From Bacteroidota bacterium (GTDB taxonomy: Bacteria > Bacteroidota > Bacteroidia > Chitinophagales > BACL12): DNA of 64,000 bases. The notes beneath the pieces were generated by a model, which saw nothing but the letters and a program-made list of their open reading frames with translations, had not been told where the DNA came from and ran no database searches. Position 1 is the stretch's first letter; each line of letters starts with the position of its first letter. The translations under genes and the position numbers were made by a program. This document shows, piece by piece, positions 1 through 64,000 of the stretch. The DNA is taken from contig WGOA01000014.1 of NCBI GenBank assembly GCA_016124275.1, positions 1-64,000 on the forward strand, written 5' to 3'.

Positions 1-710
1 GCGCGCAGCAAGGCTGCGGATTCCTGAAGAGAAGCTTTGCCTGCGGCATTCCAGACCTGGTCGCCGCGCAATCCGGCAAGGTATGCTCCCAATTCCCGAT
101 CTTCCGGACCGCCTACCAGCACAAGCGGGCGGGGGTTTTGGCGGCAAATGGTCTCCAACAATTCCGGTATCGGTTTTTTTGTACCCTGGCGCGCTCCCAG
201 CACCAGGACGTCATATTGCTGGTGGAAAGGCGCAGGGAGCCGCTGCAACACCTGATCAGCATCCGGTCCCAGGGGCATTTCAAGGCCCAGGTAATCATTG
301 ACAACGCCCAGGGGCGCTGCAGTCTCCAAATAGCGCTCAACGATGTGCTGCTGGCCCATCCAATCCTTATGAATATTCACATACAGCCATTTGCGCAAGT
401 TCAACTTTGAAAATGCGCGCGCCGGCACCGTGGCAAGGGAAGTTTTGATCAGGGCCGTGCGGGTATTGTGGTGCAGATCCAGGATCAGGTCAAATTTCTC
501 AGCGCGCAAGGCCTGAATCAACTCCTTTAATGATGATTTTAACAGATGTGTTTTTTCTACGTGCGGACTGTGGCTCAACAAAGGAGCAAAGGGTTCTTTG
601 GTAGCCACGTGCAGCGATACATGGTCCACTTGCGTTTTAACGGCGCGCAACACAGGGCTGCACAACACAATGTCACCTATGGAACTGAACCGAAGTACCA
701 GGATTTTCAA
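1..710 (-). CDS. Glycosyltransferase family 9 (heptosyltransferase-like), 3' end cut off by the window
   Basis: Reading the minus strand from 710 gives an open frame to the window edge (about 236 codons). It begins KILVLRFSSIGDIVL, the N-terminal signature of GT9 ADP-heptose:LPS heptosyltransferases, and continues with LILDLHHNTRT and LVLVGGPEDRELG, both typical of the family. The role would be adding a sugar to the lipopolysaccharide core or O-glycan on the cytoplasmic face of the inner membrane. The start taken is TTG at 710, because family members usually begin 'MKILVLRF'. The frame stays open upstream, so in-frame ATGs at 758, 761, 764 and 779 cannot be excluded. Identity is confident; the acceptor sugar is unknown. 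Confidence 0.85.
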   Translation of the reverse strand, partial: MKILVLRFSSIGDIVLCSPVLRAVKTQVDHVSLHVATKEPFAPLLSHSPHVEKTHLLKSSLKELIQALRAEKFDLILDLHHNTRTALIKTSLATVPARAFSKLNLRKWLYVNIHKDWMGQQHIVERYLETAAPLGVVNDYLGLEMPLGPDADQVLQRLPAPFHQQYDVLVLGARQGTKKPIPELLETICRQNPRPLVLVGGPEDRELGAYLAGLRGDQVWNAAGKASLQESAALLR

Positions 711-1171
711 GGGAAAGTACTTATAGTGCCGGGTCACAATGAGTGGGGGGCACCGCATCATCATAATGTGGCATAGCATTCCTGAAACAGCCTTTAAATC
801 GCGCTATTGCCGGCCAATTTTTGGCTATGTCAGAAGGGCTGATTGTTACAACAGCCGCAAGCTGTGTTTTGAGCATACCAGGACAAAGGTCGTACTTCGG
901 TCTTGAATGCAGCGTCGCAGACTTTGCGATCTCCGCCTTTTGTTCGCGCAGGATTGAGGAGCTTCTATACATTAAGTTTTTTGGTAACGCTTCCTTGATT
1001 TCAAGGATCCAGCACCCAAAACCTTCCTTTTTTTCTGCCAAAACAGCTATCTTGTTCTTTCGACCTCAACTCTTTTAAAAGCATAGTCCCTGCTAATGGC
1101 AATTCGGTGCGCCCCTTGCGCGCTGTTCTTTGTTTTTAGACCAACTAAACCCTCTAACCCTCTTTTTTAGC
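711..1171. other. Intergenic region between divergent genes, no supported gene
   Basis: About 460 bases between the leftward glycosyltransferase and the rightward metalloprotease. Two overlapping open frames occur on opposite strands (721-1041 minus, 821-1078 plus). Neither has a recognisable domain, signal peptide or promoter, so neither is called. Promoters for both flanking genes should lie here, but I found no exact TAnnTTTG box. Confidence 0.5.
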
Positions 1172-2707
1172 ATGAAAGCAATGAAACAAATCTCTTGGCT
1201 CGGCTTGGCACTCGTGCTGGGCAGTAATGTGCAGGCCCAGCACCGCTGTAATACCAGCGAGTACATGGAGAACCTGATTAACCAGCATCCGGAAATCACC
1301 GCCAACATGGAGGCCATTGAGGCGCATACCCGTGAAGTGATGGCTGGTGCCAGCACGGAGCGCTCAGGCGTCGCTTTGTACACCATTCCCGTGGTTTTCC
1401 ACGTGGTTTACAACGGCGCTTCTGAGAATGTACCGGATTATGTTCTTCAGGGGCAGCTGGATGTGCTCAATGAGGATTTCAGCGCAACTAACGCAGACAT
1501 CAGCTCTGTGGTTTCCTCTTTTACTTCGCTGTGGGATGACACGGATATCCAGTTTTGTCTGGCCAGTGTTGATCCCAGCGGTAACCCAACTACGGGTATA
1601 ACCCGCACCGCGACCACGCGCACCAGCTTCTCTTTCACCTCTGACAACATCAAGCGCTCGGCTGATGGCGGTAAGGATCCCTGGCCAGCCAGCCAGTACC
1701 TGAACATCTGGGTTGGCGACATCAGCAGTGGTATTTTGGGTTATGCTCAATTCCCCGGAGGTCCGGCCGCTACCGATGGTGTGGTCATTGACTACCTATA
1801 CACGGGCCGTGATTCATGGGCTTCCGGTCCAGGCTTCCCCTTTGATTTGGGCCGCACCGCAACCCACGAAGTGGGTCACTGGTTAAACCTCCGCCACATT
1901 TGGGGCGATGGCGGTTGCGGTGTTGACGACGGTGTTTCCGATACCCCCGTTTCCGACAACCCCAATTACGGCTGCGCGTTGACGCATGTAAGCTGCGGCA
2001 CTCTGGACAACGTACAGAATTACATGGACTATGGCGACGATGATTGCTTGGTTATGTTCAGCGCTGGTCAGGGCGCACGGATGCGCGCTACCCTCGTTCC
2101 CGGTGGATCCCGTGCTTCTGTTGCTGCAGCTGCCGCAACCAAGTGCTCCGCTGGTCCAGCACCTACTTGCAACATCCCCACCGGGTTGACCTCAACCATT
2201 GTCAGTGCACCGACCACCGCAAGCACGTCCTGGACGGCGGTATCCGGTGCTGTTGGCTATGACCTTCAAGGCCGTCAGGCCGGCGGTGCATGGAGAGATG
2301 TTTCTGTCAGCGGAACCAGCCGCACGTTCAACATCTTCAAAGCCAACCGCACCTACGAATGGCGGGTTCAGGCTGACTGCGGTGCAAGTGGAGTTTCCGG
2401 CTACAGCGCCATTCAATCGTTTGTCATGCCAGCTTCCCGTTTGGGAGCAACGGGTACTGAAATGAGCTTGTTCCCCAACCCGGCAAACAGCGAGTTAACC
2501 ATTGACTTAATGGCTTCTAACGCTGGTCAGGTTGACTTGGTGGTGGTTGACCTGCTCGGTCGCGCCCTGATGACGCAAACCATTACCATGGATGGTTCAG
2601 CGTCCCGCGTCCAATTGGACGTGAGCAATCTGAACAACGGCACGTACTTTGTGCAGATGATCAGCAACGGCGAGCGTGTGGTGTCTAACTTCACCATTGC
2701 CCGCTAA
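1172..2707 (+). CDS. Secreted M43 (pappalysin/cytophagalysin) zinc metalloprotease with T9SS type A sorting domain
   Basis: A 511-residue protein. The ATG at 1172 is preferred over an upstream in-frame start because it leads directly into a signal peptide (KQISWLGLALVLGSNVQAQ). The zinc-binding motif HEVGHWLNLRH occupies about residues 232-242, giving the HExxHxxxxxH of metzincins, and a Met-turn (QNYMDY) follows near 285: together the M43 pattern. A fibronectin type III-like segment covers about 340-420. The last 80 residues (SLFPNPANSELTI, NNGTYFVQM) form a T9SS type A domain. The product is therefore exported to the cell surface or medium to degrade proteins. A strong terminator follows. 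Confidence 0.93.
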   Translation: MKAMKQISWLGLALVLGSNVQAQHRCNTSEYMENLINQHPEITANMEAIEAHTREVMAGASTERSGVALYTIPVVFHVVYNGASENVPDYVLQGQLDVLNEDFSATNADISSVVSSFTSLWDDTDIQFCLASVDPSGNPTTGITRTATTRTSFSFTSDNIKRSADGGKDPWPASQYLNIWVGDISSGILGYAQFPGGPAATDGVVIDYLYTGRDSWASGPGFPFDLGRTATHEVGHWLNLRHIWGDGGCGVDDGVSDTPVSDNPNYGCALTHVSCGTLDNVQNYMDYGDDDCLVMFSAGQGARMRATLVPGGSRASVAAAAATKCSAGPAPTCNIPTGLTSTIVSAPTTASTSWTAVSGAVGYDLQGRQAGGAWRDVSVSGTSRTFNIFKANRTYEWRVQADCGASGVSGYSAIQSFVMPASRLGATGTEMSLFPNPANSELTIDLMASNAGQVDLVVVDLLGRALMTQTITMDGSASRVQLDVSNLNNGTYFVQMISNGERVVSNFTIAR

Positions 2708-2816
2708 GCCATACGAACCGGGCTGCCGCAGGCACTTTTAAAAGCGATGCTTTCAGGGCTTTCAAACCCTTGTGTCCTGCTCCGGCCATACCTTATTACC
2801 GAACGCGAAAGCGCCC

Positions 2817-2850
2817 CGGCCGGCCCCGAAAAGGGCCGGCCGCGGTTTTT
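2817..2850 (+). terminator. Rho-independent terminator after the M43 protease gene
   Basis: A perfect 10-bp stem CGGCCGGCCC (2817-2826) and GGGCCGGCCG (2833-2842) encloses a six-base loop and is followed by a T run at 2846-2850. Confidence 0.9.
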
Positions 2851-2861
2851 GAAAGGCTCCT

Positions 2862-2869
2862 TACTTTTG
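2862..2869 (+). promoter_or_regulatory. Bacteroidota -7 box (TACTTTTG) for miaE
   Basis: Exact match to TAnnTTTG between the upstream terminator and the miaE start. It ends four bases before a GTG at 2874 and 19 bases before the ATG at 2889, so transcription starts at or next to the GTG. Confidence 0.7.
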
Positions 2870-2888
2870 CTCCGTGCAACCTGTTCAC

Positions 2889-3470
2889 ATGCTGGGGCTC
2901 AAGCTGCCCACTGACCCCCGATGGGTCAATCTGGCGGAGAAAAGCCTGACGGAAATCTTGACGGATCACGCCTACTGCGAACAAAAGGCCGCTTCAACCT
3001 GCATTTCCCTGATTCAGCAATATCCCGATAAGGAGCGACTCGTGCGCGAGTTAGCCCCAATTGTCACTGAAGAGTGGGGGCATTTTCGCCAGGTGCTCCG
3101 CGAAATGGACCGGCACCACCTGAAACTGGGCAAACAGCGCAAAGACCACTATGTGAATCAGCTCCTGGCGAGCATGCCCAAGGGGCTTTCGCGGGAAAAC
3201 GCATTGCTGGAAAAGTTGCTCGTAGCCGGGTTGATTGAAGCGCGGAGCTGTGAGCGATTTCGCTTGTTGTCGCTGCATTTACCCGATCCCGAATGGCAGG
3301 CTTTTTACCACAGTTTCATGGTGTCTGAAGCGGGACATTACCGGTTGTTTTTAGACCTGGCGCGGGAATATGCAGACCCGGACCGAGTGCGCCAGCGCTG
3401 GCAGGAATGGCTGGATGCCGAAGCCCGCATCCTTGCAGCGATGCACCTAAGCGGGGAGCGCATGCATTAA
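2889..3470 (+). CDS. miaE: tRNA-(ms2io6A)-hydroxylase, MiaE family
   Basis: A 193-residue protein beginning MLGLKLPTDPRWVNLAE, the usual start of this ferritin-like di-iron family. It hydroxylates the isopentenyl group of 2-methylthio-N6-isopentenyladenosine at tRNA position 37. Iron-ligand regions are visible as TDHAYCEQKAA, EEWGHF, EARSCERF and SEAGHYRLF, giving the repeated E and ExxH ligands. A GTG at 2874, five codons upstream and four bases after a -7 box, is an alternative start. The flanking terminator and own promoter indicate a single-gene transcript. It converges on queG, another tRNA-modification gene, which ends 18 bases away. Confidence 0.93.
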   Translation: MLGLKLPTDPRWVNLAEKSLTEILTDHAYCEQKAASTCISLIQQYPDKERLVRELAPIVTEEWGHFRQVLREMDRHHLKLGKQRKDHYVNQLLASMPKGLSRENALLEKLLVAGLIEARSCERFRLLSLHLPDPEWQAFYHSFMVSEAGHYRLFLDLAREYADPDRVRQRWQEWLDAEARILAAMHLSGERMH

Positions 3471-3488
3471 AGCTGTTGCGAAAGTCTT

Positions 3489-4463
3489 TCAGGGCAGCTG
3501 GTCCACAGACCCTTCCGCAGCCTGGTCAACCCCGACAAAGCGCAGGTTGCGCAACAGGCCTTTGTACCCGGTTCGTTTTACAGGCGAATGGCGAAAGAGC
3601 CGTTGAAACACCTCCTGGGTTAACTCCTGCCAATCGCTGCGTTCCATGCCCAACAAGCCGTCTGGTGGGGTAAAAGCTAGTTCGCTGTGGCGGCGCGAAA
3701 AGCGATTCCAGGGGCAGACTTCCTGGCAGATGTCGCAACCGAATGCCCAATTTCCGAACTTCCCGCGCAGGGCATCCGGCAGCAATTCGTCTCGCAATTC
3801 AATGGTGAAATACGAAATGCAGCGGCTTCCGTCCACAACATAAGGGCTTGGGATAGCATCGGTAGGGCATGCGTCCATGCAAGCTGTGCAGGTGCCACAA
3901 TAGTCGCGGATGGGGCCGTCCGGTTCTAATTCAAGATCACTAATAAATTCGCATAAAAAATAATATGATCCGGCTTTCGGATGAATGAGGTTGCTGTTTT
4001 TGCCGATCCATCCTACGCCGCTGCGCCTTGCCCAGGCGCGCTCCAGAACCGGAGCTGAATCAACAAAAACGCGCCCTTCCACCGCACCAAGCTGCGCCTC
4101 AAGCGCCTGCAACCAACCCCGCATTTTAGCTTTGATCACGTGGTGGTAATCCTTGCCGTACGCGTATTGGCTGATGCGCGGCGCATCCGGGTCAATGGCA
4201 CGGTCAGGGTTGTGGTAATTGTACAGGAGGGTGATGACAGACCGGGCGCCGGGAACCAGTTTGCGCGGGTCCAGTCGCTCGTCAAAGTGGCGCGCCATGT
4301 AGGCCATTTTACCGTGTTGCTCTTGCCGCAACCAGGCTTCCAATCTCGGGGCTTCCTCTGCCAGAAATTCCGCCCGGGAAACGCCACAATACTGAAAGCC
4401 ATGGTCCAGGGCAAGTCGTTTGACCCACTGCGTTCGGTCGGAAACAGTTAGTTGCATTGCCAT
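3489..4463 (-). CDS. queG: Epoxyqueuosine reductase QueG
   Basis: A 324-residue cytoplasmic protein that reduces epoxyqueuosine to queuosine in tRNA, a cobalamin- and Fe-S-dependent step. Two [4Fe-4S] clusters are indicated by CGTCTACMDACPTDA and CDICQEVCPWN. The N-terminal part carries family features RSGVGWIGKNSNLI and SYYFLCEFISDLE. Length fits the family. The start MAMQLTV has two ATGs two codons apart; the first is used. It is the last gene of a leftward series that begins with the lipase-like lipoprotein, separated from the NAD(P)-binding gene by 92 bases. Confidence 0.96.
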   Translation of the reverse strand: MAMQLTVSDRTQWVKRLALDHGFQYCGVSRAEFLAEEAPRLEAWLRQEQHGKMAYMARHFDERLDPRKLVPGARSVITLLYNYHNPDRAIDPDAPRISQYAYGKDYHHVIKAKMRGWLQALEAQLGAVEGRVFVDSAPVLERAWARRSGVGWIGKNSNLIHPKAGSYYFLCEFISDLELEPDGPIRDYCGTCTACMDACPTDAIPSPYVVDGSRCISYFTIELRDELLPDALRGKFGNWAFGCDICQEVCPWNRFSRRHSELAFTPPDGLLGMERSDWQELTQEVFQRLFRHSPVKRTGYKGLLRNLRFVGVDQAAEGSVDQLP

Positions 4464-4555
4464 GCCAATCCACTAAGGCATTAAGAATGTAAAGGCTGGT
4501 TGCAGCACGACCAGGCACTGCCTTCAATAAAAAGTCTGCCCTTCCTATTCATGCT

Positions 4556-5209
4556 TCAGGAGGAAAACAAGTCCTGCCCCAACAAGGTATGCACCCCTTG
4601 AAGCGGCTTCAATGCCTGATGAAGCATGGTTGTGGCCAATTGTTTGGCTGTTATAGGCTTGTAATGGGCTAAGCGGCCCAGCAAAAGGGGGCTGAACAGC
4701 GGCAAGGTGCGTTGCGCGATAGCTTCACCTATTCTTCGATCTTTTCTGGGGCCAATCAGCAAAGACGGTTGATAAATGACCGTTGAACGAAAGTTCAGTG
4801 CCTTCACGGCAAGCTCCACCTGTCCCTTGACACGGCTGTAAAAAATCGGAGACGCGGCATCAGCACCTACCGCACTGACCAGGTGAAACGCAGGACAACC
4901 TGCCTCCCGCGCCCATTTTGCCAGTGCCAGGACATAGTCGTGGTCAACCTTTTTAAAGGCTTCCTGGCTCCCCGCTTTGGCCAGGGTAGTGCCGAGGCAA
5001 CAAAACACCGCATCCGGGCAATCAAGACCAACAAAGGGGGATTCGTGGTCAAAATCAACCAGGTATTCGTTCAACTTGGTATGCTGCAGCATGCCGGGCG
5101 AACGCCCCACGGTTTTCACCGCAGCTATTTCGCGGTGTTCCAAGCACTGTTCCAGGAGCTTGCTGCCAACGAGTCCGGATGAACCGGCAATTAAGACGCG
5201 GAGGGCCAT
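4556..5209 (-). CDS. NAD(P)-binding protein, HTATIP2/TIP30-like SDR
   Basis: A 217-residue atypical short-chain dehydrogenase fold. The N-terminal dinucleotide-binding motif is VLIAGSSGLVGSKL (GxxGxxG type), followed by FCCLGTT at the end of a beta strand and the conserved F-Y-S-R-V-K-G segment that holds the YxxxK-like pair. This resembles the oxidoreductase HTATIP2/YbjT-like group, whose substrates are mostly unknown. An exact TATCTTTG box ends four bases before the ATG, so the gene probably has its own, possibly leaderless, transcript starting between this gene and the stop codon of the upstream redox gene. No substrate is inferred. Confidence 0.85.
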   Translation of the reverse strand: MALRVLIAGSSGLVGSKLLEQCLEHREIAAVKTVGRSPGMLQHTKLNEYLVDFDHESPFVGLDCPDAVFCCLGTTLAKAGSQEAFKKVDHDYVLALAKWAREAGCPAFHLVSAVGADAASPIFYSRVKGQVELAVKALNFRSTVIYQPSLLIGPRKDRRIGEAIAQRTLPLFSPLLLGRLAHYKPITAKQLATTMLHQALKPLQGVHTLLGQDLFSS

Positions 5210-5213
5210 TGCC

Positions 5214-5221
5214 CAAAGATA
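5214..5221 (-). promoter_or_regulatory. -7 box (TATCTTTG) four bases from the start codon
   Basis: On the minus strand the order is TATCTTTG, GGCA, ATG. The box lies in the 18-base gap behind the preceding gene's stop codon, so it can fire independently of that gene and would give an mRNA with almost no leader. Confidence 0.65.
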
Positions 5222-5227
5222 GACGGA

Positions 5228-6175
5228 TTAAGCACAACAGGTTTCCAGCAGCCGGTTGTAGTTAGGCCGATCGCCAGCGCTCTCGTGCACATACCCAGAA
5301 ATAACTTCACCCTTGTGCAACAAAAACACCCCTGGCATTTGAAAGGAATCGCCCACTTCTTTGCCAATCACATAGCCCCGCGAAACAAGCAATTGCCCGA
5401 AACGGAGCAATGCACGAGGACCGAACAATTCTCCGGCACGGCCTTTTCTTAAGCGGAATTTTTTATATAAAATACTTTCAGCATCTGAAATTTGGTCCAA
5501 ATGTTCCAAATTGTATTTCTGCAAATGCTCGCGGGCTTCTTCCGGGGATACCATGTAAACCAAAACAACCCGAGTGCCACAGCGCGTAAAATCCTGATGA
5601 ACCTGCGCAATTTGATCCATAGTGTCTTTGCAGAACGGGCACCCGAAATGGCGCAAAAAGACCAGGAGCACTTTGCTTTCCTGGGTCAGTTCCATCAAAT
5701 TGTCGCCCCGGGTCGTATCAAACAAGTCCAACGGGTATTCCTTGCTGCTGAATGTGGCAATCAACAAATCATCCGTCCGGTAAGAATTCCTGTAAATCAT
5801 GTAAACCACAAGCCCCAGCAAAGGCACCCAAATGACCCAATTGCTGAGCACAACAGGCAAGAAACCCGGCTCGGCATTGCCCGTTTGCAGATCTACCCAG
5901 TAAGCAACCGAGCAAATTCCGCTAAACACGAGACCGGCAACACTGACCACCCATTGTCGGAAGGGGTCAAAAGAGGCCAGGGCATAGGCTATGCCCAGGC
6001 AGAAGGTCACAATGCCTATAATCTGGAGGCTAAACGGCGAGACCGTACTGTTTGAAACCATCCATGCGAGCATACGCCCGGGGATGAACGACGCAATCAG
6101 ACCCCAGCCCAAATGATACAGGGCGGCTGTCATTAAGATGGCTTTGGACCATTGCCTTTCTGGATGAACTTGCAT
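5228..6175 (-). CDS. Membrane-anchored SelL-like / AhpC-TSA-like redox protein
   Basis: A 315-residue protein in two parts. The N-terminal 135 residues hold about four hydrophobic segments (around 12-34, 46-66, 73-95 and 105-130) with no assigned function. The C-terminal 180 residues form a thioredoxin-fold peroxiredoxin-like domain with a CxxC active site in RHFGCPFCKD, then VVLVYMVSPEEA and a late MPGVFLLHKGEVI strand. The CxxC matches the position of the UxxU/CxxC of SelL-related redox proteins. I infer a thiol oxidoreductase tethered to the inner membrane; which face the domain occupies cannot be told from sequence. The C-terminus ends with vicinal cysteines (TCCA), which may be redox-active or metal-binding. 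Confidence 0.75.
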   Translation of the reverse strand: MQVHPERQWSKAILMTAALYHLGWGLIASFIPGRMLAWMVSNSTVSPFSLQIIGIVTFCLGIAYALASFDPFRQWVVSVAGLVFSGICSVAYWVDLQTGNAEPGFLPVVLSNWVIWVPLLGLVVYMIYRNSYRTDDLLIATFSSKEYPLDLFDTTRGDNLMELTQESKVLLVFLRHFGCPFCKDTMDQIAQVHQDFTRCGTRVVLVYMVSPEEAREHLQKYNLEHLDQISDAESILYKKFRLRKGRAGELFGPRALLRFGQLLVSRGYVIGKEVGDSFQMPGVFLLHKGEVISGYVHESAGDRPNYNRLLETCCA

Positions 6176-6221
6176 AAGCTTAGTGGAAACTCGAGGTAAA
6201 ACAAGTCGGGTTGCGAAAGGT

Positions 6222-7724
6222 TCAGCTACGGCCTTTAAGGTTTACGGCTTCTCCGTCAGCGGTTTCTTTGTATTGCCTGAAAGCCAGAAAACCCGCCAGG
6301 CAAAAGATCAACGCAGCAAGGGCAGAGGCTCGGATTCCACCGGTTTCCCACAGCAAAAAGGTAGGGAAAATGAGCATGGCTGCTGAAGTTCCTAACTTCA
6401 TGATCAGCGTCCGCACAGCGAAGTACATGCCCGCCAGCGATTCTCCTGCCCGTTGGCTGTGTGTATCGGCCAGATCCCCGACAATGGCATTGGGCAGAAT
6501 ACCAAAAGCCGCCAGGGCCACTGCAGCCATTCCCTGGAGCAGCAAAATGGCTACCCCGGAAAACGCTGAGCCAGTTTGCAAACTCGCTGTAAGGGCAAAA
6601 GCGCCTCCAAAGCACAAGAAGGCACCCAACAAAACGTTCCGTTTGCCCCAGCGTTGTGCAGCGAGATTGACTGGAACATAGCAGACAAAACTTAATACAA
6701 ATACAAGCAGCATAAAAGCACTTGCGTAACTCTTGTCCCGACCCATCAGGGCCACCACATAATAAGCCACCCCCATTTGAATGAAGGTCAGCGCAAGCCA
6801 ATACAGAAAATCTGAAAGCGCAAACCAGCGGAAATTGCGGTTGGACCAGACCTGCCGAAAAGCGGCGCGGACGTTGCCGGAATGGCCGTTTGAGGTGGGT
6901 CCCGCACCGACACCCTGGGTTGCAAGCGGCGGAGTTCCTGCCGAACCTTCTGCCTGACCCACTGCCTGACCCATTGCCAGACCTTCTGCCTGACCCGCTT
7001 GGGACCCTTCGCTTCGTTTGGTGTACCGATGCTCGTCCAGGAAAAGCGCTGGCACCAACATGGCTGCAGCGGCAATTCCGGAAAAAAGCAATAGGCTACG
7101 CTGAAAAGCCGCCAGCGAATCCATGCCCTGCCCTTCAAACACATCCTGCAACACGTATATCTGTGCGCCACTAGCAAAGCCCAAAGCCCAGGTAACAGAA
7201 ATGGCAGTAGCCAGGTGCAGACGCTCGCGAGCCGTTTGACCCAATTCTGCAATCAAGGCGTTGTAGGGCACCACATACAAGGTCATGAAAAAGTAGAACA
7301 GGGTAATGCACACCAGCAGCCAACCCGTATTGGCTGCAAAGGCCGGCCCAAAGGGCGGGAAAAAAACCGCGGCGGAAAAGAACGCAAAGGGCAGCGCTGC
7401 CATGAGCAAAAACACCCTTCGCCTCCCAAACCGCGACTTGGAGCCATCGGACCAATGTGCCACCATGGGGTCTGTAATGGCATCAAAAATGCGCCCGCCA
7501 AAGCCAATCAGCCCGATGACCGTCAGGCCGGCAAGGACACTGCCCTGAAACAAAAAGGCCGGAAAGAGCCTAGTGGATGCCGCACCATCAACCCCTGCCT
7601 CCTGCAAGGGCATGTAGAAATACGCCAACAGGTTCAACACGCCATACGAAGCCAGCGACCAGCCAAACTGGCCGGTGGCATAAATGGCGATCATGCGGTT
7701 TCTGGAACCACCGGTTCTGCTCAT
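6222..7724 (-). CDS. MFS transporter of the GPH (glycoside-pentoside-hexuronide:cation) family
   Basis: A 500-residue inner-membrane protein with about 12 hydrophobic segments. Near the N-terminus, FDAITDPMVAHWSDGSKSRF followed by GRRR is the loop 2-3 signature of the MelB/GPH group, which symports sugars with Na+ or H+. The central cytoplasmic loop (about residues 235-280) is a low-complexity insert rich in GQAEG and GQAVG repeats, encoded by imperfect 12-15 bp repeats near 6930-7010; such length is unusual for the family. Its start overlaps the stop of the upstream lipase-like gene by four bases (ATGA at 7721-7724), so the two are translationally coupled and may act on the same nutrient. 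Confidence 0.88.
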   Translation of the reverse strand: MSRTGGSRNRMIAIYATGQFGWSLASYGVLNLLAYFYMPLQEAGVDGAASTRLFPAFLFQGSVLAGLTVIGLIGFGGRIFDAITDPMVAHWSDGSKSRFGRRRVFLLMAALPFAFFSAAVFFPPFGPAFAANTGWLLVCITLFYFFMTLYVVPYNALIAELGQTARERLHLATAISVTWALGFASGAQIYVLQDVFEGQGMDSLAAFQRSLLLFSGIAAAAMLVPALFLDEHRYTKRSEGSQAGQAEGLAMGQAVGQAEGSAGTPPLATQGVGAGPTSNGHSGNVRAAFRQVWSNRNFRWFALSDFLYWLALTFIQMGVAYYVVALMGRDKSYASAFMLLVFVLSFVCYVPVNLAAQRWGKRNVLLGAFLCFGGAFALTASLQTGSAFSGVAILLLQGMAAVALAAFGILPNAIVGDLADTHSQRAGESLAGMYFAVRTLIMKLGTSAAMLIFPTFLLWETGGIRASALAALIFCLAGFLAFRQYKETADGEAVNLKGRS

Positions 7725-8941
7725 TCCCGGAGCACTTCAAACCATGACCGGGCGGCCAGCAACACGGGTTGAACACAACCGCCGTGATCCAAAGGGGTGC
7801 CCCCGGCCAGCGACTCCCCATTGATGGCCTGTACGGTAACGCCCTGCGTCGCGTAGGCATCGCGGGCGTTGATCGCATTGACATAGCTCACCTGATCGTC
7901 GCCCGTGCAATAGTAAACCCGCGTGGGCGAAAGCGGCGCCTGGTCCAATTGCGTGTTGTCTTCCAGGGCCTGGCGGAAAGGATTGTTCGGATTGGTTAAA
8001 AAATCGTTGAACACATCGTCCCGAACAATCGTCTTGGGCATATCCGGCACCATCGCATTGAGTTCCCCGTAATTGACCAGGCCATTAAACATGGGCGGCA
8101 GCGTGGTCGCCCAGGGCTCCTTTAAAAAATCGGCGGGCGTGGGATACATGTCATACACCTCGTTGTAGGCCAGCATCAGGTAAGGCAGGTAAAAGGGCGA
8201 AGCATATGGCTCGTCCAGCAACAGCATGTCCGTTTGTGCACCAGCCAGATCGTAAGGGCCCGACATAGGCGCAGCCGCAGTAATCGTAAACTCGTCCGTA
8301 TGCCGCGATTCAATTTCCTGCACCAATGCCATGGTGGAATGGCCGCCTTGCGAATAACCAAAGAGGAACAACTGCCCGTTTTCATCCACATTCAACTCTT
8401 CTAAAACGCGTTTAGAAGCCCGCAGCATATCTACAGAGGCGGTGGCCTCCGATTTGGCATGGCAATAAGGATGCAAACCCGGCGAATCGCCAAGGCCCAG
8501 GTAATCAGGCAGCGCCGTGATGTAGCCTGTGGCAGAAAAGATGATGCCGATGGCAATTTCACCGCTCTGGCGGGAAGGCACATCCTCCTTCAACAAAATG
8601 GTGCCATGTTGATAAGAGGACATGGGGAAGGGCCCCGTTGCTCCGGTCGGCACTACAAGGGCGCCGGACGCTTCGGTTCGCGCCTCGCCCCGGGCATCAA
8701 TGGTAGCATAGCGAACTTTGTATATGTCTATTCCATTGCTTACCGGAATGGCCACCCCTACGATGCTGAGCAGGGAATCCACCTGGTCCACCGTCCACGA
8801 ATCCAGCAATTCGTACCCCAGCAATTCGCCGCGATACGCGGGATCATCGGTGTCCGGCACCACATCGTCGCCCATACAGGACGCCAAAAGGAAGACGCCC
8901 AGCACGGGCAAAAAACGCCGCAGGGTCGGCAGCCAATTCAT
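7721..8941 (-). CDS. Secretory lipase-like alpha/beta hydrolase, lipoprotein
   Basis: A 406-residue protein. The ATG at 8941 is preferred over one ten codons upstream because it gives a standard lipoprotein signal ending LLASC, with the cysteine as lipidation site. The mature part has an alpha/beta-hydrolase fold: YQHGTILL near the oxyanion region, nucleophile elbow GYSQGG, a late acid region in YYCTGDDQV, and LDHGGC providing the probable catalytic His. This arrangement resembles the secretory lipase (LIP) family and related bacterial esterases. It is anchored in the outer or inner membrane and could release substrate for the coupled GPH symporter. The substrate is unknown. Confidence 0.82.
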   Translation of the reverse strand: MNWLPTLRRFLPVLGVFLLASCMGDDVVPDTDDPAYRGELLGYELLDSWTVDQVDSLLSIVGVAIPVSNGIDIYKVRYATIDARGEARTEASGALVVPTGATGPFPMSSYQHGTILLKEDVPSRQSGEIAIGIIFSATGYITALPDYLGLGDSPGLHPYCHAKSEATASVDMLRASKRVLEELNVDENGQLFLFGYSQGGHSTMALVQEIESRHTDEFTITAAAPMSGPYDLAGAQTDMLLLDEPYASPFYLPYLMLAYNEVYDMYPTPADFLKEPWATTLPPMFNGLVNYGELNAMVPDMPKTIVRDDVFNDFLTNPNNPFRQALEDNTQLDQAPLSPTRVYYCTGDDQVSYVNAINARDAYATQGVTVQAINGESLAGGTPLDHGGCVQPVLLAARSWFEVLRE

Positions 8942-9162
8942 GAAACCGGGGAAAGGGCTTTGGTCAAGCATAACAGGAGTAAGATGGGTTAGGAAAGAAG
9001 CACGCTTAAAAGTAGGTTAGCGCAAACAAGCCACCAAATCGGAATTTTTGTCATTTATTTTCAACGCAAAGCCTGATTCCCGGCCAGAATGGCAGCGCGG
9101 CCCCGGCAAATCGCGGATGGTCCGGCATTTGTTGCGGGAACAGTACTCATTCCCCGGTTACC

Positions 9163-11814
9163 ATGAATTTCAATCAATACACCCTCAAAGCCCAGGAAGC
9201 CGTAGCGCAAGCCCAACAATTGGCCGCTTCGCGCAAACACCCGGGCATCGACTCCACGCACTTGCTTCAGGCACTCTTGCAGCAGCAGGAAGAAGTGACG
9301 GCCTATCTGCTCCGCAAAGCCGGCGTTTCTTCAGAGAAACTCAATCGCGATGTGGAAGCGCTTTTGGCTAAAATACCAGCGGTAAGCGGCGATACGCAGC
9401 CTTACCTGACGCGCGAAGCAAACGCCGTTTTGAGCAAAGCGCAAGACAGTATGAAAAAATACGGTGACGAATTCGTTACCGTAGAACATCTTATGATTGG
9501 CCTGCTTGCCGGAAGCGATGCGGTGGGCAAATTGCTTCGCGAATCCGGTTTAAACGAGAGCGATCTGCAAGCCGCCATTCAGGAATTGCGAAAAGGCAGC
9601 AAAGTCAATAGCCAAAGTGCGGAGGCGCAGTACCAGGCACTGGACAAATACGCTATTAACCTCAACGAGCGGGCCCGAAGCGGCAAGCTCGATCCGGTCA
9701 TCGGTCGCGATGAAGAAATTCGCCGCGTACTACACATTCTCAGCCGCCGAACAAAAAACAACCCGATGTTGGTTGGCGAGCCTGGTGTGGGCAAAACCGC
9801 TATTGCGGAGGGCATCGCGCATCGCATTGTGTCTGGCGACATTCCCGAAAACCTGAAGAGCAAAACCATTTTCTCGCTGGACATGGGCGCATTGATCGCC
9901 GGCGCTAAGTACAAAGGCGAGTTTGAAGAGCGGCTCAAAGCAGTGGTCAAGGAGGTCATCCATTCCGATGGCGACATTATCCTTTTTATCGACGAGATTC
10001 ATACGCTGGTCGGGGCAGGAGCGGGAGAAGGCGCCATGGATGCAGCCAACATCCTCAAACCCGCGCTGGCCCGCGGCGAACTTCGCGCAGTGGGGGCAAC
10101 CACGCTCAACGAGTACCAAAAGTATTTCGAAAAGGACAAGGCCCTTGAGCGGCGTTTTCAGAAGGTCATGATCAACGAGCCTTCGCAAGAAGACGCGGTG
10201 AGCATTTTGCGCGGATTAAATGAGCGCTACGAAACCCACCACGCCGTCACCATCCTGGATGAAGCCATTGTTGCTGCGGTTGACCTTTCAGCCCGCTACA
10301 TCAGCGATCGTCAACTGCCGGACAAGGCCATTGACCTGATCGATGAAGCGGCGGCCAAGCTGCGGCTTGAAATGGACTCCGTGCCCGAAGAACTCGACGA
10401 AATTGAGCGCCGCATCCGCCAGTTGGAAATTGAACGCGCGGCTATTGAGCGCGAAGGGCAGGGGGCTAAGACCGCCGAGCTTGTTCGCCAACTCGCAGAC
10501 CTCAGCGCCGATCGGGATGAATTGAAAGCCCGTTGGTTGCAGGAGAAGAGCATGGTGGATGCCATTCATGCGCGCAAAGAAGAAATTGAGCAGGCCAAAC
10601 TCGATGCTGAACGCGCGGAGCGCGAAGGTGATTTTGGCCGCGTCGCGGAGTTGCGCTACGGCAAGATTGCCCAAACGCAGGAGGCGGTTAAAAAACTGGA
10701 AGCAGAAATGGCGGCCATGGACGGCGGACGCCGCATGATGAAGGAAGAGGTGGATGCCACAGACATTGCGGAGATCATTGCCAAATGGACGGGCATTCCG
10801 GTGGCCAAAATGCTGGAAACCGAGCGAGAAAAGCTGCTTCGCTTAGAGGAAGAACTGCACCGCCAGGTGGTGGGTCAGGACGAAGCCATTGTGGCGGTAG
10901 CAGACGCCATTCGCCGCAGCCGGGCGGGCTTGCAAGATCCTTCCAAGCCCATCGGTTCTTTCATCTTTTTGGGCACAACAGGGGTAGGCAAAACAGAGCT
11001 GGCAAAAGCGCTGGCCAGTTTCCTGTTCAATGACCCCAACGCTATGGCGCGGATTGACATGAGCGAGTACCAGGAACGCCATGCCGTTAGCCGCCTCATC
11101 GGCGCGCCTCCAGGCTATGTCGGCTACGATGAGGGCGGGCAACTGACCGAAGTGGTGCGCCGCAAACCTTACAGCGTGGTGCTCCTCGATGAGATCGAAA
11201 AAGCCCATCCGGATGTGTTCAACATTTTGCTCCAGGTTTTGGACGACGGCCGCTTAACGGACAACAAAGGCCGGACGGTCAATTTCAAAAACACCATCAT
11301 CATCATGACCTCCAACCTGGGTTCCCAAATCATTCGGGAACGCTTTGAAGGGCTGGAAACCGATGACGAGCTTTTCGCTGCCAGCGAGACGGCCCGCCTG
11401 GAAGTCATGGAGCTGCTTCGCCGCAGCATTCGCCCGGAATTCCTGAACCGCATAGACGAAATCCTGATGTTCAAACCGCTGCGCCGCTCCGAAATTGCCC
11501 AGGTAGTGCGCCTGCAGTTGAATGCCCTGGAAAGCCAGATGCGGGCGAAGGGCTTTGCGATCCAGTTCAGCGATGAGGCGGTAGCTTACCTGGCCGATGC
11601 CGGATTTGATCCGCAGTTTGGCGCCCGGCCGCTGAAGCGGGTCATCCAGCGCGAGGTGGTCAATGAATTGTCCAAGCGCCTGTTAGCCGGTACCATAAGC
11701 CCAGAACAAGGCATTCTGGTGGATCGTTTTGACCACAACGGCATTGTCTTCCGCAACCTTACTGCATCAGCGTCTTCCGCTTCCCCCATGCCGCAGGCAG
11801 CACTGCCACAATGA
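9163..11814 (+). CDS. clpB: ATP-dependent disaggregase ClpB
   Basis: An 883-residue Hsp100 chaperone that rescues aggregated proteins with DnaK. Visible in order: Clp N-domain ([14 protein letters not shown] onward), first AAA+ module with Walker [10 protein letters not shown] near residue 205 and Walker [11 protein letters not shown], the long coiled-coil M-domain (about 400-530, rich in [15 protein letters not shown]-type heptads) that distinguishes ClpB from ClpA/C, and the second AAA+ module with Walker [10 protein letters not shown] near 603 followed by a sensor-2/D2-small domain (FGARPLKR). Length is normal. It is divergent from the lipase-like gene; no TAnnTTTG box or known heat-shock element is evident upstream. 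Confidence 0.98.
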
Positions 11815-12025
11815 CCGCTTTGCGCGGGTTGTTGTCCACAAAGACCTGATTTTTGACCGGTTTTGTCGATTTTCCGGGCAATTTGGACGAGTTTTTACCC
11901 GTGGCACGGACCTTGTCGCTTCTTGAACCAGCTTCCAGTTCCCGGCCGGCTGTCAACCTGGCCGGGATTTGCACCCATGGTTGCTGCGTATTTTGATCGT
12001 TAGCCAGAATTCTATTACACCGAAC

Positions 12026-14473
12026 ATGACCGATTACGATCCCTCAAGCAAATTTGGACCAGGCAACCCTGCTAGTGCTGACGAACTGGATAGCCAGTCT
12101 GTAGACGAGGAGGTGGAGTTTATGCCCATGATCTCGCTGGATGAAGAGGAAAAGGGCAAAAAAGTGGTTGTTCCTGATTCCTTGCCCATTTTGCCGCTCC
12201 GCAATACGGTGCTCTTTCCCGGTGTCGTGCTGCCCATCACGGTGGGCCGCGACCGCTCCATACGAGCGGTTCGCCAGGCTATCAAGGCCGGTCGGATGAT
12301 TGGTGTCATGGCGCAGATGGATGAGTCGGTTGAAGACCCTAATCCCACCGAGCTGCATGCCGTGGGGACGCTGGCCAGAATCGTGAAAGAATTGCGCATG
12401 GCGGATGGCTCCACCACCGTCATTATTCAGGGACAGAAACGTTTTCAGATCGCCGAAGTGCTGCAGGAGAAGCCCTACCTGAGCGCCAGGGTTTCCATTC
12501 TGGCTGATGAAAAGCCAGCGGATGACCAGGAGTTTGCGGCCACCATAAAATCCATTAAGGATTTGGCTGGACGCATCATCCAGCTTTCGCCCAAAATTCC
12601 GCAGGAGGCCCAGCTTGTCGTCAAAAACATGGACAATCCTGTGTTTTTGATGCACTTCATCGCGTCCAACCTGAACCGGGAAATGGCCGACAAGCAGCGC
12701 ATTCTGGAAACTTCCGGTTTGGTTGATCGCGCCAGCCTTGTGCTCGGCTTTCTCAACGATGAAGTGCAAATGCTGGAGCTGCAGGGGCAGATCCACGACA
12801 AGGTGAAGGTGGAGATTGAGAAGCAGCAGCGCGACTATTTCCTGAATCAACAACTCAAAACCATTCAGGAGGAGTTGGGCGGCGATTCGTTTGAACAGGA
12901 GCTCCGGGAAATGCGCGAGCGGGCCCAGCAAATGAACTGGCCGGAATCTGCCGCAAAAGCATTTTTTAAGGATTTGGAAAAGCTGCAGCGCATCAATCCG
13001 GCATCTGCTGAATACAGCGTGCAGCGCAACTACCTGGAGTTGCTGTTGGACCTTCCCTGGAACAACGTAACCAATGATATCTTTGATCTGGCCAGGGCGC
13101 GCAAAATTTTAGACCGCGACCATTTTGGGCTGGAAAAAGTCAAGAAGCGCTTGCTCGAATACCTGGCCGTGCTCAAACTGAAAGGCGATCTCAAGTCGCC
13201 GATTCTGTGCCTGGTGGGCCCTCCCGGTGTCGGCAAAACCTCTTTGGGGCAAAGTGTCGCCGAAGCACTGGGCCGCAAGTATGTACGCATGTCGCTGGGC
13301 GGTTTGCACGATGAAAGCGAGATCCGCGGTCACCGAAAAACCTACATTGGGGCAATGCCCGGCCGTATTCTGCAATCGCTCAAGAAAGTCAAAAGCTCCA
13401 ACCCGGTATTCATTTTGGATGAAGTGGACAAAGTGGGCAAGGACTTCCGCGGCGATCCCTCTTCTGCTTTGCTTGAAGTCTTGGACCCGGAGCAGAATAC
13501 CACTTTCTATGACAATTTCCTGGAACTGGAGTACGACCTGAGTAAGGTCTTGTTCATTGCCACAGCCAACGACATGGCTTCCATCCAGCCGGCGTTGCGC
13601 GACCGCATGGAAATCATTCGCCTAAGCGGGTACAGCACAGAAGAAAAAGTTGAAATTGCCCGCCGTCACCTTGTGCCCAAGCAGCGCGAAGCCCACGGTC
13701 TCAAAGCATCAAATGTCAAAATCAACCCGGCTGCCCTGCGCACATTGGTTGAAGACTACACGCGCGAGAGCGGTGTGCGCGAACTGGATCGGGTGTTGGC
13801 TGCCGTCATGCGAAATGTTGCTACGCAGGTAGCAGAAGACGCCAAGCATGTTTCCACCATTGGACCCGATGCTGTAGAAGGCATTTTGGGGGTGCGCAAG
13901 TACGACCGGGAGCTCTACACAGAACCTGGTCCCGCCGGGGTGGCCACCGGCCTTGCCTGGACGTCGGTCGGTGGCGAAATCCTGTTTGTGGAAGCCATTC
14001 TGAGTGAAGGCAAAGGCGGGCTGACGCTCACGGGTAACCTCGGTGATGTGATGAAAGAAAGTGCTTCTACAGCGCTTAGCTACATCCGGGCCCATGCCAA
14101 ACAATTTGGGTTGACCACGGAGCGTTTCGAAAAAACCAATATTCACATTCACGTTCCGGAAGGAGCCATTCCCAAAGACGGACCTTCTGCCGGCGTGACC
14201 ATGTTAACCGCCCTGATGTCAGCGTTCACGGGGCGCAAGGTTAAGCCGCAACTGGCCATGACCGGCGAGATCACCCTGCGCGGACGCGTGCTCCCGGTAG
14301 GCGGTATCAAAGAGAAGATTCTGGCCGCTAAACGCGCCGGCATCAAGGATATCCTGCTCTGCGACATGAACCGCAAAGACATCGGTGAAATTGACCCTCA
14401 CTACCTCAAAGGCCTGCGCTTCCATTATGTTCATACCATGGATGAAGTGCTGGAGAAAGCTTTGCGGCACTAA
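12026..14473 (+). CDS. lon: ATP-dependent protease Lon (LonA type)
   Basis: An 815-residue cytoplasmic protease. The ATG at 12026 ([11 protein letters not shown]) is preferred over an upstream in-frame codon because the family has a short acidic leader before the LAN domain ([14 protein letters not shown]). The AAA+ module has Walker [10 protein letters not shown] and Walker [11 protein letters not shown]. The proteolytic domain carries the Ser-Lys dyad: Ser721 in KDGPSAG and Lys764 in VGGIKEK, 43 residues apart as in known Lon. It degrades misfolded and regulatory proteins and follows clpB, giving a proteostasis pair, although 211 bases separate them. porQ starts 30 bases downstream. Confidence 0.98.
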
Positions 14474-14503
14474 AAGCGTTTTCTTTGCGTTCACTACGCA
14501 ACG

Positions 14504-15556
14504 ATGAGGAACGTCTTACGCGCGCTGGCTTGGGTTTTAGGTTTGAGCACTTCTGCGTCACCCCTTTACGCACAGGTAGGGGGGAGCTATACCTACGCCT
14601 ACCTGGAGCTTTCTCCCTCTGCGCGCATCACGGCGCTGGGAGGTTACTTGTTGGCTACAGAGGATGATGACCTGACGCTTGGTTACCAGAACCCCGCGCT
14701 GTACAATCCGGAAATGGGCGGGCGAATGGCTTTCGCGCACGCGTTCGGCCCCGGGGGAATTCAATACGGCTATGCTGCTTATGCCGGCAACCTCAAGCGC
14801 AAAGAACTCACCGTCGGAGGCGGTCTGCTCTACCGCAACTACGGCCGTTTTGACGGCCGGGATGCGGCGGGAAACTGGCAGCCCGGTTTCTCCGCATCGG
14901 AATACGCGCTTCAGGCCGGCACATCTTACCGGGGCGACAAACTGCGCTATGGCGCCAACCTCAAGTTTCTGTATTCCCAATTGGAATCTTATACGAGTAT
15001 TGGCGTTGCCGCAGACCTGGGGGTAACCTTTGTCGATACGGGATCGCTGTTCAGTGCAGCACTGGTCATGCGCAACATCGGCACGCAGCTTACCGCGTAC
15101 ACGCCCGGTGATCGCGAAGCCCTTCCTTTTCAGGTTAACCTGGGTATCTCGCAACGACTCCGTTATCTGCCGCTTCGCCTTTCGCTCACGTTGCACGATC
15201 TTCAAAAAGCGGACATCCGCTACGACGATCCAAATGCCGCACAACAAAACACTTTGTTGTTCGGGCAGGATGAGCCGGACGAACCCACCTATACCGCGGA
15301 TAAAATTTTCAGGCACGTAGCCGTGGGGGCAGAGTTCAATTTTGGGCAAAACGTCCGGGCCCGCTTTGGCTATGACCACCAGACCCGCGGGGAACTGGCC
15401 GGCGATGGAAAACCCGGATTGACGGGATTCAGTACCGGCTTTGGCATCAGGGTCAAACAGTTCCGGTTTGACTACGCGCATGCTATTACCCACATCAGCG
15501 GGCGCAATAATCACCTGACTTTAAATGTGGATATGGCGGCCTTTGGGGGGCGTTAG
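14504..15556 (+). CDS. porQ: Type IX secretion system protein PorQ
   Basis: A 350-residue outer-membrane beta-barrel protein with a signal peptide (about residues 1-23, ending PLYAQ). It then shows the PorQ/PorV-like beginning, with SARITALGGYLLA and LGYQNPALYNPEMGG, and alternating barrel strands to the C-terminus. PorQ belongs to the T9SS attachment/maturation apparatus that processes cargo with C-terminal sorting domains, so it is directly relevant to the many such cargoes in this window. It lies between lon (30 bases) and cmk (14-41 bases). Adjacency of porQ with cmk recurs in this phylum as far as I recall. Barrel orientation and strand count were not modelled. Confidence 0.88.
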   Translation: MRNVLRALAWVLGLSTSASPLYAQVGGSYTYAYLELSPSARITALGGYLLATEDDDLTLGYQNPALYNPEMGGRMAFAHAFGPGGIQYGYAAYAGNLKRKELTVGGGLLYRNYGRFDGRDAAGNWQPGFSASEYALQAGTSYRGDKLRYGANLKFLYSQLESYTSIGVAADLGVTFVDTGSLFSAALVMRNIGTQLTAYTPGDREALPFQVNLGISQRLRYLPLRLSLTLHDLQKADIRYDDPNAAQQNTLLFGQDEPDEPTYTADKIFRHVAVGAEFNFGQNVRARFGYDHQTRGELAGDGKPGLTGFSTGFGIRVKQFRFDYAHAITHISGRNNHLTLNVDMAAFGGR

Positions 15557-15597
15557 GCTCCCTTCTGCGTTTGCTGTGCATCCAGTATCTTGCTCGC

Positions 15598-16293
15598 GTG
15601 ACTGCTCCCTTCCCCCGAATAACCATTGCTATTGACGGGTACTCTGCTTGCGGCAAGAGCACACTTGCCCGGCGTATGGCCGAAGAGCTGGGGTATTTGT
15701 ACCTGGATACAGGGGCTATGTACCGCGCGGTAACCTTGTACTTTTTACAGAGTGAATTGGACTGGAATCAGCCGGAAACCGTAGAAAGGGCGCTGGATCA
15801 TATTTATCTTCAGTTTATTACACATCCGGACGACCTGCGCCAGGAGATGCACCTTAACGGCCAGAATGTGGAGTCTGAAATCCGGACCATGCTGGTCAGC
15901 GATAAGGTTTGCGAGTTGGCTGCGCTGTCGCCGGTGCGGCGGCGCATGGTGGAACAACAGCGTGAAATGGGGCGCGAAGGGGGAGTGGTCCTTGATGGCC
16001 GGGACATCGGTACCATTGTGTTTCCACAGGCGCAACTCAAACTTTTTGTCACAGCCCGGCTGGATGTCCGGGTTCAGCGGCGCAAGGCCGAACTGGAAGC
16101 CAAAGGGAGCGAAGTGGATCGGGATACGGTGCGCGCAAACCTGATTATGCGCGACCGCGAAGAGACGACTCGCGCGGATAGTCCGTTGCGGCAGGCGCCC
16201 GATGCTGTTTTGTTGGATACGTCCGATTTGGATCAAGCGGCTGTCTTGCAAGCCGCGTTGGCACACTTCGAGCAGCGTTTTGGTCCAATTTAA
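15598..16293 (+). CDS. cmk: (d)CMP kinase
   Basis: A 231-residue enzyme that phosphorylates CMP and dCMP using ATP. The P-loop is GYSACGKST, followed by LYLDTGAMYRAVTLY, the family's second signature, and VVLDGRDIGTIVFP with the nucleotide-binding Arg. The late RDREETTRADSPL segment is also typical. The start is not certain: GTG at 15598 places the P-loop at the usual distance and sits behind a TATCTTG stretch resembling a -7 box; a TTG at 15571 would add nine residues. It is probably cotranscribed with porQ. Confidence 0.96.
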   Translation: MTAPFPRITIAIDGYSACGKSTLARRMAEELGYLYLDTGAMYRAVTLYFLQSELDWNQPETVERALDHIYLQFITHPDDLRQEMHLNGQNVESEIRTMLVSDKVCELAALSPVRRRMVEQQREMGREGGVVLDGRDIGTIVFPQAQLKLFVTARLDVRVQRRKAELEAKGSEVDRDTVRANLIMRDREETTRADSPLRQAPDAVLLDTSDLDQAAVLQAALAHFEQRFGPI

Positions 16294-16379
16294 GGGTATA
16301 ATCCTCTTTTTTTTGCCCATTTAGGCCCATTTCTTGGGGTGTAGCGGCCTCTGTTTCAGCAAAGGTTGGTCAGAATGCC

Positions 16380-16387
16380 TATCTTTG
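16380..16387 (+). promoter_or_regulatory. -7 box (TATCTTTG) for rpsA
   Basis: Exact TAnnTTTG match 40 bases before the TTG start of rpsA, in the 134-base gap after cmk. No good -33 TTG at canonical spacing was found. Confidence 0.7.
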
Positions 16388-16427
16388 CCGCCCAATCTAT
16401 TTTTTCACTCCTTAAACCTTTTATCGC

Positions 16428-18737
16428 TTGACGGAAAAGGAAACGACCGACACGAATGCTGAAAACACGCAGCAAGATGTGTCCTTAGAAACTGCCCAAA
16501 CGGCAGATTCTGCTGCCGCAGGCAGCGATCATTCCCCAAAATCTTCTAAGCCGGCAGCTTCTCCCAAAGGAGGCAAGGCCCGCGTGGCAGAACCTGAGCC
16601 AGAAGCTCAGGGAGCGCACGATGATTTTGACTGGGAAAGCGGCAACAAAGCAGTCTCCCGCTACGGCGGTGACGTCATGGACAAAATGACGGCCGAGATT
16701 GACGCCACTTTCCAGGAGTTTAACGACAACGAAATTGTATCGGCCACCATCATGGCCATTACCGATACAGATGTGGTCTTAAACATCGGCTTCAAATCCG
16801 ATGGATTAATCAGCACCTCCGAATTCCGCGATCTTCAGCAATTGCGGGTTGGCGATGTGGTCGACGTCTTTGTAGTATCCAAAGAAGACGAGAAAGGTCA
16901 ATTGGTCCTTTCGCGCAAAAGTGCCAAGCTGCTCAAGGCTTGGGATGGTATTGTGGATGCCTACAAGAACGACACCGTGGTTACCGGTACCGTCATCAGC
17001 AAAACCAAAGGCGGCCTGATTGTGGACGTTTTCGGGCTGGAGACCTTCCTGCCCGGTTCGCAGATCGATGTGAAGCCGATCATGGATTACGATGCCTTTG
17101 TCGGCAAGCGCATGGAGTTCAAAGTGGTCAAGATCAACGAGGCCATCAAGAATGCAGTAGTATCGCACAAAGCGCTTATTGAAAGCGATCTGGAGGCTCA
17201 GCGTCAGGAAATCATCGGCAAGCTGGAGAAAGGCCAGGTACTCGAAGGCACCATCAAGAACATCACCGACTTCGGGGCGTTTATCGACCTGGGCGGGGTG
17301 GATGGTCTGCTCTACATTACCGATATCTCCTGGGGGCGCATTTCTCACCCCAAAGAAGTGCTGGAACTCAACCAGCAGCTCAACGTGGTGGTGCTGGACT
17401 TTGACGATGCCAAAAAGCGCATTTCGCTCGGTCTTAAGCAACTTACCCCGCATCCCTGGGATGTATTGGACGAAACCATCCAGACGGGTTCCAAAGTCAA
17501 AGGCCGGATCGTCAACATCGAGGATTACGGCGCATTCCTGGAGATTATCCCAGGAGTCGAAGGGCTTATTCACATCTCCGAGGTCAGCTGGAGCAACCAG
17601 CCTGTCAACTCAAAAGAGTTCTTCAAGGTCAACGAAGAGTACGAAGCAGCCATTGTTACCATCGATCGCGAAGAGCGCAAGATGTCGCTCAGCCTCAAGC
17701 AGTTGTCGCAGGATCCGTGGTTGCAGGTCAGCGAAAAGTATCCGGCTGGAAGCCAGCACAGTGGTCTTGTCAAAAACCTGACCCCTTATGGCGTTTTTGT
17801 CGAATTGGACGAAAACATTGGCGGCATGGTTCATATTTCCGACCTGAGCTGGATCAAGCGATTCCAGCACCCATCAGAGTTCGTGAAAGTGGGCGAGCGC
17901 CTGCCCGTTGTTGTCCTGGACATTGACCACGAAGGCCGCAAAATCTCGCTTGGACACAAGCAAATTGAGGAGGATCCATGGGATACGTTTGCAAGCATTT
18001 TCCCCGTCGGGTCAGTGCATGAAGCCACCGTTATCCGCAAGGAAGAGAAAGGAGCCATTGTTGGCTTGCCTTATGGCCTCGAGGGATTTGTGCCCAACCG
18101 CCACCTGAAAAAGGAAGACAACAAAACTTCCGTTGAAGTGGACGAAGTGCTGCCGTTCAAAGTCATCGAGTTTGACCGCAACGATAAGCGCATTGTGGTT
18201 TCGCACAACCGCTACCTGAAGGATCTGGAACGCGAAAACTCACCTGGCGCTGATGTTCAGGATGCCGATCAGGATGCTGCCTCAGGCGCTGATGCTTCGG
18301 AAGACCGCGCTGCAAGCTCCGCCCCAGCTCGTTCCAAGCGAGGTGCTGCAGCTGCCCCTAAAGCCAACGATGGCGAGGCGTTGAAAAAAGTGAACCGCAA
18401 AGTGGAAAAATCCACCTTCGGAGAACTGGATGCGCTCTCCAAGCTTAAGGCTCAATTGGAGGCAACGGAAGGCTCCGCAGCACCTGCAGCCAAGACACCG
18501 GCTGCTCCGAAGGCCGCCGCCGCTCCAGCTCAGGAAGCCCCGGCTTCCGCGACGGAACAACCAGCCGCCAGTGCAGAAGCTGCGGCACCTGAAGCTGCTG
18601 CTGAAGCAACTGCCGAAGCTGCTGCACCCAAAGCCAAAGCAAAGCCCAAGGCTAAGCCAAAAGCTGCGGATGCCGACGCTGAAGGGGAGGCCCCTGAGGC
18701 CGCTCCGGAGGCTCCGGTTGATGAGCCAGAAGCTTGA
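16428..18737 (+). CDS. rpsA: 30S ribosomal protein S1 with long low-complexity tails
   Basis: A 769-residue protein with six S1 (OB-fold) repeats at roughly residues 100-170, 181-250, 268-340, 353-425, 440-510 and 527-600. Repeats 3-5 show the classical G-x-F-(I/V) core (DFGAFIDLGG, DYGAFLEI, PYGVFVEL) followed by HIS(E/D)xSW. S1 binds mRNA on the 30S subunit. The frame begins with TTG (TEKETTDTN) and I see no nearby ATG upstream. An acidic 80-residue leader and a 165-residue Ala/Pro/Lys/Glu-rich tail flank the repeats. Such tails are known in this phylum, where Shine-Dalgarno recognition is weak, but this one is long. Two hairpins follow, the second a strong terminator. Confidence 0.95.
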   Translation: MTEKETTDTNAENTQQDVSLETAQTADSAAAGSDHSPKSSKPAASPKGGKARVAEPEPEAQGAHDDFDWESGNKAVSRYGGDVMDKMTAEIDATFQEFNDNEIVSATIMAITDTDVVLNIGFKSDGLISTSEFRDLQQLRVGDVVDVFVVSKEDEKGQLVLSRKSAKLLKAWDGIVDAYKNDTVVTGTVISKTKGGLIVDVFGLETFLPGSQIDVKPIMDYDAFVGKRMEFKVVKINEAIKNAVVSHKALIESDLEAQRQEIIGKLEKGQVLEGTIKNITDFGAFIDLGGVDGLLYITDISWGRISHPKEVLELNQQLNVVVLDFDDAKKRISLGLKQLTPHPWDVLDETIQTGSKVKGRIVNIEDYGAFLEIIPGVEGLIHISEVSWSNQPVNSKEFFKVNEEYEAAIVTIDREERKMSLSLKQLSQDPWLQVSEKYPAGSQHSGLVKNLTPYGVFVELDENIGGMVHISDLSWIKRFQHPSEFVKVGERLPVVVLDIDHEGRKISLGHKQIEEDPWDTFASIFPVGSVHEATVIRKEEKGAIVGLPYGLEGFVPNRHLKKEDNKTSVEVDEVLPFKVIEFDRNDKRIVVSHNRYLKDLERENSPGADVQDADQDAASGADASEDRAASSAPARSKRGAAAAPKANDGEALKKVNRKVEKSTFGELDALSKLKAQLEATEGSAAPAAKTPAAPKAAAAPAQEAPASATEQPAASAEAAAPEAAAEATAEAAAPKAKAKPKAKPKAADADAEGEAPEAAPEAPVDEPEA

Positions 18738-18787
18738 GTTCCTTCCCGGCTTTTTTAAAGCCGGAAGCTGAATCGATAAACACCTGC

Positions 18788-18820
18788 AACCCGCCCGAGC
18801 AATCGGGCGGGTTGTTTGTT
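18788..18820 (+). terminator. Rho-independent terminator after rpsA
   Basis: A perfect 11-bp stem (18788-18798 with 18803-18813), GCAA loop, then GTTTGTT. A weaker hairpin with an internal T run lies just before it at about 18742-18768. Confidence 0.9.
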
Positions 18821-18952
18821 ATATCAGGTTTATGAGCACGCAAAGGACTGTTTATCAGGGTGGAAAAATGACGTGTTCGCCGTACCTTTCTCATACCAGA
18901 AAGCTCCCAAGGTCCACCACCACCTTTTCTATTCGCATCAACCACCGTCCTG

Positions 18953-20566
18953 ATGGCACTGTTTTTTTTTCCGCAATGGCTTAGCTCCCGGTTTCTCTCT
19001 TACCTGACCGTTTTGGTTGCTCTTGCCGGATGGCAGCGTGTCCAGGCGCAAACACCCGATTATTGGATTCACGAGCCTGGGGTAACCGGGGTTAACAATA
19101 CTTTTTTCCACGGGTCAATTTGCGAGAAATTTATCTTTAGTTATTCAGGACCTGAATGGGCCGCGGCAGGGCTTCCCGGAGCAATTCCCTATGAGATAAG
19201 TTCCATTTGGTTCCGGTCAAACTCCCCTGATCTCTGCACCTTCACTACCTTTAAAGTACAGATTGGGCACAGCAGTCTAACCGCTCCAGCCCCTAACTAT
19301 CTTAGCAATTTTGATCTGGGTGGTCCGACAACCTGCCTGGATGAGACGGCATTTGATGTAGAATTTATTGCCGGTCCCTTTTCAATCGTCTCAGACGGTT
19401 GGAGCAAGATTGACCTGACCACACCCTTCCTTTACAACGGAACGGACAATTTGATGGTACTTATCGAGTTTACCACACCGGTAGGATGTGGAGTACCGCT
19501 TTACGGCGATTTGGGCACGTCCACTTGCCGCTACAGTGCCTCAACAACAGCTGTGTCCAGTACAAACCTGACCTGGCGACCCATGTTTGGCATCTCGGCA
19601 GTTGAAGAACCGCCCACAGCCGAGTTCATCGTAGATGCCGACAGTCTTTGTGAGGGTGCTTGCCTCAATTTTGTGAATACGAGTTTTGGCGGCCCAACGG
19701 CTTACGAATGGAACTTCCCGGGTTCGCTTACCCCCTCTATTGGCGATGCAGCTCCCGGCCCTGTTTGCTATGAAACTGCGGGTACCTATCCTTATTGGCT
19801 GGCGGTGTCCAACAGCCTTGGTTCGGATACCGCGTTTGGCAGCGTCGTGGTTGAGGCCACTCAGCTCCCTGATTTGGGCAACGATACGAGTTACTGCCAG
19901 GGCCAGTCGCTGACACTGGCTTCCTCTACTGCGGTCGATCAGCCGCTGTGGAGTGATGGGTCTTCTTCGCCTGAATTGCTGGTCACTGAGCCAGGGCTCT
20001 ATTGGCTCGAAGCCACCGGATTTTGTCCTGGCCGTGACTCCATCGAGATCGCGGAACTTGAATTGCCCATGCTGAACCTAGGACCTCCCACGGCCAACTT
20101 GTGCGAAGGAGATACGCTCTTTTTGGACGCCGGTGATCCCGCTTACACCTACTCCTGGAATACGGGTGCAACCGGTGCTTCTCTGATGGTGCTTGAAGAC
20201 GGTTTATACACCGTCACCGCCAGCAATGAGGGGTGTTCTGCAGAAGCCAGCCTGGAGGTTGCTTTTGAAATTTGCGGGTGCACTGTCACGGTGCCAAACG
20301 CTTTTACGCCCAACCAGGATGGTCTGAATGATCGCTTCAGGCCGGTGGCCAATTGCGGTGGAATTGAGCGCTACGCCCTGCAAGTTTGGAACCGCTGGGG
20401 AGAGGTAGTGTACCAGAGCCAGGATCCTTTCACGGGCTGGGACGGCACCTACCGAGGCAAGTCCCAGGAATTGGGCAGTTACATCTGGCACCTGGAAGTT
20501 ACTTTCCAGGATCAAGGTCGCTTGCGCACGCGCACGGCTACCGGGACACTGACCTTGATTCCCTGA
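18953..20566 (+). CDS. Secreted PKD-like protein with gliding-motility type B (T9SS) C-terminal domain
   Basis: A 537-residue exported protein with an N-terminal signal peptide ending VQAQ. The region 25-215 is a beta-rich domain of unknown function. About 225-305 looks PKD-like (CLNFVNTSFGGPTAYEWNFPG), and 310-440 contains repeated Ig-like segments with paired Cys and LGNDTSYCQGQSL/NLCEGDTLFLDAG motifs common in large Bacteroidota adhesins. The C-terminal 90 residues (TVPNAFTPNQDGLNDRF, YALQVWNRWGEVVYQS, GTYRGK) are the gliding motility-associated type B sorting domain. Likely a surface structural or adhesive protein; no catalytic motif was seen. A TACCTTTC box-like sequence lies 62 bases upstream. 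Confidence 0.9.
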   Translation: MALFFFPQWLSSRFLSYLTVLVALAGWQRVQAQTPDYWIHEPGVTGVNNTFFHGSICEKFIFSYSGPEWAAAGLPGAIPYEISSIWFRSNSPDLCTFTTFKVQIGHSSLTAPAPNYLSNFDLGGPTTCLDETAFDVEFIAGPFSIVSDGWSKIDLTTPFLYNGTDNLMVLIEFTTPVGCGVPLYGDLGTSTCRYSASTTAVSSTNLTWRPMFGISAVEEPPTAEFIVDADSLCEGACLNFVNTSFGGPTAYEWNFPGSLTPSIGDAAPGPVCYETAGTYPYWLAVSNSLGSDTAFGSVVVEATQLPDLGNDTSYCQGQSLTLASSTAVDQPLWSDGSSSPELLVTEPGLYWLEATGFCPGRDSIEIAELELPMLNLGPPTANLCEGDTLFLDAGDPAYTYSWNTGATGASLMVLEDGLYTVTASNEGCSAEASLEVAFEICGCTVTVPNAFTPNQDGLNDRFRPVANCGGIERYALQVWNRWGEVVYQSQDPFTGWDGTYRGKSQELGSYIWHLEVTFQDQGRLRTRTATGTLTLIP

Positions 20567-20588
20567 TGGACCCGATCAGCGAATACGC

Positions 20589-21785
20589 CTACCCGAGCGG
20601 CTTCATTTGCGCAATGGGCAACTCGATGCGAAATGTGGTTCCCTGCCCGGGTTGAGAATCCTTGACGAACACTTTTCCGGCGTGGTAATTCTCCACAATC
20701 CTGCGGGTTAAGGTCAACCCTAATCCCCAACCCCGCTTTTTTGTACTAAAGCCAGGTTCAAACACTTTTTGCCAGCGATTCTTTGGAATCCCTTTTCCGG
20801 AATCGCTGATGTCAACCCAGGATGTTTGATGCTTTTGGCCCAGTTTCAAGCCAATACTGCCAGAGCCTTCCATTGCGTCCAAGGCATTTTTGAGCAGATT
20901 CTCAATGACCCAGGCAAAAAGGGGCTCGTTGATGGCGGCCTGAACAGGTTGGTCGGGAAAATCCAAGCGGATATCCACTTTAGAAACGCTGCTTCTCCTG
21001 CGGATGTATTCCACCGATTCTTGCAGGGCAAGCCGCAGATCAACCGGGTGCAAATCCGGTGCAGAGCCCACTTTGCTGAACCGTTCCGCAATGGTTTCCA
21101 GCCGCTGGACGTCTTTGTCCATTTCCTCCAGGACACTTCCCAGCGCTTTGCCCTCTTCGCTCTCGCGCAGGTATTCTACCCAGGCCACCAAGGATGAAAT
21201 TGGGGTTCCGAGTTGGTGCGCAGTTTCTTTAGACATGCCTACCCAAACCCGGTTTTGCTCGGCTCGCCGCGAAGTGGAAAAGACGGCATAAGCGGCTCCC
21301 AGAAACAGGCCGATGATGCTCAATTGCAAAATCGGAAAGTAACGAACCCGATCGTACAAGGCGCTATGGTTGTAGTAGAGGTATTGTTCCAGGTCCTGGT
21401 CCAACGGCACGACAATGGGGTCGGCATATTCTTTCATACGGGCCAGCTGCGACGCCAGAAAATCCGGATCGCGCGTTGCCCGCATAGAGTCCAGGTTATT
21501 GTACTCCATGATGGTGCCCTGGTCATCCACCAAAATCTGTGGAATGCTTTCATTAGATTTTATAACATCTAATATGAAGCCAAAAGATTGTTCGTCCGGA
21601 CCCTGGGTAGCAGTCACGAGCGCTTTGGCAAAAATTTCCACCTTGCGCTTTTCTTCTTCCTTGATCTGCGCTGCAATCCGGCTGGTGTACCATACCGTTG
21701 CCCCGACAATCATTCCTCCGATCACCAAAAGCACAGTCTTCAGGTGGTCTTTGTAACGGTAAAGTGCAGCGTCCTTGTTTTTCAT
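20589..21785 (-). CDS. Membrane sensor histidine kinase
   Basis: A 398-residue inner-membrane kinase. The ATG at 21785 is used because it directly precedes basic residues and the first membrane segment (TVLLVIGGMIVGATVWY, about 16-32). A periplasmic sensor region of about 110 residues follows, then a second segment (LSIIGLFLGAAYAVF). The phosphoacceptor His190 lies in ETAHQLGTPISSL. ATPase boxes are visible: N in ENLLKNALDAM, G1 in DISDSGKGIP, G2 in GWGLGLTLTRRIV. No response regulator is adjacent. The LuxR-type regulator at 25176 is 3.4 kb away beyond an AsmA-like gene and two tRNAs, so pairing is only possible, not shown. The signal is unknown. Confidence 0.92.
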   Translation of the reverse strand: MKNKDAALYRYKDHLKTVLLVIGGMIVGATVWYTSRIAAQIKEEEKRKVEIFAKALVTATQGPDEQSFGFILDVIKSNESIPQILVDDQGTIMEYNNLDSMRATRDPDFLASQLARMKEYADPIVVPLDQDLEQYLYYNHSALYDRVRYFPILQLSIIGLFLGAAYAVFSTSRRAEQNRVWVGMSKETAHQLGTPISSLVAWVEYLRESEEGKALGSVLEEMDKDVQRLETIAERFSKVGSAPDLHPVDLRLALQESVEYIRRRSSVSKVDIRLDFPDQPVQAAINEPLFAWVIENLLKNALDAMEGSGSIGLKLGQKHQTSWVDISDSGKGIPKNRWQKVFEPGFSTKKRGWGLGLTLTRRIVENYHAGKVFVKDSQPGQGTTFRIELPIAQMKPLG

Positions 21786-21842
21786 AAGCAAAGCCTCGCA
21801 GGCATGGCGCAAAGAACGGCCAACAGGTTCAAAAGGTGCAGG

Positions 21843-24371
21843 TTAAGGATGTTCTTCCTCTTCGCCCCAGTCCAGAAATTCCGGCTCATCCGCTTCCTGA
21901 TGCCATTCGGTGGGTTTGGGTCCTTTGTCGGGCCGGAACAACCCCTCCCGGTCACCGGATTCGCGAAAAATTTCCCGCGTGTCTTTGCGGTTATACGTCA
22001 TGGTCAGGTCGTCGGCCGTGCCTTGCATAGAGACGTAAATGGCCATTCCCCCGGTTTTTTCCGACTCCGTATAGGTCGCTTCCTCGGGCGCATTTCGGGC
22101 AAACTTTTTGCCCAAAATTTCAAAGAGGCTCACTTTTACCTGATAATCCAGCCAACCGCTAAAGGAATGCGTGCCCGTCAGGGATAAATTGAGCGCATTC
22201 GATTGAATATCCATGACAGGAATATTTATTTTACTATTTATTATTTGAATGGTATTTTGCATGACAGAAAAACGAATGTTGCGCAATTCTTCTACCCGGA
22301 CAAATCGCGACAGCGCTTCAACAGGTGCATAGTTGATCAGTGCCCCGTCGCGGATCAGCACATCCGAATGAAGCAACAGTTCATTCGGCAAGAACTGGCC
22401 ATCGCTGTCCCATTCTGCCTGCAAGTGATGCAGCGTTCCGCTTACGCTGCCTTTCAGGTGTTGACTGGTTAGCTCCGATTGTCCGAATTCGTGAAGTTGT
22501 CGGAAACACTCTTCAATTCGGACGCCATTTACCTTACCCTCCAGGTCAAGCAAAACTCCCTTGCGGGCTGTTTGCCGCACACTTACGCCCACATCCACCT
22601 GCCCTCCCATGCCCTTGCCGCGCCACGAATTTGTACGCCAATAACCGGGCGTAAATTGCCAAATGGCTTCCAGGTCTTCTAAAAGCACATCCCCGTAGCG
22701 AAACGTCTTTACGTCGGTACTCAAGGTGCCGCTAAACCTGGGCAGCATCATTTTTGCTGGTTTTTCTCCGGGCGAAGGGCTTTGGCTGTTCTGGCGGCGC
22801 AAAGCCTTCAACAAGGCTCCTAAATCAAAGACATCGGCTGACGCCTTGCCCTGCAAGCTGGGAATGGGGGCAGCGCCGGCTGGCAAGAGAAGTGCCGCCA
22901 GCCCATTGCGCACCGTTCCGTCGAGCGTGATGCGCGATCCGGCTCCGGAGAGCCGCAAATCCTTCAACACCATTTTATCGTCTTCGAGCTCGATTTCACC
23001 CTGCGAAATGCCCCATTCGCTTTCGCGCCATCGCGCTGAAACCCCGTCAAAGCGGATGCGTCCCGCAGCTTGCGCGGGTTGAATAGCACCTTCCTGTAAA
23101 TCGCGCACGTTGCCGCGGATGCGCACCGCCGCCAATTCCACCTGGCCCCGGGCATCCTGTGCATCGGGAGGTAGCCAGGGTCTGAGCATGGCCAGGGACA
23201 AACTGCCTTCCGCCTCAAGGTCCAACCTCGGCTCCTTGAACTGTTCCACCTTCAAATTGGCTCGGAGTCTTGCTCCGCTTTGCCGCATTTCCAGATTCCG
23301 GAGCACCAGCGCAGCCCCTCCTGAACTGGTATAGCTCCCCTCAAACCGCAACGCTTCCAAATCAAGTCCCAGGCCCTTGTGCGCCAGCTTGCCATCGCGC
23401 AATGTGAAATCCAGGGCCAACTCGGGTTTTGCGCCCCGCTTTTTGTCGCTGCGAAAGGTGCCGCTCAACGCCAATTGCCCCTTCCCCGACCATCGGCCGC
23501 CCTTGGGGTCTGAAGGCAATTTTAATCCGAGGGGTTCTGCCCATTCCAACAGCGTAGCTAAACTGAGTTTTTCGCCTTTCAGCGCAAGGTCTAAGACAGC
23601 ATTTTTCCCTGTTGAAAATTTTCCATCCACGAGCAACTTGCCCGTTCCACTTTGAAGGCTTAAGCCTTGCACGAGGTAGCTCCGAAGTCCGTAATCGCCT
23701 TCTAATTGGCCTTTGATGGTCCAGGGCTCTTTAAATCCAGCCATTTTATTCCGGATGGGCACCTGGTGGGGCAGGACCTGCAGGTCAACTTGAGTCTCAA
23801 AAGCTTTGTCAACCAACGAACCGGCAATCAAGCCGCGCAATACCTCCACGTCCGATTGCCGCGCCGTTTTTTCATCGCTGTACAGGATCCTGACGTTGCG
23901 CAAGGCCAGCTGCTCCAGATCCAGGTCAACTTGTCGGGTCGTGCTGTCCGTTGACGCTTTCCAGAAATGGTAGTTGACGCTCCCATCCTTGAGTCTGCGA
24001 AGATTCACCTGCCCATTCTCCAGGTCAATGCGACGGATACGGTAGCGATTGGCCAACAAATCCCGCAGCGAAAAGCGCAGGGCTAGCCGCTCAATGTGCA
24101 GAAAGTCTTGCTCTGAGTCAGCCACGCTTTCGCGGATGCTCAGTTCCGTGAAAGACAGGGAGGCATCGGGAAAGTCGCGGAGCACGGAGAAGCGAATGTT
24201 CTCTTCTGAAACACGAACCGGTACCGCCAGATTTCGGTTTAACTCCCGGATAAATACCCCCTTGATGGCTTCGTCAAACACAAAGCCTACCAGCAGCCCA
24301 CTGATGAGCAAAACCAGTCCGATGGTTAACACCGTCCAAGCTCCGTAGCGAAGCCAATTCCTCCAATTCAT
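21843..24371 (-). CDS. AsmA-family large envelope protein
   Basis: An 842-residue protein with one N-terminal membrane anchor (about residues 11-33, WTVLTIGLVLLISGLLVGFVF) followed by a long, repetitive beta-rich periplasmic region, as in AsmA/TamB/YhdP-type proteins. It shows characteristic early ENIRFSVLRDFPDASLSFTE and a C-terminal AsmA-like stretch (VEALSRFVRVEELRNIRFSV, TGTHSFSGWLDYQVKVSLFE). Family members are thought to bridge inner and outer membranes for lipid transport; this one's cargo is not known. The C-terminal tail is acidic with EEEEHP. It is 57 bases upstream of the histidine kinase on the same strand, so the two may be cotranscribed. Confidence 0.88.
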   Translation of the reverse strand: MNWRNWLRYGAWTVLTIGLVLLISGLLVGFVFDEAIKGVFIRELNRNLAVPVRVSEENIRFSVLRDFPDASLSFTELSIRESVADSEQDFLHIERLALRFSLRDLLANRYRIRRIDLENGQVNLRRLKDGSVNYHFWKASTDSTTRQVDLDLEQLALRNVRILYSDEKTARQSDVEVLRGLIAGSLVDKAFETQVDLQVLPHQVPIRNKMAGFKEPWTIKGQLEGDYGLRSYLVQGLSLQSGTGKLLVDGKFSTGKNAVLDLALKGEKLSLATLLEWAEPLGLKLPSDPKGGRWSGKGQLALSGTFRSDKKRGAKPELALDFTLRDGKLAHKGLGLDLEALRFEGSYTSSGGAALVLRNLEMRQSGARLRANLKVEQFKEPRLDLEAEGSLSLAMLRPWLPPDAQDARGQVELAAVRIRGNVRDLQEGAIQPAQAAGRIRFDGVSARWRESEWGISQGEIELEDDKMVLKDLRLSGAGSRITLDGTVRNGLAALLLPAGAAPIPSLQGKASADVFDLGALLKALRRQNSQSPSPGEKPAKMMLPRFSGTLSTDVKTFRYGDVLLEDLEAIWQFTPGYWRTNSWRGKGMGGQVDVGVSVRQTARKGVLLDLEGKVNGVRIEECFRQLHEFGQSELTSQHLKGSVSGTLHHLQAEWDSDGQFLPNELLLHSDVLIRDGALINYAPVEALSRFVRVEELRNIRFSVMQNTIQIINSKINIPVMDIQSNALNLSLTGTHSFSGWLDYQVKVSLFEILGKKFARNAPEEATYTESEKTGGMAIYVSMQGTADDLTMTYNRKDTREIFRESGDREGLFRPDKGPKPTEWHQEADEPEFLDWGEEEEHP

Positions 24372-24456
24372 GAGCAGGCGAGGAGAGCGGAGAACCCGTT
24401 TTGTTGGGCGTTCCCGAAAATTAATCTCGTTCGTTGCATAAATAGCCGTATGCAGG

Positions 24457-24464
24457 TACCTTTG
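24457..24464 (+). promoter_or_regulatory. -7 box (TACCTTTG) of the first tRNA-Val gene
   Basis: Exact TAnnTTTG box ending seven bases before the mature tRNA 5' end. Because transcription must begin at or before the tRNA, this caps the distance from box to start site at about seven bases and helps interpret the other boxes in this window. Confidence 0.8.
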
Positions 24465-24471
24465 CCGTCCC

Positions 24472-24546
24472 GGGCAGTTAGCTCAGTTGGTTCAGAGCAT
24501 CTGGTTTACACCCAGAGGGTCGGGGGTTCGAGTCCCTCACTGCCCA
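24472..24546 (+). tRNA. tRNA-Val (anticodon TAC)
   Basis: 75 bases folding as a cloverleaf: acceptor GGGCAGT/ACTGCCC, D-arm AGCTCAGTTGGTTCAGAGC, anticodon stem TCTGG/CCAGA with loop TTTACAC (TAC at 24507-24509), T-loop GGTTCGAGTCC. The 3' CCA is not encoded. Confidence 0.96.
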
Positions 24547-24893
24547 CTCCTCAGCCCAAAACCGGGTTCCTTGGTTCTGCCGTTCTTTTACAAAGCTTGC
24601 ATTCAGGCGCTGATTCCTTCCGTTCGTCTGAATAAAGCCGATTCAAACCGATTCAAGCTTTTTCGTGCCGCAATCAAACCGCTGGTAAGCTGTTGATCCG
24701 TGTGGTTCGAATCAAGCCCTTAAACGCCTTGCAAAGGTCGTTCATAACGCAGCATTTCGGTCGGCATTATTCCACGGTCCCGGATGTTCCTTTTCATGGC
24801 AAATTGCGGTTGCGTTGCTTCCATCAATTTCTGAAAAAGGACCATTAAACCCGATGGTTTTGCCTCAGCGGTTTTTGCATGTTGTCCACTTTT
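24547..24893. other. 347-base spacer between two tRNA-Val genes
   Basis: I see no gene, repeat or terminator. A T-loop-like GGTTCGAATC near 24705 lacks the rest of a tRNA. No exact -7 box was found for the second tRNA; a CACTTTTG at 24887-24894 runs into the tRNA itself and cannot serve it. Confidence 0.4.
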
Positions 24894-24968
24894 GGGGGAT
24901 TAGCTCAGCTGGTTTAGAGCGCTTGCTTCACACGCAAGAGGTCACTGGTTCGAATCCAGTATTTCCCA
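24894..24968 (+). tRNA. tRNA-Val (anticodon CAC)
   Basis: 75 bases: acceptor GGGGGAT/ATTTCCC with two G-U pairs, D-arm AGCTCAGCTGGTTTAGAGC, anticodon stem CTTGC/GCAAG with loop TTCACAC (CAC), T-loop GGTTCGAATCC. CCA is not encoded. It is a valine isoacceptor distinct from the TAC copy 350 bases upstream. Confidence 0.95.
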
Positions 24969-24973
24969 CTTCA

Positions 24974-25000
24974 CAAAGAGCCCGTCATGCGGGCTCTTTG
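24974..25000 (+). terminator. Hairpin after tRNA-Val (CAC)
   Basis: A perfect 11-bp stem CAAAGAGCCCG/CGGGCTCTTTG with a five-base loop, six bases after the tRNA. It lacks a long T tail but ends CTCTTTG. Confidence 0.75.
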
Positions 25001-25090
25001 CGTTGGTATCCTGCTCAACAGGGCAACAGGCGCCAGCACCCGCAGGTAAATTTCCCGGGCTGGACAGCCAATTTCCACGCAACGCTAACC

Positions 25091-25122
25091 TTGCAAAAGT
25101 TCTCGCGAATGCGTTACTTTTG
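25091..25122 (+). promoter_or_regulatory. Promoter of the LuxR-type regulator (TTG ... TACTTTTG)
   Basis: The -7 box TACTTTTG at 25115-25122 is preceded by a -33 TTG at 25091-25093 with 21 bases between. The predicted leader before the start codon is about 45-50 bases. Confidence 0.65.
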
Positions 25123-25175
25123 CTTTGTTTAGAATTGATCTAAATACAGGTTAGGTCGTTTAGCGACACGTGCAC

Positions 25176-25835
25176 ATGAACAAAACCCGCATTCTTCTCG
25201 CAGATTCCCAGTACCTGGTTCGCGAAGGGCTTAAGGCCATCGTGTCCGGGAACAAAGACATGGAAGTAGTAGGAGAGGCTGGGGATGCGGTAACGATGGG
25301 CGAAATGCTTTTAGCCCTTCAACCCGACCTGGTCATTTTGGATCACGACACGGCAGAGTTTTACGGCGATGCTTCCATGCATGAACTGCTGGACATGGCG
25401 GGAAGCGTGCGCTTCCTGATTATCTCGCAAGATCACCACCGCGGGCGGATTACCAGTTTGTTGGAGCGGGGGGTAAACGCTTTTTTGACCAAGTATTGCG
25501 ACGAAGGGGAAATTGTCAGTGCCATACGGGCTGCCATCAAAGGCGAAAAGTACTTCTGTAGCAAAGTATTGGATATTTTGATTGACTCGGTGCGCGAAGA
25601 CGCCCGCGAAACCTGCGCCCCCAGTTGCCTGACTTTGCGCGAGATCGAGATCGTGCGGCTTATTGCCAGCGGCGCTAAAACCCGCGACGTAGCCGGCCAA
25701 CTGCATCTGAGCCCGCATACCGTTAACACGCACCGGAAGAACATCTTTAAGAAACTGGGCATTCGCTCTGGAAATGAGCTCGTTCTGTACGCGCTGAATA
25801 CGGGCATCCTCCAACAAGTGGAACGGACCGCCTGA
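25176..25835 (+). CDS. Response regulator, LuxR/NarL type
   Basis: A 219-residue DNA-binding regulator. The receiver domain (about 1-120) has the acidic pair near ILLADSQ, the phosphoacceptor Asp56 in LVILDHDTAEF and the conserved Lys106 in FLTKYCD. The usual Ser/Thr region reads LIISQ. A linker leads to a C-terminal LuxR helix-turn-helix (about 150-195) with LTLREIEIVRLIASG and LSPHTVNTHRKNIFKKLGI. ATG 25176 is used; a GTG two codons earlier is possible. It has its own promoter and a tRNA terminator before it. The cognate kinase is not adjacent; the kinase at 20589 is the nearest candidate. Confidence 0.95.
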   Translation: MNKTRILLADSQYLVREGLKAIVSGNKDMEVVGEAGDAVTMGEMLLALQPDLVILDHDTAEFYGDASMHELLDMAGSVRFLIISQDHHRGRITSLLERGVNAFLTKYCDEGEIVSAIRAAIKGEKYFCSKVLDILIDSVREDARETCAPSCLTLREIEIVRLIASGAKTRDVAGQLHLSPHTVNTHRKNIFKKLGIRSGNELVLYALNTGILQQVERTA

Positions 25836-25888
25836 CGCTGCCCTCCAAACCGGCAGCGCCAACCCCCTTTACCGCTCCAGGGAGCTTC

Positions 25889-25921
25889 AAAAAAAACCGG
25901 ACCTGCATGTGCAGGCCCGGT
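25889..25921 (-). terminator. Rho-independent terminator for the leftward bacilliredoxin gene
   Basis: On the minus strand a 12-bp stem with one A-C mismatch (25896-25907 with 25910-25921) and a two-base tip is followed by a run of eight T. It lies beyond the tandem repeat and may also end the regulator transcript from the other side. Confidence 0.8.
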
Positions 25922-25946
25922 CTATGCATTGGCAACCCCAAATACA

Positions 25947-26020
25947 GGTTAACCCTAAAAATTGGTTAGCCCTAAGAATTGGGTAGCCCCAAAAAATTGG
26001 TTAGCCTAAAGACGGGTTAG
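25947..26020. repeat. 16-18 bp tandem repeat starting at the bacilliredoxin stop codon
   Basis: Four full units of 17, 17, 18 and 16 bases (25947, 25964, 25981, 25999) and a fifth partial unit at 26015, consensus GGTTAGCCCTAAAAATT. The last partial copy contains the stop codon (TTA on this strand, 26017-26019), so the array begins inside the coding end and runs to the terminator. Confidence 0.8.
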
Positions 26021-26430
26021 CAGTAGGCCTCGAAAGCAGCGACCAGATTGTCGGCGATCATGTGAGCAGGGCGACCTTCAATGTGATGGCGCTCAATGAA
26101 ATGCACCAGTTTGCCGTCTTTAAACAGCGCTATGGCAGGCGATGACGGGGGATAGGGTTGCAGGTATTTGCGCGCCTGCGCAGTAGCGGCGGTGTCTACG
26201 CCGGCAAAAACCGTAACCATGCGGGTTGGTGTTTTGCCCTGTTGAACAGCAGCTTTGACAGCTGGACGGGCGTTACCGGCAGCGCAGCCACATACAGAGT
26301 TTACCACCAGCAAGGTGGTGCCTTCCGCATCCCGAATGGCCTGATCAACAGATTCCGGCGTGGTCAATTCTTCAAAACCGACCTGAACCAGGTCGTTTTT
26401 CATGGGAGCAACTAATTCTGGAGGGTACAT
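26017..26430 (-). CDS. Bacilliredoxin, BrxA/BrxB family (formerly DUF1094)
   Basis: A 137-residue thioredoxin-fold protein beginning MYPPELVAPMKNDL, the family's usual start, with the CGC active site at residues 47-49 (VNSVCGCAAG). In Firmicutes BrxA/B remove bacillithiol from proteins after oxidative stress; Bacteroidota homologues are assumed to handle low-molecular-weight thiols similarly. The late segment SSPAIALFKDGKLVHFIERH is also conserved. It is divergent from ahcY, which keeps the methyl cycle and sulfur amino acids moving. A tandem repeat starts at its stop codon. Confidence 0.93.
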   Translation of the reverse strand: MYPPELVAPMKNDLVQVGFEELTTPESVDQAIRDAEGTTLLVVNSVCGCAAGNARPAVKAAVQQGKTPTRMVTVFAGVDTAATAQARKYLQPYPPSSPAIALFKDGKLVHFIERHHIEGRPAHMIADNLVAAFEAYC

Positions 26431-26562
26431 ACGTAGAAACTTTCCACAAAATTACGTCTGTCCGAAGAATAATCGCCCGGCTGAAGAACAATTGCGGCCC
26501 AAGGGGGATTAAGCCCTTCGCCCGTGTTGCCAACACGCATGAACCAACGCTGTGGCTTTTTG

Positions 26563-26593
26563 TTGAATAAGGCGTCTAATATGGGTAACTTTG
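26563..26593 (+). promoter_or_regulatory. ahcY promoter (TTG ... TAACTTTG)
   Basis: The -7 box TAACTTTG at 26586-26593 has a -33 TTG at 26563-26565 (20-base spacer) and lies 31 bases before the ahcY ATG. Confidence 0.75.
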
Positions 26594-26624
26594 CCCCATC
26601 AATCAACCAAACGATAAACTGACC

Positions 26625-27938
26625 ATGCTTCAGGTGGATGTAACGATTCCTTACAAAGTAAAAGATCTGACCCTGGCCGAATGGGGTCGGAAAGAAATTC
26701 AGTTGGCCGAGGCCGAAATGCCGGGTCTGATGGCCCTGCGCCAGGAATTTGGCGCTTCAAAGCCACTTAAAGGCGCCCGGGTTGCCGGATGCCTGCACAT
26801 GACCATTCAAACGGCTGTGCTGATTGAAACGTTGAAGGAATTGGGTGCCGAAGTGCGCTGGTCTTCCTGCAACATTTTCTCTACCCAGGATCACGCGGCT
26901 GCAGCAATTGCTGCTGCTGGTATTCCGGTTTTTGCCTGGAAAGGGATGACCGAATCCGAATACGAATGGTGCATCGAACAGACCCTGTTCTTCGGCGACG
27001 AATCCAAGCCGCTGAACATGATTCTGGACGATGGCGGTGACCTCACCAATGTTGTGCTGGACCGTTACCCCGAACTGGCTGGTGGCATCCGCGGTATCTC
27101 TGAAGAGACGACCACGGGCGTGCTTCGCTTGTACGAGCGCGAGAAAAATGGCACGCTTACCATGCCAGCCATTAACGTCAACGATTCGGTCACCAAGTCC
27201 AAGTTTGACAACAAGTACGGCTGCAAGGAGTCTTTGGTCGATGCCATTCGCCGTGCTACGGACATCATGATGGCGGGTAAAGTGGCTGTTGTGGCGGGTT
27301 ATGGCGACGTGGGAAAGGGCTCAGCAGCCTCGCTCCGCGGTGCAGGCGCTCGCGTCATTGTCACGGAAATCGACCCTATTTGCGCCCTCCAGGCAGCCAT
27401 GGACGGTTTCCAGGTTACCACCATGGTCAAGGCGGCCCCTCTCGCTGACATCGTGGTTACCGCTACCGGAAACAAACAGATCATTACGGGCGAGCATTTC
27501 CGTTTGTTGAAAGACAAAACCATTGTCTGCAACATCGGCCACTTCGACAACGAAATTGACGTTGCCTGGTTGAACGAAAACTACGCCGAAACCAAAGAAA
27601 CGATCAAGCCTCAGGTGGACAAATACACCATTAACGGCAAGGATTTGTTGTTGCTGGCTGAAGGCCGTTTGGTCAACCTCGGTTGTGCAACGGGTCACCC
27701 GAGTTTCGTAATGTCCAACTCCTTCACCAACCAGACTTTGGCCCAGATTGAACTTTGGACCAATGCCAAAAGCTATCCCAATAAGGTGTTCACGCTGCCT
27801 AAGCACCTGGACGAAAAAGTAGCCCGTTTGCACCTGGCCAAAATCGGAGTAGAGCTCGAAACGCTTCGCCCGGATCAGGCCAGCTACATCGGTGTGGCCG
27901 TCGAAGGTCCTTACAAGCCTGAGTACTACCGCTACTGA
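26625..27938 (+). CDS. ahcY: Adenosylhomocysteinase
   Basis: A 437-residue NAD-dependent hydrolase that splits S-adenosylhomocysteine into adenosine and homocysteine, relieving product inhibition of methyltransferases. The substrate region is seen in [16 protein letters not shown] and [18 protein letters not shown]. The NAD-binding Rossmann motif is [15 protein letters not shown]. The C-terminal [21 protein letters not shown] is the invariant tail. Length is typical. A promoter lies before it and a clear terminator after it, so it is a single-gene transcript. Confidence 0.98.
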
Positions 27939-27984
27939 TTACCGCTGATCACACGATCAGAGCAACCCATAAAGAAAAGAAGAG

Positions 27985-28018
27985 CCGGTCTGCACGCTGT
28001 TGCAGACCGGTTTTTTTT
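27985..28018 (+). terminator. Rho-independent terminator after ahcY
   Basis: A 10-bp stem CCGGTCTGCA/TGCAGACCGG, a six-base loop, then eight T. Confidence 0.93.
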
Positions 28019-28080
28019 GGGCCAGGTTTAGCCGGAAATTGTTCCACTAACACAAACTTTTCTGCTCTGATGCGATGACT

Positions 28081-28115
28081 AAAAAAAAACAGCTCCCGCG
28101 GTGAGGCGGGAGCTG
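28081..28115 (-). terminator. Rho-independent terminator for the leftward T9SS cargo gene
   Basis: A 10-bp stem CAGCTCCCGC (28090-28099) with GCGGGAGCTG (28106-28115). On the minus strand it is followed by nine T (28081-28089). Confidence 0.92.
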
Positions 28116-28144
28116 TTGAAACGATCGTGTTAAAGGAGCTCGAT

Positions 28145-28171
28145 TCAGCGCAAGTTTCAGCGCAAGTTTCA
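28145..28171. repeat. 12-bp tandem duplication containing a stop codon
   Basis: TCAGCGCAAGTT occurs twice in full (28145, 28157), and a third partial copy TCAGCG begins at 28169. The TCA at 28169 is the stop codon (TGA) of the leftward gene, so the unit repeats the end of the reading frame downstream. Confidence 0.85.
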
Positions 28172-29062
28172 GCGGATATCGCTGAGGTAAACCTTGCGGT
28201 TGACCACTCCATCGGCCACGCGAATGCGCACCAGGTAAAGTCCGTTGGCTTCGGCAATCTGGATGTTGGCATTGCCTTGGCTCATAGTACCGGCGTACAC
28301 CAATCGGCCTTGGAGGTCCATGATTTCCACGTTACCGGTCTGGAGATCGGTTTGAGAAGTTTGGATAACTACATTTTGACCGAAGCTGTACACGGTCACT
28401 ACATCGCTGTAGTCAGGGATTGCAAAACCGGATGGTACGACCCCTCCTGTTTCTGCACCTGCCTCAATGGCTTCATCGGCAACGGCTTCGAAAGCGAAAC
28501 CGCTAATGGTAAGGAAGTTCGTAAGCCCTCCTTCACCAGCGGAAACTCTAACCCAGCCGTAATGCTGAACAGAGCCCAAAGAGAAACGAACGGCCAGGTA
28601 TTTGTCGGTTTGGTTTTCAAAGTTGCCTCCTGCGTAGGCGGGAACGCCGTCAAGGGCGGTAACATAGTTCATGGAACCAAAGGCCGAAGGGCTTTGCCAT
28701 TCGAGAGTGGAGTCGATATTGGCACCGGCATTGTAGGCTTCAGGGAAATAAAAATTGTTACCTCCGAATACCTGCACAGAACCAGCAAAGGAACCGGCAC
28801 CTGAACCACTGGCAAAGGCTGCCTGGAAATAGAGCGCAGCTCCTGCGGATGTAGTCCCGGTAGCAGACCCTATTCCGAGGAACATATCGATGACACCATC
28901 ATCGTTGAAGTCCACTTCAAAAACCTCGCCGTTGGCAAGAGTTTGGTCAGGATCAACATCGGTGTAAACAATTTCACCGGTTGCTGCGAGCGGCGCAATG
29001 GCAGCCGCTGCACCAGCTAATCGGGAATAAGAGGCGAGTCGTTTTTGTAGATCTTTCTTCAT
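28169..29062 (-). CDS. Secreted protein with T9SS type A sorting domain
   Basis: A 297-residue exported protein. ATG at 29062 (MKKDLQKRLASYSRL) is chosen because it gives the basic start and signal-like stretch AGAAAAIAPLAA typical of a group of secreted Bacteroidota proteins. The central part is beta-rich with an EVDFNDDGVIDMFL calcium-like loop, then a segment ending HYGWVRVSA seen in proteins that follow a choice-of-anchor pattern. The last 80 residues (VYSFGQNVVIQTS, MDLQGRLVYAG, ANGLYLVRIRV) are a type A sorting domain. Function is unknown; it is likely surface-exposed or released. The AT-rich 110 bases upstream probably hold the promoter. Confidence 0.82.
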   Translation of the reverse strand: MKKDLQKRLASYSRLAGAAAAIAPLAATGEIVYTDVDPDQTLANGEVFEVDFNDDGVIDMFLGIGSATGTTSAGAALYFQAAFASGSGAGSFAGSVQVFGGNNFYFPEAYNAGANIDSTLEWQSPSAFGSMNYVTALDGVPAYAGGNFENQTDKYLAVRFSLGSVQHYGWVRVSAGEGGLTNFLTISGFAFEAVADEAIEAGAETGGVVPSGFAIPDYSDVVTVYSFGQNVVIQTSQTDLQTGNVEIMDLQGRLVYAGTMSQGNANIQIAEANGLYLVRIRVADGVVNRKVYLSDIR

Positions 29063-29233
29063 GGGGTTAAATTCGTCAACAAGAGGGTGGTGAATCAAGC
29101 AGTTAAATTAAGTCATTTTTTTTAAAACTGGATAAAATGTACAATTTAATAAATAATAAAAATATTATTTCAAAGTTCGAATCTTTCCATGTTTTTGTTG
29201 TGTTCACTTTTCTATGCATTGCGCATCTGCCCT

Positions 29234-29241
29234 TAGCTTTG
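29234..29241 (+). promoter_or_regulatory. -7 box (TAGCTTTG) for pdxJ
   Basis: Exact TAnnTTTG match 29 bases before the ATG at 29271. It lies downstream of the earliest possible in-frame start (29214), which rules out that longer start. Confidence 0.75.
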
Positions 29242-29270
29242 CGCAGCCCGATCAACAGTTAAACCGCACT

Positions 29271-29993
29271 ATGACCAGATTGAGTGTCAACGTGAACAAA
29301 ATTGCGCTTTGGCGAAACGCCAGAGGGAGTAATTTTCCCGATCTGGAACAGGTAGTCTGCGATTGCGAGCGTTTTGGTGCGCAGGGAATAACCATTCATC
29401 CGCGGCCAGACCAACGCCACATCCGAACAGCTGATGTTTTGTCTTTGAGCACATTGGTCCGCACAGAGTACAATATAGAAGGGTATCCTACAGAAGCTTT
29501 CCTTCAATTGATGGAAGTTGTGAAGCCTCACCAAGTCACCCTGGTGCCCGATGCGCCCGATGCGCTTACCTCAAGCGAAGGCTGGGATACCGTTGCGCAG
29601 GCTGATTTACTTCGCCTGGTGATTTCGCGTTTGCAATATGCAGGATGTCGGGTATCCCTTTTTGTTGAACCAATAGCGCAGCAGGTTGAAGGTGCGGCAA
29701 CAGTTGGAGCAGACCGGATCGAATTTTACACCGGCCCTTATGCCGAGCACTTTTCAACAAACCCTAAGGCAGCTATTGCTCCCTACATGCAAGCTGCAGA
29801 AGTTGCGCAGGCCAACGGACTGGGAATTAATGCCGGCCATGATTTGAACCTGCCAAATTTGGAGTTTTGGTGCCAGCGCATTCCTCAAACCCTGGAAGTT
29901 TCTATTGGCCACGCGCTCTGGGTGGATGCCTTATATTACGGTATGGAAAACACGATCAAGTTGTACCTGCGTGCTATTGCAAGGGGTGTTTAA
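29271..29993 (+). CDS. pdxJ: Pyridoxine 5'-phosphate synthase
   Basis: A 240-residue TIM-barrel enzyme that condenses 3-amino-2-oxopropyl phosphate with 1-deoxyxylulose 5-phosphate, the last ring-forming step of the DXP-dependent vitamin B6 pathway. Signature segments: LSVNVNKIALWRNARG, ITIHPRPDQRHI (catalytic His and Arg), VTLVPD, GADRIEFYTGPYA and LGINAGHDLNLPNL. Length is normal. The start is fixed by the -7 box upstream. A bidirectional terminator separates it from the convergent gene. PLP made here serves enzymes such as GcvP, encoded 3 kb away. Confidence 0.97.
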   Translation: MTRLSVNVNKIALWRNARGSNFPDLEQVVCDCERFGAQGITIHPRPDQRHIRTADVLSLSTLVRTEYNIEGYPTEAFLQLMEVVKPHQVTLVPDAPDALTSSEGWDTVAQADLLRLVISRLQYAGCRVSLFVEPIAQQVEGAATVGADRIEFYTGPYAEHFSTNPKAAIAPYMQAAEVAQANGLGINAGHDLNLPNLEFWCQRIPQTLEVSIGHALWVDALYYGMENTIKLYLRAIARGV

Positions 29994-30062
29994 CAAGACC
30001 GCTGGGTACCTGGCCATTCCCATTGCCAGCAAGAGTACCAGCAGAGCCAGTTAGATTGCCCC

Positions 30063-30098
30063 ATAAAAAAACCCGGCCATTGAGCCGGGTTTTTTTAT
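30063..30098. terminator. Bidirectional terminator between pdxJ and the Omp28-like gene
   Basis: A CCCGGC/GCCGGG core (30072-30077, 30084-30089) is extended by A7 on one side and T7 on the other, so both strands show a GC stem followed by a T run. Confidence 0.92.
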
Positions 30099-30113
30099 AG
30101 ATCAAGGTTATAA

Positions 30114-30947
30114 TCAGCGCTTTACGCTGTAATAAGCATTCAGGAATTCGTAGCCATCAGCACCGGTACGCCAAAGCACGGTGACCGCGTACAGATTGTT
30201 TTGATTCCAGGAAGGATCCAAATCAACCTCGTAGCTCAAATTTTCTGTTTTGCCCACCCATGCCTCACCGTTCAACACAGCTTCACCGAACATCTCGCCG
30301 TTGGCGGAGGTGCGGAAAACATAATCGTGAACGTAGTCGGCGATGTAGCCATCAGGACTTGCCTGTGGTTCTTTGATGCCATCTTCCAGCAGATAAATAG
30401 AGCAGTAAACCTGGCCGGTCATCTCGGCAAACCAGCGGGTTTGGGCGGTGAGGTAAGCCTTGTTGTTTTTGATCTCAAGGATGCTGATGGCGCTGACGGT
30501 TGGTTCTTCAGTAACAAAGGACTTAACCGTTGAAATGATGCCACCTGCCGAGCTGTAATCCGATTCGTGGTTGACCACCAGGGTAGGATAGCCAGTAATA
30601 CCGTAATCAGTCTCAAAGTTGTCGGTCATGGGGTTGTGCATCGGATCGCCAGACGTGTGAATGGCCATAACAACAGCATCGCCCTTGGTGGTATCCACGG
30701 CTTCGTGGAAAACTTCGGAGCCCCATTCGCCACAAGGAGGACACCAGGTTGCAGTGACTTTATAAAGCAATGCTTTGCGCTCTTCCGGGGGATACACGCA
30801 AGATCCATCATCGTCCGATACAAGAATGTTCGGGCTAAAGTTGATGGCAAACGGATCTGCGCAACCCTGCACCCGGTTGTCTTGCTCGCAAGAGGTGAAG
30901 GCCAGGAGCGTGAAGCCAAAGGCTCCAATGAGGGTTAACCTTTTCAT
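30114..30947 (-). CDS. Omp28-related outer-membrane lipoprotein with thioredoxin-like CxxC
   Basis: A 277-residue lipoprotein. ATG at 30947 yields signal MKRLTLIGAFGFTLLAFTSC, with Cys20 as the lipidation site. After a Cys-rich spacer (GCADPFAINFSP, DDDGSCVYPP, a small motif found in many Bacteroidota surface lipoproteins), a thioredoxin-like domain starts with KVTATWCPPCGEW, putting the redox pair at Cys69 and Cys72, and continues to GYPTLVVNHESD. The remainder is beta-rich and aligns with Omp28-type proteins. Role inferred: an envelope protein with a thioredoxin fold, possibly redox-active. It converges on pdxJ. Confidence 0.83.
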   Translation of the reverse strand: MKRLTLIGAFGFTLLAFTSCEQDNRVQGCADPFAINFSPNILVSDDDGSCVYPPEERKALLYKVTATWCPPCGEWGSEVFHEAVDTTKGDAVVMAIHTSGDPMHNPMTDNFETDYGITGYPTLVVNHESDYSSAGGIISTVKSFVTEEPTVSAISILEIKNNKAYLTAQTRWFAEMTGQVYCSIYLLEDGIKEPQASPDGYIADYVHDYVFRTSANGEMFGEAVLNGEAWVGKTENLSYEVDLDPSWNQNNLYAVTVLWRTGADGYEFLNAYYSVKR

Positions 30948-31270
30948 GAATGTGTTGAGGTTTCGAATAATGGTTAAATTTACCAAAATCATTTCAAACC
31001 GCAAAACACTGAAAAATTGATCTATTCTGCTGTTTGTCAGCAATTTGTAAATTTCTTTCGCTTAATCTTGAACAAAGGACATTAAGGAGACACCTTCGAA
31101 CCAGCGATGCTGGTCTTTCGCTTGAGGTCATTTGCAGGTCATCCTGCTGTTGTAAAAAGTCCGAATTTTAACCATGGATACAGGTCTTGGTCTTGCGCTG
31201 CCTCCGCAGGGTCCTGATAAATAGTCCGAGTTTTGTCGACGATGCCAGTAAAAATGAGTGCCTAAATACA

Positions 31271-32971
31271 ATGAAGCTTAGTATATTTATAATTTGCTTT
31301 TTTTGGTCTTTATCCTTAATTGGTCAGACCTCACCCGTCCCGCTTGCAGCTCCCAACATTACCTTGGAGGTCTTTGGGAGCGGGTACAACAGTCCGGTTG
31401 ACATTGTCCATGCCGGAGATGAACGATTGTTCATTGTAGAGCAAGATGGCACCATTCGGATCATCGACACTACTGGTGTACCCGTTTCTGTGCCCTTTTT
31501 GGACATCAATGCCCGCGTCGGCTCCTCAGGTTCGGAACAGGGCCTGTTGGGCCTGGCTTTTCCTCCTGATTATGCCACTGACGGGCGTTTTTATGTCAAT
31601 TACACCGGCAACGATGGAGATACCCGCATTTCCCGATTCAGTGTAACGGCAGACCGCAACGTGGCAGATCCATCTTCCGAGCAGGTACTCCTGCTCATTG
31701 ATCAACCCTTTACCAACCACAACGGAGGCTGTGTTCGCTTTGGGCCGGACAGTCTTTTATACATCGGCCTCGGCGATGGCGGTTCCGGCGGAGATCCGGG
31801 TGACCGCTCCCAAACCCCGACGACGCTGCTCGGCAAAATGTTGCGCATCGACGTTCGCACAACCGTCGGGTACACCATTCCCGCAGACAACCCATTCGCG
31901 ACCAACCCGGACACACTGCCGGAAATCTGGCACATGGGCTTGCGGAATCCCTGGCGCTACCATTTTGACCGCCTCACCGGCGACCTTTGGATCGCAGATG
32001 TTGGGCAAAACGTATGGGAGGAAATTAACGTTCAACCGGCCAGCAGCCAAGGTGGTGAGAATTGGGGTTGGCGCTGTTACGAAGGCAACGCTCCCTTCAA
32101 CACGAGTGGCTGCAGCCCTGCAGGGGCCTATAATGCACCGGTATTTGTTTACGACCACGCCTCGGGTGGTTTTTCCGTTACAGGCGGCACCGTTTACCGG
32201 GGAAAAGCCCAGCGCAACTTGCAAGGGCATTACGTGCTCGCCGACTATGTGACCGGACGCTGGTGGACGCTTCAGCGAGATGTCTGCCGTCCCGACACCC
32301 TAATCGTCCACCCCCTGGGCGTGGTGCAGTCGTTAATCTCCACCTTTGGCGAAAGTGCTAACGGCGAATTGTTTTGCGCTAACCTGGCCAGCGGCCAGAT
32401 TTACCGCGTTGTGGAAGCATGTTCGGAGGCTGCAGCAGGATATGCGCTGGACTTCTCCCTGTTTGGGGGTTGCCAATACAGGGTTTCCATCGAAGGCAAT
32501 CCTTCCGGTACCTATACCTGGTATGCCGGTGATTTTACCTGTCCGTTTGAAGAGGAAGCAGCCATTGTGAGCACAGACTCCGTGGCAATTGGCAACATTA
32601 ATGAGTTCCCCTATGCAGCAATCTGGCTTTCGTTTGCATCCGATGAGGGTTGTCCGGCATTGCTGGGTCCGTTACTCTTTGGCATTATCTGCGATGGCAT
32701 TTCCACCCCGGGCTTCCCCTCATCATGGTCTGTCTATCCACAACCCGCGAAAGAGCAACTTTTCACGCGGATGCAACCAGGTAATGAAGGCGGGACCATG
32801 ACCATTTACGACCTGCAGGGTAGAGCCACTGCCAGTCAACGTGTAGCTGGATCAGGATACGGGCAGATCATAAGCTGGAACACAGCGAATTGGTCGCCGG
32901 GAACATACACAATGCTCTGGCAAGGTGCCGATGGCTCCAGGTTCGCGCAGAAACTGATTGTCGCGCAATAG
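31271..32971 (+). CDS. Secreted PQQ-dependent sugar dehydrogenase-like protein with T9SS sorting domain
   Basis: A 566-residue protein. ATG at 31271 gives a signal peptide (KLSIFIICFFWSLSLIGQ); an upstream frame extension is not supported. Residues 30-400 form a six-bladed propeller of the glucose/sorbosone (GSDH) family, with SPVDIVHAGDERLFIVEQDG, GCVRFGPDSLLYIGLGDGG, LGKMLRIDV, MGLRNPWRYHFD and IADVGQNVWEEIN, which carry the calcium- and PQQ-binding residues of known members. A Cys-rich linker and a C-terminal type A sorting domain (about 490-566; WSVYPQPAKEQLF, PGTYTMLWQG) follow. It would oxidise sugars outside the cell; the substrate is unknown. Confidence 0.9.
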   Translation: MKLSIFIICFFWSLSLIGQTSPVPLAAPNITLEVFGSGYNSPVDIVHAGDERLFIVEQDGTIRIIDTTGVPVSVPFLDINARVGSSGSEQGLLGLAFPPDYATDGRFYVNYTGNDGDTRISRFSVTADRNVADPSSEQVLLLIDQPFTNHNGGCVRFGPDSLLYIGLGDGGSGGDPGDRSQTPTTLLGKMLRIDVRTTVGYTIPADNPFATNPDTLPEIWHMGLRNPWRYHFDRLTGDLWIADVGQNVWEEINVQPASSQGGENWGWRCYEGNAPFNTSGCSPAGAYNAPVFVYDHASGGFSVTGGTVYRGKAQRNLQGHYVLADYVTGRWWTLQRDVCRPDTLIVHPLGVVQSLISTFGESANGELFCANLASGQIYRVVEACSEAAAGYALDFSLFGGCQYRVSIEGNPSGTYTWYAGDFTCPFEEEAAIVSTDSVAIGNINEFPYAAIWLSFASDEGCPALLGPLLFGIICDGISTPGFPSSWSVYPQPAKEQLFTRMQPGNEGGTMTIYDLQGRATASQRVAGSGYGQIISWNTANWSPGTYTMLWQGADGSRFAQKLIVAQ

Positions 32972-32989
32972 CTATGCCTGCGTTTCCAA

Positions 32990-33020
32990 GCTAGCTTTTT
33001 CATCCACGCTAGCTTTTTCA
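32990..33020. repeat. 18-bp direct repeat after the sugar dehydrogenase gene
   Basis: GCTAGCTTTTTCA occurs at 32990-33002 and 33008-33020 with an 18-base period, starting 19 bases after the stop codon. Confidence 0.75.
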
Positions 33021-33076
33021 GCGCCAACCGAATGCAAGATGAGCGCTGATGATGATGTTGCCTGAACCGCTGGTGC

Positions 33077-35983
33077 TCAGACCATAGCCTCGGCCTCAGC
33101 CGTAGCAGGCTCTGCGTAATCGCTCATCGGAGGACAGGTACAGACCAGGTTCCGGTCGCCGTAGCTGTTGTCAATCCGGGCTACATAGGGCCAGAACTTT
33201 CGCTCCCGAATCCAGGAAAGCGGTTGTGCTGCCTGTGTCCGGCTATAACCGTGGTTCCAGGTATCGGCAGTAACCTCTTCCAGCGTATGGGGTGCGTTCT
33301 TGAGCGGATTGTCATGAGCATCTACTCGGCCATCAGCAACCTCCTGAATCTCTGCGCGAATGGCAATCATCGCATCGCAGAAACGGTCCAGCTCCTCCTT
33401 TGACTCGCTTTCAGTGGGCTCGATCATGATGGTGCCCGCAACCGGAAAAGACATGGTTGGGGCGTGGAAGCCGTAATCGATCAGGCGCTTGGCCACGTCT
33501 TCAACTTCGACGCCGGATGCCTTGAACACACGGGTGTCCAGGATGAATTCGTGCGCTACACGGCCATTTTCTCCGCGATACAGCACCGGGTAATAATCCG
33601 CTAAACGACTGGCCAAATAATTGGCATTCAGAATAGCCACCCGGCTTGCATCGGTGCACCCCTGTCCGCCCAACAGGCGGATGTAAGCGTAAGAAATCAG
33701 CAGAATCGAAGCACTTCCCCAGGGCGCTGCATTGACCGGACCAATGGCCTTTTCGCCGCCGGTGGCTACCAGCGGATGCCCGGGTAGGTAAGGGGCCAGC
33801 TTGTCGTTGACACAAATAGGACCCATACCAGGACCGCCCCCGCCATGCGGAATGGCAAAGGTTTTGTGCAGGTTCAGGTGGCACACGTCTGCCCCGATAT
33901 GAGCGGGGCTGGTCAAACCAACCTGAGCATTCATATTGGCGCCATCCATGTACACTAAGCCCCCGTTTTCATGCACGATCTCACAGACTTCGGCTATGGC
34001 TGATTCGTAAACACCGTGCGTGGAGGGGTAGGTGACCATCAATCCGGCCAGCCGATCCCGGTGGGTGATTGCTTTGGCGCGCAGATCCTCCACTTCAATG
34101 TTGCCCAGTTCATCGCAGGAAACCACAACCACCTCCAGGCCCGCCATGACGGCGCTGGCTGGATTGGTACCATGGGCTGATGAAGGAATCAGGACCATCG
34201 TGCGGTGCTGATCACCCCGGTCCTGGTGGTATGCCCGAATAACCATCAATCCGGCATACTCGCCTTGTGCCCCAGAATTGGGTTGCAAGGAACAGGCGCT
34301 GAATCGCGTGATTTCGCAGAGGTAGTTTTCCAGGGCAAGAATCATCTGCCGATAGCCTGCCGTTTGGGATTCCGGTGCAAATGGGTGCAGGGAGCCGAAC
34401 TCCGGCCAACTGACCGGTTCCAATTCCACCGCGGAGTTGAGCTTCATGGTGCAGGAACCCAAGGCAATCATGCTGTGAGCGAGCGACAGATCCCGATTTT
34501 CAAGCCGCTTGATGTAGCGCATCATTTCCGTTTCGGAATGGTAACTGGAAAACACCGGATGCGTCAAAAACCGGCTCTGGCGGGTCAACTTGTCCAACAC
34601 GCGCGCGCTGACGGGGGCAGCAGCGAGCAAAGGATCGGCATCCCGCTGGCGAGCATCGTGGAAGATTCGTACAATTTCGCTCAAATCCACTTCGGTTACC
34701 GCTTCATGAAGGCTGATGCCGACATCGCCATTTTGAAAATAGCGGAAGTTGATCCCCGCCTCAGCTGCGCGTTCAGCAAGCTTTTCTAAATTGTTGCCTG
34801 CGCGGCCGGGGCCGATGCGCAACGTATCAAAGAAGGCGCTGTTGTGTTGCTCAAACCCCATCGCTGTCAGAGAGGCTTCCAGACGAATTGCCGCCTGGTG
34901 CACGCGCGTTGCGATGCCCCGAATACCGTGCTCCCCGTGATAGGCCGCGTACATACCACTCATAATCGCCAACAGGGCCTGAGCCGTGCAAATGTTTGAA
35001 GTGGCTTTTTCACGGCGAATGTGCTGCTCGCGGGTTTGCAACGCCATACGAAGCGCGGCCTTTCCATGGCGGTCAACAGAAACTCCGATAATCCGCCCCG
35101 GGAGGGAGCGCTTAAACGCGCTGGTTGTAGCGAAAAAGGCGGCGTGGGGACCCCCAAAACCCATGGGGACGCCAAAGCGCTGTGCACTGCCCAGCGCAAC
35201 ATCAGCACCCAGTTCTCCTGGAGCTTTAAGCAGGGCAAGGGCTAGCAAGTCACAAGCCATGGCGACAAAAGCGCCTGCATCATGGGCTTGGGCTATTGCG
35301 GCATGAGGATCGCGGATTTGACCGTCCTGTCCGGGGTACTGCAGCAATACCCCAAACGACCGGCCATCAGGAGCAATCTGCTCTAAGGCGGCCACTTTCA
35401 CTTCTATGCCCAGCGGTTCTGCCCGTGTTCTGACCACCTCTATGGTTTGCGGCAGGCAGTGGTCTTCGACCCAAAAAACGGTCCGCTCGACCTTGCGTTT
35501 GTTGGCTTCATGAAAGAACATCAACATGGCCTCTGCAGCAGCCGTTCCTTCATCCAGCAGCGATGCATTGGCAATCTCCATGCCGGTCAAATCGGAGATG
35601 GCCGTTTGGAAATTGAGCAGGGCTTCTAATCGGCCTTGGGCAATTTCAGCCTGATAAGGCGTGTATTGGGTGTACCAGCCCGGATTTTCCAAAATGTTTC
35701 GCCGAATCACGGCTGGCACCACCGTTGAGTGGTACCCGAGGCCAATGTAGCACTTAGCTACCTGGTTCATGGAAGCAATCTGACGGATGTGCGCCAGGTA
35801 TTCGTGCTCCGGAAGCGGAGCGGGAAGTTCCAGCGGGCGTTTCAGGCGGATGGCAGGCGGAACCGTCTGGTCCATGAGTTCTTCTAAACTGCCTGCACCA
35901 ATCTGCCGCAACATGGCAGCTTGATCAAGGTCACGGGGTCCTAAGTGCCGGGCGGCGAAAAGATCCGATTGCGGAAGTGCCAT
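33077..35983 (-). CDS. gcvP: Glycine dehydrogenase (decarboxylating), P-protein
   Basis: A 968-residue single-chain P-protein of the glycine cleavage system: it decarboxylates glycine and passes the aminomethyl group to the H-protein lipoamide. The PLP lysine is Lys707 in [18 protein letters not shown]. The N-terminal half carries [21 protein letters not shown] and [19 protein letters not shown] motifs; the C-terminal half has [15 protein letters not shown]. Bacterial forms are either one chain or two (GcvPA/PB); this is the fused form. No other gcv gene is next to it. A TAATTTTA element about 25 bases upstream of the ATG resembles a -7 box with one mismatch. Confidence 0.98.
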
Positions 35984-36120
35984 GAAAGGTAGAATTGAGG
36001 CCCTAAAATTACGCTACACCTGCGGTTGTTTGGATAGGCCAACGCATGCTCAAACAAGGATGTGGACATTTAGTTCCAAGCCCCGGATGAGCAGTTTTTG
36101 CCCCTCGAACATAGCAGTTT

Positions 36121-37569
36121 CTATCTTTTTGCGCGTTTCGTCGCCCCTTGCACCATTTCCCTTTCCACCGTAGCCTTTAACCAGGCAATGTTGGCAATTT
36201 CCTTGCAAGCGTCTATCTGTTGCGAAAGGTCGTTCAAGTTCACGCTTCGACCGCGTTTGTAGCGAAGCAGCGCAGCGGTAAAGCGCACCAGATTGCCATA
36301 TACCGTTCGCTGGTATTCCGAGATGGAACGGTTGCGCTTCAGGTAAACTTTAAAGGCCTCAATAAGCGACTGCAAACTGCCCCATTCGCCGGTCTGGTAA
36401 TACGTTTTCAGCAACAAGGCCTTGGAGTCGAGGTGGTAATACACATCCGTGAATTCCACCTCCTGCAACAGGCTCAGCGTTCGGTCAAAATTTCCCAGAT
36501 GGAACTCCAGATTGGCCTGGTTGAACGAGCGAACATTGTCCCGGTGTTCCGCCGAAAGCCTGTCGCTGTATTGCTCCATAAACTGTTTGGTCCATTCGAA
36601 TTCCTCCAGCCTCAACCCCAGCGATACCAGGTTTTTGAAGTCCCACTGTGTCAACGTGCCGTCGCGGAAGAGAATGCCTGCGCTGAGCATAATCTGGTAG
36701 AAATCAAACAGTTTGCGCGTGTAAGCAACATGGCCCTTGTTGATCTTGATGATGCAGTAGTTTTTGGCATAGACATACATGTCAAAAACCTCCTGTGGTT
36801 TGAACAGGGCGCGGTGTTCTTCCAACAATCGGAGCAATTGCTCATAGTGCTCAGGTTCGTCGGGCTCCCGAAGCGTTCGCAGAATTTGATAGTAAATGGC
36901 AATGACCGGGTATTGCTCCAGATTTCTGTTTCGGAGGAAGTGCTGAATTTCGTCGAGCAGAAACAATTCGTAGGCTACATTCACCACCCCTTTGTTGTTC
37001 AGGATTTCGCAACTGTAGCGAAGCTTGTTGGCCAAAAAGTAGGCGTCCAGCGAATCCACCACCTGTTGCAGGTTGGTTTCCGTTTGGTGACTTTTGCGGG
37101 TGCTGTTGAACTGAAAGCGGGCTTCTTCTTTAAGGAAAACCATGCTTTGGTAGTCGGCATCGCGGTAGGGGTGATCCTGCAACCGCTTTTCCATTAACTG
37201 GAACGCCGCGTTAAAGTACTTGTCCAGCCTTCTTTGCTGGTAACTCTTTAACAGCAGGCGATCGTGTTGAAACTCCTCTTCCCGAAAAGCGGTCCAAACC
37301 AAAAATTCTTCCAGCACTTTAGCCAGATCGCTGAGCAGGTAGCGGAGTTTTTTGTCGTCAAAGGCCTCCCCTGGAAAAAGCTTGGGGAAGAATTGCTCCC
37401 GATCCAAGGCTTCATCGGTTAAATTATTGCGGTGGGGAAGGAGCAGGTTGAAGAACTCGGCAACCTTTTCGTTCCGGTTTAAGGCTGGTGAAGCCAGGTA
37501 ATCGGCGAACTTTTTCCATTCGCCGGCGGCGAAGGTCTGAAGGATTTGAATGGGTTTGCTGGATTGCAA
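36121..37569 (-). CDS. Conserved helical repeat protein of unknown function
   Basis: A 482-residue cytoplasmic protein; no signal peptide, membrane segment or catalytic motif is seen. The sequence is rich in paired amphipathic helices with the aromatic/Leu pattern of TPR-like repeats (for example DLAKVLEEFLVWTAF, YQILRTLREPDEPEHY, YSDRLSAEHRDNV, LLLKTYYQTGEWGSL). It starts MQSSKPIQILQTFAAGEWKKF, where the first ~100 residues look like a separate short domain. Proteins of this outline occur as unnamed families in Saprospiria-like genomes, from memory. An exact -7 box precedes it. I do not assign a function. Confidence 0.75.
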   Translation of the reverse strand: MQSSKPIQILQTFAAGEWKKFADYLASPALNRNEKVAEFFNLLLPHRNNLTDEALDREQFFPKLFPGEAFDDKKLRYLLSDLAKVLEEFLVWTAFREEEFQHDRLLLKSYQQRRLDKYFNAAFQLMEKRLQDHPYRDADYQSMVFLKEEARFQFNSTRKSHQTETNLQQVVDSLDAYFLANKLRYSCEILNNKGVVNVAYELFLLDEIQHFLRNRNLEQYPVIAIYYQILRTLREPDEPEHYEQLLRLLEEHRALFKPQEVFDMYVYAKNYCIIKINKGHVAYTRKLFDFYQIMLSAGILFRDGTLTQWDFKNLVSLGLRLEEFEWTKQFMEQYSDRLSAEHRDNVRSFNQANLEFHLGNFDRTLSLLQEVEFTDVYYHLDSKALLLKTYYQTGEWGSLQSLIEAFKVYLKRNRSISEYQRTVYGNLVRFTAALLRYKRGRSVNLNDLSQQIDACKEIANIAWLKATVEREMVQGATKRAKR

Positions 37570-37594
37570 GGGCTTCTCTTATGGCCCAAACGTA

Positions 37595-37602
37595 CAAATT
37601 TA
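37595..37602 (-). promoter_or_regulatory. -7 box (TAAATTTG) for the helical repeat protein
   Basis: Exact TAnnTTTG on the minus strand, 25 bases before the ATG. The rest of the 307-base gap to the next gene (37570-37876) shows nothing else I can assign. Confidence 0.65.
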
Positions 37603-37876
37603 GTGGTTCGAAGGGTTGAGGTGCCATGGCAAAATCATCGGCAAATGCAAAAAATGGTGTCAAAAAATTACTGATAAGATGCTGTTAATCAGCGGTATAG
37701 TATTCAGTGGTCCCCTTTTAAGCGTTGAATGATCTCCGGCAAATTGCAAAAATTGTTTGCATTCAGGCTGGAACTGGCTTGAGATTTGCTCTATATTAGA
37801 GCGGAGGAAACTTTTTCCGAATGGAAATTGTCTATCCTTAAACCGGTTGATTGTTTTCCTTTTAATCCCTCAACGC

Positions 37877-38389
37877 ATGAGCGCATTTTTCCGCTTCTTT
37901 TTTGCCCTGATTGCCGTACTGGCTTTAGGCATAGGCAGCGCCCAGGCGCAAATTGAACAGCGTTCCAGAGACGACGATGGCGGTCGCCCGGAGGAAGACA
38001 ACATTTCCGGTTCCCGCGATGATCCGTCTTTGCTTCATTTTGCCGCTACCCTTGCAGGGGGAGGCTCTGAAGAAGGAGGCGGTGAAGTTGACGAAAGCGA
38101 AAACGCTGTTTCTAACCACCCCAGCCGATTGTCAACGAGTCGGGACAAACCCATGCTCACCGCTGACGTTTATCCCAATCCGGCTTCGGATTTCGTTCAA
38201 ATCAATCTCGGCGCTGAAACGGACGTTGTCCTCACGCTTCACAATTTGGTCGGTAAAGAAGTGTACCGCTTTGCAGGCACGCTCAAGACGCATCGCATTG
38301 CGTTGGATGCCTTCAACCCTGGCGTTTACTTCGTTACCGCCTACACGGAATCCGAACGAATTGTCAAAAAGGTCAGGGTCACGCCCTAA
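37877..38389 (+). CDS. Short secreted protein that is mostly a T9SS type A sorting domain
   Basis: A 170-residue protein. ATG at 37877 gives a signal peptide (FFRFFFALIAVLALGIGSAQA); the frame extends upstream without support. The mature region before the sorting domain is only about 65 residues, acidic and disordered (QRSRDDDGGRPEEDN, GGGSEEGGGEVDESE). The last 80 residues (DVYPNPASDFVQINLG, FNPGVYFVTAYT) are a standard type A sorting domain. With almost no passenger, it may be a surface spacer, a decoy or a degraded cargo gene. A strong terminator follows 70 bases later. Confidence 0.82.
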   Translation: MSAFFRFFFALIAVLALGIGSAQAQIEQRSRDDDGGRPEEDNISGSRDDPSLLHFAATLAGGGSEEGGGEVDESENAVSNHPSRLSTSRDKPMLTADVYPNPASDFVQINLGAETDVVLTLHNLVGKEVYRFAGTLKTHRIALDAFNPGVYFVTAYTESERIVKKVRVTP

Positions 38390-38460
38390 CCCTGCACGTT
38401 TTCTCGGCCTCTCCAGCAAGTTTGGTCTTTTCCCAATCGTCCTTCATCACCGCATCTACC

Positions 38461-38493
38461 AGCCGCTCCAACCCCGGAGCGGCTGTTTTTTTT
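38461..38493 (+). terminator. Rho-independent terminator after the short T9SS protein
   Basis: A 9-bp stem AGCCGCTCC/GGAGCGGCT with a six-base loop, then G and eight T. Otherwise the 343-base gap 38390-38732 holds no gene that I can support. Confidence 0.92.
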
Positions 38494-38732
38494 GTGCGTT
38501 TTTTCTCGTTTTTAACTTCCACAACCCGACAATGTCCTTTTTCTGTCACGAGAAAGGGGCTTCTCCGGCGGGTACTTTGAACGCTTACAAAGATTCAGGC
38601 GGCATTTTCCGGCTGTTTTACCCGCTGACACCTTGCCAGGCAGGCAACCGCTTTTCTCGGCAAAGCCTGAAATCTGTCTTTTTTCTGTGATGAATTCTCG
38701 AATAGTTTAGAAGCATCAAACATTTCCTGGCC

Positions 38733-38984
38733 ATGAAAAAGATCCTCCTTTCCTCCGCCTTTCCGGTTATCCTCCTCCTCCATGTTGGGGCCAAGGTTTT
38801 TTTCCCGGGCTTGTTTGCTTATGGAAGCAGCCATCAGCAGCCTGAGGTTGTGTTCACTACCGCGTCGCTTGACCCTGCAGAGATTTTTGCCCTGACCCAA
38901 GAAACCCTGGTCAAAGACGATTACTATGCCTCCATTCCGGGATCCGCGCGAACAGGCGAATCTCCGATACCCACCCAACCTTGA
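38733..38984 (+). CDS. Small exported protein of unknown function
   Basis: An 83-residue protein starting MKKILLSSAFPVILLLHVGAKVFF, a basic residue pair followed by a hydrophobic stretch, so a signal peptide or single membrane anchor. The rest is short and polar with no motif or cysteine. I count it as real because a strong terminator starts 17 bases after its stop codon and another terminator precedes it, so this interval is a transcription unit of its own. Codon use resembles the neighbours. Function unknown. Confidence 0.6.
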   Translation: MKKILLSSAFPVILLLHVGAKVFFPGLFAYGSSHQQPEVVFTTASLDPAEIFALTQETLVKDDYYASIPGSARTGESPIPTQP

Positions 38985-39000
38985 TGGTTGTTCAGTCAGG

Positions 39001-39032
39001 AAACCGGCCCACCACGGCCGGTTTCTTTTTTT
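39001..39032 (+). terminator. Rho-independent terminator after the 83-residue protein
   Basis: A 9-bp stem AAACCGGCC/GGCCGGTTT with a six-base loop, followed by C and seven T (39026-39032). Confidence 0.92.
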
Positions 39033-39132
39033 AAGAGAACCTTGGATCGGCAGGATTGGGTTGGCGGAGTTGCCGCGATCAGGCAAAAAGAACGCCGGCC
39101 GACAAGCCTGGATTTCGCGTATTTTAGCCTCA

Positions 39133-39762
39133 GTGTTTCGGATCTTCAGCATTACCCTGCTGCTCCTGTTCAGCGCTTCGCTGGCTGGACAAACCAACCG
39201 TTCCAGCCTGATCCAATTCAGCGGGGTGGTCATGTCGTCAGACAGCCTTCGTGCAATTCCCTACGTCACCGTATACAACCTTCGCAACGGTCGGGGCAGC
39301 ATCACCAATTTTCAGGGATTCTTCTCCCTTGTGGCTGAACCCGGCGACAGCATCCAGTTTTCGTGCGTGGGATTTAAAACCCGCGGATACCGCATTCCCA
39401 CAAAACTGGAAGCCAATCGCTATTCCATCGTCCAGCTCCTGACCACTGATACCATTCACCTGGCGGCAACCATCATTTATCCATGGCCCACCCGCGAGGA
39501 GTTCAAGGACGCCTTTTTAGCCCTGGAAGTGCCGGATGACTACATGGACAGGGCGCGGGCCAACCTGGAGCGGGAGCGCCTCCGCGAAATGGGATTGATG
39601 CTGCCCATGGATGGCAATGAAGCCAACGATTTCTTCTTTCGGCAAGAGGCCCGGAAGTACTATTGGGCTGGTCAACCTCCTCCCATTCAGCTTTTCAACG
39701 TTTTTGCCTGGCAGGAATTTATCCAGGCCTGGAAACGCGGCGATTTTAAAAAGAATCGATAG
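39133..39762 (+). CDS. Exported protein with carboxypeptidase-regulatory-like domain
   Basis: A 209-residue protein from a GTG at 39133, chosen because it begins directly with a signal peptide (FRIFSITLLLLFSASLAGQ); an ATG at 38926 would run back through the upstream terminator. The first mature domain (FSGVVMSSDSLRAIPYVTVY, GSITNFQGFFSLVAEPGD, FSCVGFKTRGY) is the CarboxypepD_reg/CNA-B-like fold common in TonB-linked and surface proteins of this phylum. The C-terminal 90 residues are helical and charged and lack a T9SS domain. A TATTTTAG sequence five bases before the GTG resembles a -7 box. Function unknown; periplasmic or outer-membrane associated. Confidence 0.75.
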   Translation: MFRIFSITLLLLFSASLAGQTNRSSLIQFSGVVMSSDSLRAIPYVTVYNLRNGRGSITNFQGFFSLVAEPGDSIQFSCVGFKTRGYRIPTKLEANRYSIVQLLTTDTIHLAATIIYPWPTREEFKDAFLALEVPDDYMDRARANLERERLREMGLMLPMDGNEANDFFFRQEARKYYWAGQPPPIQLFNVFAWQEFIQAWKRGDFKKNR

Positions 39763-39789
39763 GCAGTCGTTACGCGGTCCCGCCTTGCC

Positions 39790-40356
39790 TTAGCGCAGCG
39801 GGAATTTCATTTTGTAGCGAACGTCCACTTTGCCTTTGCTGATGTCTTCCAATCGGTTTTTCAGCAGACGCTTTTTCAAGGCACTGATCCGGTCGGTAAA
39901 CAACTTGCCTTGGATGTGGTCGTATTCGTGTTGAATAATCCGGCCATTGAGCCCGTCGTATTCATCCATGTGCTCCACAAAATTCTCGTCCAGGTACCGA
40001 ATCCGAATCAAGTCGGGCCGGGAAACCTCCGCGCGAATATCCGGGATGGACAAGCAGCCTTCTTCATAAACCCAGGGCGTTCCATCCTCATGCAGAATTT
40101 CTGCATTAATAAAAACTTTTTTAATTCCGCTTTGGGTCATTTCGCGGTCCTCGTCGTCTTCGAGCTGCACGGAATCCACGATAAACAAACGTATGCTCAG
40201 TCCTATCTGGGGAGCGGCCAATCCGACCCCATTGGCATTGTACATGGTGTCCCACATGTTGGCAATCAAAGTGCGCAACTCCGGGTAGTTAGGCCCAATA
40301 TCATCGGCCTTGCGGCGCAACACTTGCGTACCATAGGCAACAATCGGCAAAATCAT
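39790..40356 (-). CDS. def: Peptide deformylase
   Basis: A 188-residue iron enzyme that removes the formyl group from nascent proteins. The three family motifs are all present: GVGLAAPQIG, EEGCLSIP (Cys metal ligand) and QHEYDHIQG (HExxH ligands). Length is typical. The start overlaps the ruvX stop by four bases, so translation is coupled and both are read from the promoter upstream of ruvX. Confidence 0.98.
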   Translation of the reverse strand: MILPIVAYGTQVLRRKADDIGPNYPELRTLIANMWDTMYNANGVGLAAPQIGLSIRLFIVDSVQLEDDEDREMTQSGIKKVFINAEILHEDGTPWVYEEGCLSIPDIRAEVSRPDLIRIRYLDENFVEHMDEYDGLNGRIIQHEYDHIQGKLFTDRISALKKRLLKNRLEDISKGKVDVRYKMKFPLR

Positions 40357-40769
40357 CGTGCGTGGTTTTCGAGGTATTCCTGCAAAATTAAGGTGGCGCT
40401 GACTTCATCCACCAGGTGTTTATCCCGGCGTGCTTTTTTGCGGACGCCGCTTTGTACCAAAGCTCTTACCGCCTCACGGGAGCTGAAGCGTTCATCTGCT
40501 GTTTGCCGGGGAATGGCTGGCCAGCGTTTGGCGAGTCCGCGCAAGAACACGTCCACCGCTTCTGTAGCATGGGTGGGCTTGCCATCCAATCCCAACGGGT
40601 AGCCTACCAAAAACAGGGTTACCGGTTCGCGTTTCAAGTAGCCGGCAATAAAGCTGAACAGCTCTGTGGTGTTGATGCCAGCCAGGCCGGTAGCAATCAT
40701 GCGGCCAGGGTCTGTAACAGCAATACCGGTGCGCTTTGTCCCGAAATCAAAGGCCATAATCCGCCCCAT
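40353..40769 (-). CDS. ruvX: Putative pre-16S rRNA nuclease / Holliday junction resolvase homologue
   Basis: A 138-residue RNase H-fold protein (YqgF). It starts MGRIMAFDFGTKRTGIAVTDP, with the first catalytic Asp in FDFGTKRTG, then VGYPLGLDG, DERFSSREA and a late VDEVSATLILQEYL with the last acidic residues. Known members mature 16S rRNA 5' ends. The ATG stands four bases behind an exact -7 box, which makes a leaderless transcript likely. Followed by def with a four-base overlap. Confidence 0.95.
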   Translation of the reverse strand: MGRIMAFDFGTKRTGIAVTDPGRMIATGLAGINTTELFSFIAGYLKREPVTLFLVGYPLGLDGKPTHATEAVDVFLRGLAKRWPAIPRQTADERFSSREAVRALVQSGVRKKARRDKHLVDEVSATLILQEYLENHAR

Positions 40770-40773
40770 GCTG

Positions 40774-40781
40774 CAAAATTA
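40774..40781 (-). promoter_or_regulatory. -7 box (TAATTTTG) four bases from the ruvX start
   Basis: On the minus strand: TAATTTTG, CAGC, ATG. Spacing is identical to that at 5214-5221. The predicted transcript begins at or within a few bases of the start codon. Confidence 0.7.
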
Positions 40782-40798
40782 CGCCTTTCCGTTGCAGG

Positions 40799-41665
40799 CT
40801 AAGCAGGAGCCATTCCCCCGACGAAAAGCTCCAGCAACACAAAGCCAAAGAAGAGCACCGAGGCAACCCCGTTGGTGGTAAAAAAAGCCAGGTTAACCCG
40901 GCTAAGGTCATCGGGTCGTACCAGGGTATGCTGGTAAATCAGCAAGCCAATAAAAACAACGGCCCCCGCCCAATACCAACCTCCAAATCCGGCGTAGAAC
41001 CCGGCTCCGATCAGGCACAACGCACTCAGCACATGGAGTCCCGAACTCACGGACAGCGCGCGCTTTTTGCCCAGCCAGGCCGGGATGGACCGGAGCCCGT
41101 TTTGGCGGTCAAACTGCTCGTCCTGCAAGGCGTAAATGATGTCAAAACCACTCACCCAGGTAAGCACGGCTGCAGAGAAAATCAGGGGAAGGACGGCAAA
41201 GTGTCCTGCGACCGCCAGGTAACCCGCGGTCGGCGCGATGGCCAAACCGAGGCCGAGGATGAGGTGACAAAGCGGGGTGAAGCGCTTGGTGTAGCTGTAC
41301 CCAAGCACGACCGCAAGCGCCACCGGCGAAAGCGCAAGGCAAAGCGGATTGATCATCCCAGCAGCCGCCACAAACAGCCCGCAATTTAGCAGGACAAAGC
41401 CCAGAACACGCTCTGCCCGCAATAACCCGGCAGGAATCTCCCGAATTGCGGTTCTAGGATTGCCGGCATCGATGGCCCGGTCCGCCCAGCGGTTAAAGGC
41501 CATGGCGGCATTCCGCGCTGTGATCATGCAGACTAAAACCAACCCAAACATCGTCCATTCAAAGCCATAGCCATCGCGTTGCACGGCCAGAAAAAAGCCG
41601 ATCAGCGCAAAGGGCAACGCAAAAACGGTGTGGCTGAATTTAACCAGGCTTAGATAGGTCTTCAT
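40799..41665 (-). CDS. UbiA-family prenyltransferase (MqnP/4-hydroxybenzoate type)
   Basis: A 288-residue membrane enzyme with about eight to nine hydrophobic segments. Two Asp-rich motifs for Mg-diphosphate are present: NRWADRAIDAGNPRT and DIIYALQDEQFDRQNG. These match the group annotated as 4-hydroxybenzoate polyprenyltransferase/MqnP, which in menaquinone-using bacteria attaches the prenyl tail in the futalosine route; the acceptor here is inferred. ATG 41665 (MKTYLSLVKFSHT) overlaps the stop of the PolX-like gene by four bases, supporting this start over one ten codons upstream. Confidence 0.88.
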   Translation of the reverse strand: MKTYLSLVKFSHTVFALPFALIGFFLAVQRDGYGFEWTMFGLVLVCMITARNAAMAFNRWADRAIDAGNPRTAIREIPAGLLRAERVLGFVLLNCGLFVAAAGMINPLCLALSPVALAVVLGYSYTKRFTPLCHLILGLGLAIAPTAGYLAVAGHFAVLPLIFSAAVLTWVSGFDIIYALQDEQFDRQNGLRSIPAWLGKKRALSVSSGLHVLSALCLIGAGFYAGFGGWYWAGAVVFIGLLIYQHTLVRPDDLSRVNLAFFTTNGVASVLFFGFVLLELFVGGMAPA

Positions 41666-43455
41666 GGACGGGAGGCTTTTCGTTGCTGCAGCCATGCTTC
41701 AAACGCGGCTAGGCTCAGCGCATTGAGCGTGCCTTGCGCAGTCAGGCCGCCTTTGCGCGCCGCCAGGACACCAAAATGCATGTCCTGAAGGCCGCTCAGC
41801 GCGTGGGCATCGGGATTGATCGAGAGCAGCACCCCGTGTTTTCGCGCCAGCGGAATCCAACTCCAGTCCACATCCAGCCGCCACGGGTTGGCGTTGAGCT
41901 CCAGCACCACGCCATGTTCCGCGCAGGCTTGGATGATGCGCGCATGATCAATCGGATAGCCAGGGCGGGAGAGGAGCAGCCGCCCTGTGGGGTGTCCAAG
42001 GATGGTGGTGTAAGGGTTGGCAATGGCGCGCAGCAGCCGCTCCGTAGCCCGCGTTTCGTCCATTTTCAACCCGCTGTGCACCGACGCAATCACCAGATCA
42101 AACTGCGCCAACACGTCATCCGGATAGTCCAGGCTGCCGTCGCTCAGGATGTCCGACTCTATGGACTTGAAAATGCGGAACGGAGCCAGTTTGGCGTTGA
42201 GCGCGTCAATTTCCCGAGCCTGTGCCTCCACCCGCTCGATGCTCAACCCGCCTGCGTACACGGCGGTTCTGCTGTGGTCGCTCATGACCAGGTATTCGAG
42301 GCCTAAACGCATGCATTCGCGCGCCATGGCTTCTATGGTGGCGCCACCATCGCTCCAGGTACTGTGGTTGTGCACGGCGCCGCGAAGGTCGCTTAGTTCC
42401 AGCAACTTCGGCATCGGGCCTGTGGCGGCCTGCGCGATCTCGTCCAGCCCTTCGCGCATTTCCGGGGCAATCCAGGACAAGCCTGCGCTGGCGTAAATGG
42501 CCGTTTCCTCTCCGGCAAAAAAGTCAATTTCCGGGGGAAGGGCTTTGAGGTGCGCTTCGCTGCTGCTGGTTTGAAACCAGACGGCATCGGCATCCTGCTC
42601 ACGGGTTATCAGAATGCTGAGCGCAATGCCGTTTTGTGTTTTTCCGGAGAGACGTTGCACGGCTGCTTGCTGCCGGGTTGTTGCGTTCTGTTGGGCTGCT
42701 GCGTTCTGTTGGGTTGTTGCGTTCTGTTGGGCTGCGTTTTGCTGGGTTGCGCCCAACCATAACATTTCATTACTTATGGTCAGATCTTCAAACAATCCGG
42801 TTTCCTTAAGTTGTCCAAGCAGATCGGTTTTGTCCTGCTCGTCAGCTTGTTGCCAGACGACCAAAAAATCCAGTTGACTGAGCACGATACATCTTCTGCG
42901 CAGCGCCCCCGTTTCTTCTGCCCGGATGCACAAAACCCGCAACGCCTGCAAAAGGTTCTGGGCAGTTTCTTCCAGGGTTGCGTAGTGGTAAAAGCCGCTT
43001 TGGCTTTGCAGGAACTCAATGTTTTCAATAACCTGAGCTTGGGTTTTTGCCCCAAAGCCTTTGAGCATGGCCAGCCGATTTTCGCGGCAGGCGTAAAGCA
43101 ATTCGCCCAAACTTTCCACATCCAGCTCACGCCAGATGCTGCCTACCTTTTTTGCACCAAGACCTTTAATGCGCAGCATCTCCACCACACCGGCCGGGGT
43201 TTTAGCCAACAGTTCATCCAGGGCAGTAAGGCTGCCGCGGTCCAGCAATTCGGCAATTTTGGCTTGGATAGCTGCGCCAATTCCGGGTATTGCTCCGCGT
43301 TCCTGTTCCGTCATGCCGTACAGCGGAGCGTCCAGTTTTTTCAGGCGAAATGCCGCAGTTTCGTATGATTTTGCCTTAAACGCATTCTCGCCGTGCAGTT
43401 CCATTAACTGGCCGAGCAGCTGAAATGCCGAGGAAATGTCTTTATTTTTAATCAT
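41662..43455 (-). CDS. PolX-like protein: HhH domain, degenerate polymerase core, C-terminal PHP phosphoesterase
   Basis: A 597-residue protein; ATG at 43455 (MIKNKDISSAFQLL) gives the usual family start. The N-terminal part matches PolX 8-kDa/HhH domains (KAKSYETAAFRLKKLD, IPGIGAAIQAKIAELL, IKGLGAKKVGSIW). The nucleotidyltransferase motif that should read GS-x-RR...DxD is here GALRRR...SQLDFL, so the first catalytic Asp is missing. An 18-bp repeat adds a Gln/Asn/Ala stretch (QQNA) in the middle. The PHP domain is intact: HNHSTWSDG, MSDHS, ILSDGSLDYPDD, ASVHSG, LGHPTGR, ELNANP, NPDAH. I infer a DNA-repair phosphoesterase/exonuclease without polymerase activity. Confidence 0.85.
   Translation of the reverse strand: MIKNKDISSAFQLLGQLMELHGENAFKAKSYETAAFRLKKLDAPLYGMTEQERGAIPGIGAAIQAKIAELLDRGSLTALDELLAKTPAGVVEMLRIKGLGAKKVGSIWRELDVESLGELLYACRENRLAMLKGFGAKTQAQVIENIEFLQSQSGFYHYATLEETAQNLLQALRVLCIRAEETGALRRRCIVLSQLDFLVVWQQADEQDKTDLLGQLKETGLFEDLTISNEMLWLGATQQNAAQQNATTQQNAAAQQNATTRQQAAVQRLSGKTQNGIALSILITREQDADAVWFQTSSSEAHLKALPPEIDFFAGEETAIYASAGLSWIAPEMREGLDEIAQAATGPMPKLLELSDLRGAVHNHSTWSDGGATIEAMARECMRLGLEYLVMSDHSRTAVYAGGLSIERVEAQAREIDALNAKLAPFRIFKSIESDILSDGSLDYPDDVLAQFDLVIASVHSGLKMDETRATERLLRAIANPYTTILGHPTGRLLLSRPGYPIDHARIIQACAEHGVVLELNANPWRLDVDWSWIPLARKHGVLLSINPDAHALSGLQDMHFGVLAARKGGLTAQGTLNALSLAAFEAWLQQRKASRP
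42682..42750. repeat. 18-bp in-frame tandem repeat in the PolX-like gene
   Basis: Three units (42682, 42700, 42718) of TGCGTTCTGTTGGGCTGC, the middle one with two changes, plus a degenerate fourth at 42736. On the minus strand each unit encodes AAQQNA or TTQQNA, so copy changes keep the frame. Confidence 0.9.
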
Positions 43456-43560
43456 AAGATGCTGACCAGTGATGAAGTTTCCCCGCATTCCAACCAAGCC
43501 TTCCTGCAAGCCGCCGAAACTCCTGTGCCATTCTACGAACCAATCATGCAACCCAACACA

Positions 43561-44982
43561 ATGGCCCTGCAAAGAAACGATGCTGTGCTGAATAAGGCTT
43601 TCGGCCTCCGACTGTTCATGTTTATTGCCGTGGGCTGGCTTTGTTCGTCAAACCTGACCGCCCAGCATGTTGTAGTTGGCGCTTGGGAGGAGAGGCCTGA
43701 TTTGCAGATGCCGGTAGCCTTGACAAACAACGCAGTCACCAGCGCCAAGGTTGCCGGGCAGTACTATACCTATTCGTTCGGGGGAATTGACAGTTCGCTC
43801 GTTTGGTCCGGCATTCGCCAGGACGCCTTTCGCCTGAATCTGAACGCAGGCTGGACTATCCTGCCTCCCATTCCCGATACCCTGGGTAAAATTGCTTCGG
43901 CGGCAAGTACGGTAAAGGGTAAAATTTACCTCATCGGCGGTTACCACGTGCTGGAGGATGGTTCGGAAATCAGTTCAAACCGCGTCCACATTTTTGATCC
44001 ACTGACCAATACCTGGCTCCCGGATGGGGCGCCTGTGCCTGTTCCCATCGATGACCAAGTACAGGGGGTGTACCGCGATTCCCTCATTTATGTGGTAACA
44101 GGTTGGAGCAACACAAGCAATGTTGCCAATGTGCAGATTTACAACCCGGCTACCGACAGTTGGCAGGTGGGCACGCCCGTTCCAGCTACCTCGCAGTACC
44201 GGGCCTTTGGCGCAGCGGGAGGCATTGTTGGCAACAAGATCATTTATGCAGGTGGTGCTCGCATGGGCGTCAACTTTCCCATCGCTCCTTACATCCGCTG
44301 CGGCGAAATCGACCCCGCTGACCCCAAACAAATTACCTGGTCTTTTGTGGAGGATTCGCTGGCTGCCCGGTACCGTGCGGCTCCCATAGTAGACTATGAT
44401 GCATTTAATGATATCTGGCTGACCGGGGGTTCTTCCGTGACTTATAATTTTGACGGGATCGCCTACAACGGGAGCGGCGGCGTTGAACCCATTGATCGCA
44501 AAGACATCGAAGGCATCTGCGAAGGATTCTCTGATGCGATTGACGTGGTCGGCCAATTGCCAGAAGGCCGTATGGATTACCGCGGCGCGGGCATTCATCG
44601 GAAGCCAGATGCGTGGGGAAGTGATGATGATATTTGGTTGGACCTTGTGTTTTTAGTTGGCGGAATGGGACCCGGCCGTCACGTGGACGGAAAAGTTTTC
44701 CTGGCATACAGCATCTACGAGGGATTGGATGCGCCCGAGGAAATTGGTTTGTATTTGTACCCGACGCTCAGCTCAGGCCCGATCCAGGTTCGGCTGGATG
44801 ATCCGTCGCTCTATGGCGACTGGACGTACCACTTGTTCGATTTAAGCGGCCGTGCCATTACTCGGGGTACTTGCACTCCTCCCGCCTTGCTTGATTTCTC
44901 TGATCGTCCTGTGGGTCTTTACACCCTGGTCATGGAACGCCAAGGCAGAAAGGTGGGATTGAAGGTTGCGTTGGCACGCTGA
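43561..44982 (+). CDS. Secreted kelch-repeat protein with T9SS type A sorting domain
   Basis: About 473 residues from ATG 43561; ATG 43546 or the earliest in-frame codon at 43459 are possible. The hydrophobic segment LFMFIAVGWLCSSNLTAQ acts as signal peptide after a long n-region. Kelch-type blades are visible as repeated W/Y-G-G strands: AGQYYTYSFGG, KGKIYLIGGYHV, DSLIYVVTGWSN, GNKIIYAGGAR, FNDIWLTGGSS, DLVFLVGGMG. Together they would form a surface beta-propeller, a binding or carbohydrate-related scaffold. The last 75 residues (LYLYPTLSSGPIQVRL, RPVGLYTLVMERQG) are a sorting domain. It is divergent from the PolX-like gene. Confidence 0.85.
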   Translation: MALQRNDAVLNKAFGLRLFMFIAVGWLCSSNLTAQHVVVGAWEERPDLQMPVALTNNAVTSAKVAGQYYTYSFGGIDSSLVWSGIRQDAFRLNLNAGWTILPPIPDTLGKIASAASTVKGKIYLIGGYHVLEDGSEISSNRVHIFDPLTNTWLPDGAPVPVPIDDQVQGVYRDSLIYVVTGWSNTSNVANVQIYNPATDSWQVGTPVPATSQYRAFGAAGGIVGNKIIYAGGARMGVNFPIAPYIRCGEIDPADPKQITWSFVEDSLAARYRAAPIVDYDAFNDIWLTGGSSVTYNFDGIAYNGSGGVEPIDRKDIEGICEGFSDAIDVVGQLPEGRMDYRGAGIHRKPDAWGSDDDIWLDLVFLVGGMGPGRHVDGKVFLAYSIYEGLDAPEEIGLYLYPTLSSGPIQVRLDDPSLYGDWTYHLFDLSGRAITRGTCTPPALLDFSDRPVGLYTLVMERQGRKVGLKVALAR

Positions 44983-45102
44983 CCACAAGCCAAATGCTTG
45001 CAAGGGGGTTGGGTAATGTTCGCAAAGCGGATGGGTAGCGCCAAGGTCATCTCGCCCTGTTCGTTTGGGTTGGGGGTTGGCAAAATGGACCCACTTGTTT
45101 TA

Positions 45103-45153
45103 ATTCAACGTCAAGGTTAAATACCCTCGAGAAATTCAACATCGACGTTGAAT
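45103..45153. repeat. Three-copy ATTCAAC(G/A)TC element forming inverted repeats
   Basis: ATTCAACGTC (45103-45112), ATTCAACATC (45134-45143) and the reverse complement GACGTTGAAT (45144-45153). Copies 2 and 3 abut as a 20-bp near-palindrome with one mismatch; copies 1 and 3 are exact complements 31 bases apart. It lies in the 321-base gap between converging genes, not in an obvious promoter. Confidence 0.7.
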
Positions 45154-45214
45154 AGGAAAAGTGTTCTTGCATTTTAAAAGGGCAATTGCCTTGGCGGCCG
45201 TGCGACAGCTTTCT

Positions 45215-45247
45215 AAAAACAATGCCCCGCTCCGGAGTGCAGGGCAT
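45215..45247 (-). terminator. Hairpin terminating the rplU-rpmA transcript
   Basis: A stem ATGCCCCGC (45222-45230) with GCAGGGCAT (45239-45247), one mismatch. On the minus strand it is followed by GT and TTTT-T (45215-45219). It lies 57 bases beyond the rpmA stop. Confidence 0.7.
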
Positions 45248-45303
45248 GGAAAAAATTGGCTTACAAGGAGCAACGCCTAGAAAAGCGCGCTACAAACCGC
45301 GCA

Positions 45304-45690
45304 TCACTCTGCGCTGTCGTCAGCGGCCTCGCTGGCGGCATCCGCTTCAGGAGCGGGAGCTGCTTTTTTAGGAGCAGGAGCTGCAGCAACTGGTGCAGCA
45401 TCAGCGACGGGAGCCTCAGCGGCAACGTCACCGTCTGCGAAAGGCAGGACGGAAATGAAATTGCGGTCTTTGCGGCCGCGTTTGAAGTCAACAACACCGT
45501 CTTTGAGGGCAAAAATGGTGTGGTCCTTGCCTAAACCAACGTTCAGGCCGGGGTGAAACTGCGTACCGCGCTGGCGAACGATGATGTTGCCGGCAATGGC
45601 CAACTGACCGCCGTAAATTTTGACGCCCAAGCGTTTGCTTTCGCTATCGCGTCCGTTTTTGGTTGAGCCTGCGCCTTTCTTGTGTGCCAT
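45304..45690 (-). CDS. rpmA: 50S ribosomal protein L27 with C-terminal extension
   Basis: A 128-residue protein. The first 85 residues are canonical L27: [48 protein letters not shown]27 sits at the peptidyl-transferase centre with its N-terminus. The remaining ~40 residues are an Ala/Pro/acidic tail ([17 protein letters not shown]), about 50% longer than an ordinary L27. It follows rplU with a 54-base gap and is followed by a hairpin. Confidence 0.97.
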
Positions 45691-45744
45691 GGCAAAAAAT
45701 CGTCTGAACCGGTGGGAACCGGCAAGGGTCTAAAGGGGAAAAAA

Positions 45745-46053
45745 TTAGGAAATGCCGTCGATCTTAATGCGGGTGAAGGCTTGGCGGTGACCGTTTTTGA
45801 CGCGGTAGCCTTTGCGGCGCTTCTTCTTAAAAACAATGACCTTGTCGCCCTTGAGGTGTTCTAGGATGGTCGCAGATACTTTAGAAGAAGAGAGGGTAGG
45901 GGTACCCACCGTGATGTCAGTACCGTCTGCTTTGAGCAGAACTTCACTGAATTCGACCTTTTGGCCTTCCTCACCTTCGAGCCGGTGCACGAAGATCTCC
46001 TGGTCTTTCTCGACCTTGAACTGTTGGCCGGCAATCTCAACAATAACGTACAT
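45745..46053 (-). CDS. rplU: 50S ribosomal protein L21
   Basis: A 102-residue ribosomal protein from ATG 46053 (MYVIVEIAGQQFKVEKDQEI); an ATG ten codons upstream is not supported by the family start. Conserved features: VHRLEGEEG, TVGTPTL, and the C-terminal KKRRKGYRVKNGHRQ(A/P)FT that contacts 23S rRNA. It forms the usual rplU-rpmA pair. Confidence 0.97.
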   Translation of the reverse strand: MYVIVEIAGQQFKVEKDQEIFVHRLEGEEGQKVEFSEVLLKADGTDITVGTPTLSSSKVSATILEHLKGDKVIVFKKKRRKGYRVKNGHRQAFTRIKIDGIS

Positions 46054-46080
46054 GGGGAAGGCTAGTTTTAATTGGACGTG

Positions 46081-46088
46081 CAAATTTA
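46081..46088 (-). promoter_or_regulatory. -7 box (TAAATTTG) of the rplU-rpmA operon
   Basis: Exact TAnnTTTG on the minus strand, 27 bases before the rplU ATG, with a -33 TTTG (46111-46114) at 22-base spacing. Confidence 0.75.
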
Positions 46089-46253
46089 CGACTTGTTAGC
46101 AATAAGCGGGCAAAACCGAACATTAAATTAACATTCGGATAAAAAACCGCTTTAATTCGACCAACAAAGACAAGCAGTGAGGAACCCGACAAAAATAAAA
46201 ATCTTTGCAGCCAAAGCCTATCCCGGCTTTGAATTTCCTTTTAATTCCTGCTT

Positions 46254-47762
46254 TTGAGCCTAAAATCATATTTGGCCCGGCCTTTTGCCGCCTGGGAAGC
46301 CGCCCAAATCCGCCGTTGGAGCAGCGATCCGGTCGGATCACAACGCAAGGTTCTCGGGCAATTGCTGCGAAAAGGCGGCCAGACCCATTTTGGCCGGGAA
46401 CACCGCCTGGATCAGGTGCGCGATGCTGCGGGTTTTCGCCAGGCCATTCCCCTGAGGGATTATGAGCAACTGAAGCCCTGGATAGAGCGCGTGAAAAGCG
46501 GGGAATCTGACGTGCTCTGGCCCGGGAAACCGGCCTATTTCGCCAAAACATCCGGCACCACATCCGGCACAAAGTACATCCCACTCACCCCGGATTCCAT
46601 TCCAAATCACATTGGCACGGCACGTGCGGCGCTGACCAGCTACATCCATTCCACAGGCAAAACTGCCTTTGTTGACGGCAAAATGATCTTTTTGCAAGGC
46701 AGTCCGGTGTTGACCCAAACGGGAGGCATCCCGACCGGCAGGCTCTCCGGCCTCGTGTACCACCACGTTCCAGCCTACCTGTTGCGAAACCGCATGCCCA
46801 CTTATGAAACCAACTGCATTGAAGATTGGGAGGAAAAAATAGAAGCTATTTGTCGCGAGACATCGCGGGAGCGCATGACGCTGATCAGCGGCATCCCACC
46901 CTGGGTTATTATGTATTTCGAAAGGCTACTCGCCTTGAACAAGGTGGACACGATCCGCGACCTTTTCCCCGACTTCTCCCTGTTTGTGCACGGAGGGGTC
47001 AATTTTCAGCCGTATGCCGCCCGCTTGCAGGAGCTGATTGGCGGCCATGTGGACACCTTGGAAACCTACCCGGCCTCGGAGGGTTTCATGGCTTTTCAGG
47101 ACAATCTGGAAGCGGATGGTCTGCTGCTCAATGTGGCCTCCGGAATCTGGTTTGAGTTCATTCCCATGGATCGCTACCACGAGCCGGACCCGCCCCGCCT
47201 CTCTGTAGAAGAGGTTGAAATAGGGGTGCAATACGCCCTGATTGTCAACAACAACGCAGGGCTCTGGGGCTATCGTCTCGGCGATACCATCCGCTTCACG
47301 TCGCTCCATCCGGCCCGCATTGTCGTCACGGGAAGAACGGCTCATTTTCTTTCCGCTTTCGGCGAGCATGTGATTGCCGAAGAGGTGGAAGGGGCGATGC
47401 AGTCGCTTCGCGAGCAACTCGGTGTAGAGGTAGTGGAATTCACGGTTGCTCCGCGCATGGGCGACGGGCAAGCCATGCCCCGGCACGAGTGGTTTGTGGA
47501 GTTCAGCAAGCGCCCTGATTCGATGGTTGACGCCACAGCTCTGCTGGACAGGGCCATGCAGGCGCGGAACACCTATTATAAAGACCTTGTAACCGGGTCC
47601 ATTTTAGCTCCCTTGGCCCTATTCCCCATTCGCCCGGGCGGCTTCCGGGATTACCAGCGATCAGTGGGCAAGCTCGGCGGCCAGAACAAAGTTGCCCGTT
47701 TGGCGAACAACCGCACCATTGCCGATGCCTTGCAACCCTACCTGGACAGGACCTTAACCTGA
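46254..47762 (+). CDS. GH3 auxin-responsive promoter family protein (acyl-amido synthetase-like)
   Basis: A 502-residue adenylate-forming enzyme related to plant GH3 proteins, which activate a carboxylic acid with ATP and couple it to an amino acid. Family features: FAKTSGTTSGTKYIPLT (phosphate-binding loop), LETYPASEGFMAFQ (acid/ATP site), LIVNNNAGLWGYRLGDTI and VTGRTAHFLSAFGEHV (hinge). The start is a TTG at 46254; no ATG fits upstream. AATCTTTG at 46200-46207 resembles a -7 box with one mismatch. In bacteria the substrate is generally unknown. It stands alone, divergent from rplU and 133 bases before rseP. Confidence 0.9.
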   Translation: MSLKSYLARPFAAWEAAQIRRWSSDPVGSQRKVLGQLLRKGGQTHFGREHRLDQVRDAAGFRQAIPLRDYEQLKPWIERVKSGESDVLWPGKPAYFAKTSGTTSGTKYIPLTPDSIPNHIGTARAALTSYIHSTGKTAFVDGKMIFLQGSPVLTQTGGIPTGRLSGLVYHHVPAYLLRNRMPTYETNCIEDWEEKIEAICRETSRERMTLISGIPPWVIMYFERLLALNKVDTIRDLFPDFSLFVHGGVNFQPYAARLQELIGGHVDTLETYPASEGFMAFQDNLEADGLLLNVASGIWFEFIPMDRYHEPDPPRLSVEEVEIGVQYALIVNNNAGLWGYRLGDTIRFTSLHPARIVVTGRTAHFLSAFGEHVIAEEVEGAMQSLREQLGVEVVEFTVAPRMGDGQAMPRHEWFVEFSKRPDSMVDATALLDRAMQARNTYYKDLVTGSILAPLALFPIRPGGFRDYQRSVGKLGGQNKVARLANNRTIADALQPYLDRTLT

Positions 47763-47812
47763 CCTTAACCACCGGCAAAGACCCCGTAAGCCCGGAGACC
47801 TGAAATAAACCG

Positions 47813-47820
47813 TATTTTTG
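47813..47820 (+). promoter_or_regulatory. -7 box (TATTTTTG) for rseP
   Basis: Exact TAnnTTTG in the gap after the GH3 gene, 75 bases before the rseP ATG. No clear -33 TTG at standard spacing. Confidence 0.6.
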
Positions 47821-47895
47821 CCCCCATATTCTCCCGAAACCGGCTCTGCTGCACGCATACCGGCACTCCCGGGCCTCCACAATCGCGCGATCTGA

Positions 47896-49248
47896 ATGAA
47901 TCCATTGCAAGTGCTCATCATGGCCGGACAGTTGATCCTGGCCTTGTCCATTCTGGTTACCATCCACGAACTCGGCCACTTTCTGGCGGCTCGTGCCTTT
48001 GGTATCCGGGTCGAAAAGTTCTTCGTCTTTTTCGACTTTGGCGGGTACAAACTCTTTAGTGTTAAAAGAGGCGACACCGAGTACGGGCTGGGCTGGTTCC
48101 CTTTAGGCGGCTACGTCAAGATTGCCGGTATGATTGACGAAAGCCTGGACAAAGAGCAGCTGAAACGAGAGCCGGAATCCTGGGAATTTCGCTCCAAACC
48201 CAATTGGCAGAAATTCATTGTCATGGTGGCTGGGGTGGTCATGAACTTCATTTTGGGTATTGCGCTCTATGCGTTTTACCTGGGCCAGTACCAGCAGTCG
48301 TACATCCCTAAATCAGAGTTCAACAAAGAAGGCATTTACGCCTATGAAACTGCCCGGGAATACGGTTTCCAGACCGGCGATAAACTCGTTTCCGTCAATG
48401 GCAAGACCTATGACCGCTTTGAGGACTACATGGCCAATTTTCGCATCTTTTTTGGGGGCGAAATGATGGTGGAACGCAATGGCGAGTTGGTCACCATAGA
48501 GATTCCTTCTTCGCATTTCAATCGGGTTCGCGAAGGCATGACCGGTTTTTTGGAGATGCGAAACGACGTGTTGGTCGATTCCATCTTAGGGCCTGATTTA
48601 AGCCCGGCCGCCCGGGCCGGCGTGCAACAGGGCGATCGTATTGCCGGTATCAACGGCGAACCCCTTTTCGCCTTTGGGCAATTGGTAGAAACCCTCGGCG
48701 CTAACAAAGGCGATTCCGTGACCCTTGAATTGGATCGCGCGGGTCAAACCCTAATCGTGCAAACTGCAGTGGACACTGCGGGTCGCATTGGTTTCGTGCC
48801 GGATATCGTGGTACTGCACAAAGAGCAAACCCAATACACCACGGCATCTGCCATGCGCTACGGGGCAGGGGATGCCTGGAACTGGTTGTACTTCAATGCA
48901 CGGGCCATGGGCAAAATCTTTACGGGCGATGTGCCCTTTGCCAAGTCCATTGAAAGCCCCATTGGCATTGCCCGCATTTACGGTCCCACCTGGGATTGGG
49001 CCAAATTCTGGTGGCTGACGGCTATTTTGAGCATGATCCTGGCCTTTATGAATATCCTGCCGATTCCCGCTTTGGACGGTGGTCACATCATGTTCATCTT
49101 TATTGAGACTGTCATCGGCCGCAAGCTCCCCGACAGCTTCATGGAAAAAGCGCAGGTCTTTGGCATGGTGGTCATTTTGGCGCTCATGGTGTTCGCGTTT
49201 GGCAGCGACATTTTGGAGATTGTTCAAGAGCGTTTTAGCGGAAAATGA
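47896..49248 (+). CDS. rseP: Site-2 intramembrane protease RseP
   Basis: A 450-residue M50 zinc protease with four membrane segments. The active site HELGH is at residues 24-28 in the first segment (TIHELGHFLAARAFG), and the second metal ligand is in PALDGGH near residue 395. Between them lie one PDZ region around DNVLVDSILGPDL...AGVQQGDRIAGING and a preceding PDZ-like stretch (ETAREYGFQTGDKLVSVNG). It cleaves regulators such as anti-sigma factors inside the membrane after a first cut. No sigma/anti-sigma pair is adjacent. The stop codon overlaps the next gene's ATG by four bases. Confidence 0.97.
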   Translation: MNPLQVLIMAGQLILALSILVTIHELGHFLAARAFGIRVEKFFVFFDFGGYKLFSVKRGDTEYGLGWFPLGGYVKIAGMIDESLDKEQLKREPESWEFRSKPNWQKFIVMVAGVVMNFILGIALYAFYLGQYQQSYIPKSEFNKEGIYAYETAREYGFQTGDKLVSVNGKTYDRFEDYMANFRIFFGGEMMVERNGELVTIEIPSSHFNRVREGMTGFLEMRNDVLVDSILGPDLSPAARAGVQQGDRIAGINGEPLFAFGQLVETLGANKGDSVTLELDRAGQTLIVQTAVDTAGRIGFVPDIVVLHKEQTQYTTASAMRYGAGDAWNWLYFNARAMGKIFTGDVPFAKSIESPIGIARIYGPTWDWAKFWWLTAILSMILAFMNILPIPALDGGHIMFIFIETVIGRKLPDSFMEKAQVFGMVVILALMVFAFGSDILEIVQERFSGK

Positions 49249-50186
49249 GGAGCGCGCCGCCCCTTCGCGGCCTGCGCATTGCTGCCCGGGTGCTGCTTTG
49301 GGCTGCTGCGCTCTTACCAGTTTTGCTGCCCGGTATCAGCACCAGCGTTGCTCAACCAGCGGAGAGCCCTTCCCCCGAAGGGACCGCCGATTCCAGCCTT
49401 ACTTTCTACCAACCCGAGTACCGAAAGGCGCTGATCGTGCCTTTTGACATGACCTATTACCTCAGCGACGCCGACCATGAGCTCGCCGAGCGCAACGGCA
49501 AAACGCTGGCGCAGGTGCAGCAAACGCTGCGCTACGGCATGGACGGCAATGTTTCGGCGTCTGTCATGGATTTGTACAGTACGCATAGAATCTTGTTGGA
49601 TACAATGCCGGACAAGAACCCGGACCTGATGCGGCTTTATGGCGCTATTCGCTACCGCTACCAGGCCCCCTTTGGGGTTAAACCCGCGGCGGAGCAGACT
49701 CCCGAAAAGCCACAGGAAGTGGAGCGACCCGCCGATGCATTGCGGCGTTTGTTTAAGGATGTTCGCGGGCAGGAAGACCCGCTGCCGGAAACAGACCAGC
49801 CCGATCCTTACTTTGAGGAAGGCGCTTTGCGCGGGCCGGTTTTGGGGCGGCGCACCATGCACGCAGAACTGCTGGATCCCGAAGTGTTAACCTACTTCTA
49901 CGACCGCTACGGTACCGATCTGTTTGTCTTCCTCAACCAATTGGAGATCAGGACCAACTACGCCCATTGTCTGGATCGGGCCACCAACACCTTTGTCCGG
50001 GAAATCTCCGTGCATTACAGCATTTACGACGTCAGCGGAAAGCTCTTCGCCTCCGATGTGGTTACGGTCATGGTCAGCTCCAACACCAACGACCTTTATG
50101 AAGTTATGGCCCGTGCATTTCCAGTGCTTTCTGCGGCGGTGGTCAGTGGATTACCGGCCCCGCGCTACTTGCGTACCGAGGAATGA
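49245..50186 (+). CDS. Exported protein of unknown function, coupled to rseP
   Basis: A 313-residue protein with a long N-terminal signal (RGLRIAARVLLWAAALLPVLL, cleavage near SVAQP) and no lipobox. After a Pro/Ser-rich linker, a conserved-looking domain reads YRKALIVPFDMTYYLSDAD and LAQVQQTLRYGMDGNVSASV, then an acidic middle (residues about 135-185), and finally DLFVFLNQLEIRTNYAHC, HYSIYDVSGKLFASDVVTVMVSS and ELLDPEVLTYFYDRYGTD. The last part could be a soluble beta-alpha domain resembling LpoB/TolB-type N-domains; this is only a resemblance. Four-base overlap with rseP implies coupled synthesis. I do not assign a function. Confidence 0.72.
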   Translation: MRSAPPLRGLRIAARVLLWAAALLPVLLPGISTSVAQPAESPSPEGTADSSLTFYQPEYRKALIVPFDMTYYLSDADHELAERNGKTLAQVQQTLRYGMDGNVSASVMDLYSTHRILLDTMPDKNPDLMRLYGAIRYRYQAPFGVKPAAEQTPEKPQEVERPADALRRLFKDVRGQEDPLPETDQPDPYFEEGALRGPVLGRRTMHAELLDPEVLTYFYDRYGTDLFVFLNQLEIRTNYAHCLDRATNTFVREISVHYSIYDVSGKLFASDVVTVMVSSNTNDLYEVMARAFPVLSAAVVSGLPAPRYLRTEE

Positions 50187-50197
50187 TTGCTTTGTCT

Positions 50198-50205
50198 TAT
50201 CTTTG
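50198..50205 (+). promoter_or_regulatory. -7 box (TATCTTTG) upstream of tRNA-Leu
   Basis: Exact TAnnTTTG, 69 bases before the mature tRNA 5' end. Confidence 0.6.
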
Positions 50206-50274
50206 TGCTCCCGCGGCAATTCCTTGTTAACTTTTTGCTGATGAGCCCGGGTTGTTCTCTTGATTTGTGCCCAT

Positions 50275-50358
50275 GCCGAAGTGGCGGAACTGGTAGACGC
50301 GCTGGATTCAAAATCCAGTAATGGCAACATTGTGTGGGTTCGAGTCCCACCTTCGGTA
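50275..50358 (+). tRNA. tRNA-Leu (anticodon CAA)
   Basis: 84 bases with the long variable arm expected for leucine: acceptor GCCGAAG/CTTCGGT with a G1-U72 pair, anticodon stem CTGGA/TCCAG with loop TTCAAAA, variable arm TAATGGCAACATTGT, T-loop GGTTCGAGTCC. CCA is not encoded. Confidence 0.95.
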
Positions 50359-50372
50359 CAAGCTTTCACAAG

Positions 50373-50399
50373 AAACCCGCGCTTAGGTGCGGGTTTTTT
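50373..50399 (+). terminator. Rho-independent terminator after tRNA-Leu
   Basis: AAACCCGC/GCGGGTTT stem with an eight-base loop, ending in six T (50394-50399). Confidence 0.88.
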
Positions 50400-50548
50400 A
50401 GTTTTAAGCCCTTGGTAGAGCGCATTTGTTTTCGGGCGAAGGGCCGTGTCCGCCTTACAACCCGGGTTAGGGTTCGCGTGTTGTTTTGCGTTAATCTTTG
50501 TTAAGTGTTGAGGCTATCCGCTTTATCCAGCCTATTCTTGGAGCAGAA

Positions 50549-52576
50549 ATGCTCCAAGCCATGCCAAGCATAAAACTGACCGTCATAAACCTGCTCCTGT
50601 TGTGGAGTGTTTTGTTTCTTTCCCCCGGATGCCAATCCCGTCAAATAGAAGGGGAAGCAACTGCTGAAACTATGAATACCACGCTTACTTCGCTGGCCAT
50701 ACCGGCGCTGCGCACCGCGGCAGAGGGCAGTCCTGCGCCGTTGATCCCGCTCCGGGATTTCTTTCGCAATGAAGAATCATTTCGGTACCGCTTATCGGCC
50801 AACGGACCCTGGATCAGTTGGCTTGCTCCCTTTGAAGGTCGAATGAACATTCACGTTATGCCGGCCGGTGGTGGCGATACAATTCGCGTAACAAATGTTA
50901 CGGAAAGAGATATCCCCACCTATTTCTGGTCCGGCGAAAATGAATTGTTGTACATCATGGACACTGGGGGTGATGAAAATTTCAGGCTCTACGCTGCGCG
51001 TGCTGATGGCAGCAACACCCGTATCCTTACCCCTGCTGAAGGTATTCGGGTAGAAATTATTGACGAACTCAAGGATTTTCCGGATGAATTGATCATCAGC
51101 ACCAACCAACGCAATCCGCAGGTTTTTGACCCGTACCGGCTCAATATCGCGAGTGGCGAAATGACCATGCTGGCGGAAAACCCTGGCAACATCATTAGTT
51201 GGTTAACCGATCATGAAGGTAAACTGCGGGTTGCGGTAGCTACGCTGGGTACCGATGTAGCGCTTCTTTATCGCGAAGATGAAACACAGGAATTCCGGGG
51301 GGTGGATACGTTTGATTTCCGTCAAAGTCTGCAGCCGCTCCTGTTTTCGTTTGACAACAAGCATGTGTACTGCAGTTCTAACCTGGGGCGAGATAAAAGT
51401 GCCATAGTCTTATACGATATGGCGGCAAACAAAGAGCTTTCTGTTTTGTTTGAATCAAACGAATATGATCTTTCAAATTTGTCATATTCACACAAGCGCA
51501 AAGTACTCACATCGGTCAAGTGGTCCAGTTGGAAAGGTGAGGAGCATTTTTTGGATGAAGCGACCCGCCAAATGCACCAGGAGATTCGCAAACAACTCGG
51601 TGCTGAACGTGAAATCACCATCCTTGACGCTACGGATGACGAAAGTCAGTACATGTTTGTGACCAATGGCGATGTTTACAACATTACCTATTACCTGTAC
51701 AGTGCGGCAGACAAAAGCATCCGCAAAGTGGCTGGTACCCGCGCTTGGATTAACGAAGACCATCTGGCTCGGATGCAGCCTATTCAATACAAAAGCCGGG
51801 ATGGACTGACCATCAACGGCTACCTGACCATACCAAAGGGTATGGAGGGAAAAAACCTTCCTGTTGTGGTAAATCCCCACGGTGGTCCTTGGTATCGCGA
51901 TCAGTGGGGGTACAACCCCGAAGTTCAATTCCTGGCCAACAGGGGGTATGCGGTTTTGCAAATGAACTTCCGCGGGTCACTTGGTTATGGGCGCAGTTTT
52001 TGGGAATCGTCGTTTAAGCAGTGGGGCAAAACCATGCAGGACGACATTTCTGATGGCGTAGCCTGGCTGGTTGAACAAGGCATCGCTGATCCGGACCGGG
52101 TAGCCATCTATGGAGGCAGCTACGGGGGGTATGCCACACTGGCCGGCCTGACCTTTACCCCTGATTTATACGCTGCCGGGGTTGACTACGTGGGTGTTTC
52201 CAACATGTTCACGTTTATGGAGAGCATCCCGGCCTATTGGGAACCCATGCGCAAAATGATGTACGAAATGGTGGGAGATCCCGTGAGCGATGCCGCATTG
52301 CTCGAGTCCGTTTCGCCCGTCATGCATGCCGATAAGATTACCGCCCCACTGTTGATTGCACAAGGTGCCCGCGATCCACGGGTGAACATCAACGAATCCG
52401 ACCAGATGGTGGATGCGTTGCGAAGCCGTGGTGTTGAAGTGCAGTATCTGGTCAAGGAAAACGAAGGCCACGGTTTTGCCAATGAGGAAAACCGCTTCGA
52501 ATTTTATGGGGCCATGGAAAAGTTCCTGGCCGAACACTTGAAGGGCAACAAGGAGCGTTCCGGCGCTTCGCTGTAG
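50549..52576 (+). CDS. S9 family prolyl oligopeptidase/acylaminoacyl peptidase, lipoprotein
   Basis: A 675-residue lipoprotein. ATG 50549 (or 50561) precedes the signal VINLLLLWSVLFLSPGC with the lipid-attachment Cys; an upstream TTG at 50498 is less likely. An N-terminal beta-propeller (about 90-420) with repeated D-G-x-x-x-x-L blades is followed by an alpha/beta-hydrolase catalytic domain: PVVVNPHGGPW, Ser524 in GGSYGGYATLAG, Asp609 in ARDPRVN and His641 in NEGHGFA. The fold size restricts it to oligopeptides. It likely digests short peptides in the periplasm or at the cell surface. A 34-bp tandem repeat starts right after its stop. Confidence 0.93.
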   Translation: MLQAMPSIKLTVINLLLLWSVLFLSPGCQSRQIEGEATAETMNTTLTSLAIPALRTAAEGSPAPLIPLRDFFRNEESFRYRLSANGPWISWLAPFEGRMNIHVMPAGGGDTIRVTNVTERDIPTYFWSGENELLYIMDTGGDENFRLYAARADGSNTRILTPAEGIRVEIIDELKDFPDELIISTNQRNPQVFDPYRLNIASGEMTMLAENPGNIISWLTDHEGKLRVAVATLGTDVALLYREDETQEFRGVDTFDFRQSLQPLLFSFDNKHVYCSSNLGRDKSAIVLYDMAANKELSVLFESNEYDLSNLSYSHKRKVLTSVKWSSWKGEEHFLDEATRQMHQEIRKQLGAEREITILDATDDESQYMFVTNGDVYNITYYLYSAADKSIRKVAGTRAWINEDHLARMQPIQYKSRDGLTINGYLTIPKGMEGKNLPVVVNPHGGPWYRDQWGYNPEVQFLANRGYAVLQMNFRGSLGYGRSFWESSFKQWGKTMQDDISDGVAWLVEQGIADPDRVAIYGGSYGGYATLAGLTFTPDLYAAGVDYVGVSNMFTFMESIPAYWEPMRKMMYEMVGDPVSDAALLESVSPVMHADKITAPLLIAQGARDPRVNINESDQMVDALRSRGVEVQYLVKENEGHGFANEENRFEFYGAMEKFLAEHLKGNKERSGASL

Positions 52577-52577
52577 A

Positions 52578-52660
52578 GGAGGGGCGCTTTAAACCGGAGC
52601 GTCGGTTTTATGGAGGATCGATTTAAACCGGAGCGTCGGTCTAAAGGAGTGGCGCTTTAT
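52578..52660. repeat. 34-bp tandem repeat, about 2.4 copies, after the S9 peptidase stop
   Basis: Units at 52578-52611 and 52612-52645, sharing TTTAAACCGGAGCGTCGGT, and a partial third unit 52646-52660 (GGAGTGGCGCTTTAT). The array begins one base after the TAG stop codon (52574-52576). Confidence 0.88.
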
Positions 52661-52734
52661 TAAAAAGAGCAACAGGGCTAACGATCAGGGAAGCACATCC
52701 AGCGGCAAAAGCATGAGTTGCTGAAAGGATGCAG

Positions 52735-53703
52735 CTATTTGCTCTTTTTCGCCAACTCCTTCCTTAACCGCAGGGCAATGCTGCGGGGAATCTCCGGTTC
52801 TGCGGCGGCCATCAGGGCTAACGATTCCTGCAGTTTTTCAGGATTGTCCTGGTCGAAAATGCTCAAAAAGTAGTAGCCCAAATAGCGAAACATCGGCGCT
52901 TCATCTTCCGTGATGCGCTGGATGGTTTGCCGATCCAGCGTTTGGATGGGAAGCCCTTTCAGCTCTGCTTCCATAACCTGAATAAGGGCCATTTCAATTT
53001 CCCTTTCTTTGCCGCTCCCGGTAAGGCGCTGGTAGCGTTTGCGGTCTGTGTAAAATACCCCTGTTTGGTCCGGAAGGGTCGTGGCAAGAAACAGCGCAAA
53101 AGACACCAACCCGCAAACCAAAAGCGCAAAGGCGAAGATTGGATTTAGCCAAGGCATACCTCCAAAACACAACCCGGTTAAAACCAGCGATGCCAGGGGA
53201 CCTGCCAGGAGCACTCGCCCTATTTTGACAGGAATTTCCTGGCTGTCCGGTGCAGGAGTTGTAGCAGCTACCCCCCCAAACAAGCCCCAATCTGTGTTCC
53301 AATACAGTTCAATTCGCCCTTGTTCGTTGCGCCTCATGCCTAAAAATCCCACAACCAGCATTTCAAACGAAAATCCTTGCACTAACCCGGCAATTAAATG
53401 ACCAAGCTCGTGCACCAGCAGGGCACCAAACAGGGCTGCCAGGAGCAACAGAGCCAGCCAGATATTGAATTGTTCAGGTTCCGGAACGACTTGATCCAAT
53501 AGTGATGAATATGCCAGCAGCGCCCCAAAGACGGCGCCAAAAGCCGCAAAGCCCAGAATGATGAGCAGCGTTTTGAGCCCTTTGGAATTTTGTTTTTTCT
53601 CTTTCAAGCGTCGAAAAAATGATTGGGAGAACAGCAAATTAGCCCAAACGATTGGCGATGGCACTCCGTACTTTACTTTGGGCTTCGCGTTAAGGCAAGT
53701 CAT
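52735..53703 (-). CDS. M50-like site-2 protease family membrane protein
   Basis: A 322-residue inner-membrane protein. Hydrophobic segments lie at about 45-65, 78-100, 150-170 and 180-200. The zinc motif HELGH occupies residues 98-102 (LLVHELGHLIAGL), as in intramembrane M50 peptidases, and is followed by ELYWNTDWGLFGGVA and ALLLAGPLASLVL-type helices. A typical NPxPxxDGG second motif is not evident, so activity is uncertain. The C-terminal third is soluble and charged (QRLTGSGKEREIEMALIQ, EEAPMFRYLG-like), unlike RseP, and there is no PDZ domain. The start is uncertain: the first 35 residues are hydrophilic. No partner gene is coupled. Confidence 0.75.
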   Translation of the reverse strand: MTCLNAKPKVKYGVPSPIVWANLLFSQSFFRRLKEKKQNSKGLKTLLIILGFAAFGAVFGALLAYSSLLDQVVPEPEQFNIWLALLLLAALFGALLVHELGHLIAGLVQGFSFEMLVVGFLGMRRNEQGRIELYWNTDWGLFGGVAATTPAPDSQEIPVKIGRVLLAGPLASLVLTGLCFGGMPWLNPIFAFALLVCGLVSFALFLATTLPDQTGVFYTDRKRYQRLTGSGKEREIEMALIQVMEAELKGLPIQTLDRQTIQRITEDEAPMFRYLGYYFLSIFDQDNPEKLQESLALMAAAEPEIPRSIALRLRKELAKKSK

Positions 53704-53752
53704 ACAGCTGAATGTCCCAAGTTAACAGCTGTGCCGAGGCGCCGGCCACCTC

Positions 53753-53872
53753 CTGGAGTGGTCGGCCCCTGCCTGGAGGGGTCGGCCTGTACCTGGAGGG
53801 GTCGGCCTGCACCTGGAGGGGTCGACCTGCACCTGGAATGGTCGGCCTCCACTTGGAGGCGCAGGCCTGCAG
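53753..53872. repeat. 20-bp minisatellite, six copies
   Basis: Six contiguous 20-base units starting at 53753, 53773, 53793, 53813, 53833 and 53853, consensus CTGGAGGGGTCGGCCTGCAC. The inner units are nearly identical and the outer two diverge. Two ORFs of about 70 codons on opposite strands across it are repeat artefacts. Confidence 0.95.
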
Positions 53873-53908
53873 CTGGGTAAATGCTCTACAACTGAACCAC
53901 TTGCGCCG

Positions 53909-53916
53909 TAGCTTTG
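53909..53916 (+). promoter_or_regulatory. -7 box (TAGCTTTG) of the CotH/lamin-tail gene
   Basis: Exact TAnnTTTG ending 16 bases before the ATG at 53933. The minisatellite ends 36 bases upstream of the box, so the repeat occupies the upstream activator region. Confidence 0.75.
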
Positions 53917-53932
53917 AACAAAGCGTTCGGTC

Positions 53933-56900
53933 ATGAGAAATGTCTATTTATTTTTATTTTTATTTTTTAGTTATACATGGACTTCTTCCCAAATTATCCT
54001 TAACGAAGGCAGCAACAAGAATTACAGTGCGCTGGCAGACGAAGACAATGAATACCCGGATTGGGTAGAGCTTTACAACGCGGGGACCACTGCGGTGAAT
54101 CTGGGCGGCTATGCGCTTAGTGATGATGCCGACGATCCGGCCATGTGGGTCCTGCCTGACGTTGTATTGGGTGCAGGAGAATTCGCCGTATTCTTTTGCA
54201 GTGGAAAGGACCGCTACGCTACGTCACCGATGACCAATGTAGCCAGCATATCCGGATATTCCCCCATTGTTGGCTGGAATATCCACCCCTTTTCGACCCC
54301 TTTTAACTGGGACGGCAGCTCCAACCTTTTGATTAACATTTGTGCCTACAGCAGTGCCGGGTACATTACCAATTCGGTTCATCGCCAAACGGCTACCTCG
54401 TTTGCGTCCACCCAATATGCGTTTGAAGATGGCAGTGATGCTGCCTGCTTCGACGTCAGTGGTTCTCAAGCCTTCCAGCGACCAAACCTCCGCATCAACG
54501 GAGTTGTCATCGGAACCGGAACGATCGTGAATTCGCCCTTCGATTATCCGGCTCCATACGGCAATTGGTATTGGGGAGCCCGCCACCAACTGTTGGTACG
54601 CGCCTCCGAGCTTACTGCTGCGGGGCTTGGCCCGGGTAGTCTTTTTGCCTTTGGCTTAGAGGTGGAATCCACCGATGTCGTGGTGTATACGTTGTTGGAT
54701 ATCCATGTGGGCCATGCCCTGGATGCTGAGTTGAACGGTACGTTTTACCCAGAGGGCGGTTTCTCCAATCATACCAATTTCAAAATCGACAGCGAAGGAG
54801 AGCAGGTCTATCTTTTTTCGCCTGGTGGCGTGCTCCTCAGCAGCCTTGATGTAGACCCGGAAGATGTGGCCGCGTCCTTACCCGACGTAAGCGTTGGGCT
54901 TTTTCCCGACGCCGCTGCGACCATAAGAACCTTTTTGCCTCCCACGCCCGGTGCCAGCAATAACGGATCCTTTCCATTCAGCAATCAGGCACTTGCGCCA
55001 GTAATCTCGGTGGAAGGGGGATTTTTCACCGCGCCGTTTTCTGCCTCTCTTACAGACCCCAATGACCCGCCAGCCACAGTTCGCTATACCCTGGATGGTA
55101 GCGAACCCGACGAGAGTTCAGCCCTTTGGAATGGTACACCAATTTTTATATACCAAACTTCCGCGTTGCGTGCGCGGGCCTTTTCGCCCGGAATTTTACC
55201 AAGTCCGGTTACCAGCACTACCTATTTTCTAAATGTGGATCACCTGACCCCGGTCTTGTCGGTGATCACGGACAATGATAATTTATACGGTTCTGGCGGA
55301 ATTTTCGACAATCCTGCCGAAGATTGGTTGCGGGCTTCCCATGTAGAATACTATGATTCCACCAAGGCCCTTGTTTTTTCCCAGCGCGCAGGCATTCGTA
55401 TGGACGGCGGATTTGGCGGCAGCCGCTGGCAACCGCAGCGCTCGTTCCGGGTCAAAATGAATGATGGGGTTCTTGGTGACGGACCCATCCTGCATCGCGT
55501 CATACCAGACCGGGCCACCAGGACGCTGTACAGCGATTTTTACCTGCGCAACGGCAGCAACCAATACCAGGTGTTGCCCTACAAAGATGCAGCCCAGGTA
55601 AAGATGATGGGAAAAAATACGAATAACTATTATTCTGCCTGGCGACCCATTTCTGTTTACATCAATGGTGGGTATTTTGGTTTGTATGAGTTGCGCGAGA
55701 AGTTCAATACCGAAATGTTCCAGTTAGCGGATGGCGCTGATCCCAATTCAGTTGAACTGCTTTCGGTCAGTGCATTTTACGGTTTTGTCTTGCGGGCCGT
55801 TGAAGGTTCCATTCAATCGTTTTATGATTCTTACAATGCGTTTTTGGCGCTTAATCCTGCAGACACCGCGTATTGGTCAGCTGCTGATGCCTATTTTGAT
55901 CTGGACTACTATTGCGACTACATTATTGCAGAGTCCTGGATGGGCAACGTGGACTGGCCTTGGAACAACATTAAGTTGTACCGCTCTGACGCTACCGGTG
56001 GCGCCTGGCGATTCTGCGTTATCGACCTGGAACTGGCGCTTGCGCCCAATTCCTGGACCGATTGCTACATGGATCACATTGATTTTCTACAGAACCAGGA
56101 CCCAAACAATCCCTATGTCAATGTTTGGTTGCGCAGTATGCAAAACGATCGGTTTAGAAATTACTTTATTAACCGTTTTGCCGACCAGATGAACAGCGTC
56201 TATAGACCTGAACGTTTGGTTGCTATGGAGAATGCCATTTTTGAACAAACGGTAGGGGAGATGCCTAACCAGTTCCAGCGCTGGGGCGATCCGTTTAACG
56301 TACCCGCACAGGTCACTGCTTTTTACGAAAACCATCTGACGTTTCAGGGTGAATTGATTTGCCGCGGCCCACAGGTGCGCGACGACATCCAAAACAATCT
56401 TGGTCTTCCCCGCCAGGTAAACGTTACCTTGGATACAGAGCCTGCTGAGGCAGGAACCATCCGGATCAGTACGCTGGAACCGGAGACCTATCCATGGTCG
56501 GGCGTGTACTTTGATGGAGTTCCGGTAGGCATTGAGGCAGTGGCTGCACCGGGATTCCGTTTTTCTCATTGGAAGCCTAATCCGCTGCTGAACGACACCT
56601 TGCAGCCCGGTTTTCTCGACACGCTGCAGGCCGATGCGCTGATGTTCAAAGCGGTCTTTGAGGCCTTGCCCAGCGCCCTGGAAGATAACGAACCCGGTTT
56701 GGGGGCTCGTCTTTATCCATCACCGGCCACACTAGTGGCACAACTTATTGTTCCGGAGGCTGCAGCAAAGGAACAGTGGCGATGGAGCCTGCTCGATATG
56801 CAGGGTCGGATTTTGCAGCGCGGTGCTTTTCCAACTGGCCAAACCAGTGTTTCGCTTGATTTGGCTCAACTGGCCGAAGGTTTGTACCTGGTGCGGATAG

Positions 56901-56947
56901 ATCACCCTTCCGGTCAGTCACAAACCTTTCGATTGGTGAAACAATAG
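53933..56947 (+). CDS. Secreted multidomain protein: lamin-tail, chitobiase-like, CotH kinase-like and T9SS domains
   Basis: A 1004-residue surface protein with signal peptide VYLFLFLFFSYTWTSSQ. A lamin-tail domain (about 20-110: ILNEGSNKNYSALADED, NLGGYALSDDADDP) is followed by a beta-rich region, a chitobiase C-terminal-like domain (about 365-435: ATVRYTLDGSEPDES, LRARAFSPG), and a CotH-type spore-coat kinase-like domain (about 440-790: GIRMDGGFGGSRWQPQRSF, YLRNGSNQYQ, GYFGLYELREKFN, DWPWNNIKLYR, CVIDLELAL). The C-terminal 80 residues (ARLYPSPATLVAQLIV, LAEGLYLVRIDH) are a type A sorting domain. CotH proteins phosphorylate proteins; whether this one does is unknown. Confidence 0.92.
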   Translation: MRNVYLFLFLFFSYTWTSSQIILNEGSNKNYSALADEDNEYPDWVELYNAGTTAVNLGGYALSDDADDPAMWVLPDVVLGAGEFAVFFCSGKDRYATSPMTNVASISGYSPIVGWNIHPFSTPFNWDGSSNLLINICAYSSAGYITNSVHRQTATSFASTQYAFEDGSDAACFDVSGSQAFQRPNLRINGVVIGTGTIVNSPFDYPAPYGNWYWGARHQLLVRASELTAAGLGPGSLFAFGLEVESTDVVVYTLLDIHVGHALDAELNGTFYPEGGFSNHTNFKIDSEGEQVYLFSPGGVLLSSLDVDPEDVAASLPDVSVGLFPDAAATIRTFLPPTPGASNNGSFPFSNQALAPVISVEGGFFTAPFSASLTDPNDPPATVRYTLDGSEPDESSALWNGTPIFIYQTSALRARAFSPGILPSPVTSTTYFLNVDHLTPVLSVITDNDNLYGSGGIFDNPAEDWLRASHVEYYDSTKALVFSQRAGIRMDGGFGGSRWQPQRSFRVKMNDGVLGDGPILHRVIPDRATRTLYSDFYLRNGSNQYQVLPYKDAAQVKMMGKNTNNYYSAWRPISVYINGGYFGLYELREKFNTEMFQLADGADPNSVELLSVSAFYGFVLRAVEGSIQSFYDSYNAFLALNPADTAYWSAADAYFDLDYYCDYIIAESWMGNVDWPWNNIKLYRSDATGGAWRFCVIDLELALAPNSWTDCYMDHIDFLQNQDPNNPYVNVWLRSMQNDRFRNYFINRFADQMNSVYRPERLVAMENAIFEQTVGEMPNQFQRWGDPFNVPAQVTAFYENHLTFQGELICRGPQVRDDIQNNLGLPRQVNVTLDTEPAEAGTIRISTLEPETYPWSGVYFDGVPVGIEAVAAPGFRFSHWKPNPLLNDTLQPGFLDTLQADALMFKAVFEALPSALEDNEPGLGARLYPSPATLVAQLIVPEAAAKEQWRWSLLDMQGRILQRGAFPTGQTSVSLDLAQLAEGLYLVRIDHPSGQSQTFRLVKQ

Positions 56948-56996
56948 ATCCTGCAACTTGCCCGGTAGTTGCAGCAGCGGTGTTGTGGAGTAGTGG

Positions 56997-57071
56997 TGGA
57001 GCTGAAGGGACTCGAACCCTCGACCTCTAGAGTGCGATTCTAGCGCTCTAGCCAAACTGAGCTACAGCCCC
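56997..57071 (-). tRNA. tRNA-Ala (anticodon CGC)
   Basis: 75 bases on the minus strand: acceptor GGGGCTG/CAGCTCC includes G3-U70, the alanine identity pair; anticodon stem CTAGA/TCTAG with loop ATCGCAC; T-loop GGTTCGAGTCC. Bases 56994-56996 would supply a CCA tail, perhaps by chance. Confidence 0.94.
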
Positions 57072-57190
57072 TGGTCTCTATAGTAGTGCCCCTAAAATTA
57101 CCAACAAATTCTGTTCACCTCAGGGACAGATGTGCATTTTTGGCAAAGCCCCCGCGCTCCGAAAACCTATACGTTGGTTAACTTGGCCGG

Positions 57191-57553
57191 ATGTTGGAGC
57201 AATGTGCTATGCATTATCTGGTGCTTTACGCTTGGGATATCCGCAGCATCAGCGCGTTTTATCAAGAGGCTTTGGCGTTAGGCAAGCCCATGCGGGAGGA
57301 TCGGGGTCATATTGGATTTCAGTTAAATGGGTTGTATCTCGGTTTTGAGAAGGCAGACCATCCTGACCAGCGGGGTAACAAGGGCTTTACGCCTTGGTTT
57401 ACTGTTGGCGATTTGTTTTCGGTTTACGCCCGTTGCAAAACTCTTGGTGCAAAAGTCAGGATGGAGCCGGTGCGAAAAGATCGGGAGGTTATTGTAGCCG
57501 CACTGATTGATCCGCTGGGCAATGTCTTTGGCCTGCACCAACGCGGCACCTAA
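57191..57553 (+). CDS. VOC (glyoxalase/bleomycin-resistance) family protein
   Basis: A 120-residue single-domain protein with the paired beta-alpha-beta-beta-beta modules of the VOC fold: YLVLYAWDIRSISAFYQEAL at the start, HIGFQLNGLYLGFEK closing the first module, FTVGDLFSVYARCKTLGAKV opening the second and LIDPLGNVFGLHQRG at the end. Metal ligands are not clearly conserved: the expected His near the N-terminus is present in MHYLVL. Function cannot be assigned; members range from lyases to antibiotic-binding proteins. ATG 57191 lies four bases after a TAACTTGG box-like sequence; ATG 57209 is an alternative. Confidence 0.78.
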   Translation: MLEQCAMHYLVLYAWDIRSISAFYQEALALGKPMREDRGHIGFQLNGLYLGFEKADHPDQRGNKGFTPWFTVGDLFSVYARCKTLGAKVRMEPVRKDREVIVAALIDPLGNVFGLHQRGT

Positions 57554-57824
57554 GTTTTTATTTGTTAGAAGGATAGTATGGCTATGGTTTTGTATGAATT
57601 GCTCTTATGCTTGGAAAACACTTTTTCTATGGAATGCAGCAGTTTTTCTTGTCGGGAAAAGTGGACAACTTAATGCTGCTTGGGTATTTTGCCCTTAATT
57701 TGAACCTTGGGAAGATCCATATTATCCCCGAAATGATTGATGTTATTGGCTTTCTATGGGTTGTGAATGGTGCTTAGTGTATTGTGTACAATAACTATTT
57801 GTCAACACCCCGTCACAATTCTTC
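57554..57824. other. Intergenic region with no supported gene
   Basis: About 270 bases, AT-richer than the surroundings; a 63-codon frame (57507-57698) overlaps the VOC gene and lacks any feature. I see no repeat or terminator here. Confidence 0.5.
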
Positions 57825-57852
57825 TTGCTGCCCGTATAAGCCTTTACCTTTG
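57825..57852 (+). promoter_or_regulatory. Promoter (TTG ... TACCTTTG) of the 77-residue protein gene
   Basis: The -7 box TACCTTTG at 57845-57852 has a -33 TTG at 57825-57827 (17-base spacer), 24 bases before the ATG. Confidence 0.8.
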
Positions 57853-57876
57853 AGCCACAATTAATTAGGATACCTC

Positions 57877-58110
57877 ATGTCCCGTATTACCGTCGTTCTG
57901 TTTCACCTTCTCCTCACGGCATCCGTGACAGTTTGGGCCAACAGCGAGCGCCAGCTTGCTCAAGTTGAACGAGCATCTTTGGAGGGTTCAGTGGTCTCTG
58001 ACCAGCCTGTGGTTTCAGATTCTGAGATACTGCAAATCAGCGATGGGGTAACGACCTCAGACCGGGCAACCGACGCCGATAAACAAAAGGAGAGCTCCCC
58101 AACAATTTGA
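57877..58110 (+). CDS. Small exported protein of unknown function
   Basis: A 77-residue protein with a signal peptide (SRITVVLFHLLLTASVTVWA) and a short, polar, Ser/Thr/Asp-rich mature part with repeated VVSD motifs; no cysteine or histidine outside the signal. A good promoter and its own start support it as a gene. It precedes the cluster of exported proteins at 58297-61190 by 186 bases and has a separate promoter, so it may or may not belong to it. Confidence 0.6.
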   Translation: MSRITVVLFHLLLTASVTVWANSERQLAQVERASLEGSVVSDQPVVSDSEILQISDGVTTSDRATDADKQKESSPTI

Positions 58111-58227
58111 CCGCAGACCGTGTTTTTAGCGGTGTCTTAAGGTGGTTGGGTAGGATGTTTAAGGCCGGAAATGCAGCTTTCAGTAATGCCCAACGAGTTT
58201 TGGGCTAAGCGTGAAAGGGTTTCGTTG

Positions 58228-58255
58228 TTTGCCGGGAGCTTTGACATTAACTTTG
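58228..58255 (+). promoter_or_regulatory. Promoter (TTTG ... TAACTTTG) of the Cys-motif protein gene
   Basis: The -7 box TAACTTTG at 58248-58255 has a TTTG at 58228-58231 (16-base spacer). The predicted leader before the TTG start at 58297 is about 40 bases. Confidence 0.7.
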
Positions 58256-58296
58256 AAAAGGCTGCCTCTCTTTGAATTGGAAAGCATATTCAACCT

Positions 58297-58659
58297 TTGA
58301 AGCGACTTTCATTTTATTTACTTACGTCCGTTTATTTTCTGGCCTTTAGCCAGCCTTTCCTTCCGTTTTTGCAATACGCGCTGAACAGAGAATTTATCGC
58401 TGCAACATGGTGCGTTAACCGCGATGTTCCTGATTCTGATTGCGAAGGCCGTTGTTTCCTGAACAGCGCATTGCAACGCAGTACCGATCAGCAACCAGCC
58501 CCGGGCACCCAGATTGAGGTCCGCTCCCTGGCACCACACAACCTTGATTCATCGCAAGACTTTGGTCCCCAGCCAGTTATGTTCTGGGTAGTACCGGATG
58601 ACCCCATCCACTATTCTCCCCCGTATCAGGGATTGATCACTCCGCCTCCGAGAGCCTGA
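58297..58659 (+). CDS. Exported Cys-motif protein (CxN...CxGxC type), possible metal-related
   Basis: A 120-residue protein from a TTG start with signal or anchor RLSFYLLTSVYFLAFSQPFL. The mature part begins with FLQYALNREFIAATWCVNRDVP and DSDCEGRCFLNSAL: a cysteine triplet CVN...CEGRC that recurs in small Bacteroidota proteins of the pattern NxE(Y/F)I..xCVN....C.GKC(Y/F)L. Such genes often stand beside transport or metal-related genes, as I recall. The rest is Pro-rich and ends PPPRA. Function unknown; metal or thiol chemistry is a guess from the cysteines. It heads the cluster 58297-61190. Confidence 0.62.
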   Translation: MKRLSFYLLTSVYFLAFSQPFLPFLQYALNREFIAATWCVNRDVPDSDCEGRCFLNSALQRSTDQQPAPGTQIEVRSLAPHNLDSSQDFGPQPVMFWVVPDDPIHYSPPYQGLITPPPRA

Positions 58660-58857
58660 GCAGGGCTATAGCGCCATTTAGTCAGTAATTGCGTGCTGTA
58701 TTGCCGCAATGCAAGTTCTCTTTCTGCCCCTTATCAGGTGCATTGGCGCATCCCCACGGGGACCCAAACCTCGCACGCTGCTCCACGGCGTTGCGGAGGT
58801 TCCGAAATGTTTCCCGCATTTACGTCTTTTCATAAGTGATTAATTCGAATACCCCAC

Positions 58858-59325
58858 ATGAATTTTAACAGAATTTTGGGCGCTTCCAAACGCCCTTCCT
58901 CCCATACGTTGCACGCAGTTCAAGCTTCCACTTTCGGGATCATTTTTGCTGCCCTGGTCACCTTCAGCGCATGCAAAGAAGACCACCACCACCACGATGA
59001 ACCCTATGATGTAACCATCAGTTTCCTGGAGCCCAGCGCGGATGCCACCCTTACCAGTGGCGATGAGGTTCATATGGAAGTCTTGTTTACCAGTCCCGGT
59101 ACCATTCACAACGTCAAAGTGCGTGTGATTCGGGAATCCGACCAGGCAGACGTCTTTTTTTGGGAAGAACACGTACACGAAGAAAGCGGCAGCTACGAAT
59201 TCCACGAGCACCTCACGTTGACCAGCACCGACCACGAGGCATTTACGATTGAGGCCAGCACCTGGGACCACGACAGCGAACTTGAGCCCATCGTTTTAAC
59301 GCGTGCTTTTCACTTGCATCCATGA
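58858..59325 (+). CDS. His-rich lipoprotein, DUF4625-like
   Basis: A 155-residue lipoprotein: signal ASTFGIIFAALVTFSAC with Cys40 lipidated, followed at once by KEDHHHHDEPYD. The mature domain has the immunoglobulin-like outline ISFLEPSADATLTSGDEVHM and VKVRVIRESDQ seen in Bacteroidota DUF4625 lipoproteins. Eleven or more His are spread along it (EEHVHEES, YEFHEHLTL, AFHLHP at the end), far more than background, so zinc or copper binding is plausible. Its last four bases overlap the start of the barrel gene (ATGA), so the two are coupled. Confidence 0.75.
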   Translation: MNFNRILGASKRPSSHTLHAVQASTFGIIFAALVTFSACKEDHHHHDEPYDVTISFLEPSADATLTSGDEVHMEVLFTSPGTIHNVKVRVIRESDQADVFFWEEHVHEESGSYEFHEHLTLTSTDHEAFTIEASTWDHDSELEPIVLTRAFHLHP

Positions 59326-60248
59326 CCCCACTTTCAAACGCTAAAGTGCTCCTTGTCGCTGCCTTGCTGCTCGGTAATGTCCGGGGAATGCAGGCTTGCA
59401 CTGCCTGCGGCTGCAGCGCCAGCGGCACGGATTTCGGGGTGCTCCAAAGCTGGGGCGTGCACCTCCTCGGGCTTCAATACCGGTTGGACCGCTTTGACAA
59501 CGGCACCACAGAAGCCGGGCTTAAAAGCGCCGATTACCTGCACACCGTTAACCTCAATGGCATCTGGAGCCCGATGGACCGTTGGCAGCTGCAAGCACAA
59601 GTACCCTTTCGCACGCAAGTTCGCCTGACAGGCTACCAGCGCCAAACGCGAGCCGGCTTAAGCGATACCTGGTTAATGGGCCGTTACGCCATTTGGCGCT
59701 CCGACCCGGATGGCGCCAACCCTGAAGACAGCGCAAGGGTCAGTGGCTGGGTTTCTGTTGGCGGTGGGGTCAAGCTACCCACTGGCTCTTATCGGGCCGA
59801 ACAAGATGGAAAAGGCTTGCCCATTAATAGCCAATTGGGTACCGGCAGTGTGGACTTTTTGGCGGAATTGCGCGCGCAAGCCGGCATGGAGCGCGTCGCC
59901 TTTCAGGGGGAAGCCGCCTACCGCTACAACCTGGCTAACCCGGAAAACTACCGCTTTGGCCGACAAGTCTCCGGCGCCATTGACTGCCGTTGGTTCCTGC
60001 CTAAATCCGAGCGCCGGTTTGGTCTGCTCGGCGGGTTGTACGGCGAGCATTTTGGCCGGGACAATCGAGGTGAATACTGGAGAGCCAATACCGGGGGAAG
60101 GGGGCTGTTCGCCACAGCAGGCGCTTTTGGTTCAACAGGCCCTTGGTCCGCTTCCCTGCGGTACCGGCATCCCTTGGTTCAAAACTACGCAGAGGGCCTG
60201 GTCCAGGCCCAGAGCCCTCTGGACGTTAGTTTTATTTATGGATTTTAA
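59322..60248 (+). CDS. Predicted outer-membrane beta-barrel with CxxCxC at the mature N-terminus
   Basis: A 308-residue protein with signal peptide SNAKVLLVAALLLGNVRGMQA and a mature start CTACGCSASGTDFGV. The remainder alternates aromatic and polar residues as in a transmembrane barrel (HLLGLQYRLDRF, RWQLQAQVPFRTQV, SGWVSVGGGVKLPTG, RVAFQGEAAYRYNL, WSASLRYRHPLVQNYAEG) and ends in F, a usual barrel terminus. It resembles the transporter-labelled barrels of this phylum that start CxxCGC. Coupled to the His-rich lipoprotein upstream and nine bases before the next lipoprotein: an operon of three envelope proteins. Substrate unknown. Confidence 0.75.
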   Translation: MTPLSNAKVLLVAALLLGNVRGMQACTACGCSASGTDFGVLQSWGVHLLGLQYRLDRFDNGTTEAGLKSADYLHTVNLNGIWSPMDRWQLQAQVPFRTQVRLTGYQRQTRAGLSDTWLMGRYAIWRSDPDGANPEDSARVSGWVSVGGGVKLPTGSYRAEQDGKGLPINSQLGTGSVDFLAELRAQAGMERVAFQGEAAYRYNLANPENYRFGRQVSGAIDCRWFLPKSERRFGLLGGLYGEHFGRDNRGEYWRANTGGRGLFATAGAFGSTGPWSASLRYRHPLVQNYAEGLVQAQSPLDVSFIYGF

Positions 60249-60257
60249 TTTGATAAA

Positions 60258-60656
60258 ATGAAACAGAACATCTTCGGGATAGCCCTGCTGGCTGTCCTGC
60301 CCTTGCTCCCTGCTTGCCAGAAAGAAAACGGACCGCAGGAAGACACTGAAGCCCCTGTGATTTCGCTGAGCAGCCCTTCCACCGGAGCGGTCTATGCCTC
60401 CGGCGACCCCATTCCTGTGGTTTTTAGGATCACCGAAAACGATGAGCTCCATACCTGGGACATTGAGTTGAGGCGGGCCTCCGACCAATCACTGCTGACC
60501 AGCACGGGCGAGCACGACCATGCAACCGTCCTGGACATCAACGCCAACATCAGCGCCAGTGTCGGCGAACCGACGAATTGTCTGGTTCGGATTATTGCCG
60601 AAGACCACAACGGGAACACCGCGGAGCGGGAAGTTGCTATACGGATAGACCCTTAA
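60258..60656 (+). CDS. DUF4625-like lipoprotein
   Basis: A 132-residue lipoprotein with signal NIFGIALLAVLPLLPAC (Cys21 lipidated). It has the DUF4625-type outline (DTEAPVISLSSPSTGAVYAS, GDPIPVVFRITENDELHTW, DIELRR) and an HDH motif in STGEHDHATVLDI at the same relative place where the upstream lipoprotein has HxH. One free Cys (TNCLV) is present. It is 9 bases downstream of the barrel gene and so is part of the same operon. Role unknown; duplication with the 58858 gene is likely. Confidence 0.75.
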   Translation: MKQNIFGIALLAVLPLLPACQKENGPQEDTEAPVISLSSPSTGAVYASGDPIPVVFRITENDELHTWDIELRRASDQSLLTSTGEHDHATVLDINANISASVGEPTNCLVRIIAEDHNGNTAEREVAIRIDP

Positions 60657-60692
60657 GGGGCTTTAGGCTAGCTCGGGAAACCCTTAACCCGC

Positions 60693-61190
60693 TTAGGGTA
60701 GCCCGTAAAAATTCCTGACTTCGATGGCTTCGTTCTGCGAAGCATCGGAAACGGATACGGTCACAGAATACAAGGTGGAATCGCCCGCGCTGATGGTAAA
60801 GGTCCGGTTTACGGAAACCTGGTTCGCGCCAATGTTTTGCTCGGAATCGGTCCATACGGTGCTGCCGAAATTCTCGTTGACTACGCTGATGACCCAGGTA
60901 TCCAGCAGCACGTCATCGCTGGCTTCGAACGAAATGGGAACCTGCTGCCCAAGGCCAAACTCAGCGCCGTCCAACGGTTGCGCCACCGTGAGCTGCGGTT
61001 GCACAAGATCGTCTTTGTCGTCATCGCCGCAACCGGTTAAACTGCTTGCCAGGAGCCAGAATGCGGCCAAAAACAGCCCGCAAGAGGGCTTTTTCAGGGC
61101 ATTTAAGGCGTGCAGCCCACGGCTGACCCATGGGAATGGATGCGCAGAACCGCTTGCCTGAACCCTGAATCGGAAGGTTGTCTTGTTCAT
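60693..61190 (-). CDS. DUF4625-like lipoprotein without His motif
   Basis: A 165-residue protein from ATG 61190; the signal is preceded by a long polar region (about 30 residues), then LFLAAFWLLASSLTGC with the lipidated Cys. The mature domain (QPLDGAEFGLGQQVPISFEA, DDVLLDTWVISVVN, AGDSTLYSVTVSVSDASQN) has the same Ig-like outline as the two lipoproteins on the other strand but lacks the HxH element, so it may be a paralogue with a different role. It converges on the operon; the stop codons are 36 bases apart. The start is uncertain because of the long leader. Confidence 0.68.
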   Translation of the reverse strand: MNKTTFRFRVQASGSAHPFPWVSRGLHALNALKKPSCGLFLAAFWLLASSLTGCGDDDKDDLVQPQLTVAQPLDGAEFGLGQQVPISFEASDDVLLDTWVISVVNENFGSTVWTDSEQNIGANQVSVNRTFTISAGDSTLYSVTVSVSDASQNEAIEVRNFYGLP

Positions 61191-61586
61191 GACGGCGCTG
61201 GATTTAAGCCTTTGCTTACCATGAATGTAGCGAATTTGTACATTCCTCGTGCGGGGCAATGCTGCACTTCGCCCTAAAAGGGCCCCCAAACGCGCGATTT
61301 ATTGACGGGTAGGGTGCGGTCAGGTTGCCTCGTACACGCTTTGCGTCTGCCATTATTGCCAAGCACTATGCAAAATTGGCGGGTTTGGGGGCAAGCAGAG
61401 CCTTGTACCATGCAATTCTGGCGCAAAAAGAGCCCGGATGCTGCCTGACCACCACTTGGCATGTTTCGTGATGAAGGAAGGCTGTCCTGAGGTTAGTTGT
61501 CAAAACAATGGCGCTCAAGACATTCGCTAAACTGACATTCGAAACACACACACTCCGAAGTCAAAAGACCTAAAACTGCTTCAACG
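61191..61586. other. Region upstream of groES, no supported gene
   Basis: About 396 bases. I looked for a CIRCE element (TTAGCACTC-N9-GAGTGCTAA) and for TAnnTTTG and found neither, so how groESL is induced is not visible. Frames here (61274-61462, 61366-61551 minus) lack any protein features. Confidence 0.5.
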
Positions 61587-61871
61587 ATGGCAAAGAAAAG
61601 CTTGAACATCACCCCGCTTGCTGACCGCGTGGTGGTACGTGCCGCTGTGGCCGAAGAAAAAACCAGCGGTGGAATTATCATTCCCGATACGGCTAAAGAG
61701 AAGCCCCAGCGCGGCATCATCGTAGCTGTAGGAAACGGCAAAAAAGATGAACCCCTGACGGTAAAAGTTGGGGACAGCGTGTTGTACGGCAAATACGCCG
61801 GCACTGAATTGAATGTTGACGGGGAAGACCTCCTCATTATGCGCGAATCAGACATTTTCGCCATTCTCTGA
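61587..61871 (+). CDS. groES: Co-chaperonin GroES
   Basis: A 94-residue co-chaperonin that caps GroEL. It shows the family layout: [14 protein letters not shown] at the start, the mobile loop with [37 protein letters not shown] and the C-terminal [13 protein letters not shown]. It is followed after 107 bases by groEL on the same strand, the usual order. Confidence 0.97.
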
Positions 61872-61969
61872 ACCTGATCCGGCCTGATCGCCTTGTTTGA
61901 TCATGCAGATCAAAGCGTTCGGGTCATTTCAAATCAACAAGGATCTCAACCCTAAACCAAAAGAATTAG

Positions 61970-63619
<1,650 letters not shown>

Positions 63620-63672
63620 GCTGTTGAAACATCCGGTGTTTTTATAGCAACGGATGCTGAAAAAACCAATCG

Positions 63673-63707
63673 CAGCCGGCTCCTTTCGGGGAGCCGGCTG
63701 TTTTTTT
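63673..63707 (+). terminator. Rho-independent terminator after groEL
   Basis: An 11-bp stem CAGCCGGCTCC/GGAGCCGGCTG with a six-base loop and seven T. Confidence 0.93.
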
Positions 63708-63830
63708 ATCCCATTTGCCCTGTCACGAAATGGAGCATATTGTTAGGTAAGTCTGGCTACGCCCTATGTACTTTTCGCCATTCCTGCGCGTTTTCCTTTT
63801 TTGGCCGTTCCCTTTTTTACCCTTCGCAGC

Positions 63831-64000
63831 ATGACCACGACCCAACCTGGTACGTTGACCGTCTTTGAAGCCCATCCGGTTGCTCCGGGTATGGTGAGCC
63901 TTCGCGATGAGCTGTTGTTTCAACTTCGCGATTTTCGCATCACGCTTCGCCAGTATGGCATCGAAGTTTTATACGGTCCGTTGCCCCATGTGGTCGCCGA
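63831..64000 (+). CDS. 5' end of an unidentified gene
   Basis: An open frame from ATG 63831 (MTTTQPGTLTVFEAHPVAPG) continues for 56 codons to the window edge, without a stop; it includes LRDELLFQLRDFRITLRQYG. No signal peptide or motif is seen and no family is recognised. A TACTTTTC sequence around 63770 is one base off a -7 box. Support is only the length of the open frame and its codon use. Confidence 0.5.
   Translation, partial: MTTTQPGTLTVFEAHPVAPGMVSLRDELLFQLRDFRITLRQYGIEVLYGPLPHVVA

Follow-up and report, generated by a model that had tools for sequence, protein, structure and literature searches.

Within the 64,000-nucleotide stretch of Bacteroidota contig WGOA01000014.1 that we analyzed (the window), five consecutive genes encode proteins that each begin with a hydrophobic export segment, and one of the five products (60258, DUF4625) passes a curated Pfam cut-off. 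The question raised by this locus is what such a set of exported proteins does and whether its members belong together. An earlier note, made from the sequence alone, had read the genes as a self-standing outer-membrane module for handling or sensing metal. The features of the locus are collected in Table 1, and genes are named below by their first coordinate.

Table 1. Features of the locus in the window.
Feature	Position	Strand	Basis and remarks
TAnnTTTG promoter-like (-7 type) box	58248..58255	+	exact match TAACTTTG; 42 bases before Cys gene start
Small Cys-motif protein gene	58297..58659	+	ORF; 120 aa, TTG start
His-rich Ig-like lipoprotein, DUF4625-like	58858..59325	+	ORF; 155 aa; lipobox SAC-K
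12-stranded outer-membrane beta-barrel gene	59322..60248	+	ORF; 308 aa; CTACGC preceding first strand
Second DUF4625-family lipoprotein	60258..60656	+	ORF; 132 aa; downstream of barrel gene
Third Ig-like-family lipoprotein, convergent	60693..61289	-	ORF; ATG at 61190 is the likelier start

The reading frames and their export signals were as the earlier note had described them, and lipoboxes (SAC-K, PAC-Q, and TGC-G) were found in three of the five products. The 58858 and 59322 genes overlap by exactly 4 bases and 60258 follows the barrel gene after exactly 9, again in agreement with that note. The proposed five-gene cluster, on the other hand, held for the four genes on the + strand only: 60693 is convergent and therefore lies outside the operon, with groES and groEL beyond it. 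The Cys gene has a promoter-like box in front of it and is separated from 58858 by 198 bases; it may or may not share the transcript of the other + strand genes. In the relatives L133 and L134 this gene is preceded by TATCTTTG. Just upstream of the Cys gene in the window there is also a 77-amino-acid ORF with an apparent signal peptide and no family match (57877-58110), and further away a gene for a secreted protein of 1004 amino acids (53933-56947), which combines lamin-tail and CotH kinase domains with a tail for type IX secretion.

The small Cys protein has no relative in Pfam, NCBIfam, or the PDB. It consists of one N-terminal hydrophobic helix, the motif C39-x9-C49-x-G51-x-C53, and a C-terminal PP; the motif and the PP end vary little or not at all among 31 relatives, with C49, G51, C53, and P118 invariant in the alignment of these sequences. 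HYC_CC_PP proteins (NF047658) are likewise small and exported, contain Cys, end in PP, and occur beside TonB receptors and MbnP/MbnH; however, there is no sequence match, and the resemblance is one of layout alone.

The three lipoproteins align with one another, although their relation to DUF4625 (PF15418), which the earlier note had suggested for all of them, differs from protein to protein. The 60258 product passes the Pfam cut-off of 27 bits (33.1 bits, E = 7.8e-08), the 58858 product is sub-threshold (16.5 bits, E = 0.011), and the 60693 product has no DUF4625 match. AlphaFold modeled the 58858 product as an Ig-like beta-sandwich (pLDDT 83), the fold of DUF4625 as well. A fold search with it returned only generic Ig-like matches and is therefore uninformative on metal. 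DUF4625 has no assigned function, and the window set differs from it in having conserved His positions: His84, His105-x-His107, and His138, which the 60693 product lacks. The 58858 product contains 16 His in 155 residues against a background of 2.2% (binomial P about 5e-7). The three potential metal-binding features singled out by the earlier note (CVN...CEGRC, HHHH, and CTACGC) are all present, but HHHH is particular to the source genome and does not occur in the family orthologues (L132-L134).

The barrel was modeled with 12 strands at a pLDDT of 84. Its nearest solved structures in a Foldseek search were FapF (5o67, E = 1.1e-09) and the COG4313 channel Pput2725 (4rl8, E = 1.8e-09), at TM scores of about 0.6-0.65 and 13-14% identity; the profile match to FapF was weak (E = 7.6e-4), and PF13557 was matched by 4 of 36 relatives and not by the window barrel itself. 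COG4313 and FapF barrels share with it the 12 strands and a segment preceding strand 1. In Pput2725 this segment fills the lumen, and COG4313 channels have been implicated in taking up hydrophobic molecules by way of a lateral opening (PMC4493636). By analogy, the N-terminal segment of the window barrel may occupy the lumen in the same way; residues 18-36, which include CxxCxC, were modeled at a pLDDT below 50. The window barrel differs from these channels in operon context and in its CxxC: C26xxC29 is invariant in 36 barrel relatives and the third Cys is kept in 30 of them, whereas no such motif has been described in COG4313 or FapF. We also considered CTACGC as a lipobox and rejected this, as four relatives place CxxCxC well downstream of the signal peptide, after a longer intervening stretch; the motif is thus tied to the first strand rather than to a lipidation site.

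To see how widely these genes travel together, we surveyed 295 genomes of the same class. A scan of genome contigs with the barrel as a single sequence gave no relatives; in the class survey, the single barrel sequence matched in 78 genomes, and the neighborhoods from the better-scoring of these provided 49 loci for analysis. A Cys gene adjoins the barrel in 46 of the 49, which had been found by the barrel alone, although some loci share a genus and the locus counts are not independent events. By best-hit labels, MbnP is in the run at 28 loci and a DUF4625-like lipoprotein at 22; an initial lipoprotein count of 28/49 took in cross-matches to MbnP, probably owing to the common lipoprotein signal peptide, and was replaced. 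Five loci have both, 23 MbnP only, 17 the lipoprotein only, and 4 neither, so MbnP and the DUF4625-like lipoproteins largely substitute for each other (p = 1.3e-5). The most frequent layouts were cys-barrel-lipoprotein (12 loci), cys-MbnP-MbnH-barrel (9), and cys-barrel-MbnP-MbnH (7).

All 22 MbnP-like neighbors scanned were PF20243, and the MbnP profile reaches a solved structure (7l6g). The gene after MbnP is MbnH-like, with CCP_MauG above and TIGR04039 below cut-off. By profile search, 163 of the 295 genomes encode the Cys protein, 131 the barrel, and 218 MbnP; 109 of the 131 barrel genomes also have the Cys gene (odds ratio 10, p = 1e-18), and among the 81 strong-barrel genomes 76 encode the Cys protein and 80 MbnP. 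As these same loci had supplied the sequences for the Cys and barrel profiles, the independent part of the survey is the single-sequence searches and the unsupervised clustering, and the picture they give agrees. HMA (CopZ-like, copper-chaperone-like) proteins are encoded near the Cys or barrel gene at three loci (L052, L157, and L160).

The conserved unit is the Cys protein, the 12-stranded barrel with CxxCxC, and the Ig-like His lipoproteins. The earlier note had looked to co-occurrence with metal genes or TonB receptors as support for its proposal, and the neighborhoods provide it: the Cys-barrel pairing, MbnP/MbnH in the run, the HMA proteins, TonB receptors next to the Cys gene at loci lacking the barrel, and, at one locus, a FUR-family regulator with a ZigA-like GTPase. 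These data support an outer-membrane module for metal handling, while the survey lent no support to a sensing role.

MbnP/MbnH systems (PF20243, TIGR04052, TIGR04039; CorA/CorB and MopE/SACCP by analogy) share operons with barrel and Cys genes in relatives. We rejected the window locus as a member of this system. None of its five proteins matches the MbnP domain, the MauG-like di-heme protein MbnH is absent from the locus, and DUF4625-like His lipoproteins stand in their stead. Both genes occur elsewhere in the source genome. Contig C5 carries a run of a Cys paralogue, MbnP, and MbnH; on contig C28, an HYC_CC_PP-like gene and a TonB receptor gene run divergently to MbnP-MbnH; and contig C8 has an MbnP domain and two tandem MbnH genes. 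The self-standing set of the earlier note must accordingly be given up, and the window locus is better described as a split version of the class-wide layout. An OprC-like receptor was not found in the source genome. The order cys-His lipoprotein-barrel is kept in three family members with orthologues of 58858; a genome of the same genus (L131) has cys-barrel-second lipoprotein plus the convergent third, and no copy of the 58858 lipoprotein was detected in it.

Two side observations concern these genes. The Cys paralogue on contig C5 (L125, 7207-7608), which directly precedes intact MbnP and MbnH genes, is interrupted by an in-frame TAG within the hydrophobic N-terminal segment, reflecting either decay or an assembly error. 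Tandem pairs of MbnH-like di-heme genes were seen at L127, L140, L142, and L143; those at L140 and L142 follow MbnP, with a small Cys-type gene and a long receptor-like gene in divergent orientation to them.

What occupies the site when the barrel is missing? At Cys-gene loci without a strong barrel, what follows the Cys gene is in most cases a TonB receptor. At six such loci the receptors are of one family, with OprC as the closest PDB relative (E = 6e-25) and TIGR01778 (TonB-copper) as the best NCBIfam match, at a score below cut-off. CxxxM and HxM, which are established copper ligands in OprC (PMC8610252), are both kept in 6/6. In genus g12, the same site holds either a barrel, with or without a preceding MbnP-MbnH (L033/L034), or a Met/His-rich YtkA-like lipoprotein followed by an OprC-like receptor (L145/L147); the Cys gene and the His lipoprotein are kept in both versions, and the outer flanks are 82-96% identical. 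A second exchange was found in genus g18 (L049 versus L154/L156), downstream of two electron-transfer-flavoprotein-like genes, with flank identities of 81-95% for L154 and 78-82% for L156. In two genera, then, the barrel's place next to the Cys gene is taken by an OprC/NosA-type receptor (TIGR01778). The window barrel itself is no such receptor: it has 12 strands, no plug domain, and no Pfam receptor domain, in contrast to the plug and 22-stranded barrel of TonB receptors. The two separate exchanges indicate that the job of the barrel cassette overlaps copper uptake, and besides MbnP/MbnH they are the strongest evidence for copper. We also noted Cys-rich stretches (SSCTCC, TCTCSMCISAC, and CNCGC) within or following the carboxypeptidase-like domain of three TonB receptors beside the Cys gene (L155, 8147-10624; L157, 5339-7822; and L161, 6082-8421).

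We read the module as one that uses a COG4313/FapF-like barrel where relatives have a copper receptor. On the strength of these sequence comparisons, the + strand genes (58297-60656) are probably a barrel-type version of an outer-membrane copper-acquisition locus. We infer copper as the metal and, because the barrel cassette exchanges with an uptake receptor, uptake as the direction of transport. In the mechanism that we propose, the barrel, with its COG4313/FapF fold, would be the conduit through the outer membrane, and its N-terminal CxxCxC segment would lie in or under the lumen and bind Cu(I), acting as a gate or a relay. Copper would be captured by the His lipoproteins, as it would be in other genomes by MbnP matured by MbnH, and the membrane-anchored Cys protein would hand it on within the periplasm. 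In the source genome, the MbnP/MbnH half of such a system would sit on another contig.

Several findings speak against this reading. The OprC-like and MbnH-like matches are below the NCBIfam cut-offs; a search for a conserved palindromic operator found none; the CxxCxC segment was modeled at low confidence; a DUF4625-like protein elsewhere adjoins a heme/ZnuD-like receptor (L148); and the known COG4313 and FapF barrels have been implicated in hydrophobic uptake and in export, respectively. In addition, one locus (L056 of genome G092, 5730-10706) clusters the Cys protein and barrel with a FUR-family regulator, a pair of two-domain His lipoproteins, and a ZigA-like GTPase, a putative zinc chaperone.

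This last locus points to a zinc version of the module, for which it is the best lead, and zinc acquisition is the main rival to the copper reading. It could be speculated that the DUF4625-like His lipoproteins, the Cys protein, and the barrel capture zinc under the control of Zur and that the MbnP/MbnH versions alone serve copper. His-rich lipoproteins suit zinc, and a FUR-family gene of the source genome encodes HHHHDEHVH and has weak NCBIfam matches that include Zur. We nevertheless consider this unlikely. The His lipoprotein of g12 stays when an OprC-type copper receptor replaces the barrel, strong-barrel genomes nearly always encode MbnP, a locus of the L056 type is just one of the 49, and no conserved upstream palindromic operator rose above shuffled sequence in 54 loci.

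Another possibility is copper export or detoxification: Cu(I) would leave through the barrel in the outer membrane, and the lipoproteins would act as buffers at the surface. The secretion channel FapF is the nearest fold and Cys-rich motifs would fit the buffering of Cu(I), although this is improbable given that the receptor with which the barrel cassette alternates is one for uptake. In a motif screen, no copper efflux gene adjoined the barrel, two His-rich P-type ATPases lying 8-9 genes off, and proteins of the CorA/MopE type are repressed by copper and tied to its acquisition (PMC3621798, PMC3912023).

Slightly less probable again is that the cargo of the barrel is an organic copper chelate or some other hydrophobic molecule, the metal motifs being secondary. 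This would be in keeping with the lateral opening and hydrophobic substrates of COG4313 channels (PMC4493636), but all 36 relatives keep the CxxC before strand 1 and the neighbors are metal proteins. Chance adjacency of unrelated exported genes, which the convergent fifth gene and the 198 bases after the Cys gene might suggest, is contradicted by the survey, with the same neighbors in 46/49 loci across a whole class, and can hardly be entertained.

For most bacteria, little is known of how copper gets across the outer membrane. OprC is the main characterised importer of ionic copper. The barrel described here, present in 131 of the 295 class genomes sampled, is a candidate for a widespread second outer-membrane copper component. 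It is linked to MbnP and MbnH, a pair that was given the heading 'mysterious partners' in 2013, since its range extends far beyond the methanobactin producers (PMC3621798). The residues of this candidate system can now be named: CxxCxC of the barrel, CxGxC of the Cys protein, and His84, His105, His107, and His138 of the lipoprotein.
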